DNA of 64,000 nucleotides from Planomonospora sp. ID67723 (GTDB taxonomy: Bacteria > Actinomycetota > Actinomycetes > Streptosporangiales > Streptosporangiaceae). A model generated the notes under the pieces. That model searched no databases, was not told the DNA's origin, and saw nothing but the letters and a program-made list of their open reading frames with translations. The DNA is taken from NCBI RefSeq assembly GCF_015711605.1, contig NZ_JABTEZ010000002.1, positions 682,001 through 746,000 of the forward strand, read 5' to 3'. Below are positions 1-64,000 of the stretch, piece after piece. Within the stretch, counting starts at the first letter, position 1; each line of letters opens with the position of its first letter. A program made the position numbers and the translations under genes.

Positions 1-1017
1 GGCTCGCTGACCATCTCCCGGAGCCTGTCGGCGGAGACCCGCCTCAAGCTGGGCGAGCACGGCTCGTTCCTGTCGAGCTTCGTGGCCAACGTGGACCCGC
101 CCGTGCACACCCGGCTGCGCCGCTCGGTCTCGCGGGCCTTCACCCCGCGCGCCGTCGCCGCGCTGGAGCAGCGGTTCCGGGAGCTGAACGAGGAGCTGCT
201 CGGCCGGGTGGTCCCGCGCGGCGGGGGCGACCTGGTGGCGGAGATCGCCCACGCGCCGTCGGCCAGGCTCACCGCGCGGTTCATCGGCGTTCCGCAGGAG
301 GACGAGGAGTTCGTCAAGAACCACGTGAAGGACTGGTTCCAGCTCTTCCTGTCACCGCAGCCGCCCGACCGGCAGCTCGCGCTGGCCGAGAGCTTCCTGG
401 TCTACCTCGACTACGTGGACGGGCTCGTCGCCTCCCGGGCCAAGGAGCCCCGTGACGACTTCACCTCTCTGATGACCTCCCTGATCGGCACCGAGCTGTC
501 GCACCGCGAGGTGGTCGAGCTGATCTCCACGATCCTGCTCGGCGGCAACGACACCGTCCCCAACCAGCTCGGCAACAGCGTGCTGCGGTTGCTGCGCGAG
601 GGACTGTGGCCGGTCCCGCCGGAGAAGGCCCGCAACGCCGTCGAGGAGTGCATGCGCATCGACGGCGCCAGCCTCGGCTCGTTCCGCTACGCCACCACCG
701 ACGTCGAGCTGCACGGGACGACGATCCCGGCCGGCTCGCTCTGCCTGCTCTCCACCGACTCCGCGGCCCACGACGAGACCGTCTTCGACGACCCCGAACG
801 GTTCCTGATCGAGCGTCCCAACGCCGACGCGCACATGACCTTCGGCTACGGCATCCACTTCTGCGTCGGCGCGGCGCTGGGCCGCCTCCAGCTCCGCACC
901 GCCCTGGAGGTCCTCGGCGAGCGCCTGCCCGGGCTGCGCCTGGTCCCCGGCGAACCCCTCTCCTACCGCCCCTCGATCGTCGGCCGGGGCCTGACCGCGC
1001 TGCCCGTGGAGTGGTGA
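1..1017 (+). CDS. Cytochrome P450 (5' end outside window)
   Basis: The reading frame is open from base 1, so the N-terminus is missing; 338 residues are visible. Cytochrome P450s are haem monooxygenases that hydroxylate or epoxidise small molecules using a ferredoxin partner. Seen here: the C-helix region DPPVHTRLRR, the I-helix GGNDT at 541-555 in place of the usual AGxxT, the K-helix ExxR (ECMR, 646-657), and the haem-binding loop FGYGIHFCVG at 841-870 with its Cys ligand. The stop overlaps the start of the next gene (TGATG), so P450, SDR and Gfo/Idh genes form one operon. That suggests oxidative tailoring or catabolism of one compound; the substrate is unknown. Confidence 0.95.
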   Translation, partial: GSLTISRSLSAETRLKLGEHGSFLSSFVANVDPPVHTRLRRSVSRAFTPRAVAALEQRFRELNEELLGRVVPRGGGDLVAEIAHAPSARLTARFIGVPQEDEEFVKNHVKDWFQLFLSPQPPDRQLALAESFLVYLDYVDGLVASRAKEPRDDFTSLMTSLIGTELSHREVVELISTILLGGNDTVPNQLGNSVLRLLREGLWPVPPEKARNAVEECMRIDGASLGSFRYATTDVELHGTTIPAGSLCLLSTDSAAHDETVFDDPERFLIERPNADAHMTFGYGIHFCVGAALGRLQLRTALEVLGERLPGLRLVPGEPLSYRPSIVGRGLTALPVEW

Positions 1018-1823
1018 TGCGCTTCGGCGGCAAGGTCGCTCTGGTGACCGGGGCCGGTTCGGGGATCGGCGCGGCCACCGCGCACCGGCTCGCCGCCGAG
1101 GGGGCCCGGGTCGGGGTCGCCGACCTGCGCCCGGCGGGCGCGCGGGCGGTCGTCTCGGCGATCAGGTCCGCGGGCGGTACGGCGTGCGCCCTCCACTGCG
1201 ACGTGTCCGAGGAGGCGGAGGTGGCGGCGGCGGTGGCCGAACTGGTCGCCTCGTTCGGGCGGCTGGACGTGCTGCACTCCAACGCCGCCTGCCTGGACCG
1301 GGAGGTCTACGGCAGGGACCAGGACCTGCTCGACATGGACGTGGACGTCTGGGACCGGACGATGGCGGTCAACCTGCGCGGCGCGATGCTCGCGGTCAAG
1401 CACGCGGTCCCGGCGATGGACGACGGCGGCGCGATCGTGCTGACCTCCTCGGTCTCGGCACTGGTGGGAGACGCCGACCACGCCGCCTACGGCGCCTCCA
1501 AGGCGGCGCTGACGGGCCTGGTCCGCTATGTCGCCACCATGTACGGCTCCCGCGGCATCCGGTGCAACGCGGTGGCGCCCGGCCTGGTCATGACCGACCT
1601 GGCCCGGGCCGTGATGACCCCGGAGCGGCTGGCGGAGAAGGCCGCCGAACGCGTCCTGCCGTGGGCGGCCGAATCGGATGACGTGGCCGCGCTCGTCGCC
1701 TTCCTCGCCTCCGACGAGGCGCGCTGCGTGACCGGTCAGACGGTCGTCGTCGACGGCGGCACCACCGCGCACCGCCCCGAGCACGCGATCAGGACATGGT
1801 CCCGTGAGAAGCTGGACATGTGA
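1017..1823 (+). CDS. Short-chain dehydrogenase/reductase (SDR)
   Basis: Classical SDR of 268 residues, an NAD(P)-dependent alcohol/ketone oxidoreductase. The N-terminal dinucleotide loop is TGAGSGIG (about residues 11-18). The catalytic Ser lies in LTSSVSA and the Tyr/Lys pair in YGASK, followed by the usual NAVAPG segment and a C-terminal VDGG. The ATG at 1017 overlaps the P450 stop and gives a product of normal family length; earlier in-frame starts would lie inside the P450 gene. Its own end overlaps the next start, so it is the middle gene of a coupled operon. It probably oxidises an alcohol made by the P450 (inference). Confidence 0.93.
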   Translation: MRFGGKVALVTGAGSGIGAATAHRLAAEGARVGVADLRPAGARAVVSAIRSAGGTACALHCDVSEEAEVAAAVAELVASFGRLDVLHSNAACLDREVYGRDQDLLDMDVDVWDRTMAVNLRGAMLAVKHAVPAMDDGGAIVLTSSVSALVGDADHAAYGASKAALTGLVRYVATMYGSRGIRCNAVAPGLVMTDLARAVMTPERLAEKAAERVLPWAAESDDVAALVAFLASDEARCVTGQTVVVDGGTTAHRPEHAIRTWSREKLDM

Positions 1824-2674
1824 CGATTTCTGTTGGCCTGGTGGGCGCCGGGCCGTGGGCGGAGAAGGTGCACGCGCCGGCGCTGGCGGCCGGGCCGCAC
1901 ACCCGGCTGGCGGGGGTGTGGGCCCGCAGGCCCGAGGCGGCGGTCAGGCTGGGGGCCCCGGTCTTCGAGCGGATCGAGGCGTTGTTCGACGCCTGCGAGG
2001 CGGTGGTCTTCTCGGTGCCGCCCGCGGTCCAGGCCGAGCTGGGAGTCCTGGCCGCCAAGGCGGGCAAGGCGCTGCTGCTGGAGAAGCCGCTCGCGGCCGA
2101 CCTGGACGGCGCGCGGCAGCTCGCCGACGCGGTCGGGGAGGCGGGCGTGGCCTCGCAGATGTGCCTGACCTGGCGTTACTCGGCGGCCGTGCGGGCCTTC
2201 CTGGCGAGGGTGTCGGCCATCGAACCGTTCGGCGGGCACGCGACGAACATCTCCGGCGCGATGCTGGGCGGTGACTTCGACAGCCCGTGGCGGCTGGAGC
2301 GCGGCGCGATCCTCGACGTCGGCCCGCACATGATCGACATGCTGGACGCCGCGCTCGGCGCGGTGGTGGGGGTGCGCGCGCACGGCAACCCGACGGGCTG
2401 GGTCGGCCTGCTGCTGGAGCACGAGACCGGCGCGGTCAGCGAGGCCTCGCTCTGCCTGACCGCGGCCGGGCAGACCCCGCCCTCCCGCGTGGACGTCTAC
2501 GGCAGGCTCGGCAGGGAGTCCGTCGACCGCAACGCCCTCGGCCCGGACGTCTTCGCCACGATGATCGCCGAGTTCGCCGAGACCGTGCGCAACGGCGGCG
2601 GCCACCCGCTCGACGCCCTGCACGGCCTGCGTCTGCAGGAGATCATCGACGCCGCCGAGGCGCAGCTCGGCTGA
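1820..2674 (+). CDS. Gfo/Idh/MocA-family oxidoreductase
   Basis: 284 residues. The N-terminus (VGLVGAGPWAEKVHAPAL) is a Rossmann nucleotide loop, and EKPLA at about residue 90 is the Gfo/Idh/MocA signature carrying the conserved Lys. These enzymes reduce or oxidise sugars, inositols and related polyols with NAD(P). The GTG start at 1820 overlaps the SDR stop by 4 bp, indicating translational coupling. The protein is somewhat short for the family (usually 330-380), mainly in the C-terminal sheet domain, so it may be a small subfamily member. Substrate not identifiable. Confidence 0.88.
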   Translation: MTISVGLVGAGPWAEKVHAPALAAGPHTRLAGVWARRPEAAVRLGAPVFERIEALFDACEAVVFSVPPAVQAELGVLAAKAGKALLLEKPLAADLDGARQLADAVGEAGVASQMCLTWRYSAAVRAFLARVSAIEPFGGHATNISGAMLGGDFDSPWRLERGAILDVGPHMIDMLDAALGAVVGVRAHGNPTGWVGLLLEHETGAVSEASLCLTAAGQTPPSRVDVYGRLGRESVDRNALGPDVFATMIAEFAETVRNGGGHPLDALHGLRLQEIIDAAEAQLG

Positions 2675-2746
2675 CGCACGGCCCCGCGGGCCGCGCAGTC
2701 CCCGGCCGGGGCCCGTCCCGCGCGCCGGCCTGCCGCGGCCGGGGGA

Positions 2747-3193
2747 TCAGGGGCTCAGGGTGGTGATGGCCCGATCGAGCAGCCCGCGCAGGAGGTCGCG
2801 CTCCTCGGGCGCGTAGGCCTCCAGCAGCCGCCGCTCGACGGCCACCGCGGCCGCGTCCGCCCGGTCGAAGAGCGCCTGTCCCTCCGGGGTGAGCCGGGTG
2901 ACCAGCACCTGCGCGTGGTCGGGCGAGGGACGGCGCTCGATCAGCCGCCGCGACTCGAGGGTCTTGAGCACGGTGGTCATGCTCTGCGGGGTCACCAGGC
3001 ACAGCCGTGCCAGCCTGGCCCCGGAGATGCCCGGGGCGAGGGAGAGCGTCAGCAGGGCCGCGTACTGCGGCACGGTCAGCCCGAAGGGCCGCAGGACCCG
3101 GGTCTTCTCGGCGATCAGCGCCTGCTCGGCCCGCTTGATGGTGTTGCCCAGCCGCCACGCGCTCGCTTCGGCGACCTTCTCCTCAGTGCCCAC
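2747..3193 (-). CDS. MarR-family transcriptional regulator
   Basis: 148 residues with a MarR winged helix: recognition-helix region LVTPQSMTTVLKTLESRRLI, then a wing RRPSPDHAQVLV and LTPEGQALF. MarR proteins are dimeric repressors that usually control a divergent gene and release DNA on binding a phenolic or other small ligand. It is divergent from the alpha/beta hydrolase at 3412; the 218-bp gap is AT-rich next to the regulator start and holds a perfect inverted repeat (3266-3283). It most likely controls itself and the hydrolase (inference). Confidence 0.92.
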   Translation of the reverse strand: MGTEEKVAEASAWRLGNTIKRAEQALIAEKTRVLRPFGLTVPQYAALLTLSLAPGISGARLARLCLVTPQSMTTVLKTLESRRLIERRPSPDHAQVLVTRLTPEGQALFDRADAAAVAVERRLLEAYAPEERDLLRGLLDRAITTLSP

Positions 3194-3265
3194 ACCGCGA
3201 ACGCTACCGAATTTGACACAGGCTCATATGTATATCAATGTACTGATGGTCATCAGGGCTCTGAT

Positions 3266-3283
3266 ATCACCGGTCCCGGTGAT
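3266..3283. promoter_or_regulatory. Inverted repeat, candidate MarR operator
   Basis: Perfect 8-bp arms ATCACCGG / CCGGTGAT separated by 2 bp. Just upstream are two more small dyads, TGATG-GT-CATCA around 3244-3255 and TGATATCA at 3262-3269, and a TTGACA at 3214-3219. This cluster in the MarR/hydrolase divergent gap fits an operator region. Assignment to the MarR protein is inferred from position only. Confidence 0.45.
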
Positions 3284-3411
3284 CGTCCGCGCCGCCCCGC
3301 CGTCTGTTCCCGCACGCCCGTCCGTTCCCGCACGGTCGCGGGCGGGCCCCGCCCGGTGCGCACGGCGCGGAGCCGGCGGGCCGGGTCGCCCACCTCCAGG
3401 AGAGAAGAGAC

Positions 3412-4212
3412 ATGCCCACCGTCACCGTAGGCACCAGCACCGTCAACTACCTGCGCACCGGCCGCGGACCCGGGCTCGTCCTCGTCCACGGCACCGGCGC
3501 CGACGGGCGCAGCAACTGGGCACCGCTCATCGACATGGTCGCCGACCGCTACACCGTGGTCGCGCCGGACCTCTCCGGCGCCGGGGCCACCGTCGACGAC
3601 GGCGGCCCCCTGCACGTCGACGACCTGGCCGCCCAGGTGCTCGGCGCGGCCGAGCACGCCGGGCTCGACGGCTTCCACCTCGTCGGCCACTCGCTGGGCG
3701 CGGTCGTCGCGCTGGCGGCCGCGGCCGCCAGGCCCGAACGGGTGCGGTCGGTGATCGCCCACGCGGGCTGGGCCAGGACCGACCCCTGGATGGCCTTCCA
3801 GTTCGACCTCTGGGTGCGCCTGCTGGGGCACGACCGCGAGCTGCTGGCCAGGTTGCTGCAGCTGACCGCCATGTCCGACGACACCCTGCGGGCTCGCGGC
3901 CACCAGGACTTCGCGTCCGCCACCGCAGGCTTCTCCAGCCTGCTGGAGGGGGCCGGGCAGGGGTTCGTGCGGCAGGCGCGGGCCGACATCGACGTCGACA
4001 TCACCGCCTCGCTGTCCCGGATCACCGCGCCCACGCTGATCATCTCCAGCAGGGACGACCGGATCGTGCCGCCGCACCACCAGCGGGAGCTCGCCGAGCT
4101 GATCGAGAAGGCGGAGTTCCTGGAGCTGCCCGGCGGTCACGGCCTGCCCTTCGAGCACCCCGGGTCGTTCGCGGAGGCCGTCGCCTCCCGGCTGGCCGCG
4201 TTCGCCGGGTGA
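3412..4212 (+). CDS. Alpha/beta-fold hydrolase
   Basis: 266 residues. The catalytic triad is readable: nucleophile elbow GHSLGA (Ser about residue 98), acid in SSRDDRIVP near residue 222, and His in PGGHGLPFE near residue 243. LVHGTG near residue 26 gives the oxyanion hole. The fold hydrolyses esters, lactones or similar bonds. A strong ribosome site (AGGAGAGAAGAG) sits just before the ATG. The divergent MarR gene suggests induction by the substrate or a related compound. Specific substrate unknown. Confidence 0.92.
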   Translation: MPTVTVGTSTVNYLRTGRGPGLVLVHGTGADGRSNWAPLIDMVADRYTVVAPDLSGAGATVDDGGPLHVDDLAAQVLGAAEHAGLDGFHLVGHSLGAVVALAAAAARPERVRSVIAHAGWARTDPWMAFQFDLWVRLLGHDRELLARLLQLTAMSDDTLRARGHQDFASATAGFSSLLEGAGQGFVRQARADIDVDITASLSRITAPTLIISSRDDRIVPPHHQRELAELIEKAEFLELPGGHGLPFEHPGSFAEAVASRLAAFAG

Positions 4213-4297
4213 GGCGCCCGGCGGGGACGTCCTGAGCCGCCGGAGGCGCGGCGACGGTGAAGGAGGCGGGGTCGCGCCCCAGTCGTACGGCCTGCGG

Positions 4298-5350
4298 TCA
4301 GGCGGACTCCCGGACGACGAGGGCGGGATCGAAGATGATCGAGGTCGCCGGCAGCTCGGGCCGGTCGACCTGGGCCAGTAGCAGGCGGGCCATCTCGGCG
4401 GCCATGTCCTCCACGGGGTGGCGGACGGTGGTGAGCGCCGGGCGGCTGGCGGCCGCCACGCTGCTGTCGTCGAAGCCGATCACGGCGACGTCCTCCGGCA
4501 CCCTGAGACCGCGGTGCCGCAGCACGAACAGGGCCGCCTGGGCCATCACGTCGTTGGCGGCGAAGACGCCGTCGAGGTCCGGATGCCCGGCGAGCAGCCG
4601 CTCCATGGCGGCCTCCCCGCTGTGGTAGGTGAAGTTCCCCTCGGCGCAGGGGATGTAGGGGTGGCCGTGCACCGCCATGGCGTCCCGGAAACCGGCCAGC
4701 CGGGCCTGCGCGGCGGGCAGGCTGGGCGGCCCGGTGATGGTCGCGACCCGCCGGCAGCCCCGGGAGACGAGGTGGTCGGCGGCGAGCCTGGCCCCGGCCC
4801 GGTGCTCGACGTCGACGTAGCTGATCGGGATCGGCTCGGCGGGCCTGGCGAAGAGCACGGCGGGCAGGCCCGCGTCGGCGAGGAGCCGGGGGAGGGGGTC
4901 CTCTGCGTGAGTGGAGACCAGCAGGGCCCCGTCGGCGTTGCCCTGCCGCAGGTAGGTGAGCACCTGGGTGCGGGTCTCGGCGTCGTCGGCGAACATCAGG
5001 ATCGGGTGGATGCCCTGGGGGCGGAGGAACCCGATGATGCCGGCGGCCACCCGGCCGAAGAACGGGTCGGTGAAGACCTGGCCGGGGGAGGGCTCGCCCG
5101 GCTCCTCCCCGCTCGCCCCGGAGACGACCAGGGCCACCACCCCGGCGCGGCGGGTCACCAGCGAGCGGGCCGCCTGGTTGGGGACGTAGCCGGTGGCGGC
5201 GACGGCCTGCCTGACCACCTCCTGGATCGCGGGGTCGACGTTGCGGATGCCGTTGATCACCCGGGAGACCGTGGCGCGGGAGACGCCCGCCGCCCGGGCC
5301 ACGTCCTCCAGTGTGGGGGTCGATCCCGAGGGCGGTGTGGCTACGTTCAC
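4298..5350 (-). CDS. LacI-family transcriptional repressor
   Basis: About 350 residues from the GTG at 5350; an in-frame ATG lies at 5368 and the frame stays open to 5461. I chose 5350 because it places the helix-turn-helix TLEDVARAAGVSRATVSRVI at the N-terminus, as is normal for the family. After the hinge comes a periplasmic-binding-protein-like sugar-sensing domain (DGVFAANDVMAQAALFVL and VIGFDDSS are typical). It is divergent from the sugar ABC operon at 5916. Two perfect palindromes of the LacI type (5530, 5701) lie between them, so it probably represses both the transporter and itself until sugar binds. Confidence 0.93.
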   Translation of the reverse strand: MNVATPPSGSTPTLEDVARAAGVSRATVSRVINGIRNVDPAIQEVVRQAVAATGYVPNQAARSLVTRRAGVVALVVSGASGEEPGEPSPGQVFTDPFFGRVAAGIIGFLRPQGIHPILMFADDAETRTQVLTYLRQGNADGALLVSTHAEDPLPRLLADAGLPAVLFARPAEPIPISYVDVEHRAGARLAADHLVSRGCRRVATITGPPSLPAAQARLAGFRDAMAVHGHPYIPCAEGNFTYHSGEAAMERLLAGHPDLDGVFAANDVMAQAALFVLRHRGLRVPEDVAVIGFDDSSVAAASRPALTTVRHPVEDMAAEMARLLLAQVDRPELPATSIIFDPALVVRESA

Positions 5351-5529
5351 CGGGTCTTTATAGCACATTCGGAAATCGCTATCCCATGATCTTATCGCTT
5401 TGACCTGGACATTCGTGTGCTCCTGAAACCTGACTGCCTCGGCAGACGGAGGTTTTCCCACTCGGTGACCGGATTCTCCTCCGGAAGGTTCAGGTCCGCT
5501 CCGGTTCGGAAGTTTCGCCGGGCAGGATA

Positions 5530-5541
5530 GAGAGCGCTCTC
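5530..5541. promoter_or_regulatory. LacI-type operator (proximal to lacI-like gene)
   Basis: Perfect 12-bp palindrome GAGAGCGCTCTC with the central CG typical of LacI-family operators. It lies about 180 bp upstream of the repressor start and probably serves autoregulation. The same core recurs at 5701-5714. Confidence 0.7.
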
Positions 5542-5700
5542 CAGTGTCGGCCAGATTCCTTGTGCGGGCCGCCGCTGTCAGGACCGGGCCGGAAAGGGCC
5601 TCGTCGAAGCAGTGTTCGTCGCGCCGAAGTGAGCAGAAGGTTGCGGGCCGGCAAGGGAGAGCCTTGACAGTGTTCCGCTCCCGGGTGTGCGCTCTCTCAC

Positions 5701-5714
5701 GGAGAGCGCTCTCC
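5701..5714. promoter_or_regulatory. LacI-type operator of the sugar transporter promoter
   Basis: Perfect 14-bp palindrome GGAGAGCGCTCTCC, identical in its core to the site at 5530. A TTGACA hexamer at 5664-5669 is the best -35 for the operon, with no strong -10 (TGCGCT 17-18 bp downstream), so the operator lies at or just after the start point. Occupancy would block transcription. The rest of the 5351-5915 gap shows nothing else I can name. Confidence 0.7.
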
Positions 5715-5915
5715 CCCTCCCGTCGTCGCGCGCGGCGGACACCCCCATTCCGAGGAAAGGCCGTGCACCTGACGCGCAGTTCAGGCGGGTACCGGACCGG
5801 AGGGTCCGGGATCTCCCGCTAGACCGGCACGGCCGTACGGCGTGCCGAGCCGGGGGTGGCGCGCCGTACGGCCGTCCCTCTCCTCCATCACCGTCAAGGA
5901 CCCGAGGAGGGTTCC

Positions 5916-6530
5916 ATGGGCAAGCCCCGCCTCCGGCTTCTCGCCCCGATGCTCGCCGCGGTCGCGCTGACCGTGGGCGTGGCCGCCTGCGGCGGCGACG
6001 GCGGCACTGACGCCGGGACCGCGGCCCCCGGCGCGCCGGCCGAGAAGGTCACGCTGACCGTCGCGCTGTTCAGCGACTTCCACTACGCGCCGCTGTACGC
6101 GGAGTTCAAGAAGACCCATCCCAACGTGGAGATCGTGGAGCGCCGCGCGCAGTTCAACGACCACCACACCAACCTCATCACCCAGTTGGCCACCGGCGCG
6201 GGCGCCGCGGACGTGGTGGCCGTCGAGGGGGCTACATCGGAGCCTTCACCCCCTCGCCGGGCAAGTTCCGCAACCTCAAGGACTACGGCCTGGACAAGCG
6301 GCAGGGCGAGTACCTGGACTGGAAGTGGCGGCTGGGCGTCTCCAACGACGGCTCCTCGCTGATGGGCCTGGGCGCCGACGTCGGCGGCCTGGCCATGTGC
6401 TACCGCCCCGACCTGTTCGAGAAGGCCGGCCTGCCCACCGGTCGCGAGGAGGTGTCGGCGCTCTGGCCGACCTGGGACCGGTACGTCGAGACGGGAAAGA
6501 AGTTCGCCGCGGCCGAGGAGGCCAGCGCGC
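5916..6530 (+). pseudogene. Sugar ABC transporter substrate-binding lipoprotein, frameshifted and truncated
   Basis: Starts at the ATG 5916 after a GAGGAGG site, with a lipoprotein signal peptide ending in the lipobox VAAC. The frame reads as a solute-binding protein until the G run at 6227-6231, where one base appears lost. Two frames away the homology continues (GGYIGAFTPSP, then GLAMCYRPDLFEKAGLP and VETGKKFAAAE). At about residue 200 the protein stops and the sequence jumps into the tail of a permease. Binding proteins of this class run to about 420 residues, so roughly half is missing. Intact, it would deliver an oligosaccharide to the permease pair. Confidence 0.82.
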
Positions 6531-6825
6531 TGCGCTCCGCAGGATCACGATCCCGATGATCAAGCCCACGATCGTCTTCGTCGTCATCACCTCGACGATC
6601 GGCGCCATGCAGGTGCTCGCCGAGCCGCTGCTCTTCGGCGTCTACAGCCCCACCGGCGGCCCGGACCGGCAGTACCAGACACTCGCGCTGTTCATCTACG
6701 AGAACTTCGTCAAGCTCGACTTCGGCTACGCCTCGGCCATCTCCTGGATGATGTTCGTCTTCATCGTCGTGGTCGCGGGCGTCAACTACCTGCTGACCCG
6801 CCGTACGAAGGGAGGACTGGTATGA
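6531..6825 (+). pseudogene. MalF-type sugar permease, C-terminal remnant
   Basis: Only the last about 97 residues of a sugar ABC permease remain, beginning at LRRITIPMIKP, which follows the EAA loop in intact proteins. Two hydrophobic segments follow (TIVFVVITSTIGAMQVL and ISWMMFVFIVVVAGVNYLL). There is no start codon and no N-terminal membrane segments; the sequence is joined directly to the truncated binding-protein gene. Together the two remnants imply loss of roughly 1.3-1.6 kb (inference from usual gene sizes). The end overlaps the intact second permease (ATGA). Confidence 0.82.
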
Positions 6826-7682
6826 CCGCCCTCCGGCCGACGACCCGTGCGGCACGGCGCGGCAGTCCCGGCGGCGCGCGCCGGCTCACCTATCTCACGC
6901 TGATGGCCGTGGCGTTCTTCTCGGCCGTCCCGCTGTACTACAGCGTCGTGGTGGTCTCCCGGGACAACGCGGCCCTGGCCGAGGTCCCGCCCCCGCTCCT
7001 GCCCGGCGGGAACTTCTTCGCCAACGTCGCCCGGGTGTTCGACTCCGTTCCCTTCGCGCTGGCGCTGACCGACTCCGTCCTGGTCTCCGGGACCATCGCG
7101 CTGGCGGTGATGTTCTTCTCCACGCTGGCCGGTTTCGCCTTCGCCAAGCTGCGCTTCCGCGGGCGCAACGCCCTGCTGCTGCTCACCGTGGCGACCATGA
7201 CGGTCCCGACCCAGCTCGGGATCATCCCGCTCTACATGCTCATGGTGAAACTGGAGTGGACCGGCACCGTGTACGCGCTGATCGTCCCCGCGCTGGTCAG
7301 CGCGTTCGGCGTGTTCTTCATGACGCAGTACCTGTCGCGGGCGCTCCCGACCGAGCTGCTGGAGGCGGGCCGCGTCGACGGCTGCACCACCTGGGGGCTG
7401 TTCTGGCACGTGGTGCTCCCGGTCGCCCGCCCCGCGGCGGCCGTGCTCGGCATGCTCACCTTCATGTCGGCGTGGAACGACTACTTCTGGCCGCTGGTGG
7501 TGCTGACCCCGGAGAACCCCACCGTGCAGGTCGCCCTGTCCACGCTGGCGGCCGGGTACGTCAACGACTACGTGCTCGGCCTGTCCGGCACGGTGCTCGG
7601 CACGCTGCCGCTGATGATCGTGTTCGGTCTGCTCGGCAAGCAGATCATCGGAGGTATCATGCAGGGCGCCGTCAAGGGATAG
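6822..7682 (+). CDS. Sugar ABC transporter permease (MalG type)
   Basis: 286 residues, intact, six predicted membrane segments starting with LTLMAVAFFSAVPLYYSVVV. The cytoplasmic EAA loop that docks the ATPase is ELLEAGRVDGCTTW followed by FWHVVLPVARP. It is coupled to the remnant upstream by ATGA. With its partner permease and binding protein both broken, the transporter is probably not functional here unless another locus supplies the partners. No ATPase gene is nearby; carbohydrate transporters of this class often share MsiK encoded elsewhere. Confidence 0.93.
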   Translation: MTALRPTTRAARRGSPGGARRLTYLTLMAVAFFSAVPLYYSVVVVSRDNAALAEVPPPLLPGGNFFANVARVFDSVPFALALTDSVLVSGTIALAVMFFSTLAGFAFAKLRFRGRNALLLLTVATMTVPTQLGIIPLYMLMVKLEWTGTVYALIVPALVSAFGVFFMTQYLSRALPTELLEAGRVDGCTTWGLFWHVVLPVARPAAAVLGMLTFMSAWNDYFWPLVVLTPENPTVQVALSTLAAGYVNDYVLGLSGTVLGTLPLMIVFGLLGKQIIGGIMQGAVKG

Positions 7683-7797
7683 CGGCCGGGCTCCCGGGCC
7701 GGGAGGCCCGGTCCGGGACCTGCGGCGCCACCCCTTCGGAACCCTGCGTCACCTCCTCCGGGACCCTGCGTCATGGTGGCGCCCCGGGGAGTTGATA

Positions 7798-7895
7798 GCG
7801 TTTGCCCGACGCGCGGTGCGGAGCGAAGTCCGGTGCGAGCCCGGCGCTGTCCCGCAACTGTCATGGCCGCCACGGCCGAGCCAGGTCGCCTCCCG
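7798..7895 (+). promoter_or_regulatory. Cobalamin riboswitch
   Basis: The conserved core of adenosylcobalamin riboswitches is readable in order: GCGGAGCGAAGTCCGGTGCG, then CCCGGCGCTGTCCCGCAACTG, and the closing GAGCCAGGTCGCC. It lies upstream of a vitamin B12 transport operon starting at 7983, which supports the call. The 7896-7982 segment between aptamer and start would be the expression platform. Boundaries are approximate. High cobalamin is expected to switch the operon off. Confidence 0.92.
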
Positions 7896-7982
7896 CCGCG
7901 CCGGCGCTGTCAACCCTCGTGGGAAAGGGTGATCCGTCATGTTCCAGCGGGTCCTCGGTTCCAGCAGACGAAAGGACCTGTC

Positions 7983-8936
7983 GTGAGGCCCGTACGTACC
8001 GCTTTCGCGGGCGCGCTCCTCGGTGCGCTGGCCCTGGCCGGATGCGGTCAGAGCTCCACCACCTCCCCGCCGGAGGCCACCGCCACGGCCAGCGCGACCG
8101 CCTCGGCGGCGGGTGAGTTCCCCGTCACCGTCGAGGCGGGCAACGGCCAGGTCACCCTCGCCGAGCGGCCCGAGCGGATCGTCTCCCTCTCGCCCACCGC
8201 CACCGAGAGCCTGTTCGCCGTCGGCGCCGGAGCCCAGGTCGTCGCGGTCGACGACCAGTCCACCTTCCCGGCCGAGGCGCCCAAGACCGACCTGTCCGGC
8301 TTCAAGCCGAACGCCGAGGCGATCATCGCGCAGAAGCCCGACCTGGTCGTGCTCGCCAACGACGTCGACGGCATCGTGGCCAAGCTGGCGAAGGTCAAGG
8401 TCCCGGTGCTGCTGGAGCCCGCCGCCACCAAGCTCGACGAGGCCTACGACCAGATCGCCGACCTCGGTGCGGCCACCGGCAACGCGGCCAAGGCCGAGGA
8501 GGTCGTGGCCGGGATGAAGCAGAAGATCGACGGGATCGTGGCCGCCGCGCCCAAGGACAAGAAGCTCACCTACTATCACGAGCTGGACACCACGCCCTAC
8601 TCGGTGACCTCCACCACCTTCATCGGCCAGGTCTACGCCCTGTTCGGCCTGACCAACATCGCCGACAAGGCTCCTGACCTGGCCGGGGGCTATCCCAAGC
8701 TCTCCGCCGAGTTCGTCGCCCAGGCCGACCCCGACCTGGTCTTCCTCGCCGACACCAAGTGCTGCGGGCAGTCCAGGGACACCCTCGCCAAGCGTCCCGG
8801 CTGGTCCAAGCTCTCCGCCGTCAAGAACGACCAGGTCATCGCCCTCGACGACGACATCGCCTCCCGCTGGGGGCCGCGTGTGGCCGACCTCGCCCAGCAG
8901 GTCGGCGAGGCCGTCCAGAAGGCCGCCTCCGAGTAG
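7983..8936 (+). CDS. btuF: Cobalamin ABC transporter substrate-binding lipoprotein
   Basis: 317 residues from the GTG at 7983, preceded by AAAGGA at 7971-7976. The signal peptide ends in the lipobox LAGC, so the mature protein is anchored outside the membrane. The fold is a BtuF/FhuD type with two lobes: VTLAERPERIVSLSPTATES is the characteristic N-lobe strand, and a long connecting helix follows near the middle. It captures cobalamin or other corrinoids. The upstream riboswitch and following permease, ATPase and CbiZ genes specify corrinoid rather than siderophore uptake. Confidence 0.92.
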   Translation: MRPVRTAFAGALLGALALAGCGQSSTTSPPEATATASATASAAGEFPVTVEAGNGQVTLAERPERIVSLSPTATESLFAVGAGAQVVAVDDQSTFPAEAPKTDLSGFKPNAEAIIAQKPDLVVLANDVDGIVAKLAKVKVPVLLEPAATKLDEAYDQIADLGAATGNAAKAEEVVAGMKQKIDGIVAAAPKDKKLTYYHELDTTPYSVTSTTFIGQVYALFGLTNIADKAPDLAGGYPKLSAEFVAQADPDLVFLADTKCCGQSRDTLAKRPGWSKLSAVKNDQVIALDDDIASRWGPRVADLAQQVGEAVQKAASE

Positions 8937-9992
8937 GTGACCGATCCATCCGGTGCCCCGGTGCGGCGGTCGGCCCGGCTGCGCCCGGCGGCCCTGCTGG
9001 CGGCGGTGGGCGTGCTCCTGGCGAGCATGGTCGCCGGGCTGCTGGCCGGGGCGGCGGACATCGAGCCGGGCAGGGTGATCCTGCAACTGCTCGACTGGCT
9101 CCCGATCGTCTCCGCGGACTCCGGGCTCGCCCCGGTCGAGCAGGGGCTGCTGTGGGAGATCCGGCTGCCCCGGGTGCTGCTCGGGGCGGTCGTCGGCGGC
9201 CTGCTGGCCATCGCCGGGGCCGCCTACCAGGGCGTGTTCCGCAACCCGCTGGCCGACCCCTACCTGCTCGGCGCCGCCGCGGGCGCCGGGCTCACCACCA
9301 CCGTGGTCATCGTGCTCCTCAAGGGCGACACCGAGTCCCTCTCCATCCCCGCCGCCGCCTTCGTCGGAGCCGTCGGCGGCGTCCTGCTCGCCTACGCCCT
9401 GGGCAACGTCGCCGGCCGGGGCGGCGGGACCGCCACGCTGGTCCTCGCCGGGGTCGCCGTGACCTCCTTCCTCACCGCCGTGCAGACGTTCGTCCAGCAG
9501 CTCGGCGTCGAGGACCTCCAGCGCATCTACGGCTGGATCCTCGGCACCGTCGACGGCGGCTGGGGCCGGGTGACGCTGGTCCTCCCCTACGCGGCGGTCT
9601 CGGTGGCGGCCCTGCTGGTGCACGGGCGGCTGCTGGACGTGCTCTCGGTCGGCGACGACGAGGCCGTCAGCCTCGGCCTCAACGCCGCCCGGGTACGGCT
9701 CGCCGTCCTGCTGGCCGCCTCCCTGGCCACCGCCGCGGCCGTCGCGGTCAGCGGCCTGATCGGCTTCGTCGGCATCGTCGTCCCGCACGTGGTCCGCCGC
9801 CTGGCCGGAGGCTCCTACCGGATCGTGCTCCCGCTCTCCCTGCTCGGCGGGGCGGCCTTCCTGGTCCTCGGCGACGTGATCGCCCGGACCGTGCTCGCCC
9901 CGGCGGAGCTGCCCATCGGCGTGGTCACCGCCTTCGTCGGCGCGCCGTTCTTCGTGGCCGTCCTGCGGATGACGAAACGGGTGGAGACGTGA
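8937..9992 (+). CDS. btuC: Cobalamin ABC transporter permease
   Basis: 351 residues, FecCD/BtuC family with about ten membrane helices. Typical features are EIRLPRVLLGAVVGGLLAIAG near the start of the second third, NPLADPYLLGAAAGAG, and the cytoplasmic coupling segment GLIGFVGIVVPHVVR that contacts the ATPase. The GTG start directly follows the btuF stop. A dimer of this protein forms the pore for corrinoids delivered by BtuF. Confidence 0.95.
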   Translation: MTDPSGAPVRRSARLRPAALLAAVGVLLASMVAGLLAGAADIEPGRVILQLLDWLPIVSADSGLAPVEQGLLWEIRLPRVLLGAVVGGLLAIAGAAYQGVFRNPLADPYLLGAAAGAGLTTTVVIVLLKGDTESLSIPAAAFVGAVGGVLLAYALGNVAGRGGGTATLVLAGVAVTSFLTAVQTFVQQLGVEDLQRIYGWILGTVDGGWGRVTLVLPYAAVSVAALLVHGRLLDVLSVGDDEAVSLGLNAARVRLAVLLAASLATAAAVAVSGLIGFVGIVVPHVVRRLAGGSYRIVLPLSLLGGAAFLVLGDVIARTVLAPAELPIGVVTAFVGAPFFVAVLRMTKRVET

Positions 9993-10026
9993 GCGGCACC
10001 GGGGCGGTCACCCGCGAGGAGGGCCC

Positions 10027-10806
10027 GTGAGCCGCATCAGGGCGCGCGACCTGTCGGTCGTCCTGGACTCGCGGACCGTGCTCTCCGAGGTCGGGCTCCG
10101 GGTGCGCGGCGGTGACTGGCTCGCCGTGATCGGCGCCAACGGCGCGGGCAAGTCCACCCTGCTGAAGGCCGTCGCCGGGGTGCTGCCCTGCTCGGGGGAG
10201 GTGCTCATCGACGACACGCCCGTCCGGAGGCTCAAACCCAGGGACCGGGCCCGGCTGCTGGCCTACGCCCCTCAGGCCCCGGCGCTCCCGGCCGACATGA
10301 CCGTGTTCGACTACGCCCTGCTGGGCCGCACGCCGTACATCCCGTACCTGGGCAGGGAGAGCCGCCACGACCGGGAGGTGACCGCCTCGGTGCTGGAGCG
10401 CCTGGACCTGGCGCCGTTCGCCGCCCGCACGCTGGGCCACCTGTCGGGCGGCGAGCGCCAGCGGGTCGTGCTCGCCCGGGCGCTGGTCCAGCAGGCCCCC
10501 GTGCTGCTGCTGGACGAGCCCACCACCGCTCTCGACCTGGGCCACCAGCAGCAGGTCCTGGAGCTGGTCGACCGGCTCCGGCTGGCCGACGGGCTGACCG
10601 TGGTCACGACCCTGCACGACCTGAGCGTGGCCGGGCAGTACGCCGACTCGATGATGCTGATCTCCGCGGGCCGGGTGGCCGCCTCGGGGGCCCCCGCGGA
10701 TGTGCTCACCGAAGAACTGATCGACAAGCACTTCGGGGCCCGCGTCCGGGTCGAGACCCGCCCGGACGGCAGGCCCGGAGTCCACCTGGAGCGACCATGC
10801 CACTGA
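10027..10806 (+). CDS. btuD: Cobalamin ABC transporter ATPase
   Basis: 259 residues. Walker A GANGAGKST (about residues 37-45), Q-loop in YAPQAP, signature LSGGERQRV, Walker B VLLLDEPTT and switch His in TTLHDLS are all present. It powers the BtuC channel by ATP hydrolysis. It begins 34 bp after btuC and its end overlaps cbiZ by 10 bp, so all four genes are one transcript under the cobalamin riboswitch. Confidence 0.95.
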   Translation: MSRIRARDLSVVLDSRTVLSEVGLRVRGGDWLAVIGANGAGKSTLLKAVAGVLPCSGEVLIDDTPVRRLKPRDRARLLAYAPQAPALPADMTVFDYALLGRTPYIPYLGRESRHDREVTASVLERLDLAPFAARTLGHLSGGERQRVVLARALVQQAPVLLLDEPTTALDLGHQQQVLELVDRLRLADGLTVVTTLHDLSVAGQYADSMMLISAGRVAASGAPADVLTEELIDKHFGARVRVETRPDGRPGVHLERPCH

Positions 10807-11600
10807 CCCCAACGCCGGAGACCGCCGGGCCCGGTCCCGCCGGGTCCGGGAGCTTCCGGGAGGCCGGCGGGCCCGGATCCGCCCGGATCGATCGGACACG
10901 GGACACCGGCGGGCCCGGCCGCCTGCTGCTGAGCCACCGCGAGGAGGACGGCGTCCGCCTGGCCTCGCTGCTGTGGGAGTTCGGACCGGGCCGGCGGGCG
11001 ATCTCCTCGGCGCTGGTCGGCGGCGGCATCGGCCCGGCGGAGTGGGTGCTCAACGCCCAGGTGCCCGGCGGCTACGCCCGGATGGACCCGGTGGACCACC
11101 TGCTGGAGATGGCCCCGCCCGGCTCCGGCGTCGGCATGCTCACCGCCGCCCCGGTGGGCCGTTTCACCAGGGCGGGCGACGGCGGGGCGCACGCCGTGGC
11201 GACCGTCGGCCTGCGCGTGCCCACCTGGGCCGCCGCCCCCGAGGGCGCCGCCGACCCCGAGCTCGCGCCCCTGTACCTCCCCGGGACGGTCAACATCGTC
11301 GTCGCCGTCCCGGTCGCGATGAGCGACGCCGCCCTGGTGAACGCGGTGATGACGGTGACCGAGGCCAAGACCCAGGCCCTGCTGGAGGAGGGCTTCCCCT
11401 GCACCGGCACCGCCTCCGACGCGGTCTGCGTCGTGGCTCCGGACAGCCGCCCCGGCGGCCCCGAGGAGTCGTTCGGCGGTCCCCGCTCCACCTGGGGCGC
11501 CCGGATCGCCCGCGCGGTCCACCAGGCCGTACGGCAGGGCGCCCGCGACTGGCTGAAGCCTCCTCACACACTCCCCTCGCCGGTGCGGCGGGCCCGGTAG
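10797..11600 (+). CDS. cbiZ: Adenosylcobinamide amidohydrolase
   Basis: 267 residues. CbiZ cleaves the nucleotide-loop side chain of adenosylcobinamide or pseudocobalamin to adenosylcobyric acid, letting the cell remodel imported corrinoids. Family segments visible are ALVGGGIGPAEWVLNAQVP, GVGMLTAAPV, GTVNIVVAVP, CTGTASDAV and FGGPRSTWGARIARAV. The first about 40 residues are a low-complexity G/P-rich extension not needed for the fold, so the true start could be later. It overlaps btuD and converges on the CGNR gene with a 37-bp overlap. Confidence 0.93.
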   Translation: MPLTPTPETAGPGPAGSGSFREAGGPGSARIDRTRDTGGPGRLLLSHREEDGVRLASLLWEFGPGRRAISSALVGGGIGPAEWVLNAQVPGGYARMDPVDHLLEMAPPGSGVGMLTAAPVGRFTRAGDGGAHAVATVGLRVPTWAAAPEGAADPELAPLYLPGTVNIVVAVPVAMSDAALVNAVMTVTEAKTQALLEEGFPCTGTASDAVCVVAPDSRPGGPEESFGGPRSTWGARIARAVHQAVRQGARDWLKPPHTLPSPVRRAR

Positions 11601-12133
11601 GCGGCCATCTTGGCGCGTGCGCCGCAGCCGTCCATCGAGCACCAGCGGCGCCGGCCCGACCGGCTGGTGTCCAGGAACAGCACCGTGCACGGGCCCAGCT
11701 CGCACTCGTGGACCCGTTCGGCCAGCGGCCCGCCGAGCAGGTCGACGGCGTCGCGGGCGATCTCGGCCAGCAGGGCCTGCGCGGTCACCTCGCCGGGGAC
11801 GCGCCGCAGGCGGCCGTCGGGGCCGGCCTCCAGCCGGTGCGCCGGCGCGGGCCGGGCGGCCCAGTCGTTCACGGCCGCCAGCTCCGCCGACGGGATCTCC
11901 CCGCCCAGCAGACAGGCGGTGAACAACTCGTACATCGACTCGCGGAGGGCGCGTGCCTGCCGCAGCTCCCGCGCGCCGGCCGCCGGAGCCGACGCGGCCA
12001 GGCCCGCCTCGGTGAACCAGCGGCCCAGGTCGGCAGGCGTCGTCAGCCGCTCGACGCGCTCCGCCCGCCGCCTGCCCACGGTGGCGATGAGGTTCAGGCA
12101 GTGCCGCCCGCTGTGGAACCGGAAGGTGCTCAC
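11564..12133 (-). CDS. CGNR zinc-finger transcriptional regulator (ABATE domain)
   Basis: About 189 residues from the GTG at 12133. The N-terminal ABATE-type domain begins FRFHSGRHCLNLIAT; the C-terminal zinc finger has the pattern CELGPC...RRRWCSMDGCGARAK, where the usual CGNR tetrad reads CGAR. These proteins are DNA-binding regulators common in actinomycetes. The gene is divergent from the mycothiol-type enzyme with only 39 bp between starts and a dyad in that gap, so it probably controls its neighbour. The start is uncertain because no clear ribosome site is seen. Confidence 0.85.
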   Translation of the reverse strand: MSTFRFHSGRHCLNLIATVGRRRAERVERLTTPADLGRWFTEAGLAASAPAAGARELRQARALRESMYELFTACLLGGEIPSAELAAVNDWAARPAPAHRLEAGPDGRLRRVPGEVTAQALLAEIARDAVDLLGGPLAERVHECELGPCTVLFLDTSRSGRRRWCSMDGCGARAKMAAYRARRTGEGSV

Positions 12134-12142
12134 CCTCTTGAT

Positions 12143-12163
12143 GTTACCTTCTGAACCGGTAAC
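12143..12163. promoter_or_regulatory. Dyad in divergent promoter
   Basis: Perfect 6-bp arms GTTACC (12143-12148) and GGTAAC (12158-12163) spaced by 9 bp. They occupy the whole 39-bp gap between the CGNR regulator and the divergent enzyme gene, so any bound protein would affect both promoters. Confidence 0.4.
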
Positions 12164-12172
12164 CTGCCGTCC

Positions 12173-12865
12173 ATGACACCGAACGATCTCGTGGCCCGCG
12201 TCCGCGCCGGGCACCGCCGGCTGCAGGCCCTGCTCGCCGATCTCACCGACTCCGACGTCCGGGCAGCCTCCCCGCTTCCGGGGTGGACGCGCGGTCATGT
12301 GATCACCCACCTGGAACAGCACGCCCACGCCTTCGCCCGCCAGGCCGACCACGCCCGCCGGGGCCTGCTCGTCGACGTCTACGACGGCGGGGCCCCGGCC
12401 CGCGCCGCCGCCATCGAGCGCGAGGCCGGACGCGGGGCGGAAGAACTGCGCAAGGCCGCCGCCGAGGCCTGCGCCGCGATCGAGGACGCCTGGTCGCGGA
12501 TCGGCGACGACGGCTGGGGGGCGCCCGTCCGCTATCGCGACGCCACCCTTCTGGACACCGTCTACGCCCGCTGGCGCGAGGTGGAGGTGCACCTGGTCGA
12601 CCTCGGCCTGGAGTACCGGCCGGCGGACTGGTCGATCGAGTTCTGCGACCATCTCGTGGACTTCCTGGCGCCCCGCGTTCCCGCGGGGACGCACCTGACG
12701 CTGGCCGACGACGACGCCGACCGGCGCTGGAGCATCGGCGACGGCGACCCCGTCGTGCTGCGGGGGAGCGCGAGCGACCTGAGCGCCTGGCTGGCCGAGC
12801 GCGCCCCCGCCCGGCCGGTCGCCGCCGAGACCGGAACCCCGCCCGAGCTCGGCCCCTGGCCGTGA
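12173..12865 (+). CDS. Maleylpyruvate isomerase family (mycothiol-dependent, DinB-like) protein
   Basis: 230 residues. The N-terminal four-helix DinB/MDMPI domain has the metal-binding pattern GHVITHLEQH (about residues 41-50) and a second His in REVEVHLVDL (about residue 141). The C-terminal part resembles the MDMPI_C domain (TLADDDADRRWSI). In actinomycetes these enzymes use mycothiol for isomerisation or thiol-transfer detoxification. Its specific substrate cannot be read from sequence. It is divergent from a CGNR regulator that may sense the substrate. Confidence 0.88.
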   Translation: MTPNDLVARVRAGHRRLQALLADLTDSDVRAASPLPGWTRGHVITHLEQHAHAFARQADHARRGLLVDVYDGGAPARAAAIEREAGRGAEELRKAAAEACAAIEDAWSRIGDDGWGAPVRYRDATLLDTVYARWREVEVHLVDLGLEYRPADWSIEFCDHLVDFLAPRVPAGTHLTLADDDADRRWSIGDGDPVVLRGSASDLSAWLAERAPARPVAAETGTPPELGPWP

Positions 12866-14575
12866 TCACCGGGCGAGCGTCCCGTCCGGCCGCACCGTGA
12901 CGCCGTAGTCGCGTGACGCTCCCCCGGCGGTGATCTTCCCGGCGCGCAGGTCGGCCGCCACCTCCTCCAGCGGCCGGTCGTACGGCGAGCCGATGCCCCC
13001 GCCGCCCGTGGTCTCCACCACGAAGGCCTCCCCGGCGGCGAACGGCACGTTGCCGGCCTTCGATTCGAGGCGTTCCAGCGTGCCGTCCGCGCGCCGCCGG
13101 TAGAAGCCGCCGACCCGGCCGGGAAGGCCTCCGGAACGGCCGGGCGGAGCGTTGCGCAGCCGGTCGCCGCGGGTGGTGACGTGCGCGTCGTCCAGGAAGC
13201 GGATCACCGTGCGGGAGCCGAGGCCGCCGCGGTGGCGGCCGGGGCCGCCGGAGTCGGGGACGGTCTCCACCGACTCCACGATCAGCGGGCAGCGGGTCTC
13301 GACGGGCTCGGCCTGCGGGACCGAGTTGCGCCCGATGCCGAAGTGCACGCCCGTCGCGTCCGGCCCGTCCTTGCCCTGCCGGGCCCCCACCCCGCCGAAG
13401 TCGTAGGACAGGTGGATCCAGTAGGGCGCGCGCACCGCCGCGATGGAGAAGGGCTGGAGGATGCCGCTGGCGGCGATGGCATGCTCGGGCACGGCGTCCG
13501 AGAGCGCCTGGAAGATCGCCTCCATGGCCGCGTAGATGGGCACGAACCGGCCGCCGCAGGGGTGGGGGGAGCGGGCGTCGAGCAGCGAGCCGGGCGGGAG
13601 CCGTACCTCGATGGCCCGCAGGCAGCCTTCGTTCATGGCGATCGTCGGGTCGAGGAAGCAGCGGACCGCGAACACCGCGGCGGCCAGCGACTGCGAGGCC
13701 GAGGCGTTGATCGCGGCCGGGACCTGCGGGTCCGTTCCCGCGAAGTCCACGACCACCCGGCCCCGTCCGCCCGCACGCGGCGTCTCCCGTTCCACGGTGA
13801 CCGCCACGCGGACCGTGTGGGAGCGGGAGAGGTCGATGCCGTCGTCGTCGATGGGGTAGGACGAGGTGTGGCGGCCGGGCGGCAGACCGGCCAGGGCGGC
13901 GCGGGTCCTCGCCTCGGTGTAGTCGAGGTAGTCGTCGATCCCCCGCGCGAGCCCGGCGGGGCCGTACTCGGCGATCATCGCCTCGATCCGGGCGGCGGCG
14001 ACGGCGGCGCCCGCGACGAGCGCGCGCACGTCTCCCATGACCTTGTCCGGGGTGCGGCTGTTGGCCCGCAGGATGGCCTCGACGGCCGGTTCGATCCCCT
14101 GCGCGGTGGCCAGGCGGACCGGGGGGAGCTGGAGGCCCTCCAGGAAGATGTCGGTGGCCAGCGGGGCCATGCCGCCCGCGGACAGCCCGCCGAGGTCGGA
14201 GACGTGGATCATCGTGGCGGTGAAGTAGGCGGGGGAGCCGGAGACGAAGACGGGCCGGTAGACCAGCAGGTCGTTGGTGTGCACGCCGCCCCGGTAGGCG
14301 TCGTTGAGCACGAACACGTCGCCGGGGCGCATGGTGGCGGCGGGGATGTCCGCGAGCAGTTCCGGCAGGGCGACCTTGAGCGCCATGCTGTTCATGAGCG
14401 TGGTGGCCATCGACTGGGCGACCAGGCGGCCGTCGGCGTCGAGGACGGCCGCCGAGGCGTCCGAGCCCTCGACGATGAACGTCGAGTAGGCCGAGCGGAC
14501 GACGACGATGCTCGCCTCCTCCGCCGCCACCACCAGCGCGTTCCGCAGCACCTCGGCGGTGAGCGCGTCAGTCAT
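12866..14575 (-). CDS. hyuB: Hydantoinase B/oxoprolinase family protein
   Basis: 569 residues from the ATG at 14575. HyuB is the partner of HyuA in ATP-dependent hydantoinase, 5-oxoprolinase or acetone-carboxylase-like complexes. Visible family blocks are DADGRLVAQSMATTLM, RPGDVFVLNDAYRGGVHTND, ATMIHVSDLGG, VDFAGTDPQVPAAINAS, ATGVHFGIGRNS and TTGGGGIGSPYDRP. The start overlaps the hyuA stop (ATGA), so the two are translated together. The substrate is uncertain: hydantoins, 5-oxoproline or a related cyclic amide. Confidence 0.92.
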   Translation of the reverse strand: MTDALTAEVLRNALVVAAEEASIVVVRSAYSTFIVEGSDASAAVLDADGRLVAQSMATTLMNSMALKVALPELLADIPAATMRPGDVFVLNDAYRGGVHTNDLLVYRPVFVSGSPAYFTATMIHVSDLGGLSAGGMAPLATDIFLEGLQLPPVRLATAQGIEPAVEAILRANSRTPDKVMGDVRALVAGAAVAAARIEAMIAEYGPAGLARGIDDYLDYTEARTRAALAGLPPGRHTSSYPIDDDGIDLSRSHTVRVAVTVERETPRAGGRGRVVVDFAGTDPQVPAAINASASQSLAAAVFAVRCFLDPTIAMNEGCLRAIEVRLPPGSLLDARSPHPCGGRFVPIYAAMEAIFQALSDAVPEHAIAASGILQPFSIAAVRAPYWIHLSYDFGGVGARQGKDGPDATGVHFGIGRNSVPQAEPVETRCPLIVESVETVPDSGGPGRHRGGLGSRTVIRFLDDAHVTTRGDRLRNAPPGRSGGLPGRVGGFYRRRADGTLERLESKAGNVPFAAGEAFVVETTGGGGIGSPYDRPLEEVAADLRAGKITAGGASRDYGVTVRPDGTLAR

Positions 14576-16692
14576 GCGATCCCCCCGGCGCCCGGTCCGG
14601 TTCCCGTGCCCGGCTCGGCTCCGGCGCCCGGTCCGGTTCCCGTGCCCGGCTCGGCTCCGGCGCCCGCCTCCGTCCTCGTGAGGATCACCGCCGCGTCCTT
14701 TCCGAGTGCCGCCCGCCAGCCGGGCGGCACCACGATCGTCGACTCCGCGTCCTCCACGATCACCGGGCCCTCGGTCTCCGGCAGGGAGGCCCGGGTGAAC
14801 ACCGGCGTCTCGACGTACCCGCCGGCCTCGGTGAAGTACGCCGGCCGCCGCGCCGGATCCGGGACTCCGGTTCCCGCGCCCCCGCCCGCCGTACCGGCGC
14901 CGGGCGGGGAAGGGGCGCCGGCGGCGGTCAGGGTGACGCGGACGCGGTAGCCGACGACCTCCACCGGGCCCCGCTGGGCGATGCCGTACACCCGCTCGTA
15001 TCTGGCGGAGAAACGCTCGGCCAGGTCGGCGGGGGAGCCGGCCCAGGGGACGGTGAGGTCGTGCGCCTGGCCGGTGAAGCGGACGTCGGCCGAGCGCTCC
15101 ACCACCACGCCGGGGTCGCCGGGCCGAACGCCCAGGTCGGCGGCGGCCGCCTCGGCGAGCTCGGTGAACACCTTCCCGGGATCGGCGTCCAGCGCGGAGC
15201 GGACGCGGTCCGCCGACAGGTCCCCGGCCAGCAGCCCGGCGGCCGAGGCCACGCCGCAGCGGGCCGGGACGACCACGGTGGAGATGCCGAAGCGGGAGGC
15301 GACCCGGGCGGCGTGCATCGGGCCCGCGCCGCCGAAGGCCACCATCACGAAGCCGCGCGGATCGATGCCGCGCTGGACGGTCACCACGTGCACCGCCGAG
15401 CCCATCGAGGCGTTGGCGATCTCGTGGACGGCGTGTGCGGCCTCGGCCCGGGAGACGCCCAGCGGCCCGGCCAGCCGCAGGTCGATCGCCTTGCCGGCGA
15501 GGTCGGGGGCGAGCGGCATCGTGCCGCCGGCGAAGGAGGCGGGGCCGAGATAGCCGAGCACCAGGTCGGCGTCCGTCACGGTGGGCTCCTCGCCGCCCAG
15601 GCCGTAGCAGGCCGGGCCGGGTGCGGAGCCCGCCGAGCGCGGCCCGACCCGCAGGGCGCCCGCCGCGTCCACCCACGCGACGCTGCCGCCCCCGGCGCCG
15701 ACCTCGGCCAGGTCGATGGCCGGCGTCTTGACCGGCACGCCGGTCCCGGCCCGGCGCCCGCCGAAGCTGCCCTTGCCGCCGACGTGGAACTCGTGTGTGA
15801 TCTCCGGCCTGCCGCCCCTGATCACACAGGCCTTGGCCGTCGTGCCGCCCATGTCGAAGGAGATCGCGTCCGGATGCCCGGTCGAGACGGCGGCCAGCAC
15901 CCCGGCCGCCGGGCCGGACTCGATCGTCGCCACCGCCCTGCGCGCGGCCAGCTCGACCGGCATCACGCCGCCGCCCGACCCCATCACGCGCACCGGGGCG
16001 GTGATCCCGATGCCGGCCAGCCGGGCGGCCAGCCGCCGCAGGTAGCCCTCCATCACCGGCCCGACGTAGGCGGACATGATGGTCGTCGTCGCGCGCTCGT
16101 ACTCGCGCAGCTCGGGCCAGACCTCCGAGGAGATCACCACGGTGGGGACCGTCTCCCGGAGGATTTCGGCGACCCGCCGCTCGTGGGCGGGGCCGGCGTA
16201 GGAGTGCAGCAGGCAGACGGCGGCCGACGTGATGCCCCGCCGTGCGATCTCCTCGCCGACGCGGGCCACCGCGGCCTCGTCCAGCGGCTCCAGCACCGCG
16301 CCCGAGCAGGAGATCCGCTCGGGCACCTCGAAGCAGTCCTCGGCCGCGACCGGTGGCGGAGGCGGGTCGAAGCGCAGGTCGTAACGGTCCTCCTCGACCC
16401 GGGCGTAGCGGCCGAGGGGGATCGCCGAGCGGAAGCCCCGGGTCGTGACGTAGGCGACCCGCACGCCCCGGCGCTCCAGCACGGCGTTGGTGGCCAGAGT
16501 GGTGGCGTGCACGACCCCGGTCACGAGCGCGGGGTCGGTACGGCCCAGCACGGCGGTGACACCCCTGACGATGCCCTCCGCGGGGTCGTCGTGGGTGCTG
16601 AGGCACTTGGCGACCGCGACCTCGCCGCCGGGCCCGCGCAGCACCACGTCCGTGAACGTCCCGCCGACGTCGACCCCGATCGAGTAGCCCAC
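14572..16692 (-). CDS. hyuA: Hydantoinase A/oxoprolinase family protein
   Basis: 706 residues from a GTG preceded by GGAGGG. The N-terminal actin-like ATP-binding motif SIGVDVGGTFTDVVL and the later ISFDMGGTTAKA phosphate loop identify the hydantoinase/oxoprolinase N and A domains. With HyuB it opens a cyclic imide or lactam ring using ATP. The last about 30 residues are an odd tandem repeat (GAGAEPGTGTGP twice) not typical of the family. Upstream is a perfect CAAGCGCTTG palindrome. First gene of a two-gene operon. Confidence 0.93.
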   Translation of the reverse strand: MGYSIGVDVGGTFTDVVLRGPGGEVAVAKCLSTHDDPAEGIVRGVTAVLGRTDPALVTGVVHATTLATNAVLERRGVRVAYVTTRGFRSAIPLGRYARVEEDRYDLRFDPPPPPVAAEDCFEVPERISCSGAVLEPLDEAAVARVGEEIARRGITSAAVCLLHSYAGPAHERRVAEILRETVPTVVISSEVWPELREYERATTTIMSAYVGPVMEGYLRRLAARLAGIGITAPVRVMGSGGGVMPVELAARRAVATIESGPAAGVLAAVSTGHPDAISFDMGGTTAKACVIRGGRPEITHEFHVGGKGSFGGRRAGTGVPVKTPAIDLAEVGAGGGSVAWVDAAGALRVGPRSAGSAPGPACYGLGGEEPTVTDADLVLGYLGPASFAGGTMPLAPDLAGKAIDLRLAGPLGVSRAEAAHAVHEIANASMGSAVHVVTVQRGIDPRGFVMVAFGGAGPMHAARVASRFGISTVVVPARCGVASAAGLLAGDLSADRVRSALDADPGKVFTELAEAAAADLGVRPGDPGVVVERSADVRFTGQAHDLTVPWAGSPADLAERFSARYERVYGIAQRGPVEVVGYRVRVTLTAAGAPSPPGAGTAGGGAGTGVPDPARRPAYFTEAGGYVETPVFTRASLPETEGPVIVEDAESTIVVPPGWRAALGKDAAVILTRTEAGAGAEPGTGTGPGAGAEPGTGTGPGAGGIA
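14588..14666. repeat. 36-bp tandem repeat in the hyuA 3' end
   Basis: Two exact 36-bp copies (14588-14623 and 14624-14659) plus the start of a third. Each encodes the 12-residue unit GAGAEPGTGTGP at the HyuA C-terminus. The unit length is a multiple of three, so copy number changes would not shift the frame. Confidence 0.85.
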
Positions 16693-16747
16693 GAGCCCTC
16701 CTCGCCCGCCGGTTCGCGGGTTCCCGGACCGCAGGTTATTACCCGAG

Positions 16748-16757
16748 CAAGCGCTTG
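16748..16757. promoter_or_regulatory. Palindrome upstream of hyuA
   Basis: Perfect 10-bp palindrome CAAGCGCTTG in the 135-bp divergent gap between hyuA and the protease-like gene. This shape is used by TetR- and LacI-type regulators; no such gene is adjacent. Confidence 0.35.
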
Positions 16758-16827
16758 TCTATGTTCCCTTCTCTTGACTTCAGCCGATAGGTTGCGACCC
16801 TTGACCTATCCCCTGTATGGAGTGACG

Positions 16828-18591
16828 ATGCGGCGGCTTGGAACGGTCTTTGCACTCCTCGGCGGCGTGGTGCTCGCGGTCGCCGCGATGCCCGCCGCCC
16901 TGGCCCACGAACATCCCAGTGGGATCACCGACCTGGTGACCCCGGCGATCGTCCGCGTCGAGGCGAAGGCCAAGGTGGACATCACCCTGCTCGACCACAT
17001 CGGCAAGCTGCAGCACATCGAGCGGAGCTACGAGGTGCCGCTGGGCAGCGGCACCGGGACCGTCGTCAACCCCGAGGGCGCCATCGTCACCCTGACCCGG
17101 GTGGTGCAGACCGACAAGGACGTCGCGGTCCACGCCGCGAACAAGATCTTCGCCGAGCACCACAACGTGGAGATCCCCGACGACTTCGAGCGGCACACGA
17201 TCAAGGACGACACGCTCAACCGGCACCTGCAGGAGTGCTACCCGCCGAAGAAGCCGACCGCGACCTGCATCATCGACGTCGCCACCGAGATCCAGATATT
17301 TCCCAACATCACACCGGCCGACGAGCAGGGGTTCAAAGCGGAGATCGTCCGCCCGGGGAGCCGGCCGGACGGCCCCGTCGTGCTGATGCCGGTCGGGCGC
17401 GCCGACGGCAGCGCCGGCCTGCCCACCGCGCCGCTGGCCGCCAAGGTGCCCGACAAGGAGGGCGCACCGGTCGCGGTCGCCGGGTTCACCGGGCGGCCGT
17501 CGGCGAGCCTGAAGGAGAAGGTGGACATCGCGCACCTGCGGGCCGGCGGCGCCGGCGACGGCGGGCGGCAGTTCAAGGACCCCGAAGGGAAGGTCGACGA
17601 GCCGCCCAAGGTGGGCAAGCTGATCGACCAGGGTCTGCTCGGCGGGCCGGTGATCGAGGACAAGGAGGGCAAGGTCGTCGGGCTGCTGGTGGGCGGCGGC
17701 CAGGACGGCCGGATGATCGGCGTCCGGGAGATCACCAAGGCGCTGGCCGAGGCCGGGGTCACCGCTCGCCGGGGCCCGATCGACGCCGCGTTCGAGCAGG
17801 CGCTGATCCGCTTCCACACCAAGTACTACGGCGACGCCGTGCCCGGCTTCCAGCGGGTCCTCGACCTCTACCCGGGACATCCGGTGGCCGCCGCGCTCCT
17901 GAAGGACTCCCAGGCCAAGCGCGGCACGGCGGAGGACGAGGGGAGCAGACGCGCCGCCGCCGGGTCCCCGGACCGCACGTCGGGCCTGCCGCTCTGGCCG
18001 TTCCTGGTGGGCGGCGGCGTCCTGGTCGTGGCCGTGGTCGCCGGCGCTCTGCTGTACTGGCGGCGCGGAGCGCAGGCCGGTCCCGGTGCGGATGGTTCCG
18101 GCGGGACCGGTGAAAGAGGCTTCGGAACCGGGGAGAGAGGCTTCGGAGCCGAGAGCGGAGGGATCACGGCGGGGAGCACGGGACCCAGGGGGGCCGGAGC
18201 GCCGGCTCCCGGACCGCCGCCCGCCGGGCCCCGGCCCCCGCTCGACGAGGACGCCGGGGCCACCGTGGTGGTGGGCCGGTCCTTCCCCGCGCTGCCGGTG
18301 GTCTCCTCCCCGGCCGAGCCGGGCCGGCCGTCCGCCTCCGGACAGCCGCCGGCCCCGGAGGCGGACACGGGTCGCCCGCCCGGCCGCCGGGTCGCCTCGG
18401 GACCCCCTTCCGCCACCGGCCAGGCGCCCGCGACCGGACAGCCTGTGCTGGTCGCCCGGGATCCCGGTCCGAGAGCGGACGCCACCGCCGGCGGGACGGC
18501 GGTCAACCAGAAGTACTGCACCGCCTGCGGGATGCGGCTGGGTCCCGCGCACCGCTTCTGCGGCTACTGCGGCCATCCGGCCGAGGCGTGA
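16828..18591 (+). CDS. Membrane-anchored trypsin-like (probably inactive) protein with zinc ribbon
   Basis: 587 residues. A signal peptide ends at about residue 26 (AALAHEH). A trypsin-like beta-barrel domain follows (LGSGTGTVVNPEGAIVT, then GLLGGPVIEDKEGKVVGLLV). In active proteases the second motif is GxSGGP; here the Ser position is Leu, so catalysis is unlikely. One membrane helix (LWPFLVGGGVLVVAVVAGALL) comes before a long Pro/Ala/Gly-rich cytoplasmic linker, and the protein ends in a zinc ribbon with CTACG and CGYCG. The stop overlaps the kinase start (GTGA), so the two are coupled and may form one envelope-sensing module (inference). Confidence 0.83.
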   Translation: MRRLGTVFALLGGVVLAVAAMPAALAHEHPSGITDLVTPAIVRVEAKAKVDITLLDHIGKLQHIERSYEVPLGSGTGTVVNPEGAIVTLTRVVQTDKDVAVHAANKIFAEHHNVEIPDDFERHTIKDDTLNRHLQECYPPKKPTATCIIDVATEIQIFPNITPADEQGFKAEIVRPGSRPDGPVVLMPVGRADGSAGLPTAPLAAKVPDKEGAPVAVAGFTGRPSASLKEKVDIAHLRAGGAGDGGRQFKDPEGKVDEPPKVGKLIDQGLLGGPVIEDKEGKVVGLLVGGGQDGRMIGVREITKALAEAGVTARRGPIDAAFEQALIRFHTKYYGDAVPGFQRVLDLYPGHPVAAALLKDSQAKRGTAEDEGSRRAAAGSPDRTSGLPLWPFLVGGGVLVVAVVAGALLYWRRGAQAGPGADGSGGTGERGFGTGERGFGAESGGITAGSTGPRGAGAPAPGPPPAGPRPPLDEDAGATVVVGRSFPALPVVSSPAEPGRPSASGQPPAPEADTGRPPGRRVASGPPSATGQAPATGQPVLVARDPGPRADATAGGTAVNQKYCTACGMRLGPAHRFCGYCGHPAEA

Positions 18592-20186
18592 CGGCGCCGG
18601 TGAACGAGAGATCGCTGGTCGGCCAGGAAGTCGCCGGTTACCACGTCGAGGATGTCATCGGAAAGGGCGGCATGGCCGTGGTCTACCTCGCGGTGGACTC
18701 CCGGCTCGGCCGCCGGGTGGCCCTGAAGGTCCTCAACCCGCTGCTGGGCGAGGACGACCGGTTCCGCCAGCGCTTCATCCTGGAGTCGCGGACGGTCGCA
18801 GGCATCGACCACCCCAACATCATCCCGATCTACGAGGCGGACGCCGCCTCCGACGGCACCCTCTACATCGCGATGCGCTACGTCGACGGCCCCGACCTGC
18901 GCCGCCTCTTCTACGACCGGGGGCCGCTGCCGATCAGCCAGGTCAACCGGATCGCGGCCCAGGTCGCGGCGGCGCTGGACACCTCGCACGCGCACGACCT
19001 GATCCACCGCGACGTCAAGCCCGCCAACATCCTGATCGCCGGGCACGCCGAGGGCGAGCACGTCTACCTCACCGACTTCGGCATCACCAAGCACCGCACC
19101 TCGATCTCCGGGCTGACCCAGACCGACCAGTTCATCGGCACCCCCCGCTACATGTCGCCCGAGCAGATCAACAAGGAGGTCATCGACGGCCGCTGCGACC
19201 AGTACGGCCTGGCCTGCGTGGTCTACGAGGCGCTGGCCGGGCGGCTGCCGTTCCAGCGGGACAACGAGATCGCGCTGCTCTGGGCGCATCTCGCCGAGCC
19301 GCCCACGCCGCTCAGTTCGCTCCGGCCCGAGCTCCCGATGGAGGTCGACGGGGTCATGATGCGGGCGCTGGCCAAGTCCCCCGAGCAGCGCTACGGCACC
19401 TGCGCCGAGTTCGTCGCGGAGCTCCGTGACGCGATCAGCGGCCAGTCCTACCAGCTTCAGCAGGGCGACCAGTCCCACCGGTTCCAGCAGGGCGGCCGGA
19501 CCGACCGGCCTCCCCAGACCTACCAGCCGGGGGAGAGCGAACCGCTCACGAGGCCGGGATCGCTCCGGCCGGGCAGGCGGGGCGTGCTCGTCGGCGCGGG
19601 GGCGGCGATCGTGCTGATCGTCGCGCTGGTGACGGTGCTCGCCCTGGTCTTGCGGGGCGGCGATGACACGTGGGAGCCCTACCAGGGGTCGTCCGCGGTG
19701 CCGGTCGCCTTCGACCACCCCGCGGACTGGACCGTGCTCCAGCACGCCGACGCGTTCACGGTGGCCGCCCCCCGCGCCGAGGAGTTCCGGGCGCTGTTCA
19801 GCACGCAGGTCAGCGCCGACTGGTCGGCCGTCAACGAGATCATCAAGGCCGACCCCGCGGAGGCCACCGGCGTCTACGCGCAGACCCTGGACACGCTCGA
19901 TCCGCGTGGCGGGGCCCAGCAGCTGCAAGAGACCCTGCAGTCCTCGCTGCCGGGCACCGTCAACGTCTTCTCCGAGGTGGTACAGGTGCGGGTCGGCGGG
20001 CAGCCCGCCGTACGGCTGGAGGGGTCGATCGCCGACCCGCAGCGCGGCGGGCAGCTCGACTTCGTCGGCTACGCCGTGGAGCGGCCGGACGAACCCGCGC
20101 TGATGATCTATTTCTGCGCCCCCAGCCGCTGCGACGACTCGCTGGCCAACCGGCTCGTGCGGAGCGTCTCCTTCCCGACCCAGTGA
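18588..20186 (+). CDS. Transmembrane serine/threonine protein kinase (PknB type)
   Basis: 532 residues. The kinase domain spans about residues 15-275: glycine loop GKGGMAVV (25-32), Lys47, catalytic HRDVKPAN (140-147), DFG (163-165) and activation-segment end SPEQ. A Gln/Gly-rich juxtamembrane segment leads to one membrane helix (about 330-354) and a C-terminal extracellular domain of about 175 residues beginning FDHPADWTVL, presumably the sensor. It is coupled to the protease-like zinc-ribbon gene, whose long cytoplasmic linker could be a substrate (inference). Confidence 0.94.
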   Translation: MTAPVNERSLVGQEVAGYHVEDVIGKGGMAVVYLAVDSRLGRRVALKVLNPLLGEDDRFRQRFILESRTVAGIDHPNIIPIYEADAASDGTLYIAMRYVDGPDLRRLFYDRGPLPISQVNRIAAQVAAALDTSHAHDLIHRDVKPANILIAGHAEGEHVYLTDFGITKHRTSISGLTQTDQFIGTPRYMSPEQINKEVIDGRCDQYGLACVVYEALAGRLPFQRDNEIALLWAHLAEPPTPLSSLRPELPMEVDGVMMRALAKSPEQRYGTCAEFVAELRDAISGQSYQLQQGDQSHRFQQGGRTDRPPQTYQPGESEPLTRPGSLRPGRRGVLVGAGAAIVLIVALVTVLALVLRGGDDTWEPYQGSSAVPVAFDHPADWTVLQHADAFTVAAPRAEEFRALFSTQVSADWSAVNEIIKADPAEATGVYAQTLDTLDPRGGAQQLQETLQSSLPGTVNVFSEVVQVRVGGQPAVRLEGSIADPQRGGQLDFVGYAVERPDEPALMIYFCAPSRCDDSLANRLVRSVSFPTQ

Positions 20187-20298
20187 CCTTCTCGACGGCC
20201 CGTCCGTCCGGCCTGTGCACTTGTGATCGGCTTGCAGACGACTTGTTTGGGCGTTTTGTCCTATATGCAAGGAGGGTTGGACGGTCTACTCTCCCCGC

Positions 20299-20625
20299 AT
20301 GGTGGTTCCCCTCCCTGCCCTTCGGCGCCTCCGCACGGTGTCGAAGATCGATGTGGTGATCGGTGGCGCGATCGTCGTCCTCGGCACGATCGAGGCCTTC
20401 ACCGTCGCGGCCGCCCACGCCCACGCCTCCCGCGCCCGCCGCCTGGCCGAGCACGCCGTACGGCTGGAACGCGACAGGAAGCGCCTGGCCGCCGGGGGCG
20501 AGAACGCGCTGCCCGGCATCGAGCGCCCGAGCCGCGAGACGGTCCTCGCGGTGGGCCCGCGCCCCGAGGGCGGCGGGTTCCGGGTCCACGCACACCTGCC
20601 CGTCTCCCCGGAGGTCCTTGTATGA
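20299..20625 (+). pseudogene. Sensor histidine kinase, internally deleted remnant
   Basis: An open frame of 108 codons made of two ends of a NarL-partner histidine kinase. The first part has a membrane helix (VVIGGAIVVLGTIEAF) and the coiled lead-in RARRLAEHAVRLERDRKRLA. The last part, ALPGIERPSRETVLAVGPRPEGG and FRVHAHLP, matches the end of a HATPase domain. The phosphoacceptor His region and the N and G1 boxes of the ATPase are absent, so the join lies near 20485-20500. The frame is kept and the stop overlaps the response regulator start, so translation of the partner may be preserved. It could be expressed as a short membrane protein. Confidence 0.7.
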
Positions 20626-21284
20626 ACACCATCCGCATCGTGATCGCCGACGACCAGGCGATGGTCCGTGCCGGGCTGAAGCTCGTGGTGGAGAGCGAGC
20701 CCGGCATGGAGGTGGTGGGGGAGGCTCCGGACGGGGTGGAGGCCGTCGCCGTGGTCCGCCGCACGCGCCCGGACATCGTGCTGATGGACATCTCCATGCC
20801 CCGCATGGACGGCCTCACCGCGGCCCGGCAGCTGCTCGACCAGCCGGACCCGCCCAAGGTGGTCATGCTCACCACCTTCGACACCGACGAGAACCTCTAC
20901 GCCGCCCTCCGCGCGGGGACCAGCGGCTTCCTGCTCAAGGTCTCCCCGCCCGAGCAGCTCGTCGAGGCCATCCGCGTCGTGGTCGGCGGCGACGCCCTGC
21001 TGGACCCGGCGGTGACCACCCGCGTGATCGCCTCCTTCGCCGGCCACCACGAGCCCTCGGCTCCTCCCCAGCTCGCCGATCTGACCCCGCGCGAGCTGGA
21101 GGTCCTGCGTTTCCTGGCCCGCGGCCTGACCAACGCCGAGATCGCGCGCGAGCTCTTCGTCGGGGAGGCCACGGTCAAGACCCACGTGGCGCGGGTGCTG
21201 ATGAAGCTGCGACTGCGGGACCGGGCCCAGGCGGTGGTGTTCGCCTACGAGTCGGGCGTGGTACGGCCGGGCGCGGCCGTCTGA
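20622..21284 (+). CDS. NarL/FixJ-family response regulator
   Basis: 220 residues. Receiver domain with acidic pair Asp10-Asp11, phosphoacceptor Asp56 (VLMDISMP), Thr84 and Lys106. The C-terminal LuxR-type helix-turn-helix (LTPRELEVLRFLARGLTNAE and ATVKTHVARVLMKL) spans about residues 150-210. The ATG overlaps the stop of the kinase remnant (TATGA). Because the kinase lacks its catalytic core, this regulator is probably orphaned, or is phosphorylated by another kinase or small phosphodonors. A strong terminator follows. Confidence 0.95.
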   Translation: MNTIRIVIADDQAMVRAGLKLVVESEPGMEVVGEAPDGVEAVAVVRRTRPDIVLMDISMPRMDGLTAARQLLDQPDPPKVVMLTTFDTDENLYAALRAGTSGFLLKVSPPEQLVEAIRVVVGGDALLDPAVTTRVIASFAGHHEPSAPPQLADLTPRELEVLRFLARGLTNAEIARELFVGEATVKTHVARVLMKLRLRDRAQAVVFAYESGVVRPGAAV

Positions 21285-21322
21285 GAGGTGGTGCGGCCGG
21301 GCGCGGCGGTGGTGTAGCGGGA

Positions 21323-21354
21323 GGCCCGGCCTCCCGGGGAAGGGAGGCCGGGCC
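21323..21354. terminator. Strong hairpin terminator
   Basis: Perfect 13-bp stem GGCCCGGCCTCCC / GGGAGGCCGGGCC with a 6-nt loop, 38 bp after the response regulator stop and before the convergent membrane gene. There is no U-tract, as is common in high-GC actinomycetes. It can act in both directions. Confidence 0.85.
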
Positions 21355-21382
21355 GGACGGGGGCGCATCCGCACGACCGCGC

Positions 21383-22075
21383 TCAGACGGCGGTCTTCGC
21401 GTCGGCCGGCGCGGTCCGGGCGGCCGGGTAGTGGGAGATCCACTCCTCGCGGCTCATCGTGAGCATCTTGACGCCGAGGTGGCCCAGCGCGACCACCGGG
21501 ATGCCCCAGAGCACCACGGTCGCCGGGCCGTACGGCACGGCCATCGAGCCGCCGTAGCCGATCGCGAGGACGAGCGGGACCCACCAGTGGGCGAACCCGG
21601 CCCGCCAGACGCCGATGGCCAGGACCGGCGTGCCGAAGATGGCGAAGAAGATCCACGGCAGCTGGAAGCCGAAGACGACGCCGGGCAGGCCGACCATCTC
21701 GTCCATGATGGCCGTGGCCTTGTCGGGGCTGTAGTTCTGCCCGAGCCACCACTCCACCGGGTCGGCCATGAGCAGGCCCGACAGGTTGATGTAGCCGAGG
21801 ACCACGAGCGGGCCCGCGATGTGCCCGAACACCGCCGCGCGGCGGCGCATCACGTGCAGCATGCCGAGGGCGGCCAGCGCCATCAGCAGGTACGCCCAGT
21901 GGTAGAGCACCGACTGGATCTGGGCGAGGACGGGGTTGGCGCCGAAGCTGACCGCCTCCCGCTCGTCGCCCCAGGTGCCGGGGTCGAGGATGACGGCGAT
22001 CGCCTGGAGGAGCGGAGCGACGATCAGCAGCACGCCGGAGGCGACGCGCCGGAAGTCGGCTGAGTCCTTGAACAT
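21383..22075 (-). CDS. Polytopic membrane protein of unknown function
   Basis: 230 residues from the ATG at 22075 (AAGGAA upstream; the longer frame upstream has no membrane character). Five to six hydrophobic segments are visible, starting VASGVLLIVAPLLQAIAVIL and YHWAYLLMALAALGML, with PVEWWLGQNY in a loop. No catalytic motif is recognised. It converges on the response regulator across the terminator. Similar DUF-type membrane proteins occur widely in actinomycetes; function unknown. Confidence 0.8.
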   Translation of the reverse strand: MFKDSADFRRVASGVLLIVAPLLQAIAVILDPGTWGDEREAVSFGANPVLAQIQSVLYHWAYLLMALAALGMLHVMRRRAAVFGHIAGPLVVLGYINLSGLLMADPVEWWLGQNYSPDKATAIMDEMVGLPGVVFGFQLPWIFFAIFGTPVLAIGVWRAGFAHWWVPLVLAIGYGGSMAVPYGPATVVLWGIPVVALGHLGVKMLTMSREEWISHYPAARTAPADAKTAV

Positions 22076-22259
22076 AGGGGGTTCCTTGCCTGTGCGGAGG
22101 CCTGAGCTGGCCGTACGCCGAGGAAGGTAGTCAACGGGAGCGCATCCGGTCGTCCGCCGCCGGGCTGATCCGGCGTCCCCCTGCCGGAGGAAGGGGGACA
22201 CCCGGGACGGGCGGAGACGCCTGCCGCCTCCAGCCCGTCCCGGGGTACGTCCGGCGCGC

Positions 22260-23240
22260 TCAGGGAGCGACGGCTCGCCGGATGCCGGAGAGCGATGCGG
22301 CCAGGAGGCGGGTGCGGCCGGTGGAGTCCGCGTAGCCGGCGAGCGCCGCGCACAGGAACACCGCCAGCACGCGCGCCGCCGTCTCGCGCTCGGCACCGAC
22401 CGGGCGCCCGTAGGCCGCCAGCAGCGCCGTACGGGATGCTCCGGAGAAGCCCGCGTAGGCCAGGGAGAGGTCGACCGCCGGGTCGGCCAGGCAGAGGTCG
22501 CCCCAGTCGATGACGCCGGTCGCCTCGCCGTCCGGGCCGACCAGCAGGTGCCTCTGGTGCAGGTCGCCGTGGGAGACCACGGCGGGACCCGGCGGCGGCC
22601 CCGCCTTCTCGCCCTCGGCCAGCAACTGTTCGACGGCAGGGTCCGGCGTCCACAGGCCGCGCCGGTCGAGGACGGCCAGCCGCTCGCGGGCCATCGGCGC
22701 CCGCACGCCGGGATCGCCCCGGCGCATCGGATCGACGGGCAGGTCGGCGCCCACCTCGGCGGCCAGGCCCGGGTCGTGCAGGACCCGCAGGAACGCGCCG
22801 AGACCGGCTGCGGCCCGCATCCGCCCGGCCTCGGAGAGCCGGGCTTCGGCCAGCTCCTGACCGGGGATCAGCTCCGCGCCCCAGAACGGCCACGGGTAGG
22901 AGCCGCCGGGGCGCCCGACGTGCGCGGGCACCGGCAGCGCCAGCGGCAGTCTCGGCGCCAGGGCCGGGAGTACGGCGATCTCCCGTTCGATGCCGGGCAG
23001 CGCGATGGCGCGGCGCGGGAAGCGGAACACCAACCGCCCGCCGACGAGGTGGACGGTGTTGTCCCAGCCGGTGGCGAGCGGCTCGACCGGCGCGCCGCGC
23101 AGGTGAGGGAACTGCTCTCCCACCAGCGCCGCCGCCGCGGCCTCCCCGACGTCGTGCTCGGCTTCCCACTCCGCGCCGGGCTCGTTTTCCGGACCGCTGC
23201 TCGTCACGGTCGTCACGTTATCGCGCGGCCGGTCGGGCAC
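22260..23240 (-). CDS. Aminoglycoside phosphotransferase-family protein
   Basis: 326 residues with a kinase-like fold. Visible are RLVFRFPRRAI with the ATP-binding strand, the catalytic loop VVSHGDLHQRHLLV (Asp in HGD) and the metal-binding VIDWGDLCLADP. Family members phosphorylate aminoglycosides, macrolides, choline or other alcohols. The substrate cannot be assigned, and a resistance role should not be assumed from the fold alone. A GTG at 23216 would trim eight N-terminal residues and is an equally good start. Confidence 0.88.
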   Translation of the reverse strand: MPDRPRDNVTTVTSSGPENEPGAEWEAEHDVGEAAAAALVGEQFPHLRGAPVEPLATGWDNTVHLVGGRLVFRFPRRAIALPGIEREIAVLPALAPRLPLALPVPAHVGRPGGSYPWPFWGAELIPGQELAEARLSEAGRMRAAAGLGAFLRVLHDPGLAAEVGADLPVDPMRRGDPGVRAPMARERLAVLDRRGLWTPDPAVEQLLAEGEKAGPPPGPAVVSHGDLHQRHLLVGPDGEATGVIDWGDLCLADPAVDLSLAYAGFSGASRTALLAAYGRPVGAERETAARVLAVFLCAALAGYADSTGRTRLLAASLSGIRRAVAP

Positions 23241-23316
23241 ATGGCCGTACGCCGTGCGGAGGCCGGCCGGATGCCCGGGTCGTCATGGGGCTGTTCTCCG
23301 CGGGGCCGGCCGGCGG

Positions 23317-23898
23317 TCACGGGGCGTCTCCCGGCAGGACGCGCTCGACCACGGCGGTGACGAGATCGCGGACCTCCTCCTCGGAGAAGATCTCGGGCAG
23401 GGTGAGCCGCTCGACGATCAGCCAGTTCAGCGCCAGGTAGAGCACCACCACCGTGGTGGCGTCGCCCGGCAGGCCGGATTCCACGTGGAAACCGATGTTG
23501 GCGTCGATGTCGGCGCGGATCTGTCGGGTGAGCACGGCGCGCAGCTCCGGGCGGCGGGTGGCCTCCAGACGCAGTTCCAGCAGGGCGAGGTAACCCGAGC
23601 GGAAGTCGGTGATCCGGCCCACCAGCTCGTGCATCAGCTGGGTGACGCGTGCCCGGTCACGCGGTCCCTCCAGGGCGGCGGAGATGGTGGCCGGGTCGGG
23701 GTGCAGCCGCTCGTAGACCCGCCCGCCCGCCTGGGTGAGCAGGTCGTCGCGGTTGGCGAAGTAGTTCGACGCGGTGCCGTTGGGCACCGCGGCCTCCGTG
23801 TCGACGGCGCGGAAGGTCAGGCCGCGCGCGCCCTCACGGGCCAGGACCTCTATGGCCGCGTCGACGAGCGCGGCCCTCCGCTCCGGATTCTGTCGCAT
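23317..23898 (-). CDS. TetR-family transcriptional regulator
   Basis: 193 residues. The N-terminal helix-turn-helix reads LTFRAVDTEAAVPNGTASNYFANRDDL, typical of TetR. A ligand-binding helical domain follows with LALLELRLEATRRPELRA. The ATG at 23898 sits 5 nt after GAGGAG; the GTG at 23901 is too close to that site. The gene is divergent from the small reductase at 24270, and two inverted TA-rich half-sites (23936, 23967) lie in the gap, so it probably represses that gene and itself. Confidence 0.92.
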   Translation of the reverse strand: MRQNPERRAALVDAAIEVLAREGARGLTFRAVDTEAAVPNGTASNYFANRDDLLTQAGGRVYERLHPDPATISAALEGPRDRARVTQLMHELVGRITDFRSGYLALLELRLEATRRPELRAVLTRQIRADIDANIGFHVESGLPGDATTVVVLYLALNWLIVERLTLPEIFSEEEVRDLVTAVVERVLPGDAP

Positions 23899-23935
23899 CA
23901 CGTCTCCTCAGGGTCTCCCTTGACACCACTCTAAG

Positions 23936-23977
23936 CTTAGTACTACGTTTAAACCACTGCTACTGAAGTACTATAAG
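23936..23977. promoter_or_regulatory. Inverted TA-rich half-sites, candidate TetR operator
   Basis: CTTAGTACTA (23936-23945) and AGTACTATAAG (23967-23977) are inverted near-copies centred on GTAC, standing out in a GC-rich context. They lie 40-80 bp upstream of the tetR-like start. A GAAGGAGG site at 23984-23991 follows on the plus strand. Confidence 0.5.
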
Positions 23978-23999
23978 TGGAGTGGAAGGAGGCGGTCGG

Positions 24000-24206
24000 A
24001 TGCATGTCGAACTCACCGCCCGGACCCCTGCGGTCCTCCCCGTCGCCCCGGCCGCCGCAATCGCCTCCGCGCCCCCGCTCGCCGTGCCGCACCGAATGGA
24101 CGGGGTGTCGCGGCATCCCTCGCCGCCCAGGCCGGACCTGCGGAACCCTCCGCTGCGGTCCGTGCCGCGGCCCAGGCCGCTGCCCGGGCCTGGAACCCGG
24201 AGGTGA
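24000..24206 (+). CDS. Possible small proline-rich protein
   Basis: An open frame of 68 codons with an excellent ribosome site (GAAGGAGG, 8 nt before the ATG). Codon third positions are GC-rich, but the product, Pro/Arg/Ala-rich from MHVELTARTPAVLP, resembles no family I know. It lies between the TetR operator region and the reductase gene. It may be a short leader or a remnant of a gene lost upstream of the reductase; low certainty. Confidence 0.25.
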   Translation: MHVELTARTPAVLPVAPAAAIASAPPLAVPHRMDGVSRHPSPPRPDLRNPPLRSVPRPRPLPGPGTRR

Positions 24207-24269
24207 GCGCGGGCCGGACCGGCCCCGTTCCACGTCAGGCACCCCCGCACCAGAGGAACAGGAACACAG

Positions 24270-24839
24270 ATGCGAAAGCTCGTTTACTACATCGGCGTGA
24301 CCATCGACGGCTTCATCGCCGCCCCCGACGGCAGCGCGGACTTCTTCCCGGTGACCAAGGACGTTGTCGACTTCCTCGTCGCGGACTACCCGGACACCCT
24401 GCCCACGCACGTCCGTGAGCAGCTCGGGGTCCACGGCGACAACCCGCACTTCGACACCGGCGTCCAGGGGCGGGTCACCTACGAACCCGCCCTGGAGATC
24501 GGGGTGACCAGCCCCTATGCCCACCTGCGCCAGTACGTGGTCTCGGAGAGCATGACCGCGAGCCCCGACCCGGCGGTCGAGATCGTCTCCGGCGACCCGC
24601 TCGCCAAGGTCCGTGAGCTCAAGGCCGAGGAGGGCAAGGACATCTATCTGATCGGCGGCGCCCGGCTCGCCGGGACCCTGCTGCCCGAGATCGACCGGCT
24701 GGTCGTCAAGCTCTACCCGGTCGTCGCCGGGGCAGGGATCCCGCTGTTCAGCGCCGAGTTCTCCCCGGTGCACTTCGAGCTCGCCGGCACCCGCGTCCTC
24801 GACGGAGGCACGGTCGTGCTCACCTATGACAGGAAGTGA
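24270..24839 (+). CDS. Dihydrofolate reductase-like (RibD C-terminal domain) protein
   Basis: 189 residues. The start RKLVYYIGVTIDGFIAAPDG is the first strand and cofactor loop of the RibD_C/DHFR-like superfamily, and DIYLIGGARLAGTLL is the NADP-binding helix region near residue 130. These small proteins reduce pteridine- or pyrimidine-like compounds with NADPH, but most members have no tested substrate. It is divergent from a TetR regulator that probably controls it. Confidence 0.9.
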   Translation: MRKLVYYIGVTIDGFIAAPDGSADFFPVTKDVVDFLVADYPDTLPTHVREQLGVHGDNPHFDTGVQGRVTYEPALEIGVTSPYAHLRQYVVSESMTASPDPAVEIVSGDPLAKVRELKAEEGKDIYLIGGARLAGTLLPEIDRLVVKLYPVVAGAGIPLFSAEFSPVHFELAGTRVLDGGTVVLTYDRK

Positions 24840-24884
24840 TCCTGCGCGGCGGGAACACGGCCCCCGCGACGGCGGAGCCGCGGC

Positions 24885-25178
24885 TCACCCGACGGGTGCG
24901 GTGAACCGCGCGTCGTAGGGGTTGTACGGGCCGTGCCCCGCCCGCCGGGCCTCCTGGAAGCCGCTGATCCGCAGGACGATCATGCACGCCAGGACTCCGG
25001 CGACCAGGGTGGGAACGAGGATGAAGGCCTCCGCCCAGGCCGCGTTGCGCAGGCTCTCGAGCCGGTCCCGGCTTTTCCGGTGCCGTCTCCGCCTGAACGG
25101 AGACGCCGGGCCGGTGGGATGATACGAGGATATCCGGTGAAACGCCATGAGAATAAACCGGTCGGCGCGAGGATTCAT
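24885..25178 (-). CDS. Small single-span membrane protein, hypothetical
   Basis: 97 residues. An Arg-rich N-terminus (RRRRHRKSRDRLESLRN) leads to one hydrophobic helix (AFILVPTLVAGVLACMIVL) and a short tail ending NPYDARFTAPVG. No ribosome site is obvious before the ATG at 25178 or the in-frame ATG at 25148. No family recognised. The sequence composition and membrane helix suggest a real gene, with moderate doubt. Confidence 0.45.
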   Translation of the reverse strand: MNPRADRFILMAFHRISSYHPTGPASPFRRRRHRKSRDRLESLRNAAWAEAFILVPTLVAGVLACMIVLRISGFQEARRAGHGPYNPYDARFTAPVG

Positions 25179-25554
25179 GGTGAAAACTTTGCCCGGAGAA
25201 TATCGGTGATTGACTCGGGGCTCTCGGTGCGGGCACCCGGCCGTACGTCCTCTCGCGGAGATGCCGGGCAGGCCGGAGGGTGCGCTTCACCGCCGCTGCG
25301 CATGGCTCGTGAAGGGCGCTGGGACGTCCGGCCGGGCCGGTGAAACGCATTGCGGAAACGGGGGTCGCGGTTTCTGGGAGAGGTTCGCCTTCTCCGGTCA
25401 GGAGACGCCTGCCGTTCCGGTCGGAATCGGCTTGCGCAAAGTCACGGAAAACGCCGGGGATTTCCACGGCCGGACCGGACGGGCGCATTATGGGAATCCT
25501 TGGGACGGCCTGTTCCGGTCACCGGTCCGGACCCGCCGGAAACATCGGCGGGGA
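25179..25554. other. Intergenic stretch with no feature seen
   Basis: 376 bp between the small membrane protein and the RsbW-like gene. Several short open frames cross it but have poor composition, no ribosome sites and no recognisable product. No strong hairpin or repeat was noted. Confidence 0.5.
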
Positions 25555-26010
25555 TCACGCCCCGGGGTGCGAAGCCGGTGCCGGGTGGAGGTCGAAGGCG
25601 CACCACACGGTGCGTCCGAGCGCGCCGCGGTCGCGCACGCCCCAGCGCCCGCCGGACAGCTCCCGGACGATGGCCAGACCGCGTCCCCGCTCCACGTCGT
25701 CCGGTACGGCGTCGCAGGCGCGGGGCCGTGAGGAGTCCCCGCCCGGATCCGTGACCTCCACGCGCAGGAGGTCGGCCGTCCGGACGAGCACGAGGAGCAT
25801 CAGATCGCACGGCCCGCCGGCGGCGTGCACGGCGGCGTTGGCGACGAGCTCGGAGGTGGCCAGCCGTACGTTCTCGTAGGCGGGATGGTCGGCTCCGAGC
25901 CATTCCCGCACGCAGACGCGGGCCTGTGAGGCGGAGGCGGGATCGAGCGTCAGATAGGCCTCTCCGAGGATTTCCGATCCGACTTCTCCGGGGCTGATGA
26001 CTGCGTTCAT
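25555..26010 (-). CDS. RsbW-like ATP-binding protein (anti-sigma factor type)
   Basis: 151 residues from the ATG at 26010. A GHKL ATPase domain is visible: ENVRLATSELVANAAVHA (N box), VEVTDPGG (G1) and RGLAIVRELSG (G2). Such stand-alone HATPase_c_2 proteins act as anti-sigma kinases or regulators in actinomycetes. The gene is divergent from an XRE/DUF5753 regulator followed by a DUF397 gene, a set of three that recurs in streptomycete-like genomes and is linked there to development and antibiotic control. Confidence 0.88.
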   Translation of the reverse strand: MNAVISPGEVGSEILGEAYLTLDPASASQARVCVREWLGADHPAYENVRLATSELVANAAVHAAGGPCDLMLLVLVRTADLLRVEVTDPGGDSSRPRACDAVPDDVERGRGLAIVRELSGGRWGVRDRGALGRTVWCAFDLHPAPASHPGA

Positions 26011-26147
26011 GTTCCATCCGCTCGGCGGTGGGTTCGCGGATTCGTCTCCCGAGCATCGCACTCTTTGGATACGGTCTGTAGCGGAACGACCACGATCATG
26101 GTCAACGGAATCTGTGAAATGGGCTGTGAAACCGAGGGGGGTGCCCG

Positions 26148-26981
26148 ATGCCCAGACCCAGCGAGCTCGACCCCAGCGTGTCGCCGATCGCCTTCTTCGG
26201 CTACGAGCTGCGGAGATACCGGCAGGAGGCCGGGCTGACCCAGTCGAAGCTGGCCAGCCGGGCCGGGTTCGCGCTGGGCACGATCTCGATGGCGGAGACC
26301 GGCCGGCGTCCTCCGACGGAGGATTTCGCACGGCGCTGCGACGAGGCGCTGGGCGTGGACGGGGCGCTCATCCGGATCAAAGAGATGATCGACAATGTCT
26401 CGGCCCGGCTGCCCGCCTGGTTCCGGCCGTGGGCGGAGATCGAGCAGACCGCCGAGGTGCTGCGAACCTGGGAACCGCTCATCGTGCCGGGTCTGCTCCA
26501 GACCGAGGACTACGCGCGGGTGCTGTTCAGCGGCGAGCCGCGCGCCTCGGCAGGGGGAGTGGAGCGGGACGTCGCCGCCCGGATGGAGCGTCAGCGCATC
26601 CTGGAGCGGGAGAACCCGCCCATGCTCTGGGTGGTCATCGACGAGGGCGTGCTCGGCCGCCGCATCGGTGACGACGCGATCATGGCGGCGCAGCTCGGCC
26701 GCCTCCTGGAGGCCGCCCGGCTGCCGCACGTCACCGTCCAGGTGCTGCCCTTCGTGGCGGGCAGCACCGTCGGCCTGCTGGGCGGTTTCGTCATTGCGCA
26801 GGTCCGGGGCCTTGCCAATACTGTCTACATGGAGTCGGCTGGCCAGGGCCAGGTGACCGACCGGCCCGACGACGTGGCGGACATCACCACCAAATATGAG
26901 GCGATCCGCGCGGAGGCGCTCCCTCAGCGGGCATCGCTGGAACTCGTTCGGGAGATGAGAGACCGATGGATCGGGAACTGA
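26148..26981 (+). CDS. XRE-family regulator with DUF5753 (Scr1 type)
   Basis: 277 residues. The N-terminal helix-turn-helix reads LRRYRQEAGLTQSKLASRAGF with TISMAETGRRPP; the rest is the DUF5753/Scr1 domain (RPWAEIEQTAEVLRTWEPL, PGLLQTEDYARVLF and VQVLPFVAG are diagnostic). A GAGGGGGG ribosome site precedes the ATG. It overlaps the DUF397 gene by 16 bp. In streptomycetes such regulators pair with a DUF397 protein that counteracts them; the same logic is likely here. Confidence 0.94.
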   Translation: MPRPSELDPSVSPIAFFGYELRRYRQEAGLTQSKLASRAGFALGTISMAETGRRPPTEDFARRCDEALGVDGALIRIKEMIDNVSARLPAWFRPWAEIEQTAEVLRTWEPLIVPGLLQTEDYARVLFSGEPRASAGGVERDVAARMERQRILERENPPMLWVVIDEGVLGRRIGDDAIMAAQLGRLLEAARLPHVTVQVLPFVAGSTVGLLGGFVIAQVRGLANTVYMESAGQGQVTDRPDDVADITTKYEAIRAEALPQRASLELVREMRDRWIGN

Positions 26982-27169
26982 GAGAAGCCCTGTGGGCGAA
27001 GTCGCCGTTCTCCGGCGGCAACGGCGGCAACTGCGTGGAGATCGCCAAGCTGCCGGGCGGCCGGGTCGGCGTCCGCGACAGCAAGGATCGGTCTGGTCCG
27101 GCACTGGTGTTCACTCCGTCCGAGTGGACCGCTTTCACCCGCTGGGTCCGTACGGACGACACGGTCTGA
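26966..27169 (+). CDS. DUF397 domain protein
   Basis: 67 residues, the usual size. The motif WAKSPFSGGNGGNCVEIA, then VGVRDSKDRSGPALVFTPSEW, is the complete DUF397 signature. It overlaps the end of the XRE/DUF5753 gene, so the pair is co-translated. Known family members relieve or modulate repression by the adjacent regulator; some pairs have been discussed as toxin-antitoxin-like. A long terminator hairpin follows. Confidence 0.95.
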   Translation: MDRELREALWAKSPFSGGNGGNCVEIAKLPGGRVGVRDSKDRSGPALVFTPSEWTAFTRWVRTDDTV

Positions 27170-27185
27170 ACGCATGCCGTACGAC

Positions 27186-27228
27186 CCTGCACGGCCGCGC
27201 CCGGCACACGGGGGCGCGGCCGTGCAGG
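27186..27228. terminator. Long hairpin terminator
   Basis: Perfect 17-bp stem from CCTGCACGGCCGCGCCC (27186-27202) to its complement at 27212-27228, loop 9 nt. It sits between the DUF397 stop and the convergent small secreted-protein gene, so it can end both transcripts. Confidence 0.88.
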
Positions 27229-27250
27229 AGCGTCCTGCGGGTGGAACCGG

Positions 27251-27556
27251 TCAGCGGGTCTCCACCCAGATGTCGACGATCTGGTGCGGGGTGATGCCGG
27301 TGACCGAGGCGGTTCCGGCGGGCTGCCACGGGCCGATGATCGGGATCAGGCCGATCTCCGGCAGGAAGTGGCGCTGAAGCACCCGGATCCGGTGCTCGCC
27401 CGCGCCGGTGGCGCAGTAGCTGGAGGCCTGCCGTCCGGAGACCTGGTAACTGCAGTCCGTGGGCGCGGCGGAGGCGCCGGGGGCGGTCGCCGTGACCATC
27501 GCGGTGGTCAGGAACGCGGCCGCCGAAACGACCGCCGCCCGTTTTCTGGCGTTCAT
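27251..27556 (-). CDS. Small secreted protein, hypothetical
   Basis: 101 residues from the ATG at 27556 with CAGGAG upstream. A signal peptide (KRAAVVSAAAFLTTAMVTA, cleavage about APGASAAP) leads to a mature domain of about 65 residues with two Cys (TDCSYQVSG and SSYCATGAG) that could form a disulfide. No enzyme motif recognised. Upstream lies a perfect TAGGAAA-C-TTTCCTA palindrome in an AT-rich promoter, so expression is probably controlled. Confidence 0.82.
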   Translation of the reverse strand: MNARKRAAVVSAAAFLTTAMVTATAPGASAAPTDCSYQVSGRQASSYCATGAGEHRIRVLQRHFLPEIGLIPIIGPWQPAGTASVTGITPHQIVDIWVETR

Positions 27557-27627
27557 GCATGACTCCTGAAGGCTGGGGACGTCGTGAGCATGCAGGCGGG
27601 GCCGCTGCAGCGGCCGGCGCTTATCTA

Positions 27628-27642
27628 TAGGAAACTTTCCTA
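27628..27642. promoter_or_regulatory. Perfect palindrome upstream of secreted protein gene
   Basis: TAGGAAA C TTTCCTA, seven-base arms around a single central C, followed on the plus strand by a further partial copy (AAAGGAAAAG). It is the most AT-rich spot in the surrounding DNA and lies 72 bp from the start at 27556, in operator position. The binding protein is unknown. Apart from this site, 27557-27880 shows nothing else I can support. Confidence 0.6.
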
Positions 27643-27880
27643 AAGGAAAAGTAGACCTCCCCCGTCCCAGGGTCAACACCTCGGCGAACGTCATCGGGAA
27701 ACGCCTCTTCCGTGGGAAAACATGACGCGGCGGGCCGTGTGCGGGCATCTGGTATCACGACTTACCCGACACAAGAGAAAGGCGATATCGGCTCATGTTG
27801 TACCGGCCGGTCGCCGAGCACTTCCGACGATTCACCACTTCGTAGGATTTCGGCGTCCCCGGCATGCCTACGCTGGTCCC

Positions 27881-28450
27881 GTGATCAGATCTCGTACGGC
27901 CGCCGCCCTCGCGGCGACCGCTCTTCTGCTGGCCGCGGGATGCGGCACCGCCGGGAACGACGCGGCCGGTCCGGCCGCCACGTCCCCGGCCGCGACCGGC
28001 TCCGGCGAGCCGTCGGAGCCGGTCGCGACCCCGAAGGCGTCCGTTCCGCAGGAGCTGGCGTTCACCGCCAGGACGCTGGGCGGCCAGACCTTCGAGGGGG
28101 CGAGCCTCGCGGGCAAGCCGGTGGTCTTCTGGTTCTGGGCGCCGTGGTGCCTCAAGTGCCGTTCGGAGGCGCCCGCGGTCAGGTCCGCGGCGGAGAAGTA
28201 CGGCGACGTCGCCTTCGTGGGGGTCGCGAGCCTCGACACCGAGGCCGCGATGAAGGAGTTCGTCCGGAGCACCGGGACCGGGACCATCGTGCAGCTCTCC
28301 GACGAGAAGGGCGCGGTGTGGACCAGGCTGGGCGTCAGCCAGCAGTCCACGTTCGTGTTCATGAAGCCGGACGGCTCGACGGAGAAGGCCTCGGGCCCGC
28401 TCGGCTCGGGGGAGCTGGACGGGCACGTCGAGAAGCTGCGCGCCGGATAG
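27881..28450 (+). CDS. Thioredoxin-domain lipoprotein (TlpA/ResA-like)
   Basis: 189 residues from the GTG at 27881; the frame upstream is open but non-coding in character. The signal peptide ends in a lipobox (LAAGC). The thioredoxin fold has the active site WCLKC (about residues 89-93) within FWFWAPWCLKCRSEAP. It reduces or exchanges disulfides outside the membrane and would receive electrons from the CcdA-like protein encoded 9 bp downstream. Confidence 0.92.
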   Translation: MIRSRTAAALAATALLLAAGCGTAGNDAAGPAATSPAATGSGEPSEPVATPKASVPQELAFTARTLGGQTFEGASLAGKPVVFWFWAPWCLKCRSEAPAVRSAAEKYGDVAFVGVASLDTEAAMKEFVRSTGTGTIVQLSDEKGAVWTRLGVSQQSTFVFMKPDGSTEKASGPLGSGELDGHVEKLRAG

Positions 28451-28459
28451 CGCCGGACG

Positions 28460-29326
28460 GTGTCTGCCGACCTTCCGCTCGCCCTGGCGCTGGCCGCGGG
28501 CACGGTCGCCGCGTTCAACCCGTGCGGCTTCGCGATGCTCCCCGCGTATCTCACCATGCTGATCAACGACGGGCCGGCCACCGGCGACGGGGCCGTACGG
28601 CGCGGCCCGGTGGCACGGGCGGTGCTGCTGTCGGCCGCGATGACCACCGGGTTCGTCACGGTCTTCGGCCTGTTCGGGCTGGTCGTGACCTCGCTGGCCG
28701 TCTCCGTCGGGCGGTACCTGCCATGGGCGACTGTCATGATCGGGATCGCCCTGACCGGGCTCGGCCTCTGGCTGCTGAGCGGCAGGGAGCTCCTGGTCCG
28801 CGTGTCCTCACTCGGCGCCGGCCGCGTCACCGCCTCCCCGGTCTCGCTGTACGGCTACGGCCTGTCCTACGCCGTGGCCTCCCTGTCCTGCACCGCCGGG
28901 CCGTTCCTCGCGGTCACCTCCGCCTCCCTGGCCGGTGGCGGCGTCCTGGGCGGCCTGGCCGTCTTCGTCGCCTACGCGGCGGGCATGGGGCTGGTCGTCA
29001 CCCTGCTCTCGCTGGCCGTGGCGCTGGCGCGCGGCGCGGTGGTCGCCCGGATGCGCCGCATCCTGCCCCACGTGCCGCGGATCAGCGGGGGACTCCTCGT
29101 GGCGGCCGGGCTGTACGTCGTCTACTACGGCTGGTACGAGCTGCGCGTCTTCGCGGGATCGTCCGCCGACGACCCGATCGTGGGCGCGGCGACGGCCGTG
29201 CAGGGGGCGGTCGCCTCCGGGGTGGAGGCCCTCGGCGCGGGAGGGATCGCGATCGCGCTCGCCGCGCTCGCCCTCGGCGCGGCCGCACTGCGCCGGGTAC
29301 GGCGTAACGCCGGGCCGCGCCGGTGA
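28460..29326 (+). CDS. CcdA/DsbD-like membrane electron transporter
   Basis: 288 residues, about seven membrane helices. AAFNPCGFAMLPAYL carries the first conserved Cys with the Pro that marks CcdA/DsbD proteins; the second Cys is in SLSCTAGPFLAV. This arrangement passes reducing equivalents from cytoplasmic thioredoxin across the membrane. It directly follows the thioredoxin lipoprotein, its probable acceptor. The C-terminal 60 residues add an extra hydrophobic segment (GGIAIALAALALGAAAL). Confidence 0.9.
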   Translation: MSADLPLALALAAGTVAAFNPCGFAMLPAYLTMLINDGPATGDGAVRRGPVARAVLLSAAMTTGFVTVFGLFGLVVTSLAVSVGRYLPWATVMIGIALTGLGLWLLSGRELLVRVSSLGAGRVTASPVSLYGYGLSYAVASLSCTAGPFLAVTSASLAGGGVLGGLAVFVAYAAGMGLVVTLLSLAVALARGAVVARMRRILPHVPRISGGLLVAAGLYVVYYGWYELRVFAGSSADDPIVGAATAVQGAVASGVEALGAGGIAIALAALALGAAALRRVRRNAGPRR

Positions 29327-29384
29327 CGTCCGCCTGCCCGGCCGGGCTCCCGCCCGCCCGGCCGGGTCCCCGATCGGGACCCGC

Positions 29385-29996
29385 TCAACGCAGGGCCGCG
29401 AACCAGCGTCCCGCCTCCCACCAGCAGTCGGCCGTGCCGAACCCGCTGTCCAGGGCCAGCCGCACCAGGTCGGCGGCCGAGACCGTGGCCCATCCGAACC
29501 AGCCGCCGACGGTCCCGCCGCGGCGGAGCCGGACCCGGTCGACACGGCTCCTCGTGCCGGGAGGTTCCGCCTCGACGACGGCCTCGCCGCCGGGCCGCAC
29601 GAGCTCCCTGACCCTGCGCAGCAGCGCCGAGGGATCGCCGCCGATGCCGATGTTGCCGTCGGCCAGCAGCACGGTCGCCCAGGCGCCGCTGCCCGGCACG
29701 TCGCCGAAGACGTCCCTCAGCAGGGCGAACCCTCCGGCCCGGCGGGTCAGGTGGACGGCGTGCGGGGTGATGTCGATGCCGAGCGCGGGCACGCCCCGGC
29801 GGGCGAGGGCCACGGTGAGCCGTCCCGGTCCGGAGCCGACGTCCAGTGTGGGACCGGCGCACCGGGCCAGGACGGACTCGTCGCCCTCGATCGGCTCCAG
29901 CCAGCGGGCCGCCTCCAGCGCCCTGCGGGTCCCGTCGACATACTCGATCTCGGTCGCCGCCCCGGCGAGGGAGTCGGCGTAGAGCTCACCCATCAT
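29385..29996 (-). CDS. Class I SAM-dependent methyltransferase
   Basis: 203 residues. The SAM motif LDVGSGPGRLTVALARRG (about residues 50-67) and IDITPHAV follow the class I fold; VLLADGNIGIGGDP and VRPGGEAVVEAEPPG complete it. The ATG at 29996 overlaps the stop of the upstream DUF2064 gene (ATGA), so it is the last gene of a coupled set (GT2, DUF2064, methyltransferase). The set probably modifies a lipid or glycan; acceptor unknown. Confidence 0.88.
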   Translation of the reverse strand: MMGELYADSLAGAATEIEYVDGTRRALEAARWLEPIEGDESVLARCAGPTLDVGSGPGRLTVALARRGVPALGIDITPHAVHLTRRAGGFALLRDVFGDVPGSGAWATVLLADGNIGIGGDPSALLRRVRELVRPGGEAVVEAEPPGTRSRVDRVRLRRGGTVGGWFGWATVSAADLVRLALDSGFGTADCWWEAGRWFAALR

Positions 29997-30709
29997 CGGG
30001 GGAGTCCCGCTCCCGTGACGTGGGTTTCGACGTGGGACCCGACGTGGGTCCCGACTCGGACGCCGGTCCCGGTCCCGGTCCCGACGCCGGTCACCGACCG
30101 GAGCACGGCGGCGAACCGGGACCCGGGCGCCTCGGCCGCGACCCTGAGGGCGTCGTCCGCGTCGTCCACGTCGGTCAGCTCCGGCATGACCGCCACCGAC
30201 AGCCCGGCCCCGCGCAGCCGCGCCAGCAGGGCGGCCCCGGTGTCCGGCCGGGACATGGGCACGCCGTGCAGCAGCTCGGGGCCGGGGCGGCGCAGGCCCA
30301 GCAGCCAGAAGCCGCCGTCGGAGGCGGGGCCGTACACCGCGTCGTGGCCGGCCAGCGCCCCGGCGGCGGCCAGCAGCAGATCCGGGGCCACCTGCGGGGT
30401 GTCCATGCCGATCAGGACGGCGGGTTCCGGGTGGAGCCGGCAGGCGTCGGCGAAGGCCGCGGCGAGCCGCTCGTCGAGACCGGCGCCGCGCTGCGCGATC
30501 ACGGTGAACCCCGCAGGCAGCCACGTCCCGGGGAGCCCGTCGAGGGCCAGGACGCGGTGCCGTACCGGTGTGGCGGCGACGGCGCGCAGGGTGTCCTCCA
30601 GCGCCGCGGCGGCCAGGCGCGCGGCCTGGCCGGGGGTGAACGGCGGGGTCAGGCGGGTCTTGACCCGTCCGGCCACCGGCTCCTTCGCGATGACCACGAG
30701 CTGCGTCAT
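29993..30709 (-). CDS. DUF2064/TIGR04282-type glycosyltransferase-like protein
   Basis: 238 residues. VVIAKEPVAGRVKTRLTPPF at the N-terminus is diagnostic of the DUF2064 group, which has a nucleotide-sugar-transferase fold; VLIGMDTPQVAPDLL and YGPASDGGFWLLGL (metal and nucleotide site) follow. The C-terminus carries short repeats (GTGTGTG, then VGTHVGSHVETHV) outside the fold. It overlaps both neighbours by 4 bp, so GT2, DUF2064 and methyltransferase are co-translated. Exact donor and acceptor unknown. Confidence 0.9.
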   Translation of the reverse strand: MTQLVVIAKEPVAGRVKTRLTPPFTPGQAARLAAAALEDTLRAVAATPVRHRVLALDGLPGTWLPAGFTVIAQRGAGLDERLAAAFADACRLHPEPAVLIGMDTPQVAPDLLLAAAGALAGHDAVYGPASDGGFWLLGLRRPGPELLHGVPMSRPDTGAALLARLRGAGLSVAVMPELTDVDDADDALRVAAEAPGSRFAAVLRSVTGVGTGTGTGVRVGTHVGSHVETHVTGAGLPR

Positions 30710-31398
30710 ACCGTCTCTCCCACGACCTCTTCCACGGGCCTTCTCGCGACCTCCGCCATGACGCGCCGCATGTCGCCGACGGCCCGCAGGGTCCCGCGGA
30801 CCGTGCCGGTCACCTTGGACCGGCCGGCGCGGGGCAGATAGTCCACCCGGGTCTCGGCGATCTGCCAGCCGGCCGCCGCGGCGCGCAGCACCATCTCCAG
30901 CGGGTAGCCGAAGCGGCGGTCGGTCAACCCCAGGCTGAGGAGCGCGGCGCGCCTGCCCGCGCGCATCGGGCCGAGATCGTGCAGCCGTGCGCCGGTGCGC
31001 CGCCGCAGGCTCGCGGCCAGTACGGCGTTGCCCGCCCGGGCGTGCACCGGCCAGGAGGCTCCCGGCCGAGGGACACGCCGGCCGAGCACCAGGTCGCTCC
31101 AGCCCGTCCGCACCGGGCCGGCGACGAGCGGCAGCTGACGGGGGTCGAGGGAGGCGTCGGCGTCCATGAAGCACACGATGTCGGCGGTGGCGGCGAGCAA
31201 CCCGGCATGGCAGGCGGCGCCGAACCCGCGCCGGGGCTCACCGACCACCAGCGCGCCGTATTCGGCGGCGACCTCGGCGGAGCGGTCGGTGGAGCCGTTG
31301 TCGACCACGATCGGACGGTAGCCGTAGGGCATGCGCCCGAGCACCCACGGGAGCGCGGACTCCTCGTCGAGACATGGCAGCACCACGTCGATCTTCAT
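30706..31398 (-). CDS. Family 2 glycosyltransferase
   Basis: About 230 residues from the ATG at 31398, which places KIDVVLPCLDEESALPWVL at the N-terminus as expected; the frame continues to 31431. GT-A features: PIVVDNGSTDRSAEVAA, CFMDADASLDP (DxD) and GRRVPRPGASWPVHAR. This resembles polyprenyl-phosphate sugar transferases but lacks the C-terminal membrane helices of some members. First gene of the coupled set; it starts 95 bp from the divergent membrane gene. Confidence 0.9.
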   Translation of the reverse strand: MKIDVVLPCLDEESALPWVLGRMPYGYRPIVVDNGSTDRSAEVAAEYGALVVGEPRRGFGAACHAGLLAATADIVCFMDADASLDPRQLPLVAGPVRTGWSDLVLGRRVPRPGASWPVHARAGNAVLAASLRRRTGARLHDLGPMRAGRRAALLSLGLTDRRFGYPLEMVLRAAAAGWQIAETRVDYLPRAGRSKVTGTVRGTLRAVGDMRRVMAEVARRPVEEVVGETV

Positions 31399-31493
31399 GA
31401 TTCCGACCGTAGACCGGACGGCGCCGGACAACCCTTACGAAGTGGTGACGTGCTTCCGGGAAACCTCCAGCTCAGACCTACGGTGAGAAGGTG

Positions 31494-32921
31494 ATGGAAA
31501 GCGGGCGGCCTCAGGCCGGAAGGACGGCCGACCGCCGGGGGGCGGCTGAGGGCCGCCGGGCCCGGCGGGGGACACGTGCCGTCCGGCGCCTGCGACGGGG
31601 GACGGAAGCCGCCTCCCACCTGTGGCGGGAAACGGGGCGAGACCCCCGCGTGCGGCGGTTCGCGCCGGCCGCCTGGGCCGCGCTGGTCGTCGCGGCCTTC
31701 GCGGCGGGCGCCGTCCTGCACGGCTTCGGCGCCCTCGCCATCGACCATCTGCCGCCGCTGCACGGCCACTTCCGCGTCCTGACGGTCACGCTGCTGCCCG
31801 CCGCCGCCTTCGCGGCCGTCGCGGTCGCGGTGCTGCCGCCCTTGGTCGTGCGGTCGGGCTTCGGGCGGGCGCTGGCCGTCACCTACGGCTGCGCCCTGGC
31901 CTGGACGGTGCTGCTGGCCGTCTCGGCCGACGGGCTGGCGGCGCCGTTCACCCATCCGGAGGAGTACCCGGCGGCGCTGCCCGCGGTGGGCGGCGACCCG
32001 CTGGGCTGGCTGGCGGGTTTCACCGAGCGCCTGCCGGAGTACCCGACCCACGTGCGCGGGCATCCGCCGCTGCCGGTGCTCGTCGTGTGGGCGCTCGCGG
32101 CGGCCGGCCTGCCGGGGCCGCTGCCGGCGGCGCTGCTGGCCGTCCTCACCGGCTGCTCCGCCTCGGTGGCGATCGCGCTGACCGTGCGGCGGCTCTCCGG
32201 CGAGGAGGCGGCCCGCCGGGCGCTGCCGTACCTGGCGCTCACGCCCGCCTCCGTCTGGATCGCCACCAGCATGGACGCCTTCTTCGCCGGGGTGGGGGCG
32301 TGGGGCGTCGCCCTGCTGGTCCTCGGCCGGGGCCGTGCGGCGCGGATCGCCTGCGCGGCCGCCGGGGGAACGCTGCTGGGCGCGCTGCCGTACCTCAGCT
32401 ACGGGCTGGTCCCCTACCTGCTCATCCCCGTGGCGGTCGCGGTGGCCGTCCGGCCGCCGCGGGCCGCCGTGCTCGCCGCCCTGGCCGGGGCCGCCTCGGT
32501 GACGGCCGCGTTCGCCGCGGGGGGCTTCCTCTGGCCCGCCGGGGTGCTGGCCACCCACGCGGAATGGGCGGCCGACCCCGGCGCGGCCCGGCCGTACCTG
32601 TACTTCCTGGTGGCCAACCTGGCCGTGCTGGCCCTGCTGACGGGCCCCGCCACCGCCGCCGGGCTGGCACGGCTCGCGCCCGGCGCGGAGCCGGCCGGAC
32701 GGGCCGCCGGGCGCGGCGTCGGCGTCGTGGTCGCCGCGGCCCTGGTGGCGGTGCTCGCCCTGGACGTCAGCGGGGTGACACGGGGGGAGGTGGAACGCAT
32801 CTGGGTGCCCTACGCGCTCTGGATCGGCCTGGCCGCGAGCCTGACGGACGGCCGCCGCCCGCTCGCGGCCCAGGCCCTGACCGGGCTGCTGCTCCAGGGC
32901 CTGGTCGTCTCCCCCTGGTGA
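31494..32921 (+). CDS. Polytopic membrane protein, possible mannosyltransferase-like
   Basis: About 475 residues. A basic N-terminal 55 residues precede ten or more membrane segments (AAWAALVVAAFAAGAVLHGF onward). The loop YPTHVRGHPPLPVLVVWAL, and WIATSMDAFFAGVGAW further on, resemble GT-C/GT39-type glycosyltransferases, but no clear catalytic acidic pair is obvious. It is divergent from the GT2 set and convergent with the epimerase, so a role in polyprenyl-linked glycan or lipid assembly is plausible. The ATG at 31494 and GTG at 31491 are alternatives. Confidence 0.78.
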   Translation: MESGRPQAGRTADRRGAAEGRRARRGTRAVRRLRRGTEAASHLWRETGRDPRVRRFAPAAWAALVVAAFAAGAVLHGFGALAIDHLPPLHGHFRVLTVTLLPAAAFAAVAVAVLPPLVVRSGFGRALAVTYGCALAWTVLLAVSADGLAAPFTHPEEYPAALPAVGGDPLGWLAGFTERLPEYPTHVRGHPPLPVLVVWALAAAGLPGPLPAALLAVLTGCSASVAIALTVRRLSGEEAARRALPYLALTPASVWIATSMDAFFAGVGAWGVALLVLGRGRAARIACAAAGGTLLGALPYLSYGLVPYLLIPVAVAVAVRPPRAAVLAALAGAASVTAAFAAGGFLWPAGVLATHAEWAADPGAARPYLYFLVANLAVLALLTGPATAAGLARLAPGAEPAGRAAGRGVGVVVAAALVAVLALDVSGVTRGEVERIWVPYALWIGLAASLTDGRRPLAAQALTGLLLQGLVVSPW

Positions 32922-32933
32922 GAGATCCCCCGG

Positions 32934-33935
32934 TCAGCCCAGCGGCGCGGTGGAGAACTCCCTCATCCCGGCGGCGAACCCGACGGCCGCGCGGAAGCCG
33001 AGCTCCTCGCGGGCCCGGTCCGGCGAGGCCACGATGTGCCGCACGTCGCCGAGGCGGTACTCGCCCGTTACCACCGGCTCGGGGCCGCCGCGCTCGGACG
33101 CCAGGGCGGCGGCCAGCTCCCCGACGGTGTGCGGGACTCCGCTGGCCACGTTGTAGGCGACCAGCCGCCCCGGCTCCCGCACGCCCGCCGCCGCCAGGTT
33201 CGCCTCGGCGACGTCGCGGACGTGGACGAAGTCGCGCCGCTGCCGGCCGTCCTCGAACACCCGGGGTGCCGAACCCCGCTCCAGGGCCGACCGGAAGATC
33301 GCCGCCACCCCGGAGTAGGGGGTGTCGCGGGGCATCCGGGGCCCGTACACGTTGTGGTAGCGCAGGGCGACGGCCGTGCCGCCGGTCTCGCGCGCCCAGC
33401 CCGCGGCCAGGTGCTCCTGGGCGAGCTTGGTGGTGGCGTAGGCGTTGCGCGGATCGGTCGGGGCGTCCTCGCCGATGGTCGCGGGATCCAGCGCCGCCCC
33501 GCACCGCGGGCAGCACGGCTCGAACCGCCCCCGCTCCAGGTCCCGTACGGCGCGCGGGCCCGGCCGGACCCGGCCGTGCTCGGCGCAGGCGTAGGAGCCC
33601 TCGCCGTAGACCACCATCGAGGAGGCCAGCACGAGGCGGCCGACGCCGTGCCGGGCCATCGCCGCCAGCAGTACGGCCGTGCCGTACACGTTGACCGACG
33701 CGTAGCCGGGAAGGTCGGTCACGTCCACGCCCAGCCCCACCTTGGCCGCCTGGTGGAGGACCAGGTCGACGCCCCGCAACGGCCCGTCGAGAGCCCGCTC
33801 GTCGCGGACGTCCCCGACGGCCACGCCCGCCGCGGCTCGCAGGTCGAGGCCGGCGACCTCGTGCCCGGCCCGCCGGAAGGCCTCGGCCACGTGGCCGCCG
33901 ATGAACCCGGCGGCACCGGTGATCAGCACTCTCAC
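32934..33935 (-). CDS. NAD-dependent epimerase/dehydratase with zinc-ribbon-like insertion
   Basis: 333 residues from the GTG at 33935. Extended-SDR fold: ITGAAGFIGGHVAEAF nucleotide loop, LVLASSMVVYGEG with catalytic Ser, and YATTK (Tyr-xxx-Lys). Between SSMVVYGEG and the YxxxK lies a segment of about 55 residues with Cys at CAEHG and CCPRCG, like a small zinc ribbon, which most sugar epimerases lack. HNVYGPRMP and DFVHVRDVAEA follow normally. It probably acts on a nucleotide sugar for the adjacent glycosyltransferases. Confidence 0.9.
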   Translation of the reverse strand: MRVLITGAAGFIGGHVAEAFRRAGHEVAGLDLRAAAGVAVGDVRDERALDGPLRGVDLVLHQAAKVGLGVDVTDLPGYASVNVYGTAVLLAAMARHGVGRLVLASSMVVYGEGSYACAEHGRVRPGPRAVRDLERGRFEPCCPRCGAALDPATIGEDAPTDPRNAYATTKLAQEHLAAGWARETGGTAVALRYHNVYGPRMPRDTPYSGVAAIFRSALERGSAPRVFEDGRQRRDFVHVRDVAEANLAAAGVREPGRLVAYNVASGVPHTVGELAAALASERGGPEPVVTGEYRLGDVRHIVASPDRAREELGFRAAVGFAAGMREFSTAPLG

Positions 33936-34396
33936 AGGGCCGACGCTAGCCGGGAGCCGGGGACGGCAGAAGGCCCGGCGCGGCGATGTTCGCGGGCCGT
34001 AAGAATTCGGCGTCCTCCGGAGCGGGACGGGCGAGCGCAGACCTCCCGCGCCGGCGGCAGTGGATACGAGCCTGACCTTATCTCGCCTTACGGTCAGTAC
34101 TTGACGGTCTTTACTTCGTTTTGGCCCGTGGCCGTAACCGATGGGTGGGGACCGCTTCTGGTCTGATTTCTTTGCATTAAGTGCCAAATTTCGGTCTGGT
34201 TGGTGCTCATGTGGGGCAAGGTTCTGTTTTTTCGGCCGAGAACCGGGGAGAGACACCTAATCTGGGGACAGGCGAAACCCGATCCCGGGAAGATAGGTCG
34301 TGGCGCCCCTCGGCGGCCGACCGACCCTCGGGAAGAGGTCCCAAGCAGACGCCTGCCCGCCGTTCAGCGCCGTTTCCTTCCGAGGAGAGATCCGAT
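33936..34396. other. Long intergenic leader region
   Basis: 461 bp without a supportable gene. Between about 34080 and 34220 it is much more T-rich than its surroundings (for example TTCTGTTTTTTCGG at 34221-34234), as in a promoter zone. From 34235 on it is rich in short G and C runs that could fold. I could not match it to a known riboswitch. It may be the 5' leader of the small gene at 34397. Confidence 0.35.
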
Positions 34397-34675
34397 ATGA
34401 GCGATCACCACAGCCGGTGCGGAGAATGTGGCGGCGTTCGGCCGGCCCAGAACACCGCCGAGTACACCCGCGAGCGGCTGCTGCTGATCGCCGAGGTCGG
34501 ATTCTGCGCCTGCCGCGTCAGCGCTGCCGAGGACGCCGGCCGTGCTCCGGCCGGACCCGCGCGGGCCCGGGTCGAGGCCGCCGAGGTCCGGGCCGCCGAA
34601 GCCCCGGCCGCCGAGCCGAAGGCCGAGCCCCGGGCGATCGCGCCCCTGCCCGCCGGGTCCCGAGCCGCCCGCTGA
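34397..34675 (+). CDS. Small cysteine-containing hypothetical protein
   Basis: 92 residues with a GAGGAGA ribosome site. The first 45 residues have Cys pairs (RCGECGG and FCACR) with YTRERLLLIAEVG between them; the remainder is Ala/Glu/Pro-rich low complexity (EAAEVRAAEAPAAEPKAEP). The Cys pattern could bind zinc. No family recognised. It has a long upstream region of its own and lies 183 bp before the DUF6421 operon. Confidence 0.65.
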   Translation: MSDHHSRCGECGGVRPAQNTAEYTRERLLLIAEVGFCACRVSAAEDAGRAPAGPARARVEAAEVRAAEAPAAEPKAEPRAIAPLPAGSRAAR

Positions 34676-34827
34676 GCCTCGCACTCGCCCCCGCCTGCTC
34701 CCGGCGGGTCCCGCGGTGTGCGCTCCCGCTCGTCCCGCCCCGCGGGGCGGCGTCTCGCCGGTTACCCCGGAGGTTCCTGAGCCGCCGTAAGGCGTGTGCT
34801 CAAACTGGGACAAGATGTGTATATTTT

Positions 34828-34851
34828 CCTTCAGTGAGTCCTGTCTGAAGG
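34828..34851. promoter_or_regulatory. Inverted repeat at the start region of the DUF6421 operon
   Basis: Perfect 7-bp arms CCTTCAG (34828-34834) and CTGAAGG (34845-34851), loop 10 nt. The right arm overlaps the ribosome site GAAGGAGG at 34848-34855. A TATATT at 34820-34825 is a probable -10. The dyad is therefore either an operator over the start point or an RNA hairpin hiding the ribosome site. Confidence 0.5.
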
Positions 34852-34858
34852 AGGATTT

Positions 34859-36928
34859 GTGGTGAGGGCGTTCCCCCGGGTGCTGTTCGACGAGGCACAC
34901 AGCGAGTCGTGGACCATCCGGCGCGAAGTCGCCGAGACGATGAACCCCGGCCATCCGGACGACAACAGCTACGCCCGCGCCGCCGGGCTCCTGTGCCGCC
35001 TCGGCCACACCGTCTCCGCGCACACCGAGGGCGCGGTCACCGCCGGGGTCCTCGCCGCCGCCGACGCCTTCGTGATCGCCCACCCGTCGGCCGGACGCTG
35101 GGAGCGCACCACCGGCCTGGGCAGCCCGGTCTTCGCGCCCGACGAGCTCGACGCGATCGAGGACTACGTCCGCGGCGGCGGCGGCCTTGTGGTCCTGGCC
35201 GAGTGCGAGCAGGACAAGTACGGCAACAACCTCGCCGAACTGCTCGCCCGCTTCGGCGTCGGCGTCGAGCACGCCACGGTCCAGGACCCCAAGCACGCGC
35301 ACAACGGCGTGGCCTCCTGGATTCTGGGCGTCCCCGGCGAGACCGCTCAGGAAGACCTCCTGGCCGGTGCCGGCCGCGCCTGCTTCTACCGCGCCGGGGT
35401 GCTCACCGCCCCCGAGGACGCGACGGTCCTGTTCTCGACCTCGCCCACCGCCGACCCCGCCGGCAGGCCGCTGGCGGTGGCCGTACGGCACGGCGCGGGC
35501 CGCGTCGTCGTGGTCGCCGACTCCGACCTGTTCGGCGACGACTCGATCGCCGACTACGACCACGCCGCGCTCTGGGGCAACCTCCTCACCTGGGCCGCAC
35601 GCGTCCCCGCTCCGGCCGCCAGGACCGAGAGCGAGGCCCTGGCCGCGTTCGGCGGGCTCAAGGACGCGGTCGAGCGGCTCAAGCCGCTGCAGGCGAAGGA
35701 CGGCTCGATCGAGGGCGACCGGGACCAGGCCGTCGCGCTGATCTCCGAGATCGTCCAGCACGTCGCGGCCCTCGCGCCCCGCTTCCCGCACGACGAGGCC
35801 TACCTCGCCGCGGTCGTCGCCGACTTCCGCAAGTGGGTCGAGCAGGGCCTCGGCGTCCCCGACTTCCTCGACTCCCTCGACGCCTTCCACCCCGACACCC
35901 AGCGGGTCGACGGCCTGGAGCACCTCGTCGTCTTCCCGATGTACACCCAGAACGGCTCCACCTCCCGCCACATCGAGGCCGTGTGGATCCGGACCGTCTG
36001 GCCCGAGTGGCTGGCCGAGCTGGAGCGCACCCGCTACGACAACCCGATGTTCGTGCCGATCGCCTTCGAGGACTTCACCTCCGGCTACGACACCAACTCC
36101 GCGGTGCTCTTCCCCGAGACCGTCGCGGTCCGCCAGACCCCGGCCCGCTTCACCTGGGGCGGCATCTTCTGCGACCGCGAGGCCGCCCGCTTCCGCAAGG
36201 TCGGCCGCGCCGCCGCCGACATCCTCAAGCTGGCGCTGCCGCCGGACGCCGCCCGCCTGCTGGAGTCGCAGGAGCTGGCCCAGGACACCTTCGTGCTCTG
36301 GGACCTGGTCCACGACCGCACGCACAGCCACGGCGACCTGCCGTTCGACCCGTTCATGATCAAGCAGCGCATGCCGTACTGGCTCTACTCCCTGGAGGAG
36401 CTGCGCTGCGACCTGACCGCGTTCGGCGAGGCCGTGAAGCTGGAGGCGGAGGGCGTGCCGCACGCCCGCTACGTCCAGTACGCGATCCTGTTCGACCGGC
36501 TCTTCCGCTTCCCGATCACCGGTGACCGGGTCCGCAACTACGACGGCCTCGGCGGCCAGCTGCTCTTCGCCTACCTGCACCGCAACGACGTCGTCCGGTG
36601 GACCGACAACCGTCTCAGCGTCGACTGGTCCCGGCTCGCCGACTGCGTCGCCGACCTGCGCGGCGAGGTGGAGAAGCTCTACCGCGACGGCATCGACCGC
36701 TCCAAGCTGGCCCACTGGCTGGCCGCCCACGAGCTCGTCGCCGCCTACGTCGAGCCGCACCCGGCCTCGGTGTGGGCCAGGGGAGCCGGCGCCCTGCCGA
36801 CCGAGGGCTTCCCCAAGGCGGTGGTGGACGCGGTGCTGCCCGACGAGTTCCCGCTGAGCATGTTCTACGAGGCCCTGCGCCGTAAGCTCGGCGAGGTCGT
36901 CGACTCCACGAAGGGGATCCGAGCATGA
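34859..36928 (+). CDS. DUF6421-like protein of unknown function
   Basis: 689 residues from a GTG after GAAGGAGGA. The N-terminal third resembles a class I glutamine-amidotransferase-like/ThuA fold (VLFDEAHSESWTI, DAFVIAHPSAG, YVRGGGGLVVLAE, VVVVADSDLFGDDSI). The larger C-terminal part is soluble and has conserved-looking aromatic blocks (FPMYTQNGSTSRHIEAVW, FTWGGIFCDREAARF, VLWDLVHDRTHSHGDLPFDP). The HDRTHSHGD stretch could bind a metal. No known catalytic motif. It is coupled (ATGA) to an SDR and then a threonine-aldolase-like gene, a set I recall as recurring in actinomycetes. Confidence 0.8.
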   Translation: MVRAFPRVLFDEAHSESWTIRREVAETMNPGHPDDNSYARAAGLLCRLGHTVSAHTEGAVTAGVLAAADAFVIAHPSAGRWERTTGLGSPVFAPDELDAIEDYVRGGGGLVVLAECEQDKYGNNLAELLARFGVGVEHATVQDPKHAHNGVASWILGVPGETAQEDLLAGAGRACFYRAGVLTAPEDATVLFSTSPTADPAGRPLAVAVRHGAGRVVVVADSDLFGDDSIADYDHAALWGNLLTWAARVPAPAARTESEALAAFGGLKDAVERLKPLQAKDGSIEGDRDQAVALISEIVQHVAALAPRFPHDEAYLAAVVADFRKWVEQGLGVPDFLDSLDAFHPDTQRVDGLEHLVVFPMYTQNGSTSRHIEAVWIRTVWPEWLAELERTRYDNPMFVPIAFEDFTSGYDTNSAVLFPETVAVRQTPARFTWGGIFCDREAARFRKVGRAAADILKLALPPDAARLLESQELAQDTFVLWDLVHDRTHSHGDLPFDPFMIKQRMPYWLYSLEELRCDLTAFGEAVKLEAEGVPHARYVQYAILFDRLFRFPITGDRVRNYDGLGGQLLFAYLHRNDVVRWTDNRLSVDWSRLADCVADLRGEVEKLYRDGIDRSKLAHWLAAHELVAAYVEPHPASVWARGAGALPTEGFPKAVVDAVLPDEFPLSMFYEALRRKLGEVVDSTKGIRA

Positions 36929-37563
36929 TCATTCTTGTCGCCGGCGCGGCCGGTCCCGCGGGTCAGGCGGTCGTCCGCCGCTTCGCGGACAAGGGGCACA
37001 CCGTCATCGGCGTCGACAAGTCGGGGGCCGACGGGACGCTTCCCGTCGATCTCCTGGACTTCGACGCGGTGAAGAAGCTGGCCGCCGACGTCCGCGCGGA
37101 GCACGGCCGGGTCGACGGCATCGTGCACCTGGTCGGAGGCTGGCGCGGCTCCAAGACCTTCGCCGAGACGAAGCTGGAGGACTGGGCGCTCCTGCACGAC
37201 CTGCTGGTCCGCACCCTCCAGCACGTCACGCTCGCCTTCGAGCCGCTGCTCAAGGCGGGTGAGCGCGGCAGGTTCGCGATCGTCTCCGCCAAGGCCGCCG
37301 AGCGGCCCACCCAGGGCAACGCGGCGTACGGCACCGCCAAGGCCGCCGCAGAGGCGTGGACCCTCGCCTTCGCCGACGCCCTGGAGGGCACCGGCTCCAC
37401 CGCGAACATCCTGGTCGTCAAGGCCCTGGTGAACGAGTCCATGCGCGCGGCCGACCCCGACAGGAAGTTCCCCGGCTTCACCGACGTCGACGACCTCGCT
37501 GCGGCGGTCGAGGGCCTGTGGGACACCGACGCCAACGGCACCCGAATGGATCTCACGCAGTGA
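36925..37563 (+). CDS. SDR-family oxidoreductase
   Basis: 212 residues. The cofactor loop is AGAAGPAGQAVV rather than the classical TGxxxGxG. Catalytic residues appear as FAIVSAKAA (Ser) and AAYGTAKAA (Tyr-xxx-Lys). The protein is compact, like small SDRs of the dihydropteridine-reductase type. It overlaps the DUF6421 gene by 4 bp at its start and the aldolase-like gene by 4 bp at its end, so all three act in one process. Substrate unknown. Confidence 0.9.
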   Translation: MIILVAGAAGPAGQAVVRRFADKGHTVIGVDKSGADGTLPVDLLDFDAVKKLAADVRAEHGRVDGIVHLVGGWRGSKTFAETKLEDWALLHDLLVRTLQHVTLAFEPLLKAGERGRFAIVSAKAAERPTQGNAAYGTAKAAAEAWTLAFADALEGTGSTANILVVKALVNESMRAADPDRKFPGFTDVDDLAAAVEGLWDTDANGTRMDLTQ

Positions 37564-38681
37564 CAGAGGCAGTGAACGACGTCGCGTCCACCGCGACCGG
37601 CGCGGTGGACGGCGTCAGGACCGACGCGGTCCGCCGGCACGACCCGCTGGTCAAGGGCTTCGCCAGCGACAACTACGCCGGGGTCCACCCGGAGATCCTC
37701 GCCGCCATCGCGCTCGCCAACGGCGGCCACCAGACCGCCTACGGCGACGACGTCTACACCGAGGCGCTCCAGGAGGTCTTCCGCAGGCACTTCGGCCCGG
37801 CCGCCGAGGCCTGGCCGGTGTTCAACGGCACCGGGGCCAACGTGGTCGCGCTGCGCGCGATGACCGCCCACTGGGAGGCCGTGGTCTGCGCCGAGTCGGC
37901 GCACATCCACACCGACGAGGGCGGCGCTCCGGAACGTACGGCCGGGCTCAAGCTGCTGCCGGTGGCCACCCCGGACGGCAAGCTCACCCCCGAGCTCGTC
38001 GACCGGCAGGCGTGGGGTTTCGGCGACGAGCACCGCGCCCAGCCCAAGGTCGTCTCGATCACGCAGACCACCGAGCTGGGCACGCTCTACACCGTGGAGG
38101 AGATCAGGGCGATCTGCGAGCACGCCCACAGCCTGGGCATGCTCGTCCACCTCGACGGGGCCCGCGCCGCCAACGCCGCCGCCGCGCTGAACGTGCCGCT
38201 GCGCGCCTTCACCACGGACGCGGGCGTGGACGTGATGTCCTTCGGCGGCACCAAGGCCGGGCTGATGTTCGGCGAGGCCGTCGTCGTGCTCAACCCCGAC
38301 GCCGTGCGCGGCCTGCGTTACCTGCGCAAGAGCGCGATGCAGCTCGCCTCCAAGATGCGCTTCGTCTCGGTGCAGTTCGAGGCGCTGCTCGCCGGCGACC
38401 TGTGGCTGCGCAACGCCCGCAACGCCAACGCGACGGCGCTGCGGCTGGCCGAGGCGGTCCGGGGGATCCCCGGCGTGGAGATCCCGCGCCCGGTGCAGGC
38501 CAACGCGGTCTTCGCGGTCCTGCCGCGGGACGTCACCGAGCGGCTGCAGAAGCGCTTCCGCTTCTACACCTGGAACGAGGCCACCGGCGAGGTCCGCTGG
38601 ATGACCGCGTTCGACACCACCGAGGCCGACGTCGACGCCTTCGCCGCCGCCGTCGCCGAGGAGATAGCATTTTCGGCATGA
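37560..38681 (+). CDS. Threonine aldolase family PLP enzyme
   Basis: 373 residues from the GTG at 37560. FASDNYAGVHPEILAAI and AYGDDVYTEALQEVF are the threonine aldolase/beta-eliminating lyase start; FNGTGANVVAL binds the cofactor phosphate; VHLDGARAANAA carries the Asp; the PLP Lys is in SFGGTKAGLMF. These enzymes cleave beta-hydroxy amino acids to glycine and an aldehyde. The N-terminal about 25 residues are an extension. Last gene of the DUF6421 operon; a short leader-like ORF and a terminator follow. Confidence 0.93.
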   Translation: MTEAVNDVASTATGAVDGVRTDAVRRHDPLVKGFASDNYAGVHPEILAAIALANGGHQTAYGDDVYTEALQEVFRRHFGPAAEAWPVFNGTGANVVALRAMTAHWEAVVCAESAHIHTDEGGAPERTAGLKLLPVATPDGKLTPELVDRQAWGFGDEHRAQPKVVSITQTTELGTLYTVEEIRAICEHAHSLGMLVHLDGARAANAAAALNVPLRAFTTDAGVDVMSFGGTKAGLMFGEAVVVLNPDAVRGLRYLRKSAMQLASKMRFVSVQFEALLAGDLWLRNARNANATALRLAEAVRGIPGVEIPRPVQANAVFAVLPRDVTERLQKRFRFYTWNEATGEVRWMTAFDTTEADVDAFAAAVAEEIAFSA

Positions 38682-38731
38682 AGCTCCGCAGTCAGGGTCT
38701 GTGGCGGGCCGCCTCCCGGCGGACCCGCTAG
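38678..38731 (+). CDS. Possible 17-residue leader peptide
   Basis: A tiny ORF (MKLRSQGLWRAASRRTR) whose ATG overlaps the aldolase stop (ATGA). It is followed 20 bp later by a perfect hairpin (38752-38782) and then by a trpS remnant. The order peptide, hairpin, aminoacyl-tRNA synthetase looks like a ribosome-mediated attenuator. However, only one Trp codon is present and six Arg codons dominate, so trp control is not clear. Confidence 0.35.
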   Translation: MKLRSQGLWRAASRRTR

Positions 38732-38751
38732 CCAGCCCAGCCTGCGCGCAG

Positions 38752-38782
38752 AAAACGGCCGCCGTTCACCGGCGGCCGTTTT
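38752..38782 (+). terminator. Hairpin terminator or attenuator with T-run
   Basis: Perfect 12-bp stem AAAACGGCCGCC / GGCGGCCGTTTT with a 7-nt loop. The AAAA/TTTT ends give a short U-tract, unusual for this genome and a good intrinsic terminator. It ends the DUF6421 operon or attenuates read-through into the trpS remnant. Confidence 0.88.
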
Positions 38783-38785
38783 CCG

Positions 38786-39310
38786 TCTGGACCGCTCGGA
38801 GGTCTACCTCCAGTCGCGGGTGCCCGCCCACACCGAGCTGTCCTACCTGCTGGAGTGCACCGCCCACTACGGCGAGATGCGCAGGATGATCCAGTTCAAG
38901 GAGAAAGCGACGGCGCAGGAGGAGGTACGGCTCTCACTGCTGACCTATCCCGCGCTGATGGCGGCCGACATCCGGCGCAAGATCATGCGGGCCGTCACCG
39001 ACTCCGGGAGTGAGGTCTGTTACGACCCACGGGACAAACCGGGTGTCTCAAACCTTCTCACACTGCTCGCGGCCTGCTCCGGGCAGCCGGTCGAGTCGTT
39101 GGCCTACGGCTCCTACGGCGCGCTGAAGAAGGACACGGCCGAGGCGGTGACCGAGGCGCTGGCACCGGTCCAGGAGCGCTTCGCGGTCCAGTTCCGCCGA
39201 CCCGGCGGAACTGGACCGGCTCCTCGCCGCCTCCGCGACCCGGGTGATCGAGGAGACCTCCGGCCTGGTGACCGCCGCCCGGCGGGCCCTGGGCCTGGCC
39301 CGAGGGCACC
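38786..39310 (+). pseudogene. trpS: Tryptophanyl-tRNA synthetase, multiply deleted
   Basis: Recognisable TrpRS segments are LDRSEVYLQSRVPAHTELSY, LTYPALMAADI, RRKIMRAVTDSGSEVCYDP, GVSNLLTLLAACSGQPVESL and YGALKKDTAEAV. The ATP-binding N-terminus (about 75 residues with the HIGH-type motif) is absent. The centre, including the KMSKS region, is missing between AADI and RRKIMRAV at about 38972. A single-base shift near 39197 throws the tail (DPAELDRLLAASATRV) out of frame. About 170 of some 335 residues remain, so it cannot be active. Another trpS must exist elsewhere. Confidence 0.88.
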
Positions 39311-39362
39311 GGCGACCGGCCCCGGGTTCGTCACTCCCGGGGCCGTGCGGCGGCCCCGCCGG

Positions 39363-39662
39363 TCAGGATTTGCGGCCGGTCTCGTTCTCGTACTGCGTGA
39401 GCTGCTGCTCCAGCGCCTTCATCAGCTCGAACACCTGGCTCGGCGGGATGCGGATCCGGCTGACGATGCGGGTCGGCACGCTGACGAAATGTTGTCCCGA
39501 GGACGGGTCGTTGGCGAGCTGGGGCGGCCGGGTGATCACCGCGAAGTCCAGGACGAAGCCATCCTGGGTATGCCATACCGAAGCGAAGTTGGCGTACTGC
39601 CCCATCTCGACCTCGGCGGAGATGCTCACCTCCAGGCGGTTCTCCGGCTCGTCGTTCACCAC
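39363..39662 (-). CDS. DUF3467 domain protein
   Basis: 99 residues from a GTG after GGAGGAGA. The pattern ISAEVEMGQYANFASVWHTQ, DGFVLDFAV, and a closing RIRIPPSQVFELMKALEQQL matches DUF3467, a small domain of unknown function found across bacteria. It lies between the trpS remnant and the DUF305 gene, on the opposite strand to the former. No membrane or signal segment. Confidence 0.85.
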   Translation of the reverse strand: MVNDEPENRLEVSISAEVEMGQYANFASVWHTQDGFVLDFAVITRPPQLANDPSSGQHFVSVPTRIVSRIRIPPSQVFELMKALEQQLTQYENETGRKS

Positions 39663-39735
39663 TTAAGTCTCCTCCGGCCAGGTCGGCTCCATGCTGCCCT
39701 GACCGGGATCCGGCCGTGCAGGGGACGCACCGGCG

Positions 39736-40395
39736 CTATTCACGTATGGAAGGCAGCGGCTGGGCACCCCGCTGCCTGAGCATGTCGGTCATCAGCTTGA
39801 TCTCGCCGCTCTGCCCGTCGACGATGTGCCGGGCCATGGTGGCCACCTCGTCGCGTTCGGACAGCTTCAGCAGGGCCTCCGCCATCTGCACCCCGCCCTC
39901 ATGGTGGCGGATCATGAGCTGGAGGAAGAGGATCTCCTGCTCCTTCCCGGTGGCCTCGCGGAGCCTCTTGAGCTCCTCCTCGCTGGCCATGCCGGGCATC
40001 GCACCCGGCGCGGTGGACGGTGCCGCCGTGCCGCCGTGGCCGTGACCGGCCATCCAGGCCATCGACGGGCGTTCGCCTGACTGGTCGAGCTCCCACTGCT
40101 GCAGCCAGCCCATGAACATGCCGCGCTGAGCGGTCTGGGTGACGATGATGTCATAGGCGAGCAGCCTGAACGGGTCGTCCGTGCTGCCGTCCCTGGCGAT
40201 GAACGACATCTTCACGGCCTGGGCGTGGTGGACGGCCATGTCGCGGGCGAACCCGGCCTCGGCGGACGCGTCGGTCGGCTCGCCGCTCCGGCCGACGGCC
40301 AGCACCAGGACGGCCGCCACGGCCAGGCAGGCCAGGAGCACGCCGAGCACCGTGCGCCGCTGGGATTTCGGAGCCTTCTCCACGGGACTTTCCAT
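39736..40395 (-). CDS. DUF305 family protein
   Basis: 219 residues: an N-terminal membrane anchor (VLGVLLACLAVAAVLVLAVG), then a ferritin-like DUF305 domain duplicated in two halves, with FARDMAVHHAQAVKMS and LQLMIRHHEGGVQMAEALL. The paired His could bind metal; some DUF305 proteins are linked to copper. It is exported and divergent from the DUF3105 gene, with which DUF305 genes often pair in actinomycetes. Function unproven. Confidence 0.9.
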   Translation of the reverse strand: MESPVEKAPKSQRRTVLGVLLACLAVAAVLVLAVGRSGEPTDASAEAGFARDMAVHHAQAVKMSFIARDGSTDDPFRLLAYDIIVTQTAQRGMFMGWLQQWELDQSGERPSMAWMAGHGHGGTAAPSTAPGAMPGMASEEELKRLREATGKEQEILFLQLMIRHHEGGVQMAEALLKLSERDEVATMARHIVDGQSGEIKLMTDMLRQRGAQPLPSIRE

Positions 40396-40516
40396 GACCA
40401 GTCAAGCCTACTCACCCCGGAGAACATCGCGATATCACGCACCAGGCGTCCCTTATTCTGCATATACACCAGGAGGGCATAGGGTGACTCGGAGTTGTGA
40501 GCCGGGTGGAGGAACG

Positions 40517-41212
40517 ATGTCGAAGGACAAGACGCAGGCCAGGCGGGAGCACCTTGCCAGGATGCGTGCGCAGCAGAAGGCGAAGGAGCGCAGGGCCGCG
40601 CTGCTGATGTGGGGCGTCGGCGGGGCCGTCATCGTCCTGCTCGTCGGCCTGGTCGGCTTCTACCTGGTCAACCAGGCCAAGGTGACGTCGCTGGACGCGG
40701 TGGTGAGCGCCAAGTACTCCGGTGGCCTGCACACTCCGATCAAGGTGAACTACAAGGAGAACCCGCCGATGGGCGGGGAGCACCACCCGGCCTGGCAGAA
40801 CTGCGGGATCTACGACGCGCCGATCAACAACGAGAACGCCGTGCACTCGATGGAGCACGGCGCCGTGTGGATCACCTACCAGCCGGACCTGCCCAAGGAC
40901 CAGGTGGAGACCCTGAAGGAGCTGGCGTCCAAGGACTACATGCTCCTGAGCCCCTACCCGGGGCTGCCCGCCAAGGTCGTGGCCAGCTCCTGGAACAAGC
41001 AGCTCAAGCTGGAGGGCGCGGACGACCCGCGCCTGCCGAAGTTCATCCAGAAGTACAAGCAGGGCGCCGAGACGCCCGAGCTCGGCGCGTCCTGCGACAG
41101 CGAGATCACCACCACCACCGCGGAGAACCCGATCCCGACGGCCAGCCCGACTCCCGCTCCGAGCGGCAGCCCGTCCACGGAGCCCGAGGCCTCTCCGTCG
41201 CCCAGTTCCTGA
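40517..41212 (+). CDS. DUF3105 domain membrane-anchored protein
   Basis: 231 residues. A basic cytoplasmic N-terminus ([18 protein letters not shown]) precedes one membrane helix ([20 protein letters not shown]) and an extracellular DUF3105 domain with the block [18 protein letters not shown] and [14 protein letters not shown]. The clustered His and Cys could bind copper or another metal. The tail is Ser/Pro/Thr-rich. It shares a divergent promoter region with the DUF305 gene and is followed by a terminator. Confidence 0.9.
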
Positions 41213-41216
41213 CCCG

Positions 41217-41244
41217 GGTACGGCTCCCGCGCGGGAGCCGTACC
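41217..41244. terminator. Perfect palindromic terminator
   Basis: 12-bp stem GGTACGGCTCCC / GGGAGCCGTACC around GCGC, between the convergent DUF3105 and alanine dehydrogenase genes. It is symmetrical, so it can end both transcripts. Confidence 0.88.
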
Positions 41245-41285
41245 GGCGAGGGCCGTGCTCTTTCCGGTTCTCTGCCGGGTCCCCC

Positions 41286-42401
41286 TCAGGCCAGCACCCG
41301 CTCCAGGGAGACCGCCTCCAGCCCGTGCGCCTCGGCCACGGGCTGGTTGGTCAGATCTCCCTCGTGCGTGTTCAGGCCCAGCGCCAGGGCGGGATCGGCG
41401 CGCAGCGCCTCGCGCCAGCCCAGATCGGCGATGGCGAGGGCGTAGGGCAGGGTCACGTTGGTCAGCGCGTAGGTCGAGGTGTGCGGGACCGCGCCCGGCA
41501 TGTTGGCCACGCAGTAGAAGATCGAGTCGTGGACCCGGTAGGTGGGCTCGGCGTGCGTGGTCGGGCGGGAGTCCTCGAAGCAGCCGCCCTGGTCGATGGA
41601 GATGTCCACCAGGACCGAGCCCGGCCGCATCCTGCGGACCAGGTCGTTGCCGACCAGCTTGGGCGCCTTCGCGCCGGGCACCAGCACCGCGCCGATGACC
41701 AGGTCGGCGTTCAGGACCGCGCGCTCGACCTCGTAGGTGTTCGAGGCGACCGTCTGGCAGTGCCCCCGGTAGACGACGTCGGCCTGGCGGAGCCGGTCGA
41801 TGTTCCGGTCCAGCAACACCACCTCGGCGTGCATGCCGAGCGCGATGACCGCGGCGTTCATCCCGGAGACCCCGGCGCCGATCACCACCACGTTGGCGGC
41901 GTGCACGCCCGAGACGCCGCCCATCAGCACCCCCCGTCCCCCGCCCTGCCGCATCAGGTGGTAGGCGCCCACCTGCGGGGCGAGCCGGCCGGCCACCTCC
42001 GACATCGGGGCCAGCAGCGGCAGGAAGCCGCCCGCGGTCTGCACGGTCTCGTAGGCGACGCCGGTGACGCCGGAGTCGAGCATGGCCCGGGTGCACGCCT
42101 CGGAGGCGGCCAGGTGCAGGTAGGTGAACAGGACCTGCCCCTTGCGCATCCGGTGGTACTCCTCGGCGACGGGCTCCTTGACCTTCAGGACGAGGTCGCC
42201 CTCCGCCCACACGTCGTCGGCGTTCTCCAGGATGGTCGCGCCCACGCTCTCGAAGTCGGAGTCGGGGATCGAGGACCCGGCGCCGGCGCCCTTCTCGACG
42301 AAGACCCGGTGGCCGTGCCGGACGAACTCGTGGGCCCCGGCAGGAGTGAGGGCCACGCGATACTCGTGGTTCTTGACCTCGCGGGGAACTGCGATCTTCA
42401 C
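41286..42401 (-). CDS. ald: Alanine dehydrogenase
   Basis: 371 residues from the GTG at 42401, which follows GGAGGGG and gives the usual start [22 protein letters not shown]; the ATG at 42413 overlaps that ribosome site and is less likely. The enzyme interconverts L-alanine and pyruvate plus ammonia with NAD. Visible are [20 protein letters not shown] with the pyruvate-binding Lys, FTYLHLAAS with the catalytic His, and [18 protein letters not shown], the NAD-binding fold. Length matches the family. Confidence 0.95.
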
Positions 42402-42625
42402 AAACCCCTCCATGATTCGCGCCTGTCGTCCTCTTCACTCTGCGTTCCCGGGAAAAGGGCCGCCATGCGCAACCTGCAAAGAGTCGATCGCCTTGTATTA
42501 CAGTCTGTTAGTTTCACCTCCCGGGTGTGTTCTCCCGGACTCGATTTGGCCGCTTGATTACGCGCTCTTTGTGTAGATCGGTAGGCTCACCGCGAGCAGA
42601 CGCGAGGAACGCTGGGACATGGGAC

Positions 42626-43795
42626 ATGACGATGGAGATGCACGCGGGTCCGGGTGGGCCGCCCGGGCCTCAAGGACCTCCACCGAACCCGCCCTACGGT
42701 CCTGCGCAGGGACCGGGAGGGCAGGGGCCCTCCGGTCCTGCGAGCCCTCGGGGCCCCGGAGGCCCCGGGACGCCGCCGCCCGGCGGACCACCCGGTGAGC
42801 CGAGGGCCAGCCGGGCCACCACCGTCACGCTGATCGTCGCGCTGGTGCTCGTGGTCCTGGTCGCCGGGGTGCTCGGCACCGTCGCGGTGCTCATGACGCG
42901 CAACCCCGACGTCCCGCTCGGCGCCCCGCCACCCCGGCGGCTGGCCGCCCCCATCCACTTCGCCCCGGTCACCGCGGCGCAGCCGGGAGCGTGCACGTCC
43001 CCCCAGGGCTATCCTGACGACACCGGGCAGACCTGCTACACGGTCGCCGCCGGGATCGAGATCACCGCCGTGCGGAAGATCGAGGCGATCAGGGAGAGCG
43101 GCGGCTCTTACTCGGTGCGGATCGTCTTCGCGCCGGCGTTCCGCGACCAGGTCGGCAGCGTGACCGAGGAGGCGGACGGGCAGCAGCTCGCGATCGTGGT
43201 GGGCGGCAAGGTCGTGGCGGCCCCCCGCGTCGACGAGGTGATCACCGAGGACAGCCTGCGGATCTCCGGCTCCCTGACGAAGGAGCAGGCCGAGACCATG
43301 GTCGCCCGGCTGCTCGGCACCGGCGCCACGCTCACCACGGCGCCCACGGCAGTGCCCACCACGCTGCCCACCACGGCGCCTACCGCAGGGCCCACCACGG
43401 CGCCTACCGCAGGGCCCGCGACCACGGTGCCCGGCGCGCCCACCGCCGGGCCCACCACAGGGCCCACCGCCGGACCCACCACGGTGCCCGGCGCGGCCAC
43501 CGCCCCGGCCACGGGCACACCCGCCGCCACCGTTCCCGGGGCGAACCGCACGGCGAACCCGGCGATCGGGCGGGATCCCACAGCCGATCCCACCGCGAAC
43601 CCCGCGGCGAGCAGCCGCCCGTCGGCCACCCGGACCACCGCGCGCGGCGGTGACGCCGACACCCGCTACCGCAGCTGCAAGGAGGCGGTGAAAAACGGCT
43701 ACGGCCCCTACTACAGGGAAGTCCACGAGGAGTACGCCTGGTACGTCGACAAGGACCGGGACGGGGTCGCCTGCGATCTCGACGACCTGCGCTGA
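42626..43795 (+). CDS. Membrane-anchored protein with SecD-head-like and Excalibur domains
   Basis: 389 residues. A Pro/Gly-rich cytoplasmic N-terminus (about 60) and one membrane helix (TVTLIVALVLVVLVAGVLG) come first. An extracellular domain follows whose ending, GKVVAAPRVDEVITEDSLRI with KEQAETMVARLL, resembles the head domain of SecD. A Thr/Pro/Ala-rich repeat linker (PTAGPTT-type) of about 120 residues leads to a C-terminal Excalibur calcium-binding domain (YRSCKEAVKNGYGPYY and DKDRDGVACD). This mix suggests a cell-wall protein. Function unknown. Confidence 0.85.
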   Translation: MTMEMHAGPGGPPGPQGPPPNPPYGPAQGPGGQGPSGPASPRGPGGPGTPPPGGPPGEPRASRATTVTLIVALVLVVLVAGVLGTVAVLMTRNPDVPLGAPPPRRLAAPIHFAPVTAAQPGACTSPQGYPDDTGQTCYTVAAGIEITAVRKIEAIRESGGSYSVRIVFAPAFRDQVGSVTEEADGQQLAIVVGGKVVAAPRVDEVITEDSLRISGSLTKEQAETMVARLLGTGATLTTAPTAVPTTLPTTAPTAGPTTAPTAGPATTVPGAPTAGPTTGPTAGPTTVPGAATAPATGTPAATVPGANRTANPAIGRDPTADPTANPAASSRPSATRTTARGGDADTRYRSCKEAVKNGYGPYYREVHEEYAWYVDKDRDGVACDLDDLR

Positions 43796-43881
43796 CGGTC
43801 TGCCGCTCCGGCGACGGACCGGCAGGGCCCGCCCGCGCCGCACGTCTCCGGGACGCCCGCCACGGCGGTGGGCGGGGCGGA

Positions 43882-45258
43882 TCAGACCGTGAACCGCTCG
43901 ACGGCGTCGATGCCGAAGTACACCGCGAAGATCAGCGTGACCACCCAGAGCAGCCACGGGACCCCGCGGGCCCGCCCGGTCGCCGCCTGGATGACCGTGT
44001 AGGCGATCACGCCCGCGCCGACCCCGTTGGTGATGGAGTAGGTGAACGGCATCAGCACGATCGTGAGGAACGCCGGGATCACCAGGGTCAGGTCGTCCCA
44101 GGGCACGTTCTTGGCCTGCGTCATCATCAGCGCGCCCACCAGCACCAGCGCGGGCGCCGCCGCGGCGGCCGGGACGACCGTCGCGACCGGGGTGAACAGC
44201 AGCGTCAGCGTGAACAGCGCGCCGGTGACCAGGGCGGCCAGACCGGTCCTGGCCCCCTCCCCGACGCCGGCCGCCGACTCCACGAAGACCGTGCCCGCCG
44301 AGGCGCTGGAGAGCCCGCCGACCGCCCCGGCCACCCCGTCGACGGTCAGGATCGCGCCCAGCCGGGGAACCCGCCCCCGCTCGTCCACCAGCCCCGCCTC
44401 GTCGCTGACGCCGATGATGGTGCCCATCGCGTCGAAGAACCCCGACAGCACGAGAGTGAACAGCACCACCGTCGCGGTCACCGCCCCGGCCGTGGCGAAC
44501 CCGCCGAACAGATCGACCTGGCCGACCAGCCCGAAATCCGGCGCGGCCACCACCGCGTCGGGCACCCGGGGCACCACCACGCCCCAGGCCGCCGGGTCGA
44601 CCGTCGCCACCGAGTCGACCACGACCGCCAGCACGGCCGTGACCGCGATGCCGATCAGGATGGCCGCGGGGATCCTGCGCACGTACAGGACGATCATCAG
44701 CAGCAGTCCGAAACAGAACAGCGAGACCGGCCAGCCCGCCAGGTGCCCGGTCGTGCCGAGCTGCACGGGCGTGCCCGTGCCCCGCGCCACGAACCCGGCG
44801 TCCACCAGGCCGATCAGCGCGATGAAGGTGCCGATCCCCACGCTGATCGCATGCTTGAGCGCGAGCGGGATGGCGTTCATGATCAGCTGCCGGAGTCCGG
44901 AGACGGCCAGCAGCACGATCACCACGCCCTCCAGCACGACCAGTCCCATGGCCTGCGCCCAGGTCATGTGCGGCGCGGCCTGGTAGGCGACCACCGCGTT
45001 CAGCCCCAGCCCCGCGGCGACGCCGAACGGCGCGTTGCCCACCACCGCCATGAGGATCGTGCTGACCGCCGCCGCCAGGATGGTGGCCGTGGTGAGCTGC
45101 GGGATGGACAGTTTCGCCCCGGTGACGTCGGCCGCCCCGCCCAGGATGATCGGGTTCAGCAGGATGATGTAGGCCATCGCCATGAACGTGGTCAGGCCGC
45201 CTCTGATCTCCCTGCCGACGGTCGTGCCGCGTGCCGACAGCTCGAAGAACCGGTCCAT
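43882..45258 (-). CDS. NCS2-family purine permease (AzgA-like)
   Basis: 458 residues with 12-14 membrane helices. The AzgA-type start is REIRGGLTTFMAMAYIILLNP, and the first conserved block is NAPFGVAAGLGLNAVVAY. GFFDAMGTIIGVSDEAGLVDERG is the substrate-site helix region. Such permeases import guanine, hypoxanthine or adenine by proton symport. It lies 35 bp downstream of the xanthine dehydrogenase large subunit on the same strand, so purine uptake and oxidation are co-expressed. Confidence 0.93.
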   Translation of the reverse strand: MDRFFELSARGTTVGREIRGGLTTFMAMAYIILLNPIILGGAADVTGAKLSIPQLTTATILAAAVSTILMAVVGNAPFGVAAGLGLNAVVAYQAAPHMTWAQAMGLVVLEGVVIVLLAVSGLRQLIMNAIPLALKHAISVGIGTFIALIGLVDAGFVARGTGTPVQLGTTGHLAGWPVSLFCFGLLLMIVLYVRRIPAAILIGIAVTAVLAVVVDSVATVDPAAWGVVVPRVPDAVVAAPDFGLVGQVDLFGGFATAGAVTATVVLFTLVLSGFFDAMGTIIGVSDEAGLVDERGRVPRLGAILTVDGVAGAVGGLSSASAGTVFVESAAGVGEGARTGLAALVTGALFTLTLLFTPVATVVPAAAAAPALVLVGALMMTQAKNVPWDDLTLVIPAFLTIVLMPFTYSITNGVGAGVIAYTVIQAATGRARGVPWLLWVVTLIFAVYFGIDAVERFTV

Positions 45259-45293
45259 GGATCCCCCTCCCAGGTGCGGGGGATGATCGCTTC

Positions 45294-47525
45294 TTACCCG
45301 CTCAGCGCGATGTCATGGGGGCGGATCGGCACCCGGGGCAGCTCCAGCCCGGTCGCGGCCCGTACGGCGGCCGCCACCGCCGGGGTGGACGACAGCGTGG
45401 GCGGCTCGCCCGCGCCGCGCAGGCCGTACGGCGCGTGCGGGTCGGGGTTCTCCAGGATCGAGACCTTCATCGGAGGCATGTCCAGGACGGTCGGGATGAG
45501 GTAGTCGGTGAACGACGGGTTGCGCACCCTGCCGCCGGAGACCAGGACCTCCTCCATCAGCGCCAGCCCCAGCCCCTGGGCGGATCCGCCGTGGATCTGC
45601 CCCTCCAGCGCGACCGGGTTCAGGATCTTCCCGACGTCCTGCACCGCCGCCAGCTCCACCACCTTGACCAGGCCGAGCTCGGTGTCCACGTCCACCACCG
45701 CCCGGTGCACGCACAGCGCGAGCTGGGTGTGCGAGTCGCCCTGCCCGGTCACCGGGTCCATCGGGAAGGTCGGCCGGTGACGGTAGACCCGTGTCTCCTC
45801 GACCGGACCGGTGCGTTCCAGGACCTCGGCCAGAGTGGACCCGTCGGCCCGCAGCTTGTCCAGCCGCTCCCGTACGGCCTCGCACGCGGCCCGGACCGCG
45901 CCGCCGGTGACGTACGACTGCCGGGAGGCGGAGGAGGAGCCCGCCGAGCCGACCGCGGTGTCGGCCGCGGCGACCGTCACCCGCTCCACGCCCAGCTCGG
46001 TCCGGGCGATCTGCTCCTGGATCGTCACCAGTCCCTGTCCGACCTCGGCCGCCGCGGTGTGCACGAGCACGTGCGGCTCGTCGCCGAGCAGCTCCACCCG
46101 GACCCGGGCGGTGGAGTAGTCGTCGAAGCCCTCGGAGAAGCAGATGTTCTTGATGCCCACGCCGTATCCGACGCCGCGCCGCACCCCTTCGCCGTGGGTG
46201 GTCTGGGAGACGCCGCCGGGCATGTCCAGCAGGTCGTCCCCGGCCTCGGCGGGCAGCGGCATCGCGGCGAGCTCGCGGAGCATGGCCGCCAGCGGGGCGG
46301 GAGAGTCGATCACCTGTCCGGTGGCCAGCCGCGATCCCTGGGAGACGGCGTTGCGGACCCTGATCTCGACCGGGTCCAGGCCGCACGCCTCGGCCAGCCT
46401 GTCCATCTGAGACTCGTAGGCGAAGCAGGCCTGTACCGCGCCGAAGCCGCGCATCGCGCCGCAGGGCGGATTGTTGGTGTAGACGCCGTAGGCGTCGATG
46501 CGGATGTTGTCCACCTCGTACGGCCCCACCCCGAGCGAGGCGGCGTTGCCGACCACGGCGGGGGAGGAGGAGCAGTAGGCGCCGCCGTCCAGCAGGATCT
46601 CCGCCTTGACGTAGAGCAGCCTCCCCTCGCGCGTCGCGCCGTGCTCGTAGCGCATCCGGGCCGGGTGCCGGTGCACGTGCCCGAAGAACGACTCCTCCCG
46701 GCCGTATACGATCTTCACGGGCCGGCCGGTGCGCAGCGCCAGCATGCAGGCGTGGACCTGCATGGACAGGTCCTCGCGGGCGCCGAACGCGCCGCCCACC
46801 CCGGCCAGCGTCAGCCGTACCTTCTCGGCGGGCAGCCCGAGGCACGGCGCGATCTGGTCGCGGTCCACGTGCAGCCACTGGGTGGCGACGAACAGGTCCA
46901 CCCCGCCGTCCTCGGCCGGTACGGCCAGGCCCGACTCCGGCCCGAGGAAGGCCTGGTCCTGCATGCCGACCTCGTACTCCCCGGTGACCACGACGGGGGC
47001 GGTGAAGTCCGTGAGGTCGCGGCCCACCCGGACCGGCTGGTGGCGCAGCACGTTGCCGCCCGGCTGTCCCGCGTGGACCACCGGGCAGTCCGGGTCGAAG
47101 GCGGCCCGGCGCGGGTCGGTCACCGCCTCGCGGACCTCGTACTCCACCACGATCGCCTGCGCCGCCCTGCGCGCCCGCTCGGGATGGTCGGCGGCGACCA
47201 GCGCGACCGGCTCGCCCTGGTAGCGGACCTGGTCGACGGCGAGCACGGGCTGGTCCCGGCGCTCCAGACCGTAGAACTTCTCGCCCGGCACGTCCTCGTG
47301 GGTGAGCACGGCGAACACGCCCGGCATCGCCAGCGCGGGCCCGATGTCGATCGAGCGGATCCACGCCGACGGGTGCGGGCTGCGCAGGGTCACGCCCCAG
47401 ATCATGTCGGCGAGGTACAGGTCGGAGGAGTAGGCGAACTCGCCCGTCACCTTCAGCGTCCCGTCGGGACGGGGTGCGCTCTCCCCGACGCCCCGGCTGC
47501 TCTGCCGTGTCTCGATGCCACTCAT
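45294..47525 (-). CDS. Xanthine dehydrogenase family molybdopterin-binding subunit
   Basis: 743 residues from the ATG at 47525 (an in-frame ATG at 47561 is possible; neither has a clear ribosome site). Molybdopterin domain blocks: GVGGAFGARED, AMRGFGAVQACFAYESQMD, EVGQGLVTIQEQIA, and GLRGAGEPP with the active-site Glu. It hydroxylates xanthine or a related heterocycle. The FAD and 2Fe-2S partners normally encoded next to it are absent; directly upstream is a regulator pseudogene, in the same frame. Either partners lie elsewhere or the operon was cut. Confidence 0.92.
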   Translation of the reverse strand: MSGIETRQSSRGVGESAPRPDGTLKVTGEFAYSSDLYLADMIWGVTLRSPHPSAWIRSIDIGPALAMPGVFAVLTHEDVPGEKFYGLERRDQPVLAVDQVRYQGEPVALVAADHPERARRAAQAIVVEYEVREAVTDPRRAAFDPDCPVVHAGQPGGNVLRHQPVRVGRDLTDFTAPVVVTGEYEVGMQDQAFLGPESGLAVPAEDGGVDLFVATQWLHVDRDQIAPCLGLPAEKVRLTLAGVGGAFGAREDLSMQVHACMLALRTGRPVKIVYGREESFFGHVHRHPARMRYEHGATREGRLLYVKAEILLDGGAYCSSSPAVVGNAASLGVGPYEVDNIRIDAYGVYTNNPPCGAMRGFGAVQACFAYESQMDRLAEACGLDPVEIRVRNAVSQGSRLATGQVIDSPAPLAAMLRELAAMPLPAEAGDDLLDMPGGVSQTTHGEGVRRGVGYGVGIKNICFSEGFDDYSTARVRVELLGDEPHVLVHTAAAEVGQGLVTIQEQIARTELGVERVTVAAADTAVGSAGSSSASRQSYVTGGAVRAACEAVRERLDKLRADGSTLAEVLERTGPVEETRVYRHRPTFPMDPVTGQGDSHTQLALCVHRAVVDVDTELGLVKVVELAAVQDVGKILNPVALEGQIHGGSAQGLGLALMEEVLVSGGRVRNPSFTDYLIPTVLDMPPMKVSILENPDPHAPYGLRGAGEPPTLSSTPAVAAAVRAATGLELPRVPIRPHDIALSG

Positions 47526-47689
47526 CACAGCAGTACACCAAGACGGTCGGGGAGCCGCCATGGCACACACCGCGGAACAGGGGGCCCGGCCGTTGGCGAC
47601 TGTTGCGCTCGCCCGGCGGGACGGTGCCGCCGCCGGGCCTACGGAGCCGCGACCGGCGCGCGCCCGGAGCGGATCCCTCAGCGGATCCC

Positions 47690-48160
47690 TACAGGGGATC
47701 ACCGCTTCGTAGTCCCGCAGGTGTTCGAACGCTATGGCATCCACATGTTCCGGCAGGATCCGCAGCGTGCAGGCGCCGGGTCCGATGACCAGGACCTTCG
47801 AAGGGCTGCGGGGATTCCGGTCAGGGTCAAGCGTTCGTCTCCGCTTTGACACGTACGTGTAGACACTCTGCGCTGCGGTTTTGGGGAGTCTTCATCCCCG
47901 ATCCCATCGATGAGCCGTTCTTTGGTCACCACCTGTCCGGCATGGAGTGCCAGAATGCAGAGAACCGTCTGCTTCCGGGGCTCCCCTAGGTCGAGTTCTT
48001 GCGAGCGGTTCCATGCGGCCACGGGGCCCAGAATATTTATGCGGGGGCCTCGCGGCCGAGGCTCACCGCTCACGGCGGCGGTATCCGTACGCTCAATCAA
48101 CGAAGCCTCCGCATGCGGTCGGATATTGCGCAGCGAGATTGCAGGAGCCGAGTTTGCCAC
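47690..48160 (-). pseudogene. SARP/AfsR-type regulator N-terminal remnant
   Basis: The minus-strand frame begins INILGPVAAWNRSQELDLG, then KQTVLCILALHAGQVVTKER, the OmpR-like DNA-binding domain of SARP activators. At CCCCAAAACC (about 47870) one base is missing. In the next frame it continues TAAQSVYTYVSKRRRTLDPD, VLVIGPGACTLRILPEHVDA and IAFEHL, as SARPs do at the start of the BTA domain. The remaining BTA and any ATPase regions are gone. Tandem 12-bp repeats (47668-47690) mark the left end. SARPs activate antibiotic clusters; none is visible here. Confidence 0.8.
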
Positions 48161-48490
48161 CTCTGGGCGATCTCTAGATTCGTCTGCCCGAGCTGCCTCG
48201 GGCGCTCAAGTCTGATTTCACCACTCTTGGAGTGCCGAGGAATCGTCTTTCAGTAAAAGACGGGTGCCGCGGGCAGGGAGGCCGCCAACTGCTCGCAGAC
48301 TCCAGCAAGTATTGACAGGATCAGATCGCGAACCCTATCGCCACCTATTTCTCTCCGGCCAGGCAGGCAGCGCGAGAGGGGGCGGGTTCGCATACTCGTG
48401 CGGAGTGTCACGACCATAGCCACGGACAGGAGCGCGGGAATGCAAATCCTGCCCGTGGCACATCAGGCGATGTAAGGGGAATGCTGCTCC

Positions 48491-49122
48491 ATGTTCATCG
48501 AACGGATCAGCGTCCATCCGGCGACGCTCATCGCGCTGATCGCCGTTGCTGCCCCAGCGCACGCCGCCTCGGAGCCCGCCCCACCGCCCCGCGACGAGAT
48601 GGTGGTTCAGGAGGCGGCAATGGTGCTGGACTGCTCCACCCTGTCCGGCAAGGGCATGCCGGGTTCCCCTACGGCCACACCTGTTCCCTGGGGGCGGTGG
48701 CCCACCACAACCTCTGCATTAAGTGGGCCAACCCCGACGAGTGGACGAACGGGAATCTGCAGGATTCTCGCCGGCCCTGGATGCCGGTGCCTACGCCAGC
48801 GATTCAAGAGAATCTCACAACGCGGCAGGACCCCCTTTCCCGGATCCTTGAGGACAAGGCCCGAGAGGTATGTACTGAGGCTCTCCGCCTGGCGATGGCG
48901 CTGGCTCTCCGCGGATTGCCCCAAGATCCCGGGATCCGCCTTCGGCATCTGAAGCTCCAGGCATCCCGTGTTGCCGGACAAATGAAGGTCACGCTCCACA
49001 CTGTCACGTTCGGGACTGTCGGTATCCGACTGACTGCATCCGTAGAATTCGCTCTGCCGACCAGACCGCGGCCGATGATCCATGGAACGTCTGGGGGGAG
49101 GGGGCATCGATTCGGCCCATAG
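48491..49122 (+). pseudogene. Secreted-protein remnant with frameshift, unidentified
   Basis: The frame starting at 48491 has a signal peptide (ATLIALIAVAAPAHAASE) and 30 more residues up to LDCSTLSGKG. After about 48657 the protein-like sequence is in another frame (GFPYGHTCSLGAVAHHNLCI, later EVCTEALRLAMALALRGLP and MKVTLHTVTFGTVGIRLTAS), ending at 49122. Either one base was lost or two genes were joined. I recognise no family. The segment lies in the low-GC scar between the SARP remnant and the IS element. Confidence 0.35.
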
Positions 49123-49392
49123 CACCGACTGTAGATATCTTCTCGCCTGGCGGCATCGACGAGGCGGGATTTCCCGGCGCGATCATGAACTGAAGATAGA
49201 GCAGACGATCTGGCCGCGAATATTTCCTGGAGCCCGAACACTCACGTTTAGTGGCCTGCCGGCAGCTTGTGGGGCGGTTGCCTTCGAAATACCGCTCCAC
49301 TGAGCCCTTCCGCGCAAACGGAGATCGCGGCGATGATCGTCTGGCCGGTGGCCGCCTGCCCCGGCATGCCCCACGCCGGATGCGAGAAGCCA

Positions 49393-49447
49393 TGAAGCCC
49401 CTGCGAAGTGGTCTTGCGACAGATCAACTTCGCAGCGAGAGGCTTCA
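49393..49447. repeat. Large imperfect hairpin inside the IS left part
   Basis: Nested inverted repeats: TGAAGCC (49393-49399) pairs with GGCTTCA (49441-49447), and CTGCGAAGT (49401-49409) pairs with ACTTCGCAG (49427-49435), with further G-T-tolerant pairing inside. It ends 11 bp before the transposase start. Unusual for IS5-type elements; it might be the end of a second, nested mobile element. Confidence 0.6.
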
Positions 49448-49458
49448 CGTGCCGTCTA

Positions 49459-50279
49459 GTGTCACATACGCCGCCATCTTGGACATCAACCGAATCCACC
49501 GCCGCTTTCCTGGCAGGCGAACTCGCAGCTCACCGGAGTGGGACCGGCGCAGGCAGGGGGATGCGGGCGCTCGGGCCGTTCAAGCGGGCGGTGCTGGTGC
49601 TGCGCTGGTTCGTCGACGGCACCCGGCTCCGGCAGCTCGCCACCGACAACCGGATCGCCGCCGGCGCCGCCTACGCCCATCTGCACGAAGGGATCGACGC
49701 GCTCGCCGCCCCGTCCCCGGCCTTGCCCGCCGTGCTGGAGGAGGCCGGGGCCTCCGGTGTGACGCATCTGAATCTGGGCGGTGCGGTGGTGCGCACCGGC
49801 CGGGTGAGCACTCCCGGCCCCAACGGCGCGGACCCGTGGTGGAGCGGCAAGCACAAGCATCACGGCGAAGACATCCAGGGCCTGTCCGCTCCGGACGGCT
49901 GGCGGCTGCGGATCTCGCAGGTGTGGCCCGGCCGCGAACACGACACCGCGTGCGCCAAGGCCGCCACGGAACCGCTGCCCGCGCCGCAGGCCCCGGACGC
50001 CGATTCGGGCCTGCTCACTCTCACCGACCTGGGTTACGAGAACCTCGATCCGGCCCCGCGCCGCCCGGTCGAGAAGCCCAAGCGTGGCGAGCTCACCGAC
50101 GATCAGCGTGCCTTCGACCAGGTCGTCCGCGGCATCCACGCCGTCGCGAACGGGCTGACTCCCCGCTCAAGACCACCTTCAAGGCCATGGGACGCGTCAC
50201 GCCCGGCCCCTGGCGTATCGGTGCGATCGTCAAGGGCGCCCATGTCCTGCTCCGTCTCGAACACGGCCGCCACGCCTGA
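49459..50279 (+). pseudogene. IS5-family transposase, frameshifted
   Basis: The DDE_Tnp_4-type transposase begins at the GTG 49459. MRALGPFKRAVLVLRWFVDG and YAHLHEGIDALAA are typical of IS112-like proteins. HLNLGGAVVRTGR holds the usual first-Asp position, but the Asp itself appears replaced (D to N/G), and KHKHHGEDIQGL and LTDLGYENL follow. Near 50148 one base is missing: the expected HAVAERA-type helix and the ending LKTTFKAMGRVTPGPWRIGA are in the next frame. The damage suggests an inactive element. Confidence 0.82.
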
Positions 50280-50508
50280 CCGAAGATCACAGGCCGTCGT
50301 GATCCGTCACCCGGAAAGGCTCAATGCGGAGAATTGAATTTATAGAGAGATACAAGGAATTCGGATGGCTCGTTGCGGCGTGTCCGTATTTTCTATCACG
50401 TGTTCGCTGCGGCGATCTTTGTCATTCTGTAAGCTATAATCCCAATCCCTCTTGGACCGCCATCGATCCGCTCGAGATTGATGTGGTGGGCGGCCGGCGA
50501 AAATAAAC

Positions 50509-50557
50509 AGGGCGCTCGGCGCCCCGGATGGTCATCGAGGTTATTGCCGAGCGCCCT
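50509..50557. terminator. Long-loop hairpin
   Basis: Perfect 12-bp stem AGGGCGCTCGGC / GCCGAGCGCCCT enclosing 25 nt. It lies downstream (on the minus strand) of the peptide gene at 50669 and after the IS, so it probably ends the peptide transcript. The remaining 50327-50668 DNA is AT-richer than the genome and shows no supportable gene. Confidence 0.6.
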
Positions 50558-50668
50558 ATAGGTGCTGGGCCGGGAGGGTCTCCAGCGCCGGCCGGCTCTC
50601 AAGGCGAGCTGGTCGGCCAGAGGCCCACTCGTCTGGGTGGACTGTCCCGTTAGCGGTGCCCGGTTTGA

Positions 50669-50818
50669 CTAGCCTGGGTGGTTCCAGCCGAACGAGTGCT
50701 GGACGGTAGCGGGCTCAGGGGCAGACGAATCGGCACTGGCGGTCGTAGCATGGCCTACGGCGGCCGCTGCGGCCGTGAAAACGACCGCGAGGGCAGACAA
50801 GGCAAGACGTCGGCGCAC
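50669..50818 (-). CDS. Short secreted peptide precursor (candidate signalling peptide)
   Basis: 49 residues from the GTG at 50818, placed 6 nt after CAGGAG. A Sec-type signal (RRRLALSALAVVFTAAAAAV) ends near HATTASA, leaving about 20 residues, SSAPEPATVQHSFGWNHPG, with a distinct aromatic/charged C-terminus. The gene faces an XRE-TPR regulator with only 54 bp between the two starts. This arrangement, a short exported pro-peptide beside a TPR-containing regulator, matches RRNPP-type peptide pheromone systems. Too small for most gene callers. Function inferred from context only. Confidence 0.7.
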   Translation of the reverse strand: MRRRLALSALAVVFTAAAAAVGHATTASADSSAPEPATVQHSFGWNHPG

Positions 50819-50872
50819 GGGAGACTCCTGTCGTGGGTTCTGCTGCTTATCTAACATCTTTCAAGGGGTAAC

Positions 50873-52165
50873 GTGACCGGTCAAGACTTGGTGGGGCAGC
50901 GCATTAAGGCTGTCCGGCGTCAACGTGGTCTCTCGCAGGCTCAACTCGCTCATCCCGAACTGTCGGATAGTTACGTCTCTCTAATCGAGAGTGGAAAGCG
51001 TACCCCGACGCCCGCGGTCCTGGAACTGCTCGCGCGGAAGCTCGACTGCTCCCTCACCTATCTGCTCAACGGGGTGACGTCCGAGCAGATGCAGGAGATA
51101 GAGAACGGCATGAGCTACGCTCGGCTGGCCTTGGACAACGGCGAGGTGGCCGAGGCCCGCACGCGCTATGCCGAGCTTCTCGCCGGCGGTGACCTAGCCG
51201 GCCTGCCCCAGCTCAAGCAGGAAGTCGAATACGGCCTGGCGCTGGCGGCCGAGGCCTGCGGCGACCTCGCGGAGGCGATTGAACTCCTCAACAAACTCCG
51301 GCAGAATGCCGCTGCCGGTATGACTCCTGAACGTCATGTCGATGTCGCGGTCGCGCTCTCACGGTGCTATAGAGAGAAGAGGGACCTGGGACAGGCGGTC
51401 CAAGTGGCCGAACAGATCCTCGCAGGGGCGGTGCGGCCCGTCTGGACCGACGGCTTGATCAATCTGGGGGCCCAGCTTTGCGCGGCCTACATCGATCGCG
51501 GGGACCTGCTGCGGGCCCGGCAGTTCTCCTCCGAACTCATCGCGGCGGCCGAGCTTCTCGGCACCCCGGCATCTCTCTCACTGGTGTACTGGGGAGCCGC
51601 GATCCTCGCCATGGAGACGGGTCGCAGCGAAGCGGCGATCACTTATGTCGAGCGAGCCATGGCCATCCAGTCCGAGCACGGCGATCCCCGCCGCCTTGCC
51701 CGCCTCCGTGGAGACTACGCGCAGATCATGCTGGCCGCGCAGCCCGCGAAGGCCGAGGACTGGCGTGACCTCCTGGTGAAAACCGAGAAAGAGCTGGCGG
51801 AGAGCGCCGCCAACCCGATGGACAAGATGCGCTGTGCGATGAACCTCGCGCGTGCCGAGCTCCTGATCGGCTCACCCCAGCGGGCCGAGGTGCACATCCG
51901 GGCAGTTTGCACCATGCTCGACGAAATGCCGAAGGACCTTCAGGCGGACGCCCATCTGGTGGCGGGCCAGGCTTTTGCCGAACTGGGCGAGCGGGGGGAG
52001 GCCGAGCGAGAGCTGAGGGCCACGCTCGAAGTGCTGGAACCGATGCCGGTCACCAGGCCCATCGCCCAGTCCTGGCTGACCGCCGCGCAGCTTCTGGAGC
52101 GGATCGACGAGCCCGAGCGCAGCGTGGACGCCTACCACCGGGCGCTGGCCTGCGTCGGCCTGTAG
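50873..52165 (+). CDS. XRE-family regulator with TPR repeats (RRNPP-like)
   Basis: 430 residues. The helix-turn-helix spans about residues 8-63 (GQRIKAVRRQRGLSQAQLAH, SYVSLIESGKRTP). From about residue 75 to the end there are repeated helical pairs typical of TPR (ARLALDNGEVAEARTRYAEL, AEACGDLAEAIELLNKL, AQAFAELGERGEAERELRAT-like blocks). The domain order is that of Rgg/PlcR/PrgX-type peptide-sensing regulators. AAGGGG lies 5 nt before the GTG. The divergent 49-residue secreted peptide gene is the likely ligand source. A function in activating the peptide promoter is inferred. Confidence 0.9.
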   Translation: MTGQDLVGQRIKAVRRQRGLSQAQLAHPELSDSYVSLIESGKRTPTPAVLELLARKLDCSLTYLLNGVTSEQMQEIENGMSYARLALDNGEVAEARTRYAELLAGGDLAGLPQLKQEVEYGLALAAEACGDLAEAIELLNKLRQNAAAGMTPERHVDVAVALSRCYREKRDLGQAVQVAEQILAGAVRPVWTDGLINLGAQLCAAYIDRGDLLRARQFSSELIAAAELLGTPASLSLVYWGAAILAMETGRSEAAITYVERAMAIQSEHGDPRRLARLRGDYAQIMLAAQPAKAEDWRDLLVKTEKELAESAANPMDKMRCAMNLARAELLIGSPQRAEVHIRAVCTMLDEMPKDLQADAHLVAGQAFAELGERGEAERELRATLEVLEPMPVTRPIAQSWLTAAQLLERIDEPERSVDAYHRALACVGL

Positions 52166-52228
52166 TCCCGGGGCGCCGGGAGAGGGAGGTCGGGACCGGG
52201 CCATGGCCTCGGTAGCCTTGGAGACGCC

Positions 52229-52825
52229 ATGAAGACTTCCCCTTTCGCGGCCGCTTTCGTGCTGCTCGCCGCCCTCGTCCTCGGTACGGCCTCCGCCTCG
52301 CCGGCCTTCGCTCACGACACGCTCAAGAGCAGCGACCCCGCCAAGGGCGAGAAGGTCGAGAGCCTGGAGGAGGTGAAGCTGACGTTCACCGCCTCGGTGC
52401 GCTTCCCCAGGGTGGTCGTGCGCGCCGGGGACGGCACGCCGTACCAGGAGGGCAAGGCGGCTGCGGACGGCCACGTGGTGACCCAGAAGGTCACGCCGGA
52501 CCTCCCCCCGGGCAAGTACGTCATCGCCTACCGGGTGGTCTCCTCCGACGGCCACCCGATCGAGGGGGAGATCCCCTTCACCATGGCCGGGGACGCGCCG
52601 CCGAGCGCCGCACCGGCCGAGAGCGGGAGCCCGGCGCAGACCGCCGCGCCGGAGGCGTCCGGGACGGCCGCCCCCTCGGCTGCGGCGTCGATCACCCCGG
52701 CCCCGGCGGCGAGCGCGGAGGACACCGGCGGCGGGGTGCCCGGCTGGGCCTGGCTCGCCGTCGGCGGCCTGACCGGTGTGGGCATCGGGATGTTCTTCAG
52801 CATGCGCAACAAGAAGCAGCCGTGA
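52229..52825 (+). CDS. CopC-domain copper-binding protein
   Basis: 198 residues. The signal peptide is cleaved after AFA, exposing His29 as the mature N-terminus (HDTLKSSDPAKGEKV), the known copper(II) ligand of CopC. A beta-sandwich follows with a second ligand in SSDGHPIEGE. A Pro/Ala/Ser-rich linker leads to a C-terminal membrane helix (WAWLAVGGLTGVGIGMFF). It is coupled (GTGA overlap) to a CopD-CtaG fusion, so the pair handles copper import for cytochrome oxidase assembly. Confidence 0.93.
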   Translation: MKTSPFAAAFVLLAALVLGTASASPAFAHDTLKSSDPAKGEKVESLEEVKLTFTASVRFPRVVVRAGDGTPYQEGKAAADGHVVTQKVTPDLPPGKYVIAYRVVSSDGHPIEGEIPFTMAGDAPPSAAPAESGSPAQTAAPEASGTAAPSAAASITPAPAASAEDTGGGVPGWAWLAVGGLTGVGIGMFFSMRNKKQP

Positions 52826-54933
52826 GCGCCGCGGGGAAGGGCAGGGGCAACCCGGCGTCCGGGTCCGGGAAGGGCAGGGGCAACCCGGCGGTCGGGCCCG
52901 AGGGCGGGAACGGCCCGGCGGCCGGGCCCTCCCGGGAGGGGACCGGCCGGACCGTGCGGCTGGCGCTGGCCGGCGCCGGCGCCGCCGTCGCCGCCCTGGT
53001 GATCGCGATGGTCGTGACCGGCGCCGCGACCCCCCGCGTCATCCCCGGGCTGTCCGACGAGGGCGCGCTCACCCGGTGGGGCCTGCCGCTGTCCAAGCTC
53101 ACCATGGACGCGGCGGGTGTGCTCACCGTGGGCGCGCTGCTAGCCGCCGCGGTCTTCTTCCCCAGTGACAAGGGCCTGCTCGGCAAGACCGCCCTGACCT
53201 ACATCAGGGCCGCCTCCTGGCTCGCGCTCGTCTGGGCGGGCGCCGCGGTGGCCACGATGGTCTTCAGCCTGTCGGACGCGCTGGGCCTGCCCGTCACCGA
53301 CGTGCTCGGCGGCGACGAGCTGACCAGCTTCGCCAGCCAGGTCTCCCAGGGCATCGCGCTCACTCTGGTCGTGCTGTTCTCACTGGCCCTCGCGCTGTTC
53401 GCCCGTGGGGCGATCACCGCCGGGGCGGCGGGCGGCCTGCTCGTGCTCGCCCTGGCGACCCTGCTCCCGCCCGCGCTGACCGGCCACTCGGCCTCCTCAC
53501 CCAACCACGATCTGGCCACCACCGGCGTCGCCGTGCATCTGGTGGTCCTCGCGCTCTGGGTGGGCGGGCTCGCGGTGCTCTGCGCCCACGCGCTACGCGG
53601 GCAGGCGCAGCTGGAGGTCGCCGCCGCCCGGTTCTCCTCGATGGCGCTGTGGTGCTTCACCGGTGTCGGGCTGTCGGGCCTGTTCAGCGTGGTGGCCCGG
53701 CTGACCTCGCTCTCCGAGCTGTTCACCTCCGCGTACGGCCTGCTGCTGCTGGCCAAGACGGCGGCGTTCGCGCTGCTCGGCGCCGCCGGTTGGTGGCACA
53801 GGAGGCGCACCCTGCCCGGGCTCGCCTCGGGCCGGCCCGGCGTGTTCGTACGCTTCGCCTCCGGTGAGGTCCTGGTCATGTTCGCGGCCGTCGGGTTGGC
53901 CGTCGCGCTCTCACGCACCGCCCCGCCCCCTGCGGTCCTCCCGGTCGACCGGGCCTTCGAGGTGCTCGGCTACTCCATGCCGCCGGAGATCTCCCTGGCG
54001 AACCTGGTCACCCTGTGGTGGTTCGACCTGTTCTCCGGCACGCTGGTCGCCCTGCTCGCAGGTCTCTACCTCGCCGGTGTGCTGCGGCTCGCCAGGCGGG
54101 GCGACCCCTGGCCGTGGGGCCGTACCGCCGCGTGGTTCATCGGCGTGCTGGTCCTGCTCGTCGCCACCCAGAGCGGCGTCGCCCGCTACGCCAAGGTGCT
54201 GTTCAGCGTGCACATGGCCGAGCACATGACGCTGTCCATGCTGGTCCCGATCTTCCTGGTGCTCGGTGCTCCCGTCACCCTGGCCCTGCGCGCGCTCAAG
54301 CCGGCCGCCCGCCGCGGCGACCGGGGTCCCCGCGAGTGGCTGACCGCGATCCTGCACAGCCGGTTCGTGCGCTTCGTCGGCCACCCGGCGATCGCCACCG
54401 CCGTCTTCATCGTCTCCACCTACGCCCTGTACTTCACCTCGCTGTTCGCCTCCGCGATGGAGGAGCACCTGGGGCACATCGCGATGACGGCGCACTTCCT
54501 GGTCAGCGGGTGCCTGTTCTTCTGGGTGATCATCGGGGTGGACCCGGCGCCCCACCGGCTCCCGCACGTGGCGCGGCTGATCCTGTTGTTCGTCACCATG
54601 CCCTTCCACGCGTTCTTCGGCATCGCACTGATGAACATGGGCACCGTGCTCGCCGCCGACTGGTACGACCAGCTCGGCCGCACCTGGGGCGCCTCCCCCC
54701 TCGCCGACCAGCGGGACGGCGGAGCCATCGCCTGGGGCTTCGGGGAGATCCCGACCCTGATCGTGCTGATCGCGCTCGCCCTGCAGTGGTGGCGTGACGA
54801 CGAGCGCAGGGCCCGGCGGGCCGACCGCCGGGCCGACGCCGCCGCGGCGCGCACCGGTGGCAGCGGCGACGCCGAGCTCGACGCCTACAACGACTACCTC
54901 GCTAGACTCGACAAGCGGAATAGCAGGGAGTAG
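52822..54933 (+). CDS. CopD-CtaG fusion, copper transport/cytochrome oxidase assembly protein
   Basis: 703 residues, many membrane helices. After a Gly/Asn/Pro-rich N-terminus, the first half is CopD-like (PALTGHSASSPNHDLATTG, VHLVVLALWVGGLAVLC with exposed His). The second half is a caa3-type CtaG (YAKVLFSVHMAEHMTLSMLV, FLVSGCLFFWVIIGVDPAPH, MPFHAFFGIALMNMG). Together they probably move copper to the periplasmic side for the CuB/CuA sites. The fused form is common in actinomycetes. The tail is charged. Confidence 0.94.
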   Translation: MSAAGKGRGNPASGSGKGRGNPAVGPEGGNGPAAGPSREGTGRTVRLALAGAGAAVAALVIAMVVTGAATPRVIPGLSDEGALTRWGLPLSKLTMDAAGVLTVGALLAAAVFFPSDKGLLGKTALTYIRAASWLALVWAGAAVATMVFSLSDALGLPVTDVLGGDELTSFASQVSQGIALTLVVLFSLALALFARGAITAGAAGGLLVLALATLLPPALTGHSASSPNHDLATTGVAVHLVVLALWVGGLAVLCAHALRGQAQLEVAAARFSSMALWCFTGVGLSGLFSVVARLTSLSELFTSAYGLLLLAKTAAFALLGAAGWWHRRRTLPGLASGRPGVFVRFASGEVLVMFAAVGLAVALSRTAPPPAVLPVDRAFEVLGYSMPPEISLANLVTLWWFDLFSGTLVALLAGLYLAGVLRLARRGDPWPWGRTAAWFIGVLVLLVATQSGVARYAKVLFSVHMAEHMTLSMLVPIFLVLGAPVTLALRALKPAARRGDRGPREWLTAILHSRFVRFVGHPAIATAVFIVSTYALYFTSLFASAMEEHLGHIAMTAHFLVSGCLFFWVIIGVDPAPHRLPHVARLILLFVTMPFHAFFGIALMNMGTVLAADWYDQLGRTWGASPLADQRDGGAIAWGFGEIPTLIVLIALALQWWRDDERRARRADRRADAAAARTGGSGDAELDAYNDYLARLDKRNSRE

Positions 54934-55109
54934 CGCGACGGCTACGGACCTCTATCTTCCGTCCGCCGCTTCGGCGACCTGCCGGTAACCTTTCAAGCAG
55001 GGGTTGGGGCATCGCCGCAGCGGGTGCAGTGCTGGACCGTCACGCGCCACGCTCATCCATGTGTTCGGCCGGGGGGCTGGCCGCCACGTGTGACCAGGAA
55101 GGTTGAGGA

Positions 55110-55520
55110 GTGTCCGAAGAACTTCGCATGCGCGAGGGACGGAGCCTCGCGCAGGCTCTCGAGGAACATCTCGACGACTGGTCGGGGCGCACCGGAATCA
55201 CCGTGGAGATCTGGGCGCTGCCGGCCCATGACGCCCCTCCCCGGATCGCCCGGGCCGTCCTGGCCACACTGGGCGAGGCGCTGTCCAACGTCGAGCGGCA
55301 CAGCCGGTCCGCGCTCGTCTCGGTCGCCGTGACCCTCGGCCCGGGCGGCCTGCGCATGACGGTGAGCGATCACGGTGAGGGCTTCACCGGCCCGGCCGAC
55401 GGCCGGGGCGTCACCGCCATGCGGACCCATCTGGAGGAGATCGGCGGCACGCTCACCGTCAACGGGGTGCCGGGCGAGGGCACCACCGTCACCGCGGTGG
55501 TACCCCGCAGGCGCGCCTAG
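55110..55520 (+). CDS. Stand-alone HATPase (histidine-kinase-like ATP-binding) protein
   Basis: 136 residues from the GTG at 55110. It equals only the ATPase end of a NarL-type sensor kinase: LATLGEALSNVERHSRS (N box), TVSDHGEGF (G1), GRGVTAMRTHLEEIGGTLTV (G2) and GTTVTAVVP. No His-phosphoacceptor helices and no membrane segment precede it, and no response regulator is adjacent. Either a genuine small regulator or a kinase that lost its front half; the good start favours an expressed protein. Confidence 0.8.
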   Translation: MSEELRMREGRSLAQALEEHLDDWSGRTGITVEIWALPAHDAPPRIARAVLATLGEALSNVERHSRSALVSVAVTLGPGGLRMTVSDHGEGFTGPADGRGVTAMRTHLEEIGGTLTVNGVPGEGTTVTAVVPRRRA

Positions 55521-55812
55521 GAAGACGCGCCTAGGAAGACACCCGGTCCCCTCCCGCCACGCACTGGACGTCCAGGATCGCAGCCCCGGGCCGGGACGGC
55601 GAACACAGCCACTCGCCGATCACCGCGATCTGGACGGTGCGCTGGTCAGGCGGCCTGAGAAGAGGCTTCAGGCCGGAGGCTGAGAACAGAGCTCAGTGGT
55701 CGTCTCCGAACCGCAGGTCGCGCGCGGCCCGCGCGCCGGCCTGCAGGTCGCCGCGCAGGTCCGAACAGCGACGGCTTGATCCGTTCGGAATCACCGTGCA
55801 TCTGTGGGAGGC

Positions 55813-55878
55813 CCGCAGGAATCTATGGGGAAACCCGCAGGCGTCTGAGGGGAAACCCGCAGGAGGTCGAGGGTTGTC
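55813..55878. repeat. Three 22-bp direct repeats upstream of a promoter
   Basis: Units start at 55813, 55835 and 55857, each beginning CCGCAGG. The first two end in GGGGAAAC and share most of the centre; the third diverges after CCGCAGGAGGTC. Spacing of 22 bp (two helix turns) fits cooperative binding of a regulator on one face. A TTGACG lies directly after them at 55880. The rest of 55521-56107 shows no supportable gene. Confidence 0.7.
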
Positions 55879-55879
55879 C

Positions 55880-55911
55880 TTGACGCGCGGGGGCCCTGCC
55901 GGGCGCATCGT
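55880..55911 (+). promoter_or_regulatory. Candidate promoter of the secreted protein gene
   Basis: TTGACG at 55880-55885 and CATCGT near 55906, about 20 bp apart, in front of the gene at 56108. The direct repeats end 2 bp upstream of the -35. Spacing is slightly long, so the -10 is uncertain. Confidence 0.4.
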
Positions 55912-56107
55912 TGAGTCACCTCAACGGGACACCGCTTAACGAGGCCGCAGGGCCGAGGTCCGAAGACGACCGGAAGCCTGCCGTGGCGACGGCGTCGGCG
56001 ACCTCTCCCCAGCACAAGCGTAGGGGCCGACCCCCGGTCCGGGGGAGGTCCCAACACCAGGATCCGCCTGACCGGCGAGCGAAGGTTTCCAGCGAAGGGA
56101 ACGTGTC

Positions 56108-56683
56108 ATGAAGATCCACAGGACGATGGCTGCGGCCGCGACCACGGGTGCTCTCGCCCTCGGCCTGGCTCTCCCGGCCACCGGGACGGCCAACGCGTCC
56201 GCCCCGGCGAAGGAGGCGGGGGACAGCCACCGGCTGTACGTGAGGCTGGAGAACATGCATCTGGTGGATGACGAGAGCAACTGGGACGGTCCGTTCGACG
56301 ATGGAAAAACTGCCGAGGTCGGCAACTACGGACCCGAAATACGTACGATCGTCCTCACCCACGGCAGTCCCAGCGGCCAGGTCGTCTTCAGCCACTGCGC
56401 GGGTGGCGAGGTACGGGGCCTGCTGGTCATCAATCTGCGACTTCAGAGCGACGACCAGGTCGCCGTCAGCCCCGTACTCTCACTCTACGAGGGAACGTCG
56501 TGCTCGACGACGGACCTGGACGGGCGCACCTACGCACAGCCGTACACTCTTGGCCCCGGCGCGGTCACGACCAGGAGGTTCTCGGCTCCCAGCACCGCAG
56601 AGGGGGGCCTCGACTCGGCGAGTGCCACCTACAGCATCCGTCACCCGAAACAGGGGGGTCCCAAGGTCCTGCGGCGGGGGTGA
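56108..56683 (+). CDS. Secreted hypothetical protein
   Basis: 191 residues. A signal peptide (TTGALALGLALPATGTANA, cleavage about ASA-PAK) precedes an extracellular domain of about 155 residues with Cys in VFSHCAGGE and EGTSCSTTDLD, probably a disulfide. Beta-rich; no enzyme motif found. An AAGGGAA site precedes the ATG. The upstream triple direct repeat suggests tight regulation. No family recognised. Confidence 0.8.
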   Translation: MKIHRTMAAAATTGALALGLALPATGTANASAPAKEAGDSHRLYVRLENMHLVDDESNWDGPFDDGKTAEVGNYGPEIRTIVLTHGSPSGQVVFSHCAGGEVRGLLVINLRLQSDDQVAVSPVLSLYEGTSCSTTDLDGRTYAQPYTLGPGAVTTRRFSAPSTAEGGLDSASATYSIRHPKQGGPKVLRRG

Positions 56684-56835
56684 GGCCGGTGCGACACGCC
56701 GTGGCCGGGATGGCGAGCGGGCACCGTACCCGGGCAGATCCGCCGCAACGGCTCGATTCTGGTCATCCCCTCGCGGAGAACGTCACCTGCTGCGGACGAT
56801 CAGGCTGCCGTGCCATCCCGGCCATCGGGCCGCAC

Positions 56836-57684
56836 CTAGGGGAGCGTGAGGATCTCGTGCCCGGTGTCGGTGACCAGGATGGTGTGCTCGAACTGGGCGG
56901 TCCGCTTGCGGTCCCTGGTCACCGCGGTCCAGCCGTCGGGCCAGATGTCGTAGTCGATGGTGCCGAGCGTCAGCATGGGCTCGATGGTGAACGTCATGCC
57001 GGGCTCCAGGGTGACCGCCAGCGACGGGTCGTCGTAGTGCGGGACGATCAGGCCGGAGTGGAAGGTCGTGCCGATGCCGTGGCCGGTGAAGTCGCGCACG
57101 ACGCCGTAGCCGAACCGCTTGGCGTAGGCCTCGATGATCCGGCCGACCACGTTGAGCTGCCGGCCCGGGGCGACGGCCTTGATGGCCCGGTCGGTGGCCT
57201 CGCGGGTGCGCTCGACCAGCAGGCGCGACTCCTCGTCGACCTCGCCCACCAGGAAGGTGGCGTCGGTGTCGCCGTGCACGCCGCCGATGAAGGCGGTGAT
57301 GTCGACGTTGACGATGTCGCCGTCGCGCAGCACGGTGTCGTCCGGGATGCCGTGGCAGATCACCTCGTTGATGGAGGTGCACAGGGACTTGGGGTAACCG
57401 CGGTAACCGAGGGTGCTGGGGTAGGCGCCGTGGTCGAGGAGGAACTCGTGGCCGATGCGGTCGAGCTCGTCGGTGGTGACACCCGGCGCGACGTGCCTGC
57501 CGACCTCCTCCAGCGCCTGGCCGGCGATCCTGCCCGCGATCCGCATCCGCTCGATGATCTCAGGGGTCTTGACGTCGGGCTCACCGGTCTTCGGGGTTTT
57601 CTTCCCGACGTACTCCGGCCGCTGGATGTGGGCGGGAACCTTGCGCATGGGCGAGATCCGCCCGGGCTGGAGCACTGTCGTCAT
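56836..57684 (-). CDS. map: Methionine aminopeptidase type I
   Basis: 282 residues from the ATG at 57684. It removes the initiator Met from new proteins. Metal ligands are visible: Asp in [10 protein letters not shown] and GDTDATF, His in [11 protein letters not shown], Glu in [11 protein letters not shown] and in QFEHTIL. The N-terminal about 40 residues ([16 protein letters not shown]) are the extension typical of actinomycete Map. GGAAACC precedes the start. Confidence 0.95.
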
Positions 57685-57729
57685 GGTTTCCAAGTCTAGT
57701 TGCGGTTTCCACCGGGCAGGATGGTCGGC

Positions 57730-57909
57730 ATGGGTGATCAGTGGTGGTTCTGCCTGAAACACATGGCGGTCGAGCCCGAGAAGGGCTGCCCGAACAAGGA
57801 CCGGATGGGTCCCTACGAAACCCGCCAGGCCGCGGCCGACGCGCTGAAGACCGCGTCCGACCGCAACAAGCAGTGGAAGGAGGGCGACCGGGACTGGGAC
57901 GGCGACTGA
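57730..57909 (+). CDS. Small conserved actinomycete protein
   Basis: 59 residues, or 62 from the ATG at 57721. The motif [25 protein letters not shown] followed by an alpha-helix ([19 protein letters not shown]) resembles a short SPOR-like or zinc-binding domain (Cys-His-Cys). Small proteins of this type sit beside map in related genomes as I recall. It is divergent from map with a 45-bp gap. Function unknown. Confidence 0.75.
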
Positions 57910-57994
57910 CGGCCGGCCCCCTGCAGGCCGCCGGCACGGAGAGCCCCGGGGTCCCCGAGATCCCCCGGAGTCTCCTGCCCGCCCCGGGACGGAC

Positions 57995-58654
57995 CTAGCC
58001 GCCGACGACCGCGTAGGCCCGCACCGGGAAGGTGCCCATCCCCGCCACCATCGGCGGGGTGGCGTGGAAGCGGAAGCCCGTGTCGGGAAGCGCCGCCAGG
58101 CCGGTCATGTGCTCCACGATCGGGATGCCCGCCCCGAGCAGCAGCGTGTGCGCCGGGCGGGGCCCGCGCGGCGGGGTGTCGTCGATGTTCAGGGTGTCGA
58201 TCCCGACCAGCGCAGGCCCTCGGCCCGCGAGCCACTCCGCGGCCTCGGGTTCGAGGTAGGGGTGGCCGTGGAAGTAGGCGTCGGTGCCGAAGTGGCGGTC
58301 CCAGCCGGTCTCGATGAGCACGGCCCTGCCCCGCACGTCGAGGTGCTCCAGCAGGCCGGGGCCGACCGAGCGCAGGCCCGCGGCCCGCACGACCAGGCCG
58401 GGCAGGTCGGCGATCGCCTCCAGGGGCACCCCGGACAGGTCCGCGCCGTCGGGGTAGCGGTGGAACGGGGTGTCGAGGTAGGTGCCGGTGTTGGCGACCA
58501 GCTCGATGCTGCCGATGTGGAACTCCGTGCCGGGCGCGTAGATCTCGCGGGAGGACTCCCGGCTCAGGTGCAGGCCGAGCCGGGGGCCGGGGATCCCCGG
58601 ATACGTGACCATGCCCTCGGTGATCGGGTGGCTCAGCTCGATCAGTCGCCTCAC
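57995..58654 (-). CDS. Cyclase-family protein (kynurenine formamidase-like)
   Basis: 219 residues. The fold is that of the cyclase/KynB family of amidohydrolases: [48 protein letters not shown] and [13 protein letters not shown]. The metal-binding motif is usually HxGTHxDxPxH; here it is [11 protein letters not shown], so two of the His are Asn and Tyr while Asp and the last His remain. Metal binding and activity may differ. It overlaps the downstream membrane gene's end by 4 bp. Confidence 0.88.
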
Positions 58655-58920
58655 GGGACGTTCACCGCCTTCTTCCTGGACCGGGCAGAGGTCATCCTGG
58701 CGATGGCGGCCACGCCGATCACGCCCCAGACGACGTTGAGGATGGTCGAGGGCCAGGCCGCGTGGTAGGCCGTGTTGATCAGCAGGGCGATCGAGCCGAA
58801 GAGGTTGATCAGCTGGTACGGCATGCCGTCCCCGGTCATCCGGGAGGCCGAGACCATGGCGTAGCCGTACAGCATGGCCGCGGCTCCGGCCCAGCCGACC
58901 AGGTTGACGATGAGGGACAC
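58651..58920 (-). CDS. Small membrane protein (CBU_0592-like)
   Basis: 89 residues with three hydrophobic helices: NLVGWAGAAAMLYGYAMV, LINLFGSIALLINTAYH and TILNVVWGVIGVAAIARM. The pattern with YQLINLFGS is that of a widespread small membrane family. It is co-transcribed with the cyclase gene (4-bp overlap). Function unknown. It is divergent from the LysR gene. Confidence 0.85.
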   Translation of the reverse strand: MSLIVNLVGWAGAAAMLYGYAMVSASRMTGDGMPYQLINLFGSIALLINTAYHAAWPSTILNVVWGVIGVAAIARMTSARSRKKAVNVP

Positions 58921-58991
58921 GGGGTCACGCCCCGAGGAGAGAGGTGGTCATGGAACACATGATTTCCGGGAAGCTCTCTGAAGGGCAAGTT

Positions 58992-59006
58992 AAGGTTGCT
59001 AACCTT
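58992..59006. promoter_or_regulatory. LysR-type dyad
   Basis: Perfect AAGGTT-GCT-AACCTT, 15 bp, 19 bp before the LysR start and about 70 bp before the divergent membrane/cyclase operon. The position fits LysR autoregulation and control of the divergent genes. Confidence 0.65.
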
Positions 59007-59024
59007 CCGCGTAAGCTGAGCTAC

Positions 59025-60014
59025 ATGGAGATCGATCCCCGGCGTCTGCGGGTGTTGCACGAGGTGGCCCGCCGCGGTGGTGTCATGCGCGCCGCGGAGG
59101 CCCTGCACCTGACCGCCTCGGCGGTCTCCCAGCAGCTCGCCCTGCTGGAGCGGGAGGTCGGGCTGGCGCTCATCGACCGGTCGCAGCGCAGGGCCGCGCT
59201 CACCCCGGCGGGGCGGGTGCTCGCCGGATACGCCGAACGGATCGAGGAGGAGCTGGCCGAGGCCCGGCGGGAGCTCACCCGCTTCACCGAGCGCCTGTCC
59301 GGGCCGGTCTCGGTCGCGGCGTTCCCCACCGTCATCCGGCACCTGCTGGTGCCCGCCCTGGGCATCCTGGCCGAACGCCACCCGCAGGTCACCCCGCGCA
59401 TCGTCGAACTGTACGGCCCGCCGGCGCTGCGGGAGCTCCGGCTCGGCGGGGTGGACCTGGTCGTCACCGAGCAGGACGCCGACGATCCCGTCCCCGCGCA
59501 GCCGTCCCTCGCCTCCCACCCGATCCATCTCGACGAGTACCGGATCGTGGCGCCGCCGGGCTGGGCCGAGGTCCCGGGCGACGTGGCGCTGCTGAAGGCG
59601 GCCCCCTGGGTGGCGGGCCATCCGGACCAGGCCTGCGGTCACGCGCTGGACCGGCTGGCCGCCCTGCACGGCTTCACGCCGCAGCGGGTCCACGTGATCG
59701 AGGAGTTCCCGCCCGCCCTGGCCCTGGTCGCCGCGGGTCACGGCGTGGCGATCGTGCCGTCCCTGGCGCTGCTGGAGGTCCCGGCGGGTGAGGTGGCGGT
59801 CACCGGCATCCCGGGGGTCGGCGCGCGCAGGATCGACGCGGTGACCCGTGTCAGCCGCACCCGGTCGGGGGAGCCCGATCCGGTGCAGGCCGTGGTCATC
59901 GAGGCCCTGCGGGAGGCCGCGGACGGCCTCGCCGCCCGGCTCGGCGCGCACTGGAGGCCGGCGGCGGCCGCCGAGACGGCTGACGGCGTCAGTCGGGGAT
60001 CCGGGGACCGCTGA
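59025..60014 (+). CDS. LysR-family transcriptional regulator
   Basis: 329 residues from the ATG at 59025, which places EIDPRRLRVLHEVARRGGVM at the N-terminus; the frame is open from 58944 but would include the operator. The helix-turn-helix is MRAAEALHLTASAVSQQLAL; a substrate-binding domain follows (GPVSVAAFPTVIRHLLVPAL, GHGVAIVPSLAL). It lies divergent from the membrane/cyclase operon and is probably its regulator. Its 3' end overlaps the convergent gene by 26 bp. Confidence 0.92.
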   Translation: MEIDPRRLRVLHEVARRGGVMRAAEALHLTASAVSQQLALLEREVGLALIDRSQRRAALTPAGRVLAGYAERIEEELAEARRELTRFTERLSGPVSVAAFPTVIRHLLVPALGILAERHPQVTPRIVELYGPPALRELRLGGVDLVVTEQDADDPVPAQPSLASHPIHLDEYRIVAPPGWAEVPGDVALLKAAPWVAGHPDQACGHALDRLAALHGFTPQRVHVIEEFPPALALVAAGHGVAIVPSLALLEVPAGEVAVTGIPGVGARRIDAVTRVSRTRSGEPDPVQAVVIEALREAADGLAARLGAHWRPAAAAETADGVSRGSGDR

Positions 60015-60567
60015 GGCGCTCCAGCAGGCGCGCGAGGCGGTCGCGGAGGCCGGCGGGGCGGGAGGGCTCGCCCGCGGCCATGCTCACCAGGTGCTGGGCG
60101 CCGTCGAAGGAGAGCGGGGCCCGGGCGGGGACCGCCAGGGCGTCGTGGGCCAGGTCCTCGAGCTCGGGGTCGCCGCCGTCCAGGGCGAGGATCGTCGCCC
60201 CGGTGCGGCGGGCGTCGCTCACCCGCTCCAGCAGCGTCTCCGGAGCCCGCTCCTGCGCCACCACGAACAGCGTCTCGCCCCGCTCCGCCCGCTCGATCCG
60301 GTCCAGCCCCACCCGCAGGTGGGCGGGGGCGTCCGCGGCCGGAGCCCAGCGGACCAGGGTGGGGGCGAGCTGCGGCAGGCCGGCCAGGCGTGCCTCGTCG
60401 CCGAGGTGCGCCGTCAGATGCCAGGGCTCCTCCGCGGGGGTGCCGACGACCAGCAACCCTCCCGGGGAGCGGGTCGCGCGCAGCGCGAGGCCCAGCTCGC
60501 GGGTGCGCTCGACCCAGGAGGTCGACTCCAGGACCTCGCGCAGGAATGCCACCGACCCAGCGTCCAT
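59989..60567 (-). CDS. Hypothetical protein
   Basis: 192 residues, no signal or membrane segment. Blocks such as LLVVGTPAEEPWHLTAHLGDEARLAG, RVGLDRIERAERGETLFVVA and RRTGATILALDGGDPELEDLAHD suggest an alpha/beta fold, perhaps SIS-like. I cannot name the family. It overlaps the end of the LysR gene by 26 bp on the opposite strand. Confidence 0.78.
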   Translation of the reverse strand: MDAGSVAFLREVLESTSWVERTRELGLALRATRSPGGLLVVGTPAEEPWHLTAHLGDEARLAGLPQLAPTLVRWAPAADAPAHLRVGLDRIERAERGETLFVVAQERAPETLLERVSDARRTGATILALDGGDPELEDLAHDALAVPARAPLSFDGAQHLVSMAAGEPSRPAGLRDRLARLLERLSGPRIPD

Positions 60568-60748
60568 GGGGTCAATCGTGCCTCAGGGACCCTGGGACTG
60601 TCTGCGGAACCCAGCTCTGGCATGATCTGGGCATGAAGCGTGCGGTCGGCGAGCCCCGAGGGTCCGGGGAGCCCCGGGAGAGCCCCGGGAGAGCACGGCC
60701 ACACGGGCGGCCCGGCATGAGGCGGGCGAGAGCGATGAGGAGCGATGA

Positions 60749-61423
60749 GTGAGCACTGACCTTCCGGACGTGAGCGGGATCTCCGTCGGCATCCTGGGCG
60801 GCACCGGCGACCAGGGCAAGGGGCTGGCCAGGCGGTTCGCCATCGCGGGGCACACCGTGCTGATCGGGTCGCGCAACGAGGAGAGGGCGCGGGAGGCGGC
60901 CGGGAGCCTGTCCGGGCTCGCCGGGGCGGTGCGCGGCGACGGCAACGCGGCCGTGGCGGCCGAGGCCGACGTGGTGATCGTGGCGGTGCCGTGGGACGGC
61001 CACAAGGCCACCCTGGAGTCCCTCCGCGCCGAGCTCGCCGGGAAGATCGTCATCGACTGCGTCAACCCGCTGGGCTTCGACAAGCAGGGCGCCTACGCGC
61101 TGCCCGTCGAGGAGGGCAGCGCCGCCCAGCAGGCCGCCGCGGTCCTGCCCGGCAGCCGGGTGGTCGGCGCCTTCCACCACGTCTCGGCCGTGCTGCTGCT
61201 GGACCCCGAGGTCGACGAGGTCGACCTGGACGTGCTCGTGCTGGGCGACGACCGCGAGGCCACCGACACCGTCCAGGCGCTGGCGAACCGGATCGCCGGA
61301 GTCCGCGGCGTGTACGGCGGCCGCCTGCGCAACGCCCACCAGGTCGAGGCGCTCACCGCCAACCTGATCTCCATCAACCGCCGCTACAAGGCCCACGCCG
61401 GTTTCCGCGTCACCGACGTCTGA
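60749..61423 (+). CDS. npdG: NADPH-dependent F420 reductase
   Basis: 224 residues. The N-terminal VGILGGTGDQGKGLARRFAI binds NADP, and IGSRNEERAREAA discriminates the phosphate. VIVAVPWDGHKATL, DCVNPLGFDKQGAY and VVGAFHHVSAVLLLDPE are F420-reductase (NpdG/Fno) blocks. It exchanges electrons between NADPH and the deazaflavin F420, in line with an F420-rich actinomycete. GGAGCGATGA precedes the GTG start. Confidence 0.93.
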   Translation: MSTDLPDVSGISVGILGGTGDQGKGLARRFAIAGHTVLIGSRNEERAREAAGSLSGLAGAVRGDGNAAVAAEADVVIVAVPWDGHKATLESLRAELAGKIVIDCVNPLGFDKQGAYALPVEEGSAAQQAAAVLPGSRVVGAFHHVSAVLLLDPEVDEVDLDVLVLGDDREATDTVQALANRIAGVRGVYGGRLRNAHQVEALTANLISINRRYKAHAGFRVTDV

Positions 61424-61561
61424 CCCCCGGGCCCCGGGAGGGGCCGCCTCGAACCGCCCGCACCTCCTGCTGAGCCCTTCCACCCGAACCGCTGTCCTGG
61501 CTCGATCGCGGAGGCGGGCGGTGGCCCGGGGACAGCGAGGAACTCACGACCCGCCGCGGCG

Positions 61562-63022
61562 CTAGAGGACCAGGTGCGGCAGCGCCCGGGAGCCGGCGCT
61601 GCCGTCGTAGTCGTGCCAGGCGGCGGCGAGCCGGTCGACGGCCGAGGTCAGCTCCTCCTCGGGGAACAGGAACGGCAGCCGCACGAAGCCGCCGTGACCG
61701 CCGAGGGGGTCGAAGGCGCGGCCCGGCGGGATCGCGACCCGGTGGCGGAGGGCCACCTGGGCGAAGGCCTCGGCGTCGCCGTGCGGCAGCCGTACCCAGA
61801 CCGTCTGGCCGCCGAGCGCGGGCTCGACGCTCCAGCCGGGCAGCGCGCGGGCCATCTCGGCCAGCAGGTGGTCGTGACGCCGGCGCAGCACCGCGGCACG
61901 CTCGCGGCGCAGCTCGCCGACCCGGGCGAGCAGCCGGACGGCGGCGAGCTGGGAGAGCACGTCGCCGCCGAGGTCGTGGACGGCCCGGAGCCGGGCGAGC
62001 CGGGAGATCATCGGTTCGGCCGCGCGGATCCAGCCGATCCGCAGGCCTCCCCAGACGAGCTTGCTCAGCGAGCCGATCGTGATGATCTGCTCGCCCCGGT
62101 GGAAGGAGCAGAGCGGCGGCGGCGGCTCGCCGGAGAAGCAGAGCTCGGCCGGGACCTCGTCGTCGATGAGCGGCACGTCGTGTTCGGCGGCGAGCCCGGC
62201 CAGGCGGCGCCTGACCAGGGAGGGCATGACCGAGCCCGTCGGGTTCTGGCCGGTGGGGACGAGGTAGGCGAGGGCGGGGCGGGCGGTCAGGGCGGCGCCG
62301 AACTCGGCCGCTCCGGCGGCCGGGCCGGACCCCGTCGCGCTCGCCGCCGTGCGGAACCGCGCGGCGGCCTCGCGGAAGGACTCCAGCGCGCCGGGATAGG
62401 TGGCGGGCTCGGTCAGCACCGTGTCGCCGGGGGAGAGGAGCGTGGTCGCCAGCAGCGTCAGCGCCTGCTGCGCGCCGTTGGTGACCAGGATCTCCCCGGC
62501 GGAGGTGGGGACCCCGCGCGCCCGGTAGTAGCCCGCGAGCGCCTCGCGCAGCACCGGGTACCCGGCCGGGTGGTAGCCGATGTCGTGCCGGACGGCCGCG
62601 AGCTCCGCCGCCGCCTCCGCGTAGGCCTCGATCAGGGCCGGCGGGGGCTCGTCCGGGGCGACGCAGGACAGCAGGGCGACGTCGTCCGGCAGGCCCAGCA
62701 GATGCTGGTGCAGGGGGTTGACCGTGATCCCCGCCGGGGTCCGGGTGGCGGGCAGGGCGGCGGGGGAGACCCGGGTGCCGCTGCCCTGCCTGCGCGTCAC
62801 CTTGCCCTCCTGCTGGAGCTGGTCGTAGGCCGCCACGACGGTGCCCCGGCCGACCGCCAGCCTGCGCGCCAGGACCCGCTCGGGCGGGAGCGGGCTGCCG
62901 GGCGGCAGCTCGCCGTCGTCGATCAGGGCGCGGATCCGCACGGCCAGCAGCAGGTAGAGCGGCCCCCGGCCGGAGGACCACCGCCCGAGCCGGGAGGTCA
63001 GCTCGTCTAAATTGGATCGCAT
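61562..63022 (-). CDS. MocR-type GntR/aminotransferase regulator
   Basis: 486 residues. The N-terminal GntR winged helix (ALIDDGELPPGSPLPPERVL, RRLAVGRGTVVAAYDQLQQEG) is fused to a class I aminotransferase domain: ILVTNGAQQALTLLA, LVPTGQNPTGSVM, IDDEVPAEL, and the PLP Lys in SLSKLVWGGLRIGW. MocR proteins sense PLP or amino-acid adducts. It is divergent from a trans-sulfuration PLP enzyme with a 62-bp gap containing a perfect dyad, so it probably controls it. Confidence 0.94.
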   Translation of the reverse strand: MRSNLDELTSRLGRWSSGRGPLYLLLAVRIRALIDDGELPPGSPLPPERVLARRLAVGRGTVVAAYDQLQQEGKVTRRQGSGTRVSPAALPATRTPAGITVNPLHQHLLGLPDDVALLSCVAPDEPPPALIEAYAEAAAELAAVRHDIGYHPAGYPVLREALAGYYRARGVPTSAGEILVTNGAQQALTLLATTLLSPGDTVLTEPATYPGALESFREAAARFRTAASATGSGPAAGAAEFGAALTARPALAYLVPTGQNPTGSVMPSLVRRRLAGLAAEHDVPLIDDEVPAELCFSGEPPPPLCSFHRGEQIITIGSLSKLVWGGLRIGWIRAAEPMISRLARLRAVHDLGGDVLSQLAAVRLLARVGELRRERAAVLRRRHDHLLAEMARALPGWSVEPALGGQTVWVRLPHGDAEAFAQVALRHRVAIPPGRAFDPLGGHGGFVRLPFLFPEEELTSAVDRLAAAWHDYDGSAGSRALPHLVL

Positions 63023-63026
63023 GATG

Positions 63027-63048
63027 AGCCAATCTTGCCGGATTGGCT
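63027..63048. promoter_or_regulatory. Perfect inverted repeat, candidate MocR operator
   Basis: AGCCAATC (63027-63034) and GATTGGCT (63041-63048), 6 bp apart, immediately upstream of the mocR-like start. A further ATTGG half-site (63011-63015) overlaps its first codons. MocR proteins typically bind several ATTGG-like half-sites. Confidence 0.65.
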
Positions 63049-63084
63049 CTGACGGACAACCCGCTGAACGGACATCGTTGACAT

Positions 63085-64000
63085 ATGACTGAGCTTCGCC
63101 CGGAGACCCGTACCGTCCACCTGCCCCAGCCGCCGATGAACGGCAGTCGTCCGATCACGGTGCCGATCTACCAGACCTCCGGATTCGTCTTCGAGGACCC
63201 GGCCGTCTTCGCCGATGGCATGAACCGCCCCGACGGGGCGTTCGTCTACGGCCGGCTCTCCAACCCCACGGTCCGCGCCCTGGAGGAGGCCGTGGCCGGG
63301 CTGGAGGGCGGCACCGGGGCCGTGGCCACCGCCTCGGGCATGGGGGCGATCAACGCCGTGTTCCTGGGCCTGCTCCAGCCCGGCGACCACCTCATCGCCC
63401 AGCGGGCCATCTACGGCGGCACCGCGGCGATGATCAACGACCTGGTGGCGCGGTTCGGCATGGAGGTGACCTACGTTCCCGAGGACGACCCGGAGGCGCT
63501 GCGCGCGGCGGTCCGGCCGTCCACGAAGCTGGTCTACCTGGAGACGATCGCCAACCCGGTGACGCAGGTGGCCGACCTGCCGGGGATGTGCGCCGCGGCC
63601 CGCGAGGCGGGGCTCGTCTCGGTGGTGGACAACACCTTCGCCTCGCCGATCCTGTGCCGCCCGATCGAGCACGGCGCCGACATCGTGGTCCACTCCACGA
63701 CCAAGTACCTGAGCGGCCACACCGACGTGATCGGCGGCATCGCGGTCTTCGCCGACGACGAGCTCTACCGGAGGGTGTGGAAGTTCGCCACCCACCTGGG
63801 CGCGACCGCCGACCCGTTCGCCGCCTGGCTCACCCTGCGCGGCATCCAGACGCTGCCGCTGCGCATGGAGCGCCACTGCGCCAACACCCGCGAGCTGGCC
63901 ACCCGCCTGGACGCCCACCCCGCGGTCGCGGCCGTGCACTGGCCGGGCCTGCCCTCGCACCCCTCCCACACGCTGGCGACCAAGCTGCTGCCGGATTTCG
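63085..64000 (+). CDS. Trans-sulfuration family PLP enzyme (3' end outside window)
   Basis: 305 residues visible; the gene runs off the window. Cys/Met-metabolism PLP family: VPIYQTSGFVFEDPA, YGRLSNPTVRALEEAVAGLE, ATASGMGAINAVFL with the cofactor phosphate site, YLETIANPVTQVADLP, VVDNTFASP with Asp, and the PLP Lys in VVHSTTKYLSGH. Members include cystathionine gamma-synthase/lyase, methionine gamma-lyase and O-acetylhomoserine sulfhydrylase; sequence alone does not decide. Control by the divergent MocR gene is likely. Confidence 0.93.
   Translation, partial: MTELRPETRTVHLPQPPMNGSRPITVPIYQTSGFVFEDPAVFADGMNRPDGAFVYGRLSNPTVRALEEAVAGLEGGTGAVATASGMGAINAVFLGLLQPGDHLIAQRAIYGGTAAMINDLVARFGMEVTYVPEDDPEALRAAVRPSTKLVYLETIANPVTQVADLPGMCAAAREAGLVSVVDNTFASPILCRPIEHGADIVVHSTTKYLSGHTDVIGGIAVFADDELYRRVWKFATHLGATADPFAAWLTLRGIQTLPLRMERHCANTRELATRLDAHPAVAAVHWPGLPSHPSHTLATKLLPDF

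Follow-up and report, generated by a model that had tools for sequence, protein, structure and literature searches.

The soil bacterium Planomonospora sp. ID67723 carries a short propeptide gene and a divergent XRE-TPR regulator gene that probably form a propeptide-receptor system working like RRNPP quorum sensing, in which a dicysteine peptide end is the usual form and has been recoded in the clade of this strain. The pair lies within the window (the whole stretch of 64,000 nucleotides analysed). The original prediction from this DNA was right about the pair, yet understated it.

The propeptide gene and its divergent regulator gene

The propeptide gene occupies positions 50669..50818 of the minus strand and encodes 49 aa from a GTG codon, with the C-terminus ...VQHSFGWNHPG; its place was conserved in 79 of 80 relatives. 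Residues 1-29 (50732..50818, minus strand) read as a signal-type N-terminal part with a basic start, a hydrophobic core, and an A-S-A end. By the A-x-A rule, a putative cleavage site follows this end and would leave a predicted mature tail of 20 aa, DSSAPEPATVQHSFGWNHPG (50672..50731, minus strand), as the supposed source of the pheromone. The Sec-type features (basic start, hydrophobic core, and A-x-A) were assigned by sequence reading and a hydropathy rule, that is, by composition only; the N-terminal parts of the family set likewise showed a basic start, a hydrophobic core, and a mostly A-x-A-like end.

The list of open reading frames gives the minus-strand frame as 50669..50857, with 62 aa from an ATG. 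An internal GTG at 50816-50818, preceded by AGGAG, is the start of the 49-residue form, and the AGGAG ribosome site (50825..50829, read on the minus strand) has similar counterparts in relatives. The 62-aa form was set aside, and the GTG start preferred, because its position was constant: 79 of the 80 relatives had, 50-62 bp from the receptor start, a start codon that leads into basic residues, mostly behind a GGAG- or AGAG-like site. When searched against its own genome, the peptide gave a single match, its own gene. Neither the window peptide nor ten relatives matched a Pfam or NCBIfam family above cut-off, and a known peptide family was ruled out as the identity of these 11 peptides at the cut-offs of both collections.

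The receptor gene (50873..52165, plus strand) encodes 430 aa from a GTG start and is preceded by a ribosome-site-like AAGGGG at 50863..50868 of the same strand. The 54 bp between the two start codons (50819..50872) must, to judge from the arrangement, hold or overlap the predicted promoters of both genes. A 49-residue secreted-type peptide gene with a good ribosome site, lying 54 bp from a divergent XRE-TPR gene, was what had been described originally, and both the coordinates and the relatives agree with it.

Conservation of the pair in the Streptosporangiaceae

A scan of named genomes returned 446 receptor relatives, of which the best 80 were used, all from Streptosporangiaceae genera by the labels of the tree tool. 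In 79 of these best 80 of 446 loci, a divergent signal-type ORF was present with the two start codons 50-62 bp apart, and the single exception (L124, from Streptosporangium subroseum) was without a peptide. The absence of a conserved short ORF beside orthologues of the receptor would have refuted the original prediction; with the ORF present at 79 of 80 named loci, this check did not refute it. Beside the nearest XRE-TPR paralogues (L002 and L033-L052; 21 loci, one of them cut by a contig end), no signal-type ORF ending in CC was found, so the pairing is no general habit of XRE-TPR genes. Because the peptide gene was kept in 79 of 80 relatives and was absent beside the paralogue group, it is more than a product of chance. 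The paralogue group has a conserved ORF of its own: L002 and many of L033-L052 carry a frame of about 52 aa (VQVKK...) on the same strand, about 660 bp upstream.

No peptide was seen near eight further family orthologues (L155-L157, L201, L202, L206, L208, and L209), and none lay near four distant same-family homologues (L020, L021, L024, and L025). In a wider stretch, L025 showed a candidate 3.4 kb away from the start of its receptor, with CC close to the C-terminus; the wider stretches of L036, L186, L187, L188, and L195 yielded no peptide candidate.

Domains and structural model of the receptor

The receptor comprises an HTH domain (residues 11-64; 50903..51064, plus strand), recognized by Pfam as HTH_3 (1.3e-11), and a TPR superhelix (residues 70-427; 51080..52153, plus strand), delimited by the helices of the model and matched by TPR_12 (7.9e-9). 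The model was built from 87 aligned proteins and had a mean pLDDT of 92.2. A Foldseek search of 350,542 PDB chains gave PlcR in complex with PapR7 and DNA (3u3w) as the top match (E 1.3e-7), with 18% identity and modest TM scores of 0.40 by query and 0.59 by target. ComR was placed at rank 50, LGN and other TPR proteins stood between PlcR and ComR, and many eukaryotic TPR proteins scored close to PlcR. A profile search against PDB sequences placed PlcR fourth (E 1.7e-17), behind three engineered TPR proteins and as the first natural protein, with an alignment that spans the HTH and the first repeats. Matches in a viral structure library were generic TPR and HTH proteins.

A dicysteine end behind a fast-evolving tail

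A Cys-Cys-stop end was observed in 64 of the 79 family peptides and a different end in the other 15. Among control ORFs of 35-75 aa taken from the flanks of the same 80 loci, a CC end occurred in 2 of 2,242, and neither of the two reached the threshold applied there for a hydrophobic core. Rates of change were compared in 18 close pairs of equal length, picked from 56 possible pairs so that each sequence was used once. The receptor had a dN/dS of 0.205 over these pairs, compared with 0.60 in the signal part and 0.79 in the tail; the last two codons showed zero amino-acid changes over 94 non-synonymous sites. A coding gene whose tail varies while its end stays constant fits what would be expected of a pheromone gene and falls short of proof.

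For 56 distinct CC tails, tail distance was compared with the distance in the inner TPR helices after the outer helices and the DNA-binding domain had been taken out. The partial correlation was 0.177 (p 0.0005), a value that shared ancestry makes too generous; the corresponding correlation with the outer helices was weaker (0.059, p 0.054).

Loss of the dicysteine end and changes in the proposed groove

A receptor tree calculated by a quick method placed L124 and the 16 receptors whose peptides lack CC, that of the window included, in one clade with a support of 100, nested among receptors of CC peptides, and a single loss of CC would be the simple reading of this topology. A W-x-x-P-x end, seen in the window as WNHPG (50672..50686, minus strand), was common to 14 of the 16 CC-less peptides, the exceptions being L059 and L061 from Planomonospora. 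The conserved C-terminus for which the original prediction proposed a test is present in most of the clade of the window in the form W-x-x-P-x; Cys-Cys is commoner overall, and WNHPG is a derived exception.

Ten receptor columns were conserved elsewhere and altered in the CC-less clade. Eight of them (E197, T201, R233, V236, A237, N241, N274, and A281) are located on TPR helices 4A, 5A, and 6A, which we propose as the groove region (residues 197-281; 51461..51715, plus strand). In nine other clades, only 3 of 40 clade-specific columns fell on helices 4A-6A; a tenth set, which contains two of the nine, was left out of this count. The contrast of 8/10 with 3/40 gives a Fisher's p of 1.2e-5, uncorrected for the later choice of the helices and, like the other tests here, made too generous by shared ancestry.

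A five-residue pocket pattern (T/S/N201, A/S/G237, W240, N/E241, and N/S/A274), defined after the alignment had been seen, was complete in 97 of 108 CC-peptide receptors versus 9 of 56 others, counts to which the same caution about ancestry applies. The 56 comprised the CC-less clade (0/16), family receptors without a peptide (4/9), other receptors without one (4/6), and paralogues or distant homologues (1/25). Nine receptors without a found peptide nonetheless showed the complete pattern, and in the paralogue group it was complete in one of 21 (L036). Four receptors of family f99 had CC or near-CC peptides, yet only one of the five pocket residues. Within the CC-less clade, a peptide is missing from L124 alone, whose receptor stands on a long branch and has a degraded pocket, as if peptide and pocket were both being lost.

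Distribution beyond the family

In the order, 208 of 297 genomes gave a receptor match, paralogues included; in the class, 66 of 394 did so with an E value of at most 1e-40. Outside the family of the window, 54 matches were counted and 43 loci were examined. Among these, 35 of 43 had a hydrophobic short ORF at most 500 bp from the receptor with CC among its last eight residues, compared with 1 of 850 in a control placed more than 800 bp away. In four of the 35 (L193, L198, L199, and L200), CC was not at the very end. Twenty-seven of the ORFs were divergent, 8 convergent, and 1 co-directional, with two at L170; retention of the peptide despite changes of orientation speaks for a functional link. 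A convergent peptide was present also at L185 and L189, which the counting rule missed and which come on top of the 35. L183 had a candidate 3.1 kb from the receptor start, L171 offered an upstream sequence of 288 bp only, and near eight phylum-level homologues (L134-L141) no peptide was found.

Two further features of these loci were recorded. In addition to its divergent ORF, L170 has a further hydrophobic ORF with a CC end, located 175 bp downstream of the receptor. An EamA/DMT-type permease gene stood downstream of the receptor, mostly convergent, at L159, L160, and L165-L169 (family f21) and at L197/L226 and L199/L228 (family f99); EamA proteins are common, so this adjacency in two distant families may be due to chance.

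Genomic neighbourhood and mobility

Directly after the receptor gene lie copC and a copD/CtaG fusion (52229-54933). The copC-copD genes adjoined the receptor in 78 of the 80 family loci, with a gap of 36-250 bp (median 83), and the receptor may be cotranscribed with these copper genes. In other families, copC was not found around the receptors examined, many of whose downstream flanks were short, so that copper may be a family-specific target.

To the left of the pair is a remnant of a DDE_Tnp_4 transposase (49408-50337), for which no match at 1e-10 was obtained in the 80 relatives; the gene to the left of this remnant (45294-47852, with MoCoBD domains) was matched in 64 of 80. The position of the pair at the edge of this mobile scar had been read as consistent with transfer. 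A mobile origin was rejected: with the remnant unmatched in the relatives and the pair syntenic with copC-copD in 78 of 80, the pair is resident and the scar incidental. The transfer part of the original prediction is not supported; its RRNPP-type reading is consistent with PlcR as the first fold match, the adjacency of the genes, the signal-type propeptide, and the groove changes.

Receptor homologues were also met on plasmids. Of 14 Streptomyces records, the four plasmids looked at (L230-L233) contained the receptor, and no CC peptide was found in them. A plasmid of Streptosporangium sp. NBC_01495 (L235) carries a receptor homologue with 49% identity for which no peptide was detected; this may be an orphan receptor or one that eavesdrops. 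A record of Nonomuraea gerenzanensis listed as a plasmid had the CC peptide; at 11.85 Mb, it was taken for the chromosome. One unannotated record of a phage collection matched the receptor, and no peptide was present there. As had been noted from the window itself, no oligopeptide permease lies within it; 12 OppA-type (SBP_bac_5) genes occur in the genome, none of them within the window.

Proposed mechanism and alternative explanations

According to the mechanism that we propose, the 49-aa propeptide would be exported by Sec and then cut, and its C-terminal piece would accumulate outside the cell. The peptide would be re-imported via an oligopeptide permease, a step that the 12 OppA-type genes make possible only, and would bind the TPR-domain groove of the divergent HTH regulator with its C-terminus as the recognised end. 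Binding would alter transcription from the 54 bp that the two genes share, and probably that of other targets as well. At most of the actinomycete loci examined, residues on TPR helices 4A-6A would read the Cys-Cys end; in the clade of the window, the peptide end would have changed, mostly to W-x-x-P-x, and the reading residues would have changed too. The analysis itself showed a conserved pair with a signal-type propeptide, Cys-Cys and W-x-x-P-x ends, a tail that evolves quickly ahead of invariant last codons, a receptor model resembling RRNPP proteins, and clustered receptor changes in the clade without CC; export, cleavage, import, binding, a DNA target, the sensing of cell density, and the direction of regulation are inferred.

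The peptide might instead be a secreted effector that is never re-imported, for example a small antibacterial or a ligand in copper or redox chemistry, with the TPR protein controlling only the peptide gene. With two terminal cysteines, a peptide could coordinate metal or form a disulfide, and copC-copD follows the receptor at 36-250 bp in nearly all family loci; however, copC was not found beside the other-family receptors examined (many with short downstream flanks), and the altered inner TPR-helix residues of the clade without CC are unexplained if the peptide never meets the receptor. We consider this explanation unlikely. Ranked after it, and likewise improbable, is a small protein that stays with the cell that makes it, either unexported or held in the membrane, and binds the TPR regulator there, with no signalling between cells. 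Adjacency, a fixed C-terminus, and groove changes require binding and not export, but the N-terminal parts of the family set resemble Sec substrates (basic start, hydrophobic core, and mostly an A-x-A-like end), and a fast-evolving tail with a fixed end is typical of exported pheromones. A toxin-antitoxin-like pair, in which a small hydrophobic toxin would be restrained by the divergent HTH protein, accounts for a short hydrophobic ORF adjoining an XRE regulator; the hydrophilic tail with conserved C-terminal residues, the PlcR-like receptor, the stable synteny in 78 of 80 loci, and the lack of a toxin or defence family match for the peptide in Pfam and NCBIfam make it very improbable. That the ORF is a chance reading frame, as short frames abound in GC-rich DNA, can be dismissed in view of its same place in 79 of 80 relatives, the last two codons fixed over 18 pairs, and CC ends in only 2 of 2,242 control ORFs.

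The recurrence of the propeptide-receptor pair in many actinomycetes points to a peptide language of the kind known from Firmicutes. We put forward more tentatively, as something rather short of probable, that Actinomycetota share a class-wide communication by pheromones with a free Cys-Cys end, for which the TPR groove has a dedicated pocket. Since two adjacent cysteines are able to bind copper or to alternate between the disulfide and the dithiol form, a CC signal could report redox or metal state and join it to cell density; the clade of the window would then be a natural code change, in which end and pocket were rewritten together. If the proposed system is real across many actinomycete families, the Streptosporangiaceae included, cheap synthetic peptides could be tried as a means of switching development or silent gene clusters, and a clade that swapped CC for W-x-x-P-x along with groove residues would allow a direct test of how a pheromone code is rewritten.

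Comparison with known systems

The NsdA family of actinomycete regulators (NF053720) resembles the receptor in being TPR regulators, with a weak match at the last repeats (6.1e-7); with 29.3 bits against a cut-off of 75, the receptor is not a member. The XRE-TPR paralogues (L002 and L033-L052) have the same HTH-TPR architecture, a similar length, and about 30-44% identity in aligned parts, but differ from the receptor in having no signal-type CC peptide beside them and the complete pocket pattern in one of 21.

PapR of the Bacillus cereus group is a short exported propeptide encoded by the gene next to that of PlcR, and the pair described here is likewise adjacent. The two systems share a receptor of HTH and TPR, 3u3w being the best match among solved structures. 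They differ in that the present hosts are actinomycetes, the peptides mostly end in Cys-Cys, and the genes are usually divergent or convergent; the peptides have no sequence family in common.

RRNPP systems have been described in Firmicutes (PMC10075063, PMC9765709, PMC12700828), and signals of Actinomycetota are typically small molecules made by enzymes (PMC10075063). In the available text of PMC10075063 and PMC9765709, the surveys covered Firmicutes, so they do not speak against actinomycete systems. An RRNPP-type or CC-peptide system in actinomycetes was not found in the open PMC papers searched. The dicysteine end of the present peptides is absent from the RRNPP descriptions in the available text of PMC10075063, PMC9765709, and PMC12700828.

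The pair shares with RRNPP/RRNPPA systems (Rap, Rgg, NprR, PrgX, AimR, and ComR) a small propeptide, a TPR receptor of 250-500 aa, and direct neighbourhood (PMC10075063). The five-point signature given in the available text of that paper is a propeptide of 10-100 aa that is secreted by Sec, and a receptor of 250-500 aa with TPRs whose gene is adjacent at -60 to 400 bp (PMC10075063). Four of the five points were found outright: the propeptide has 49 aa here and 40-58 aa in the 79 relatives, the receptor has 430 aa, its TPRs were recognized both by TPR_12 (7.9e-9) and as a superhelix in the model, and the start-to-start gap is 54 bp; the fifth point, Sec secretion, is suggested by composition only. 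We term the pair RRNPP-like, short of a proven member, with PlcR as its first fold match.
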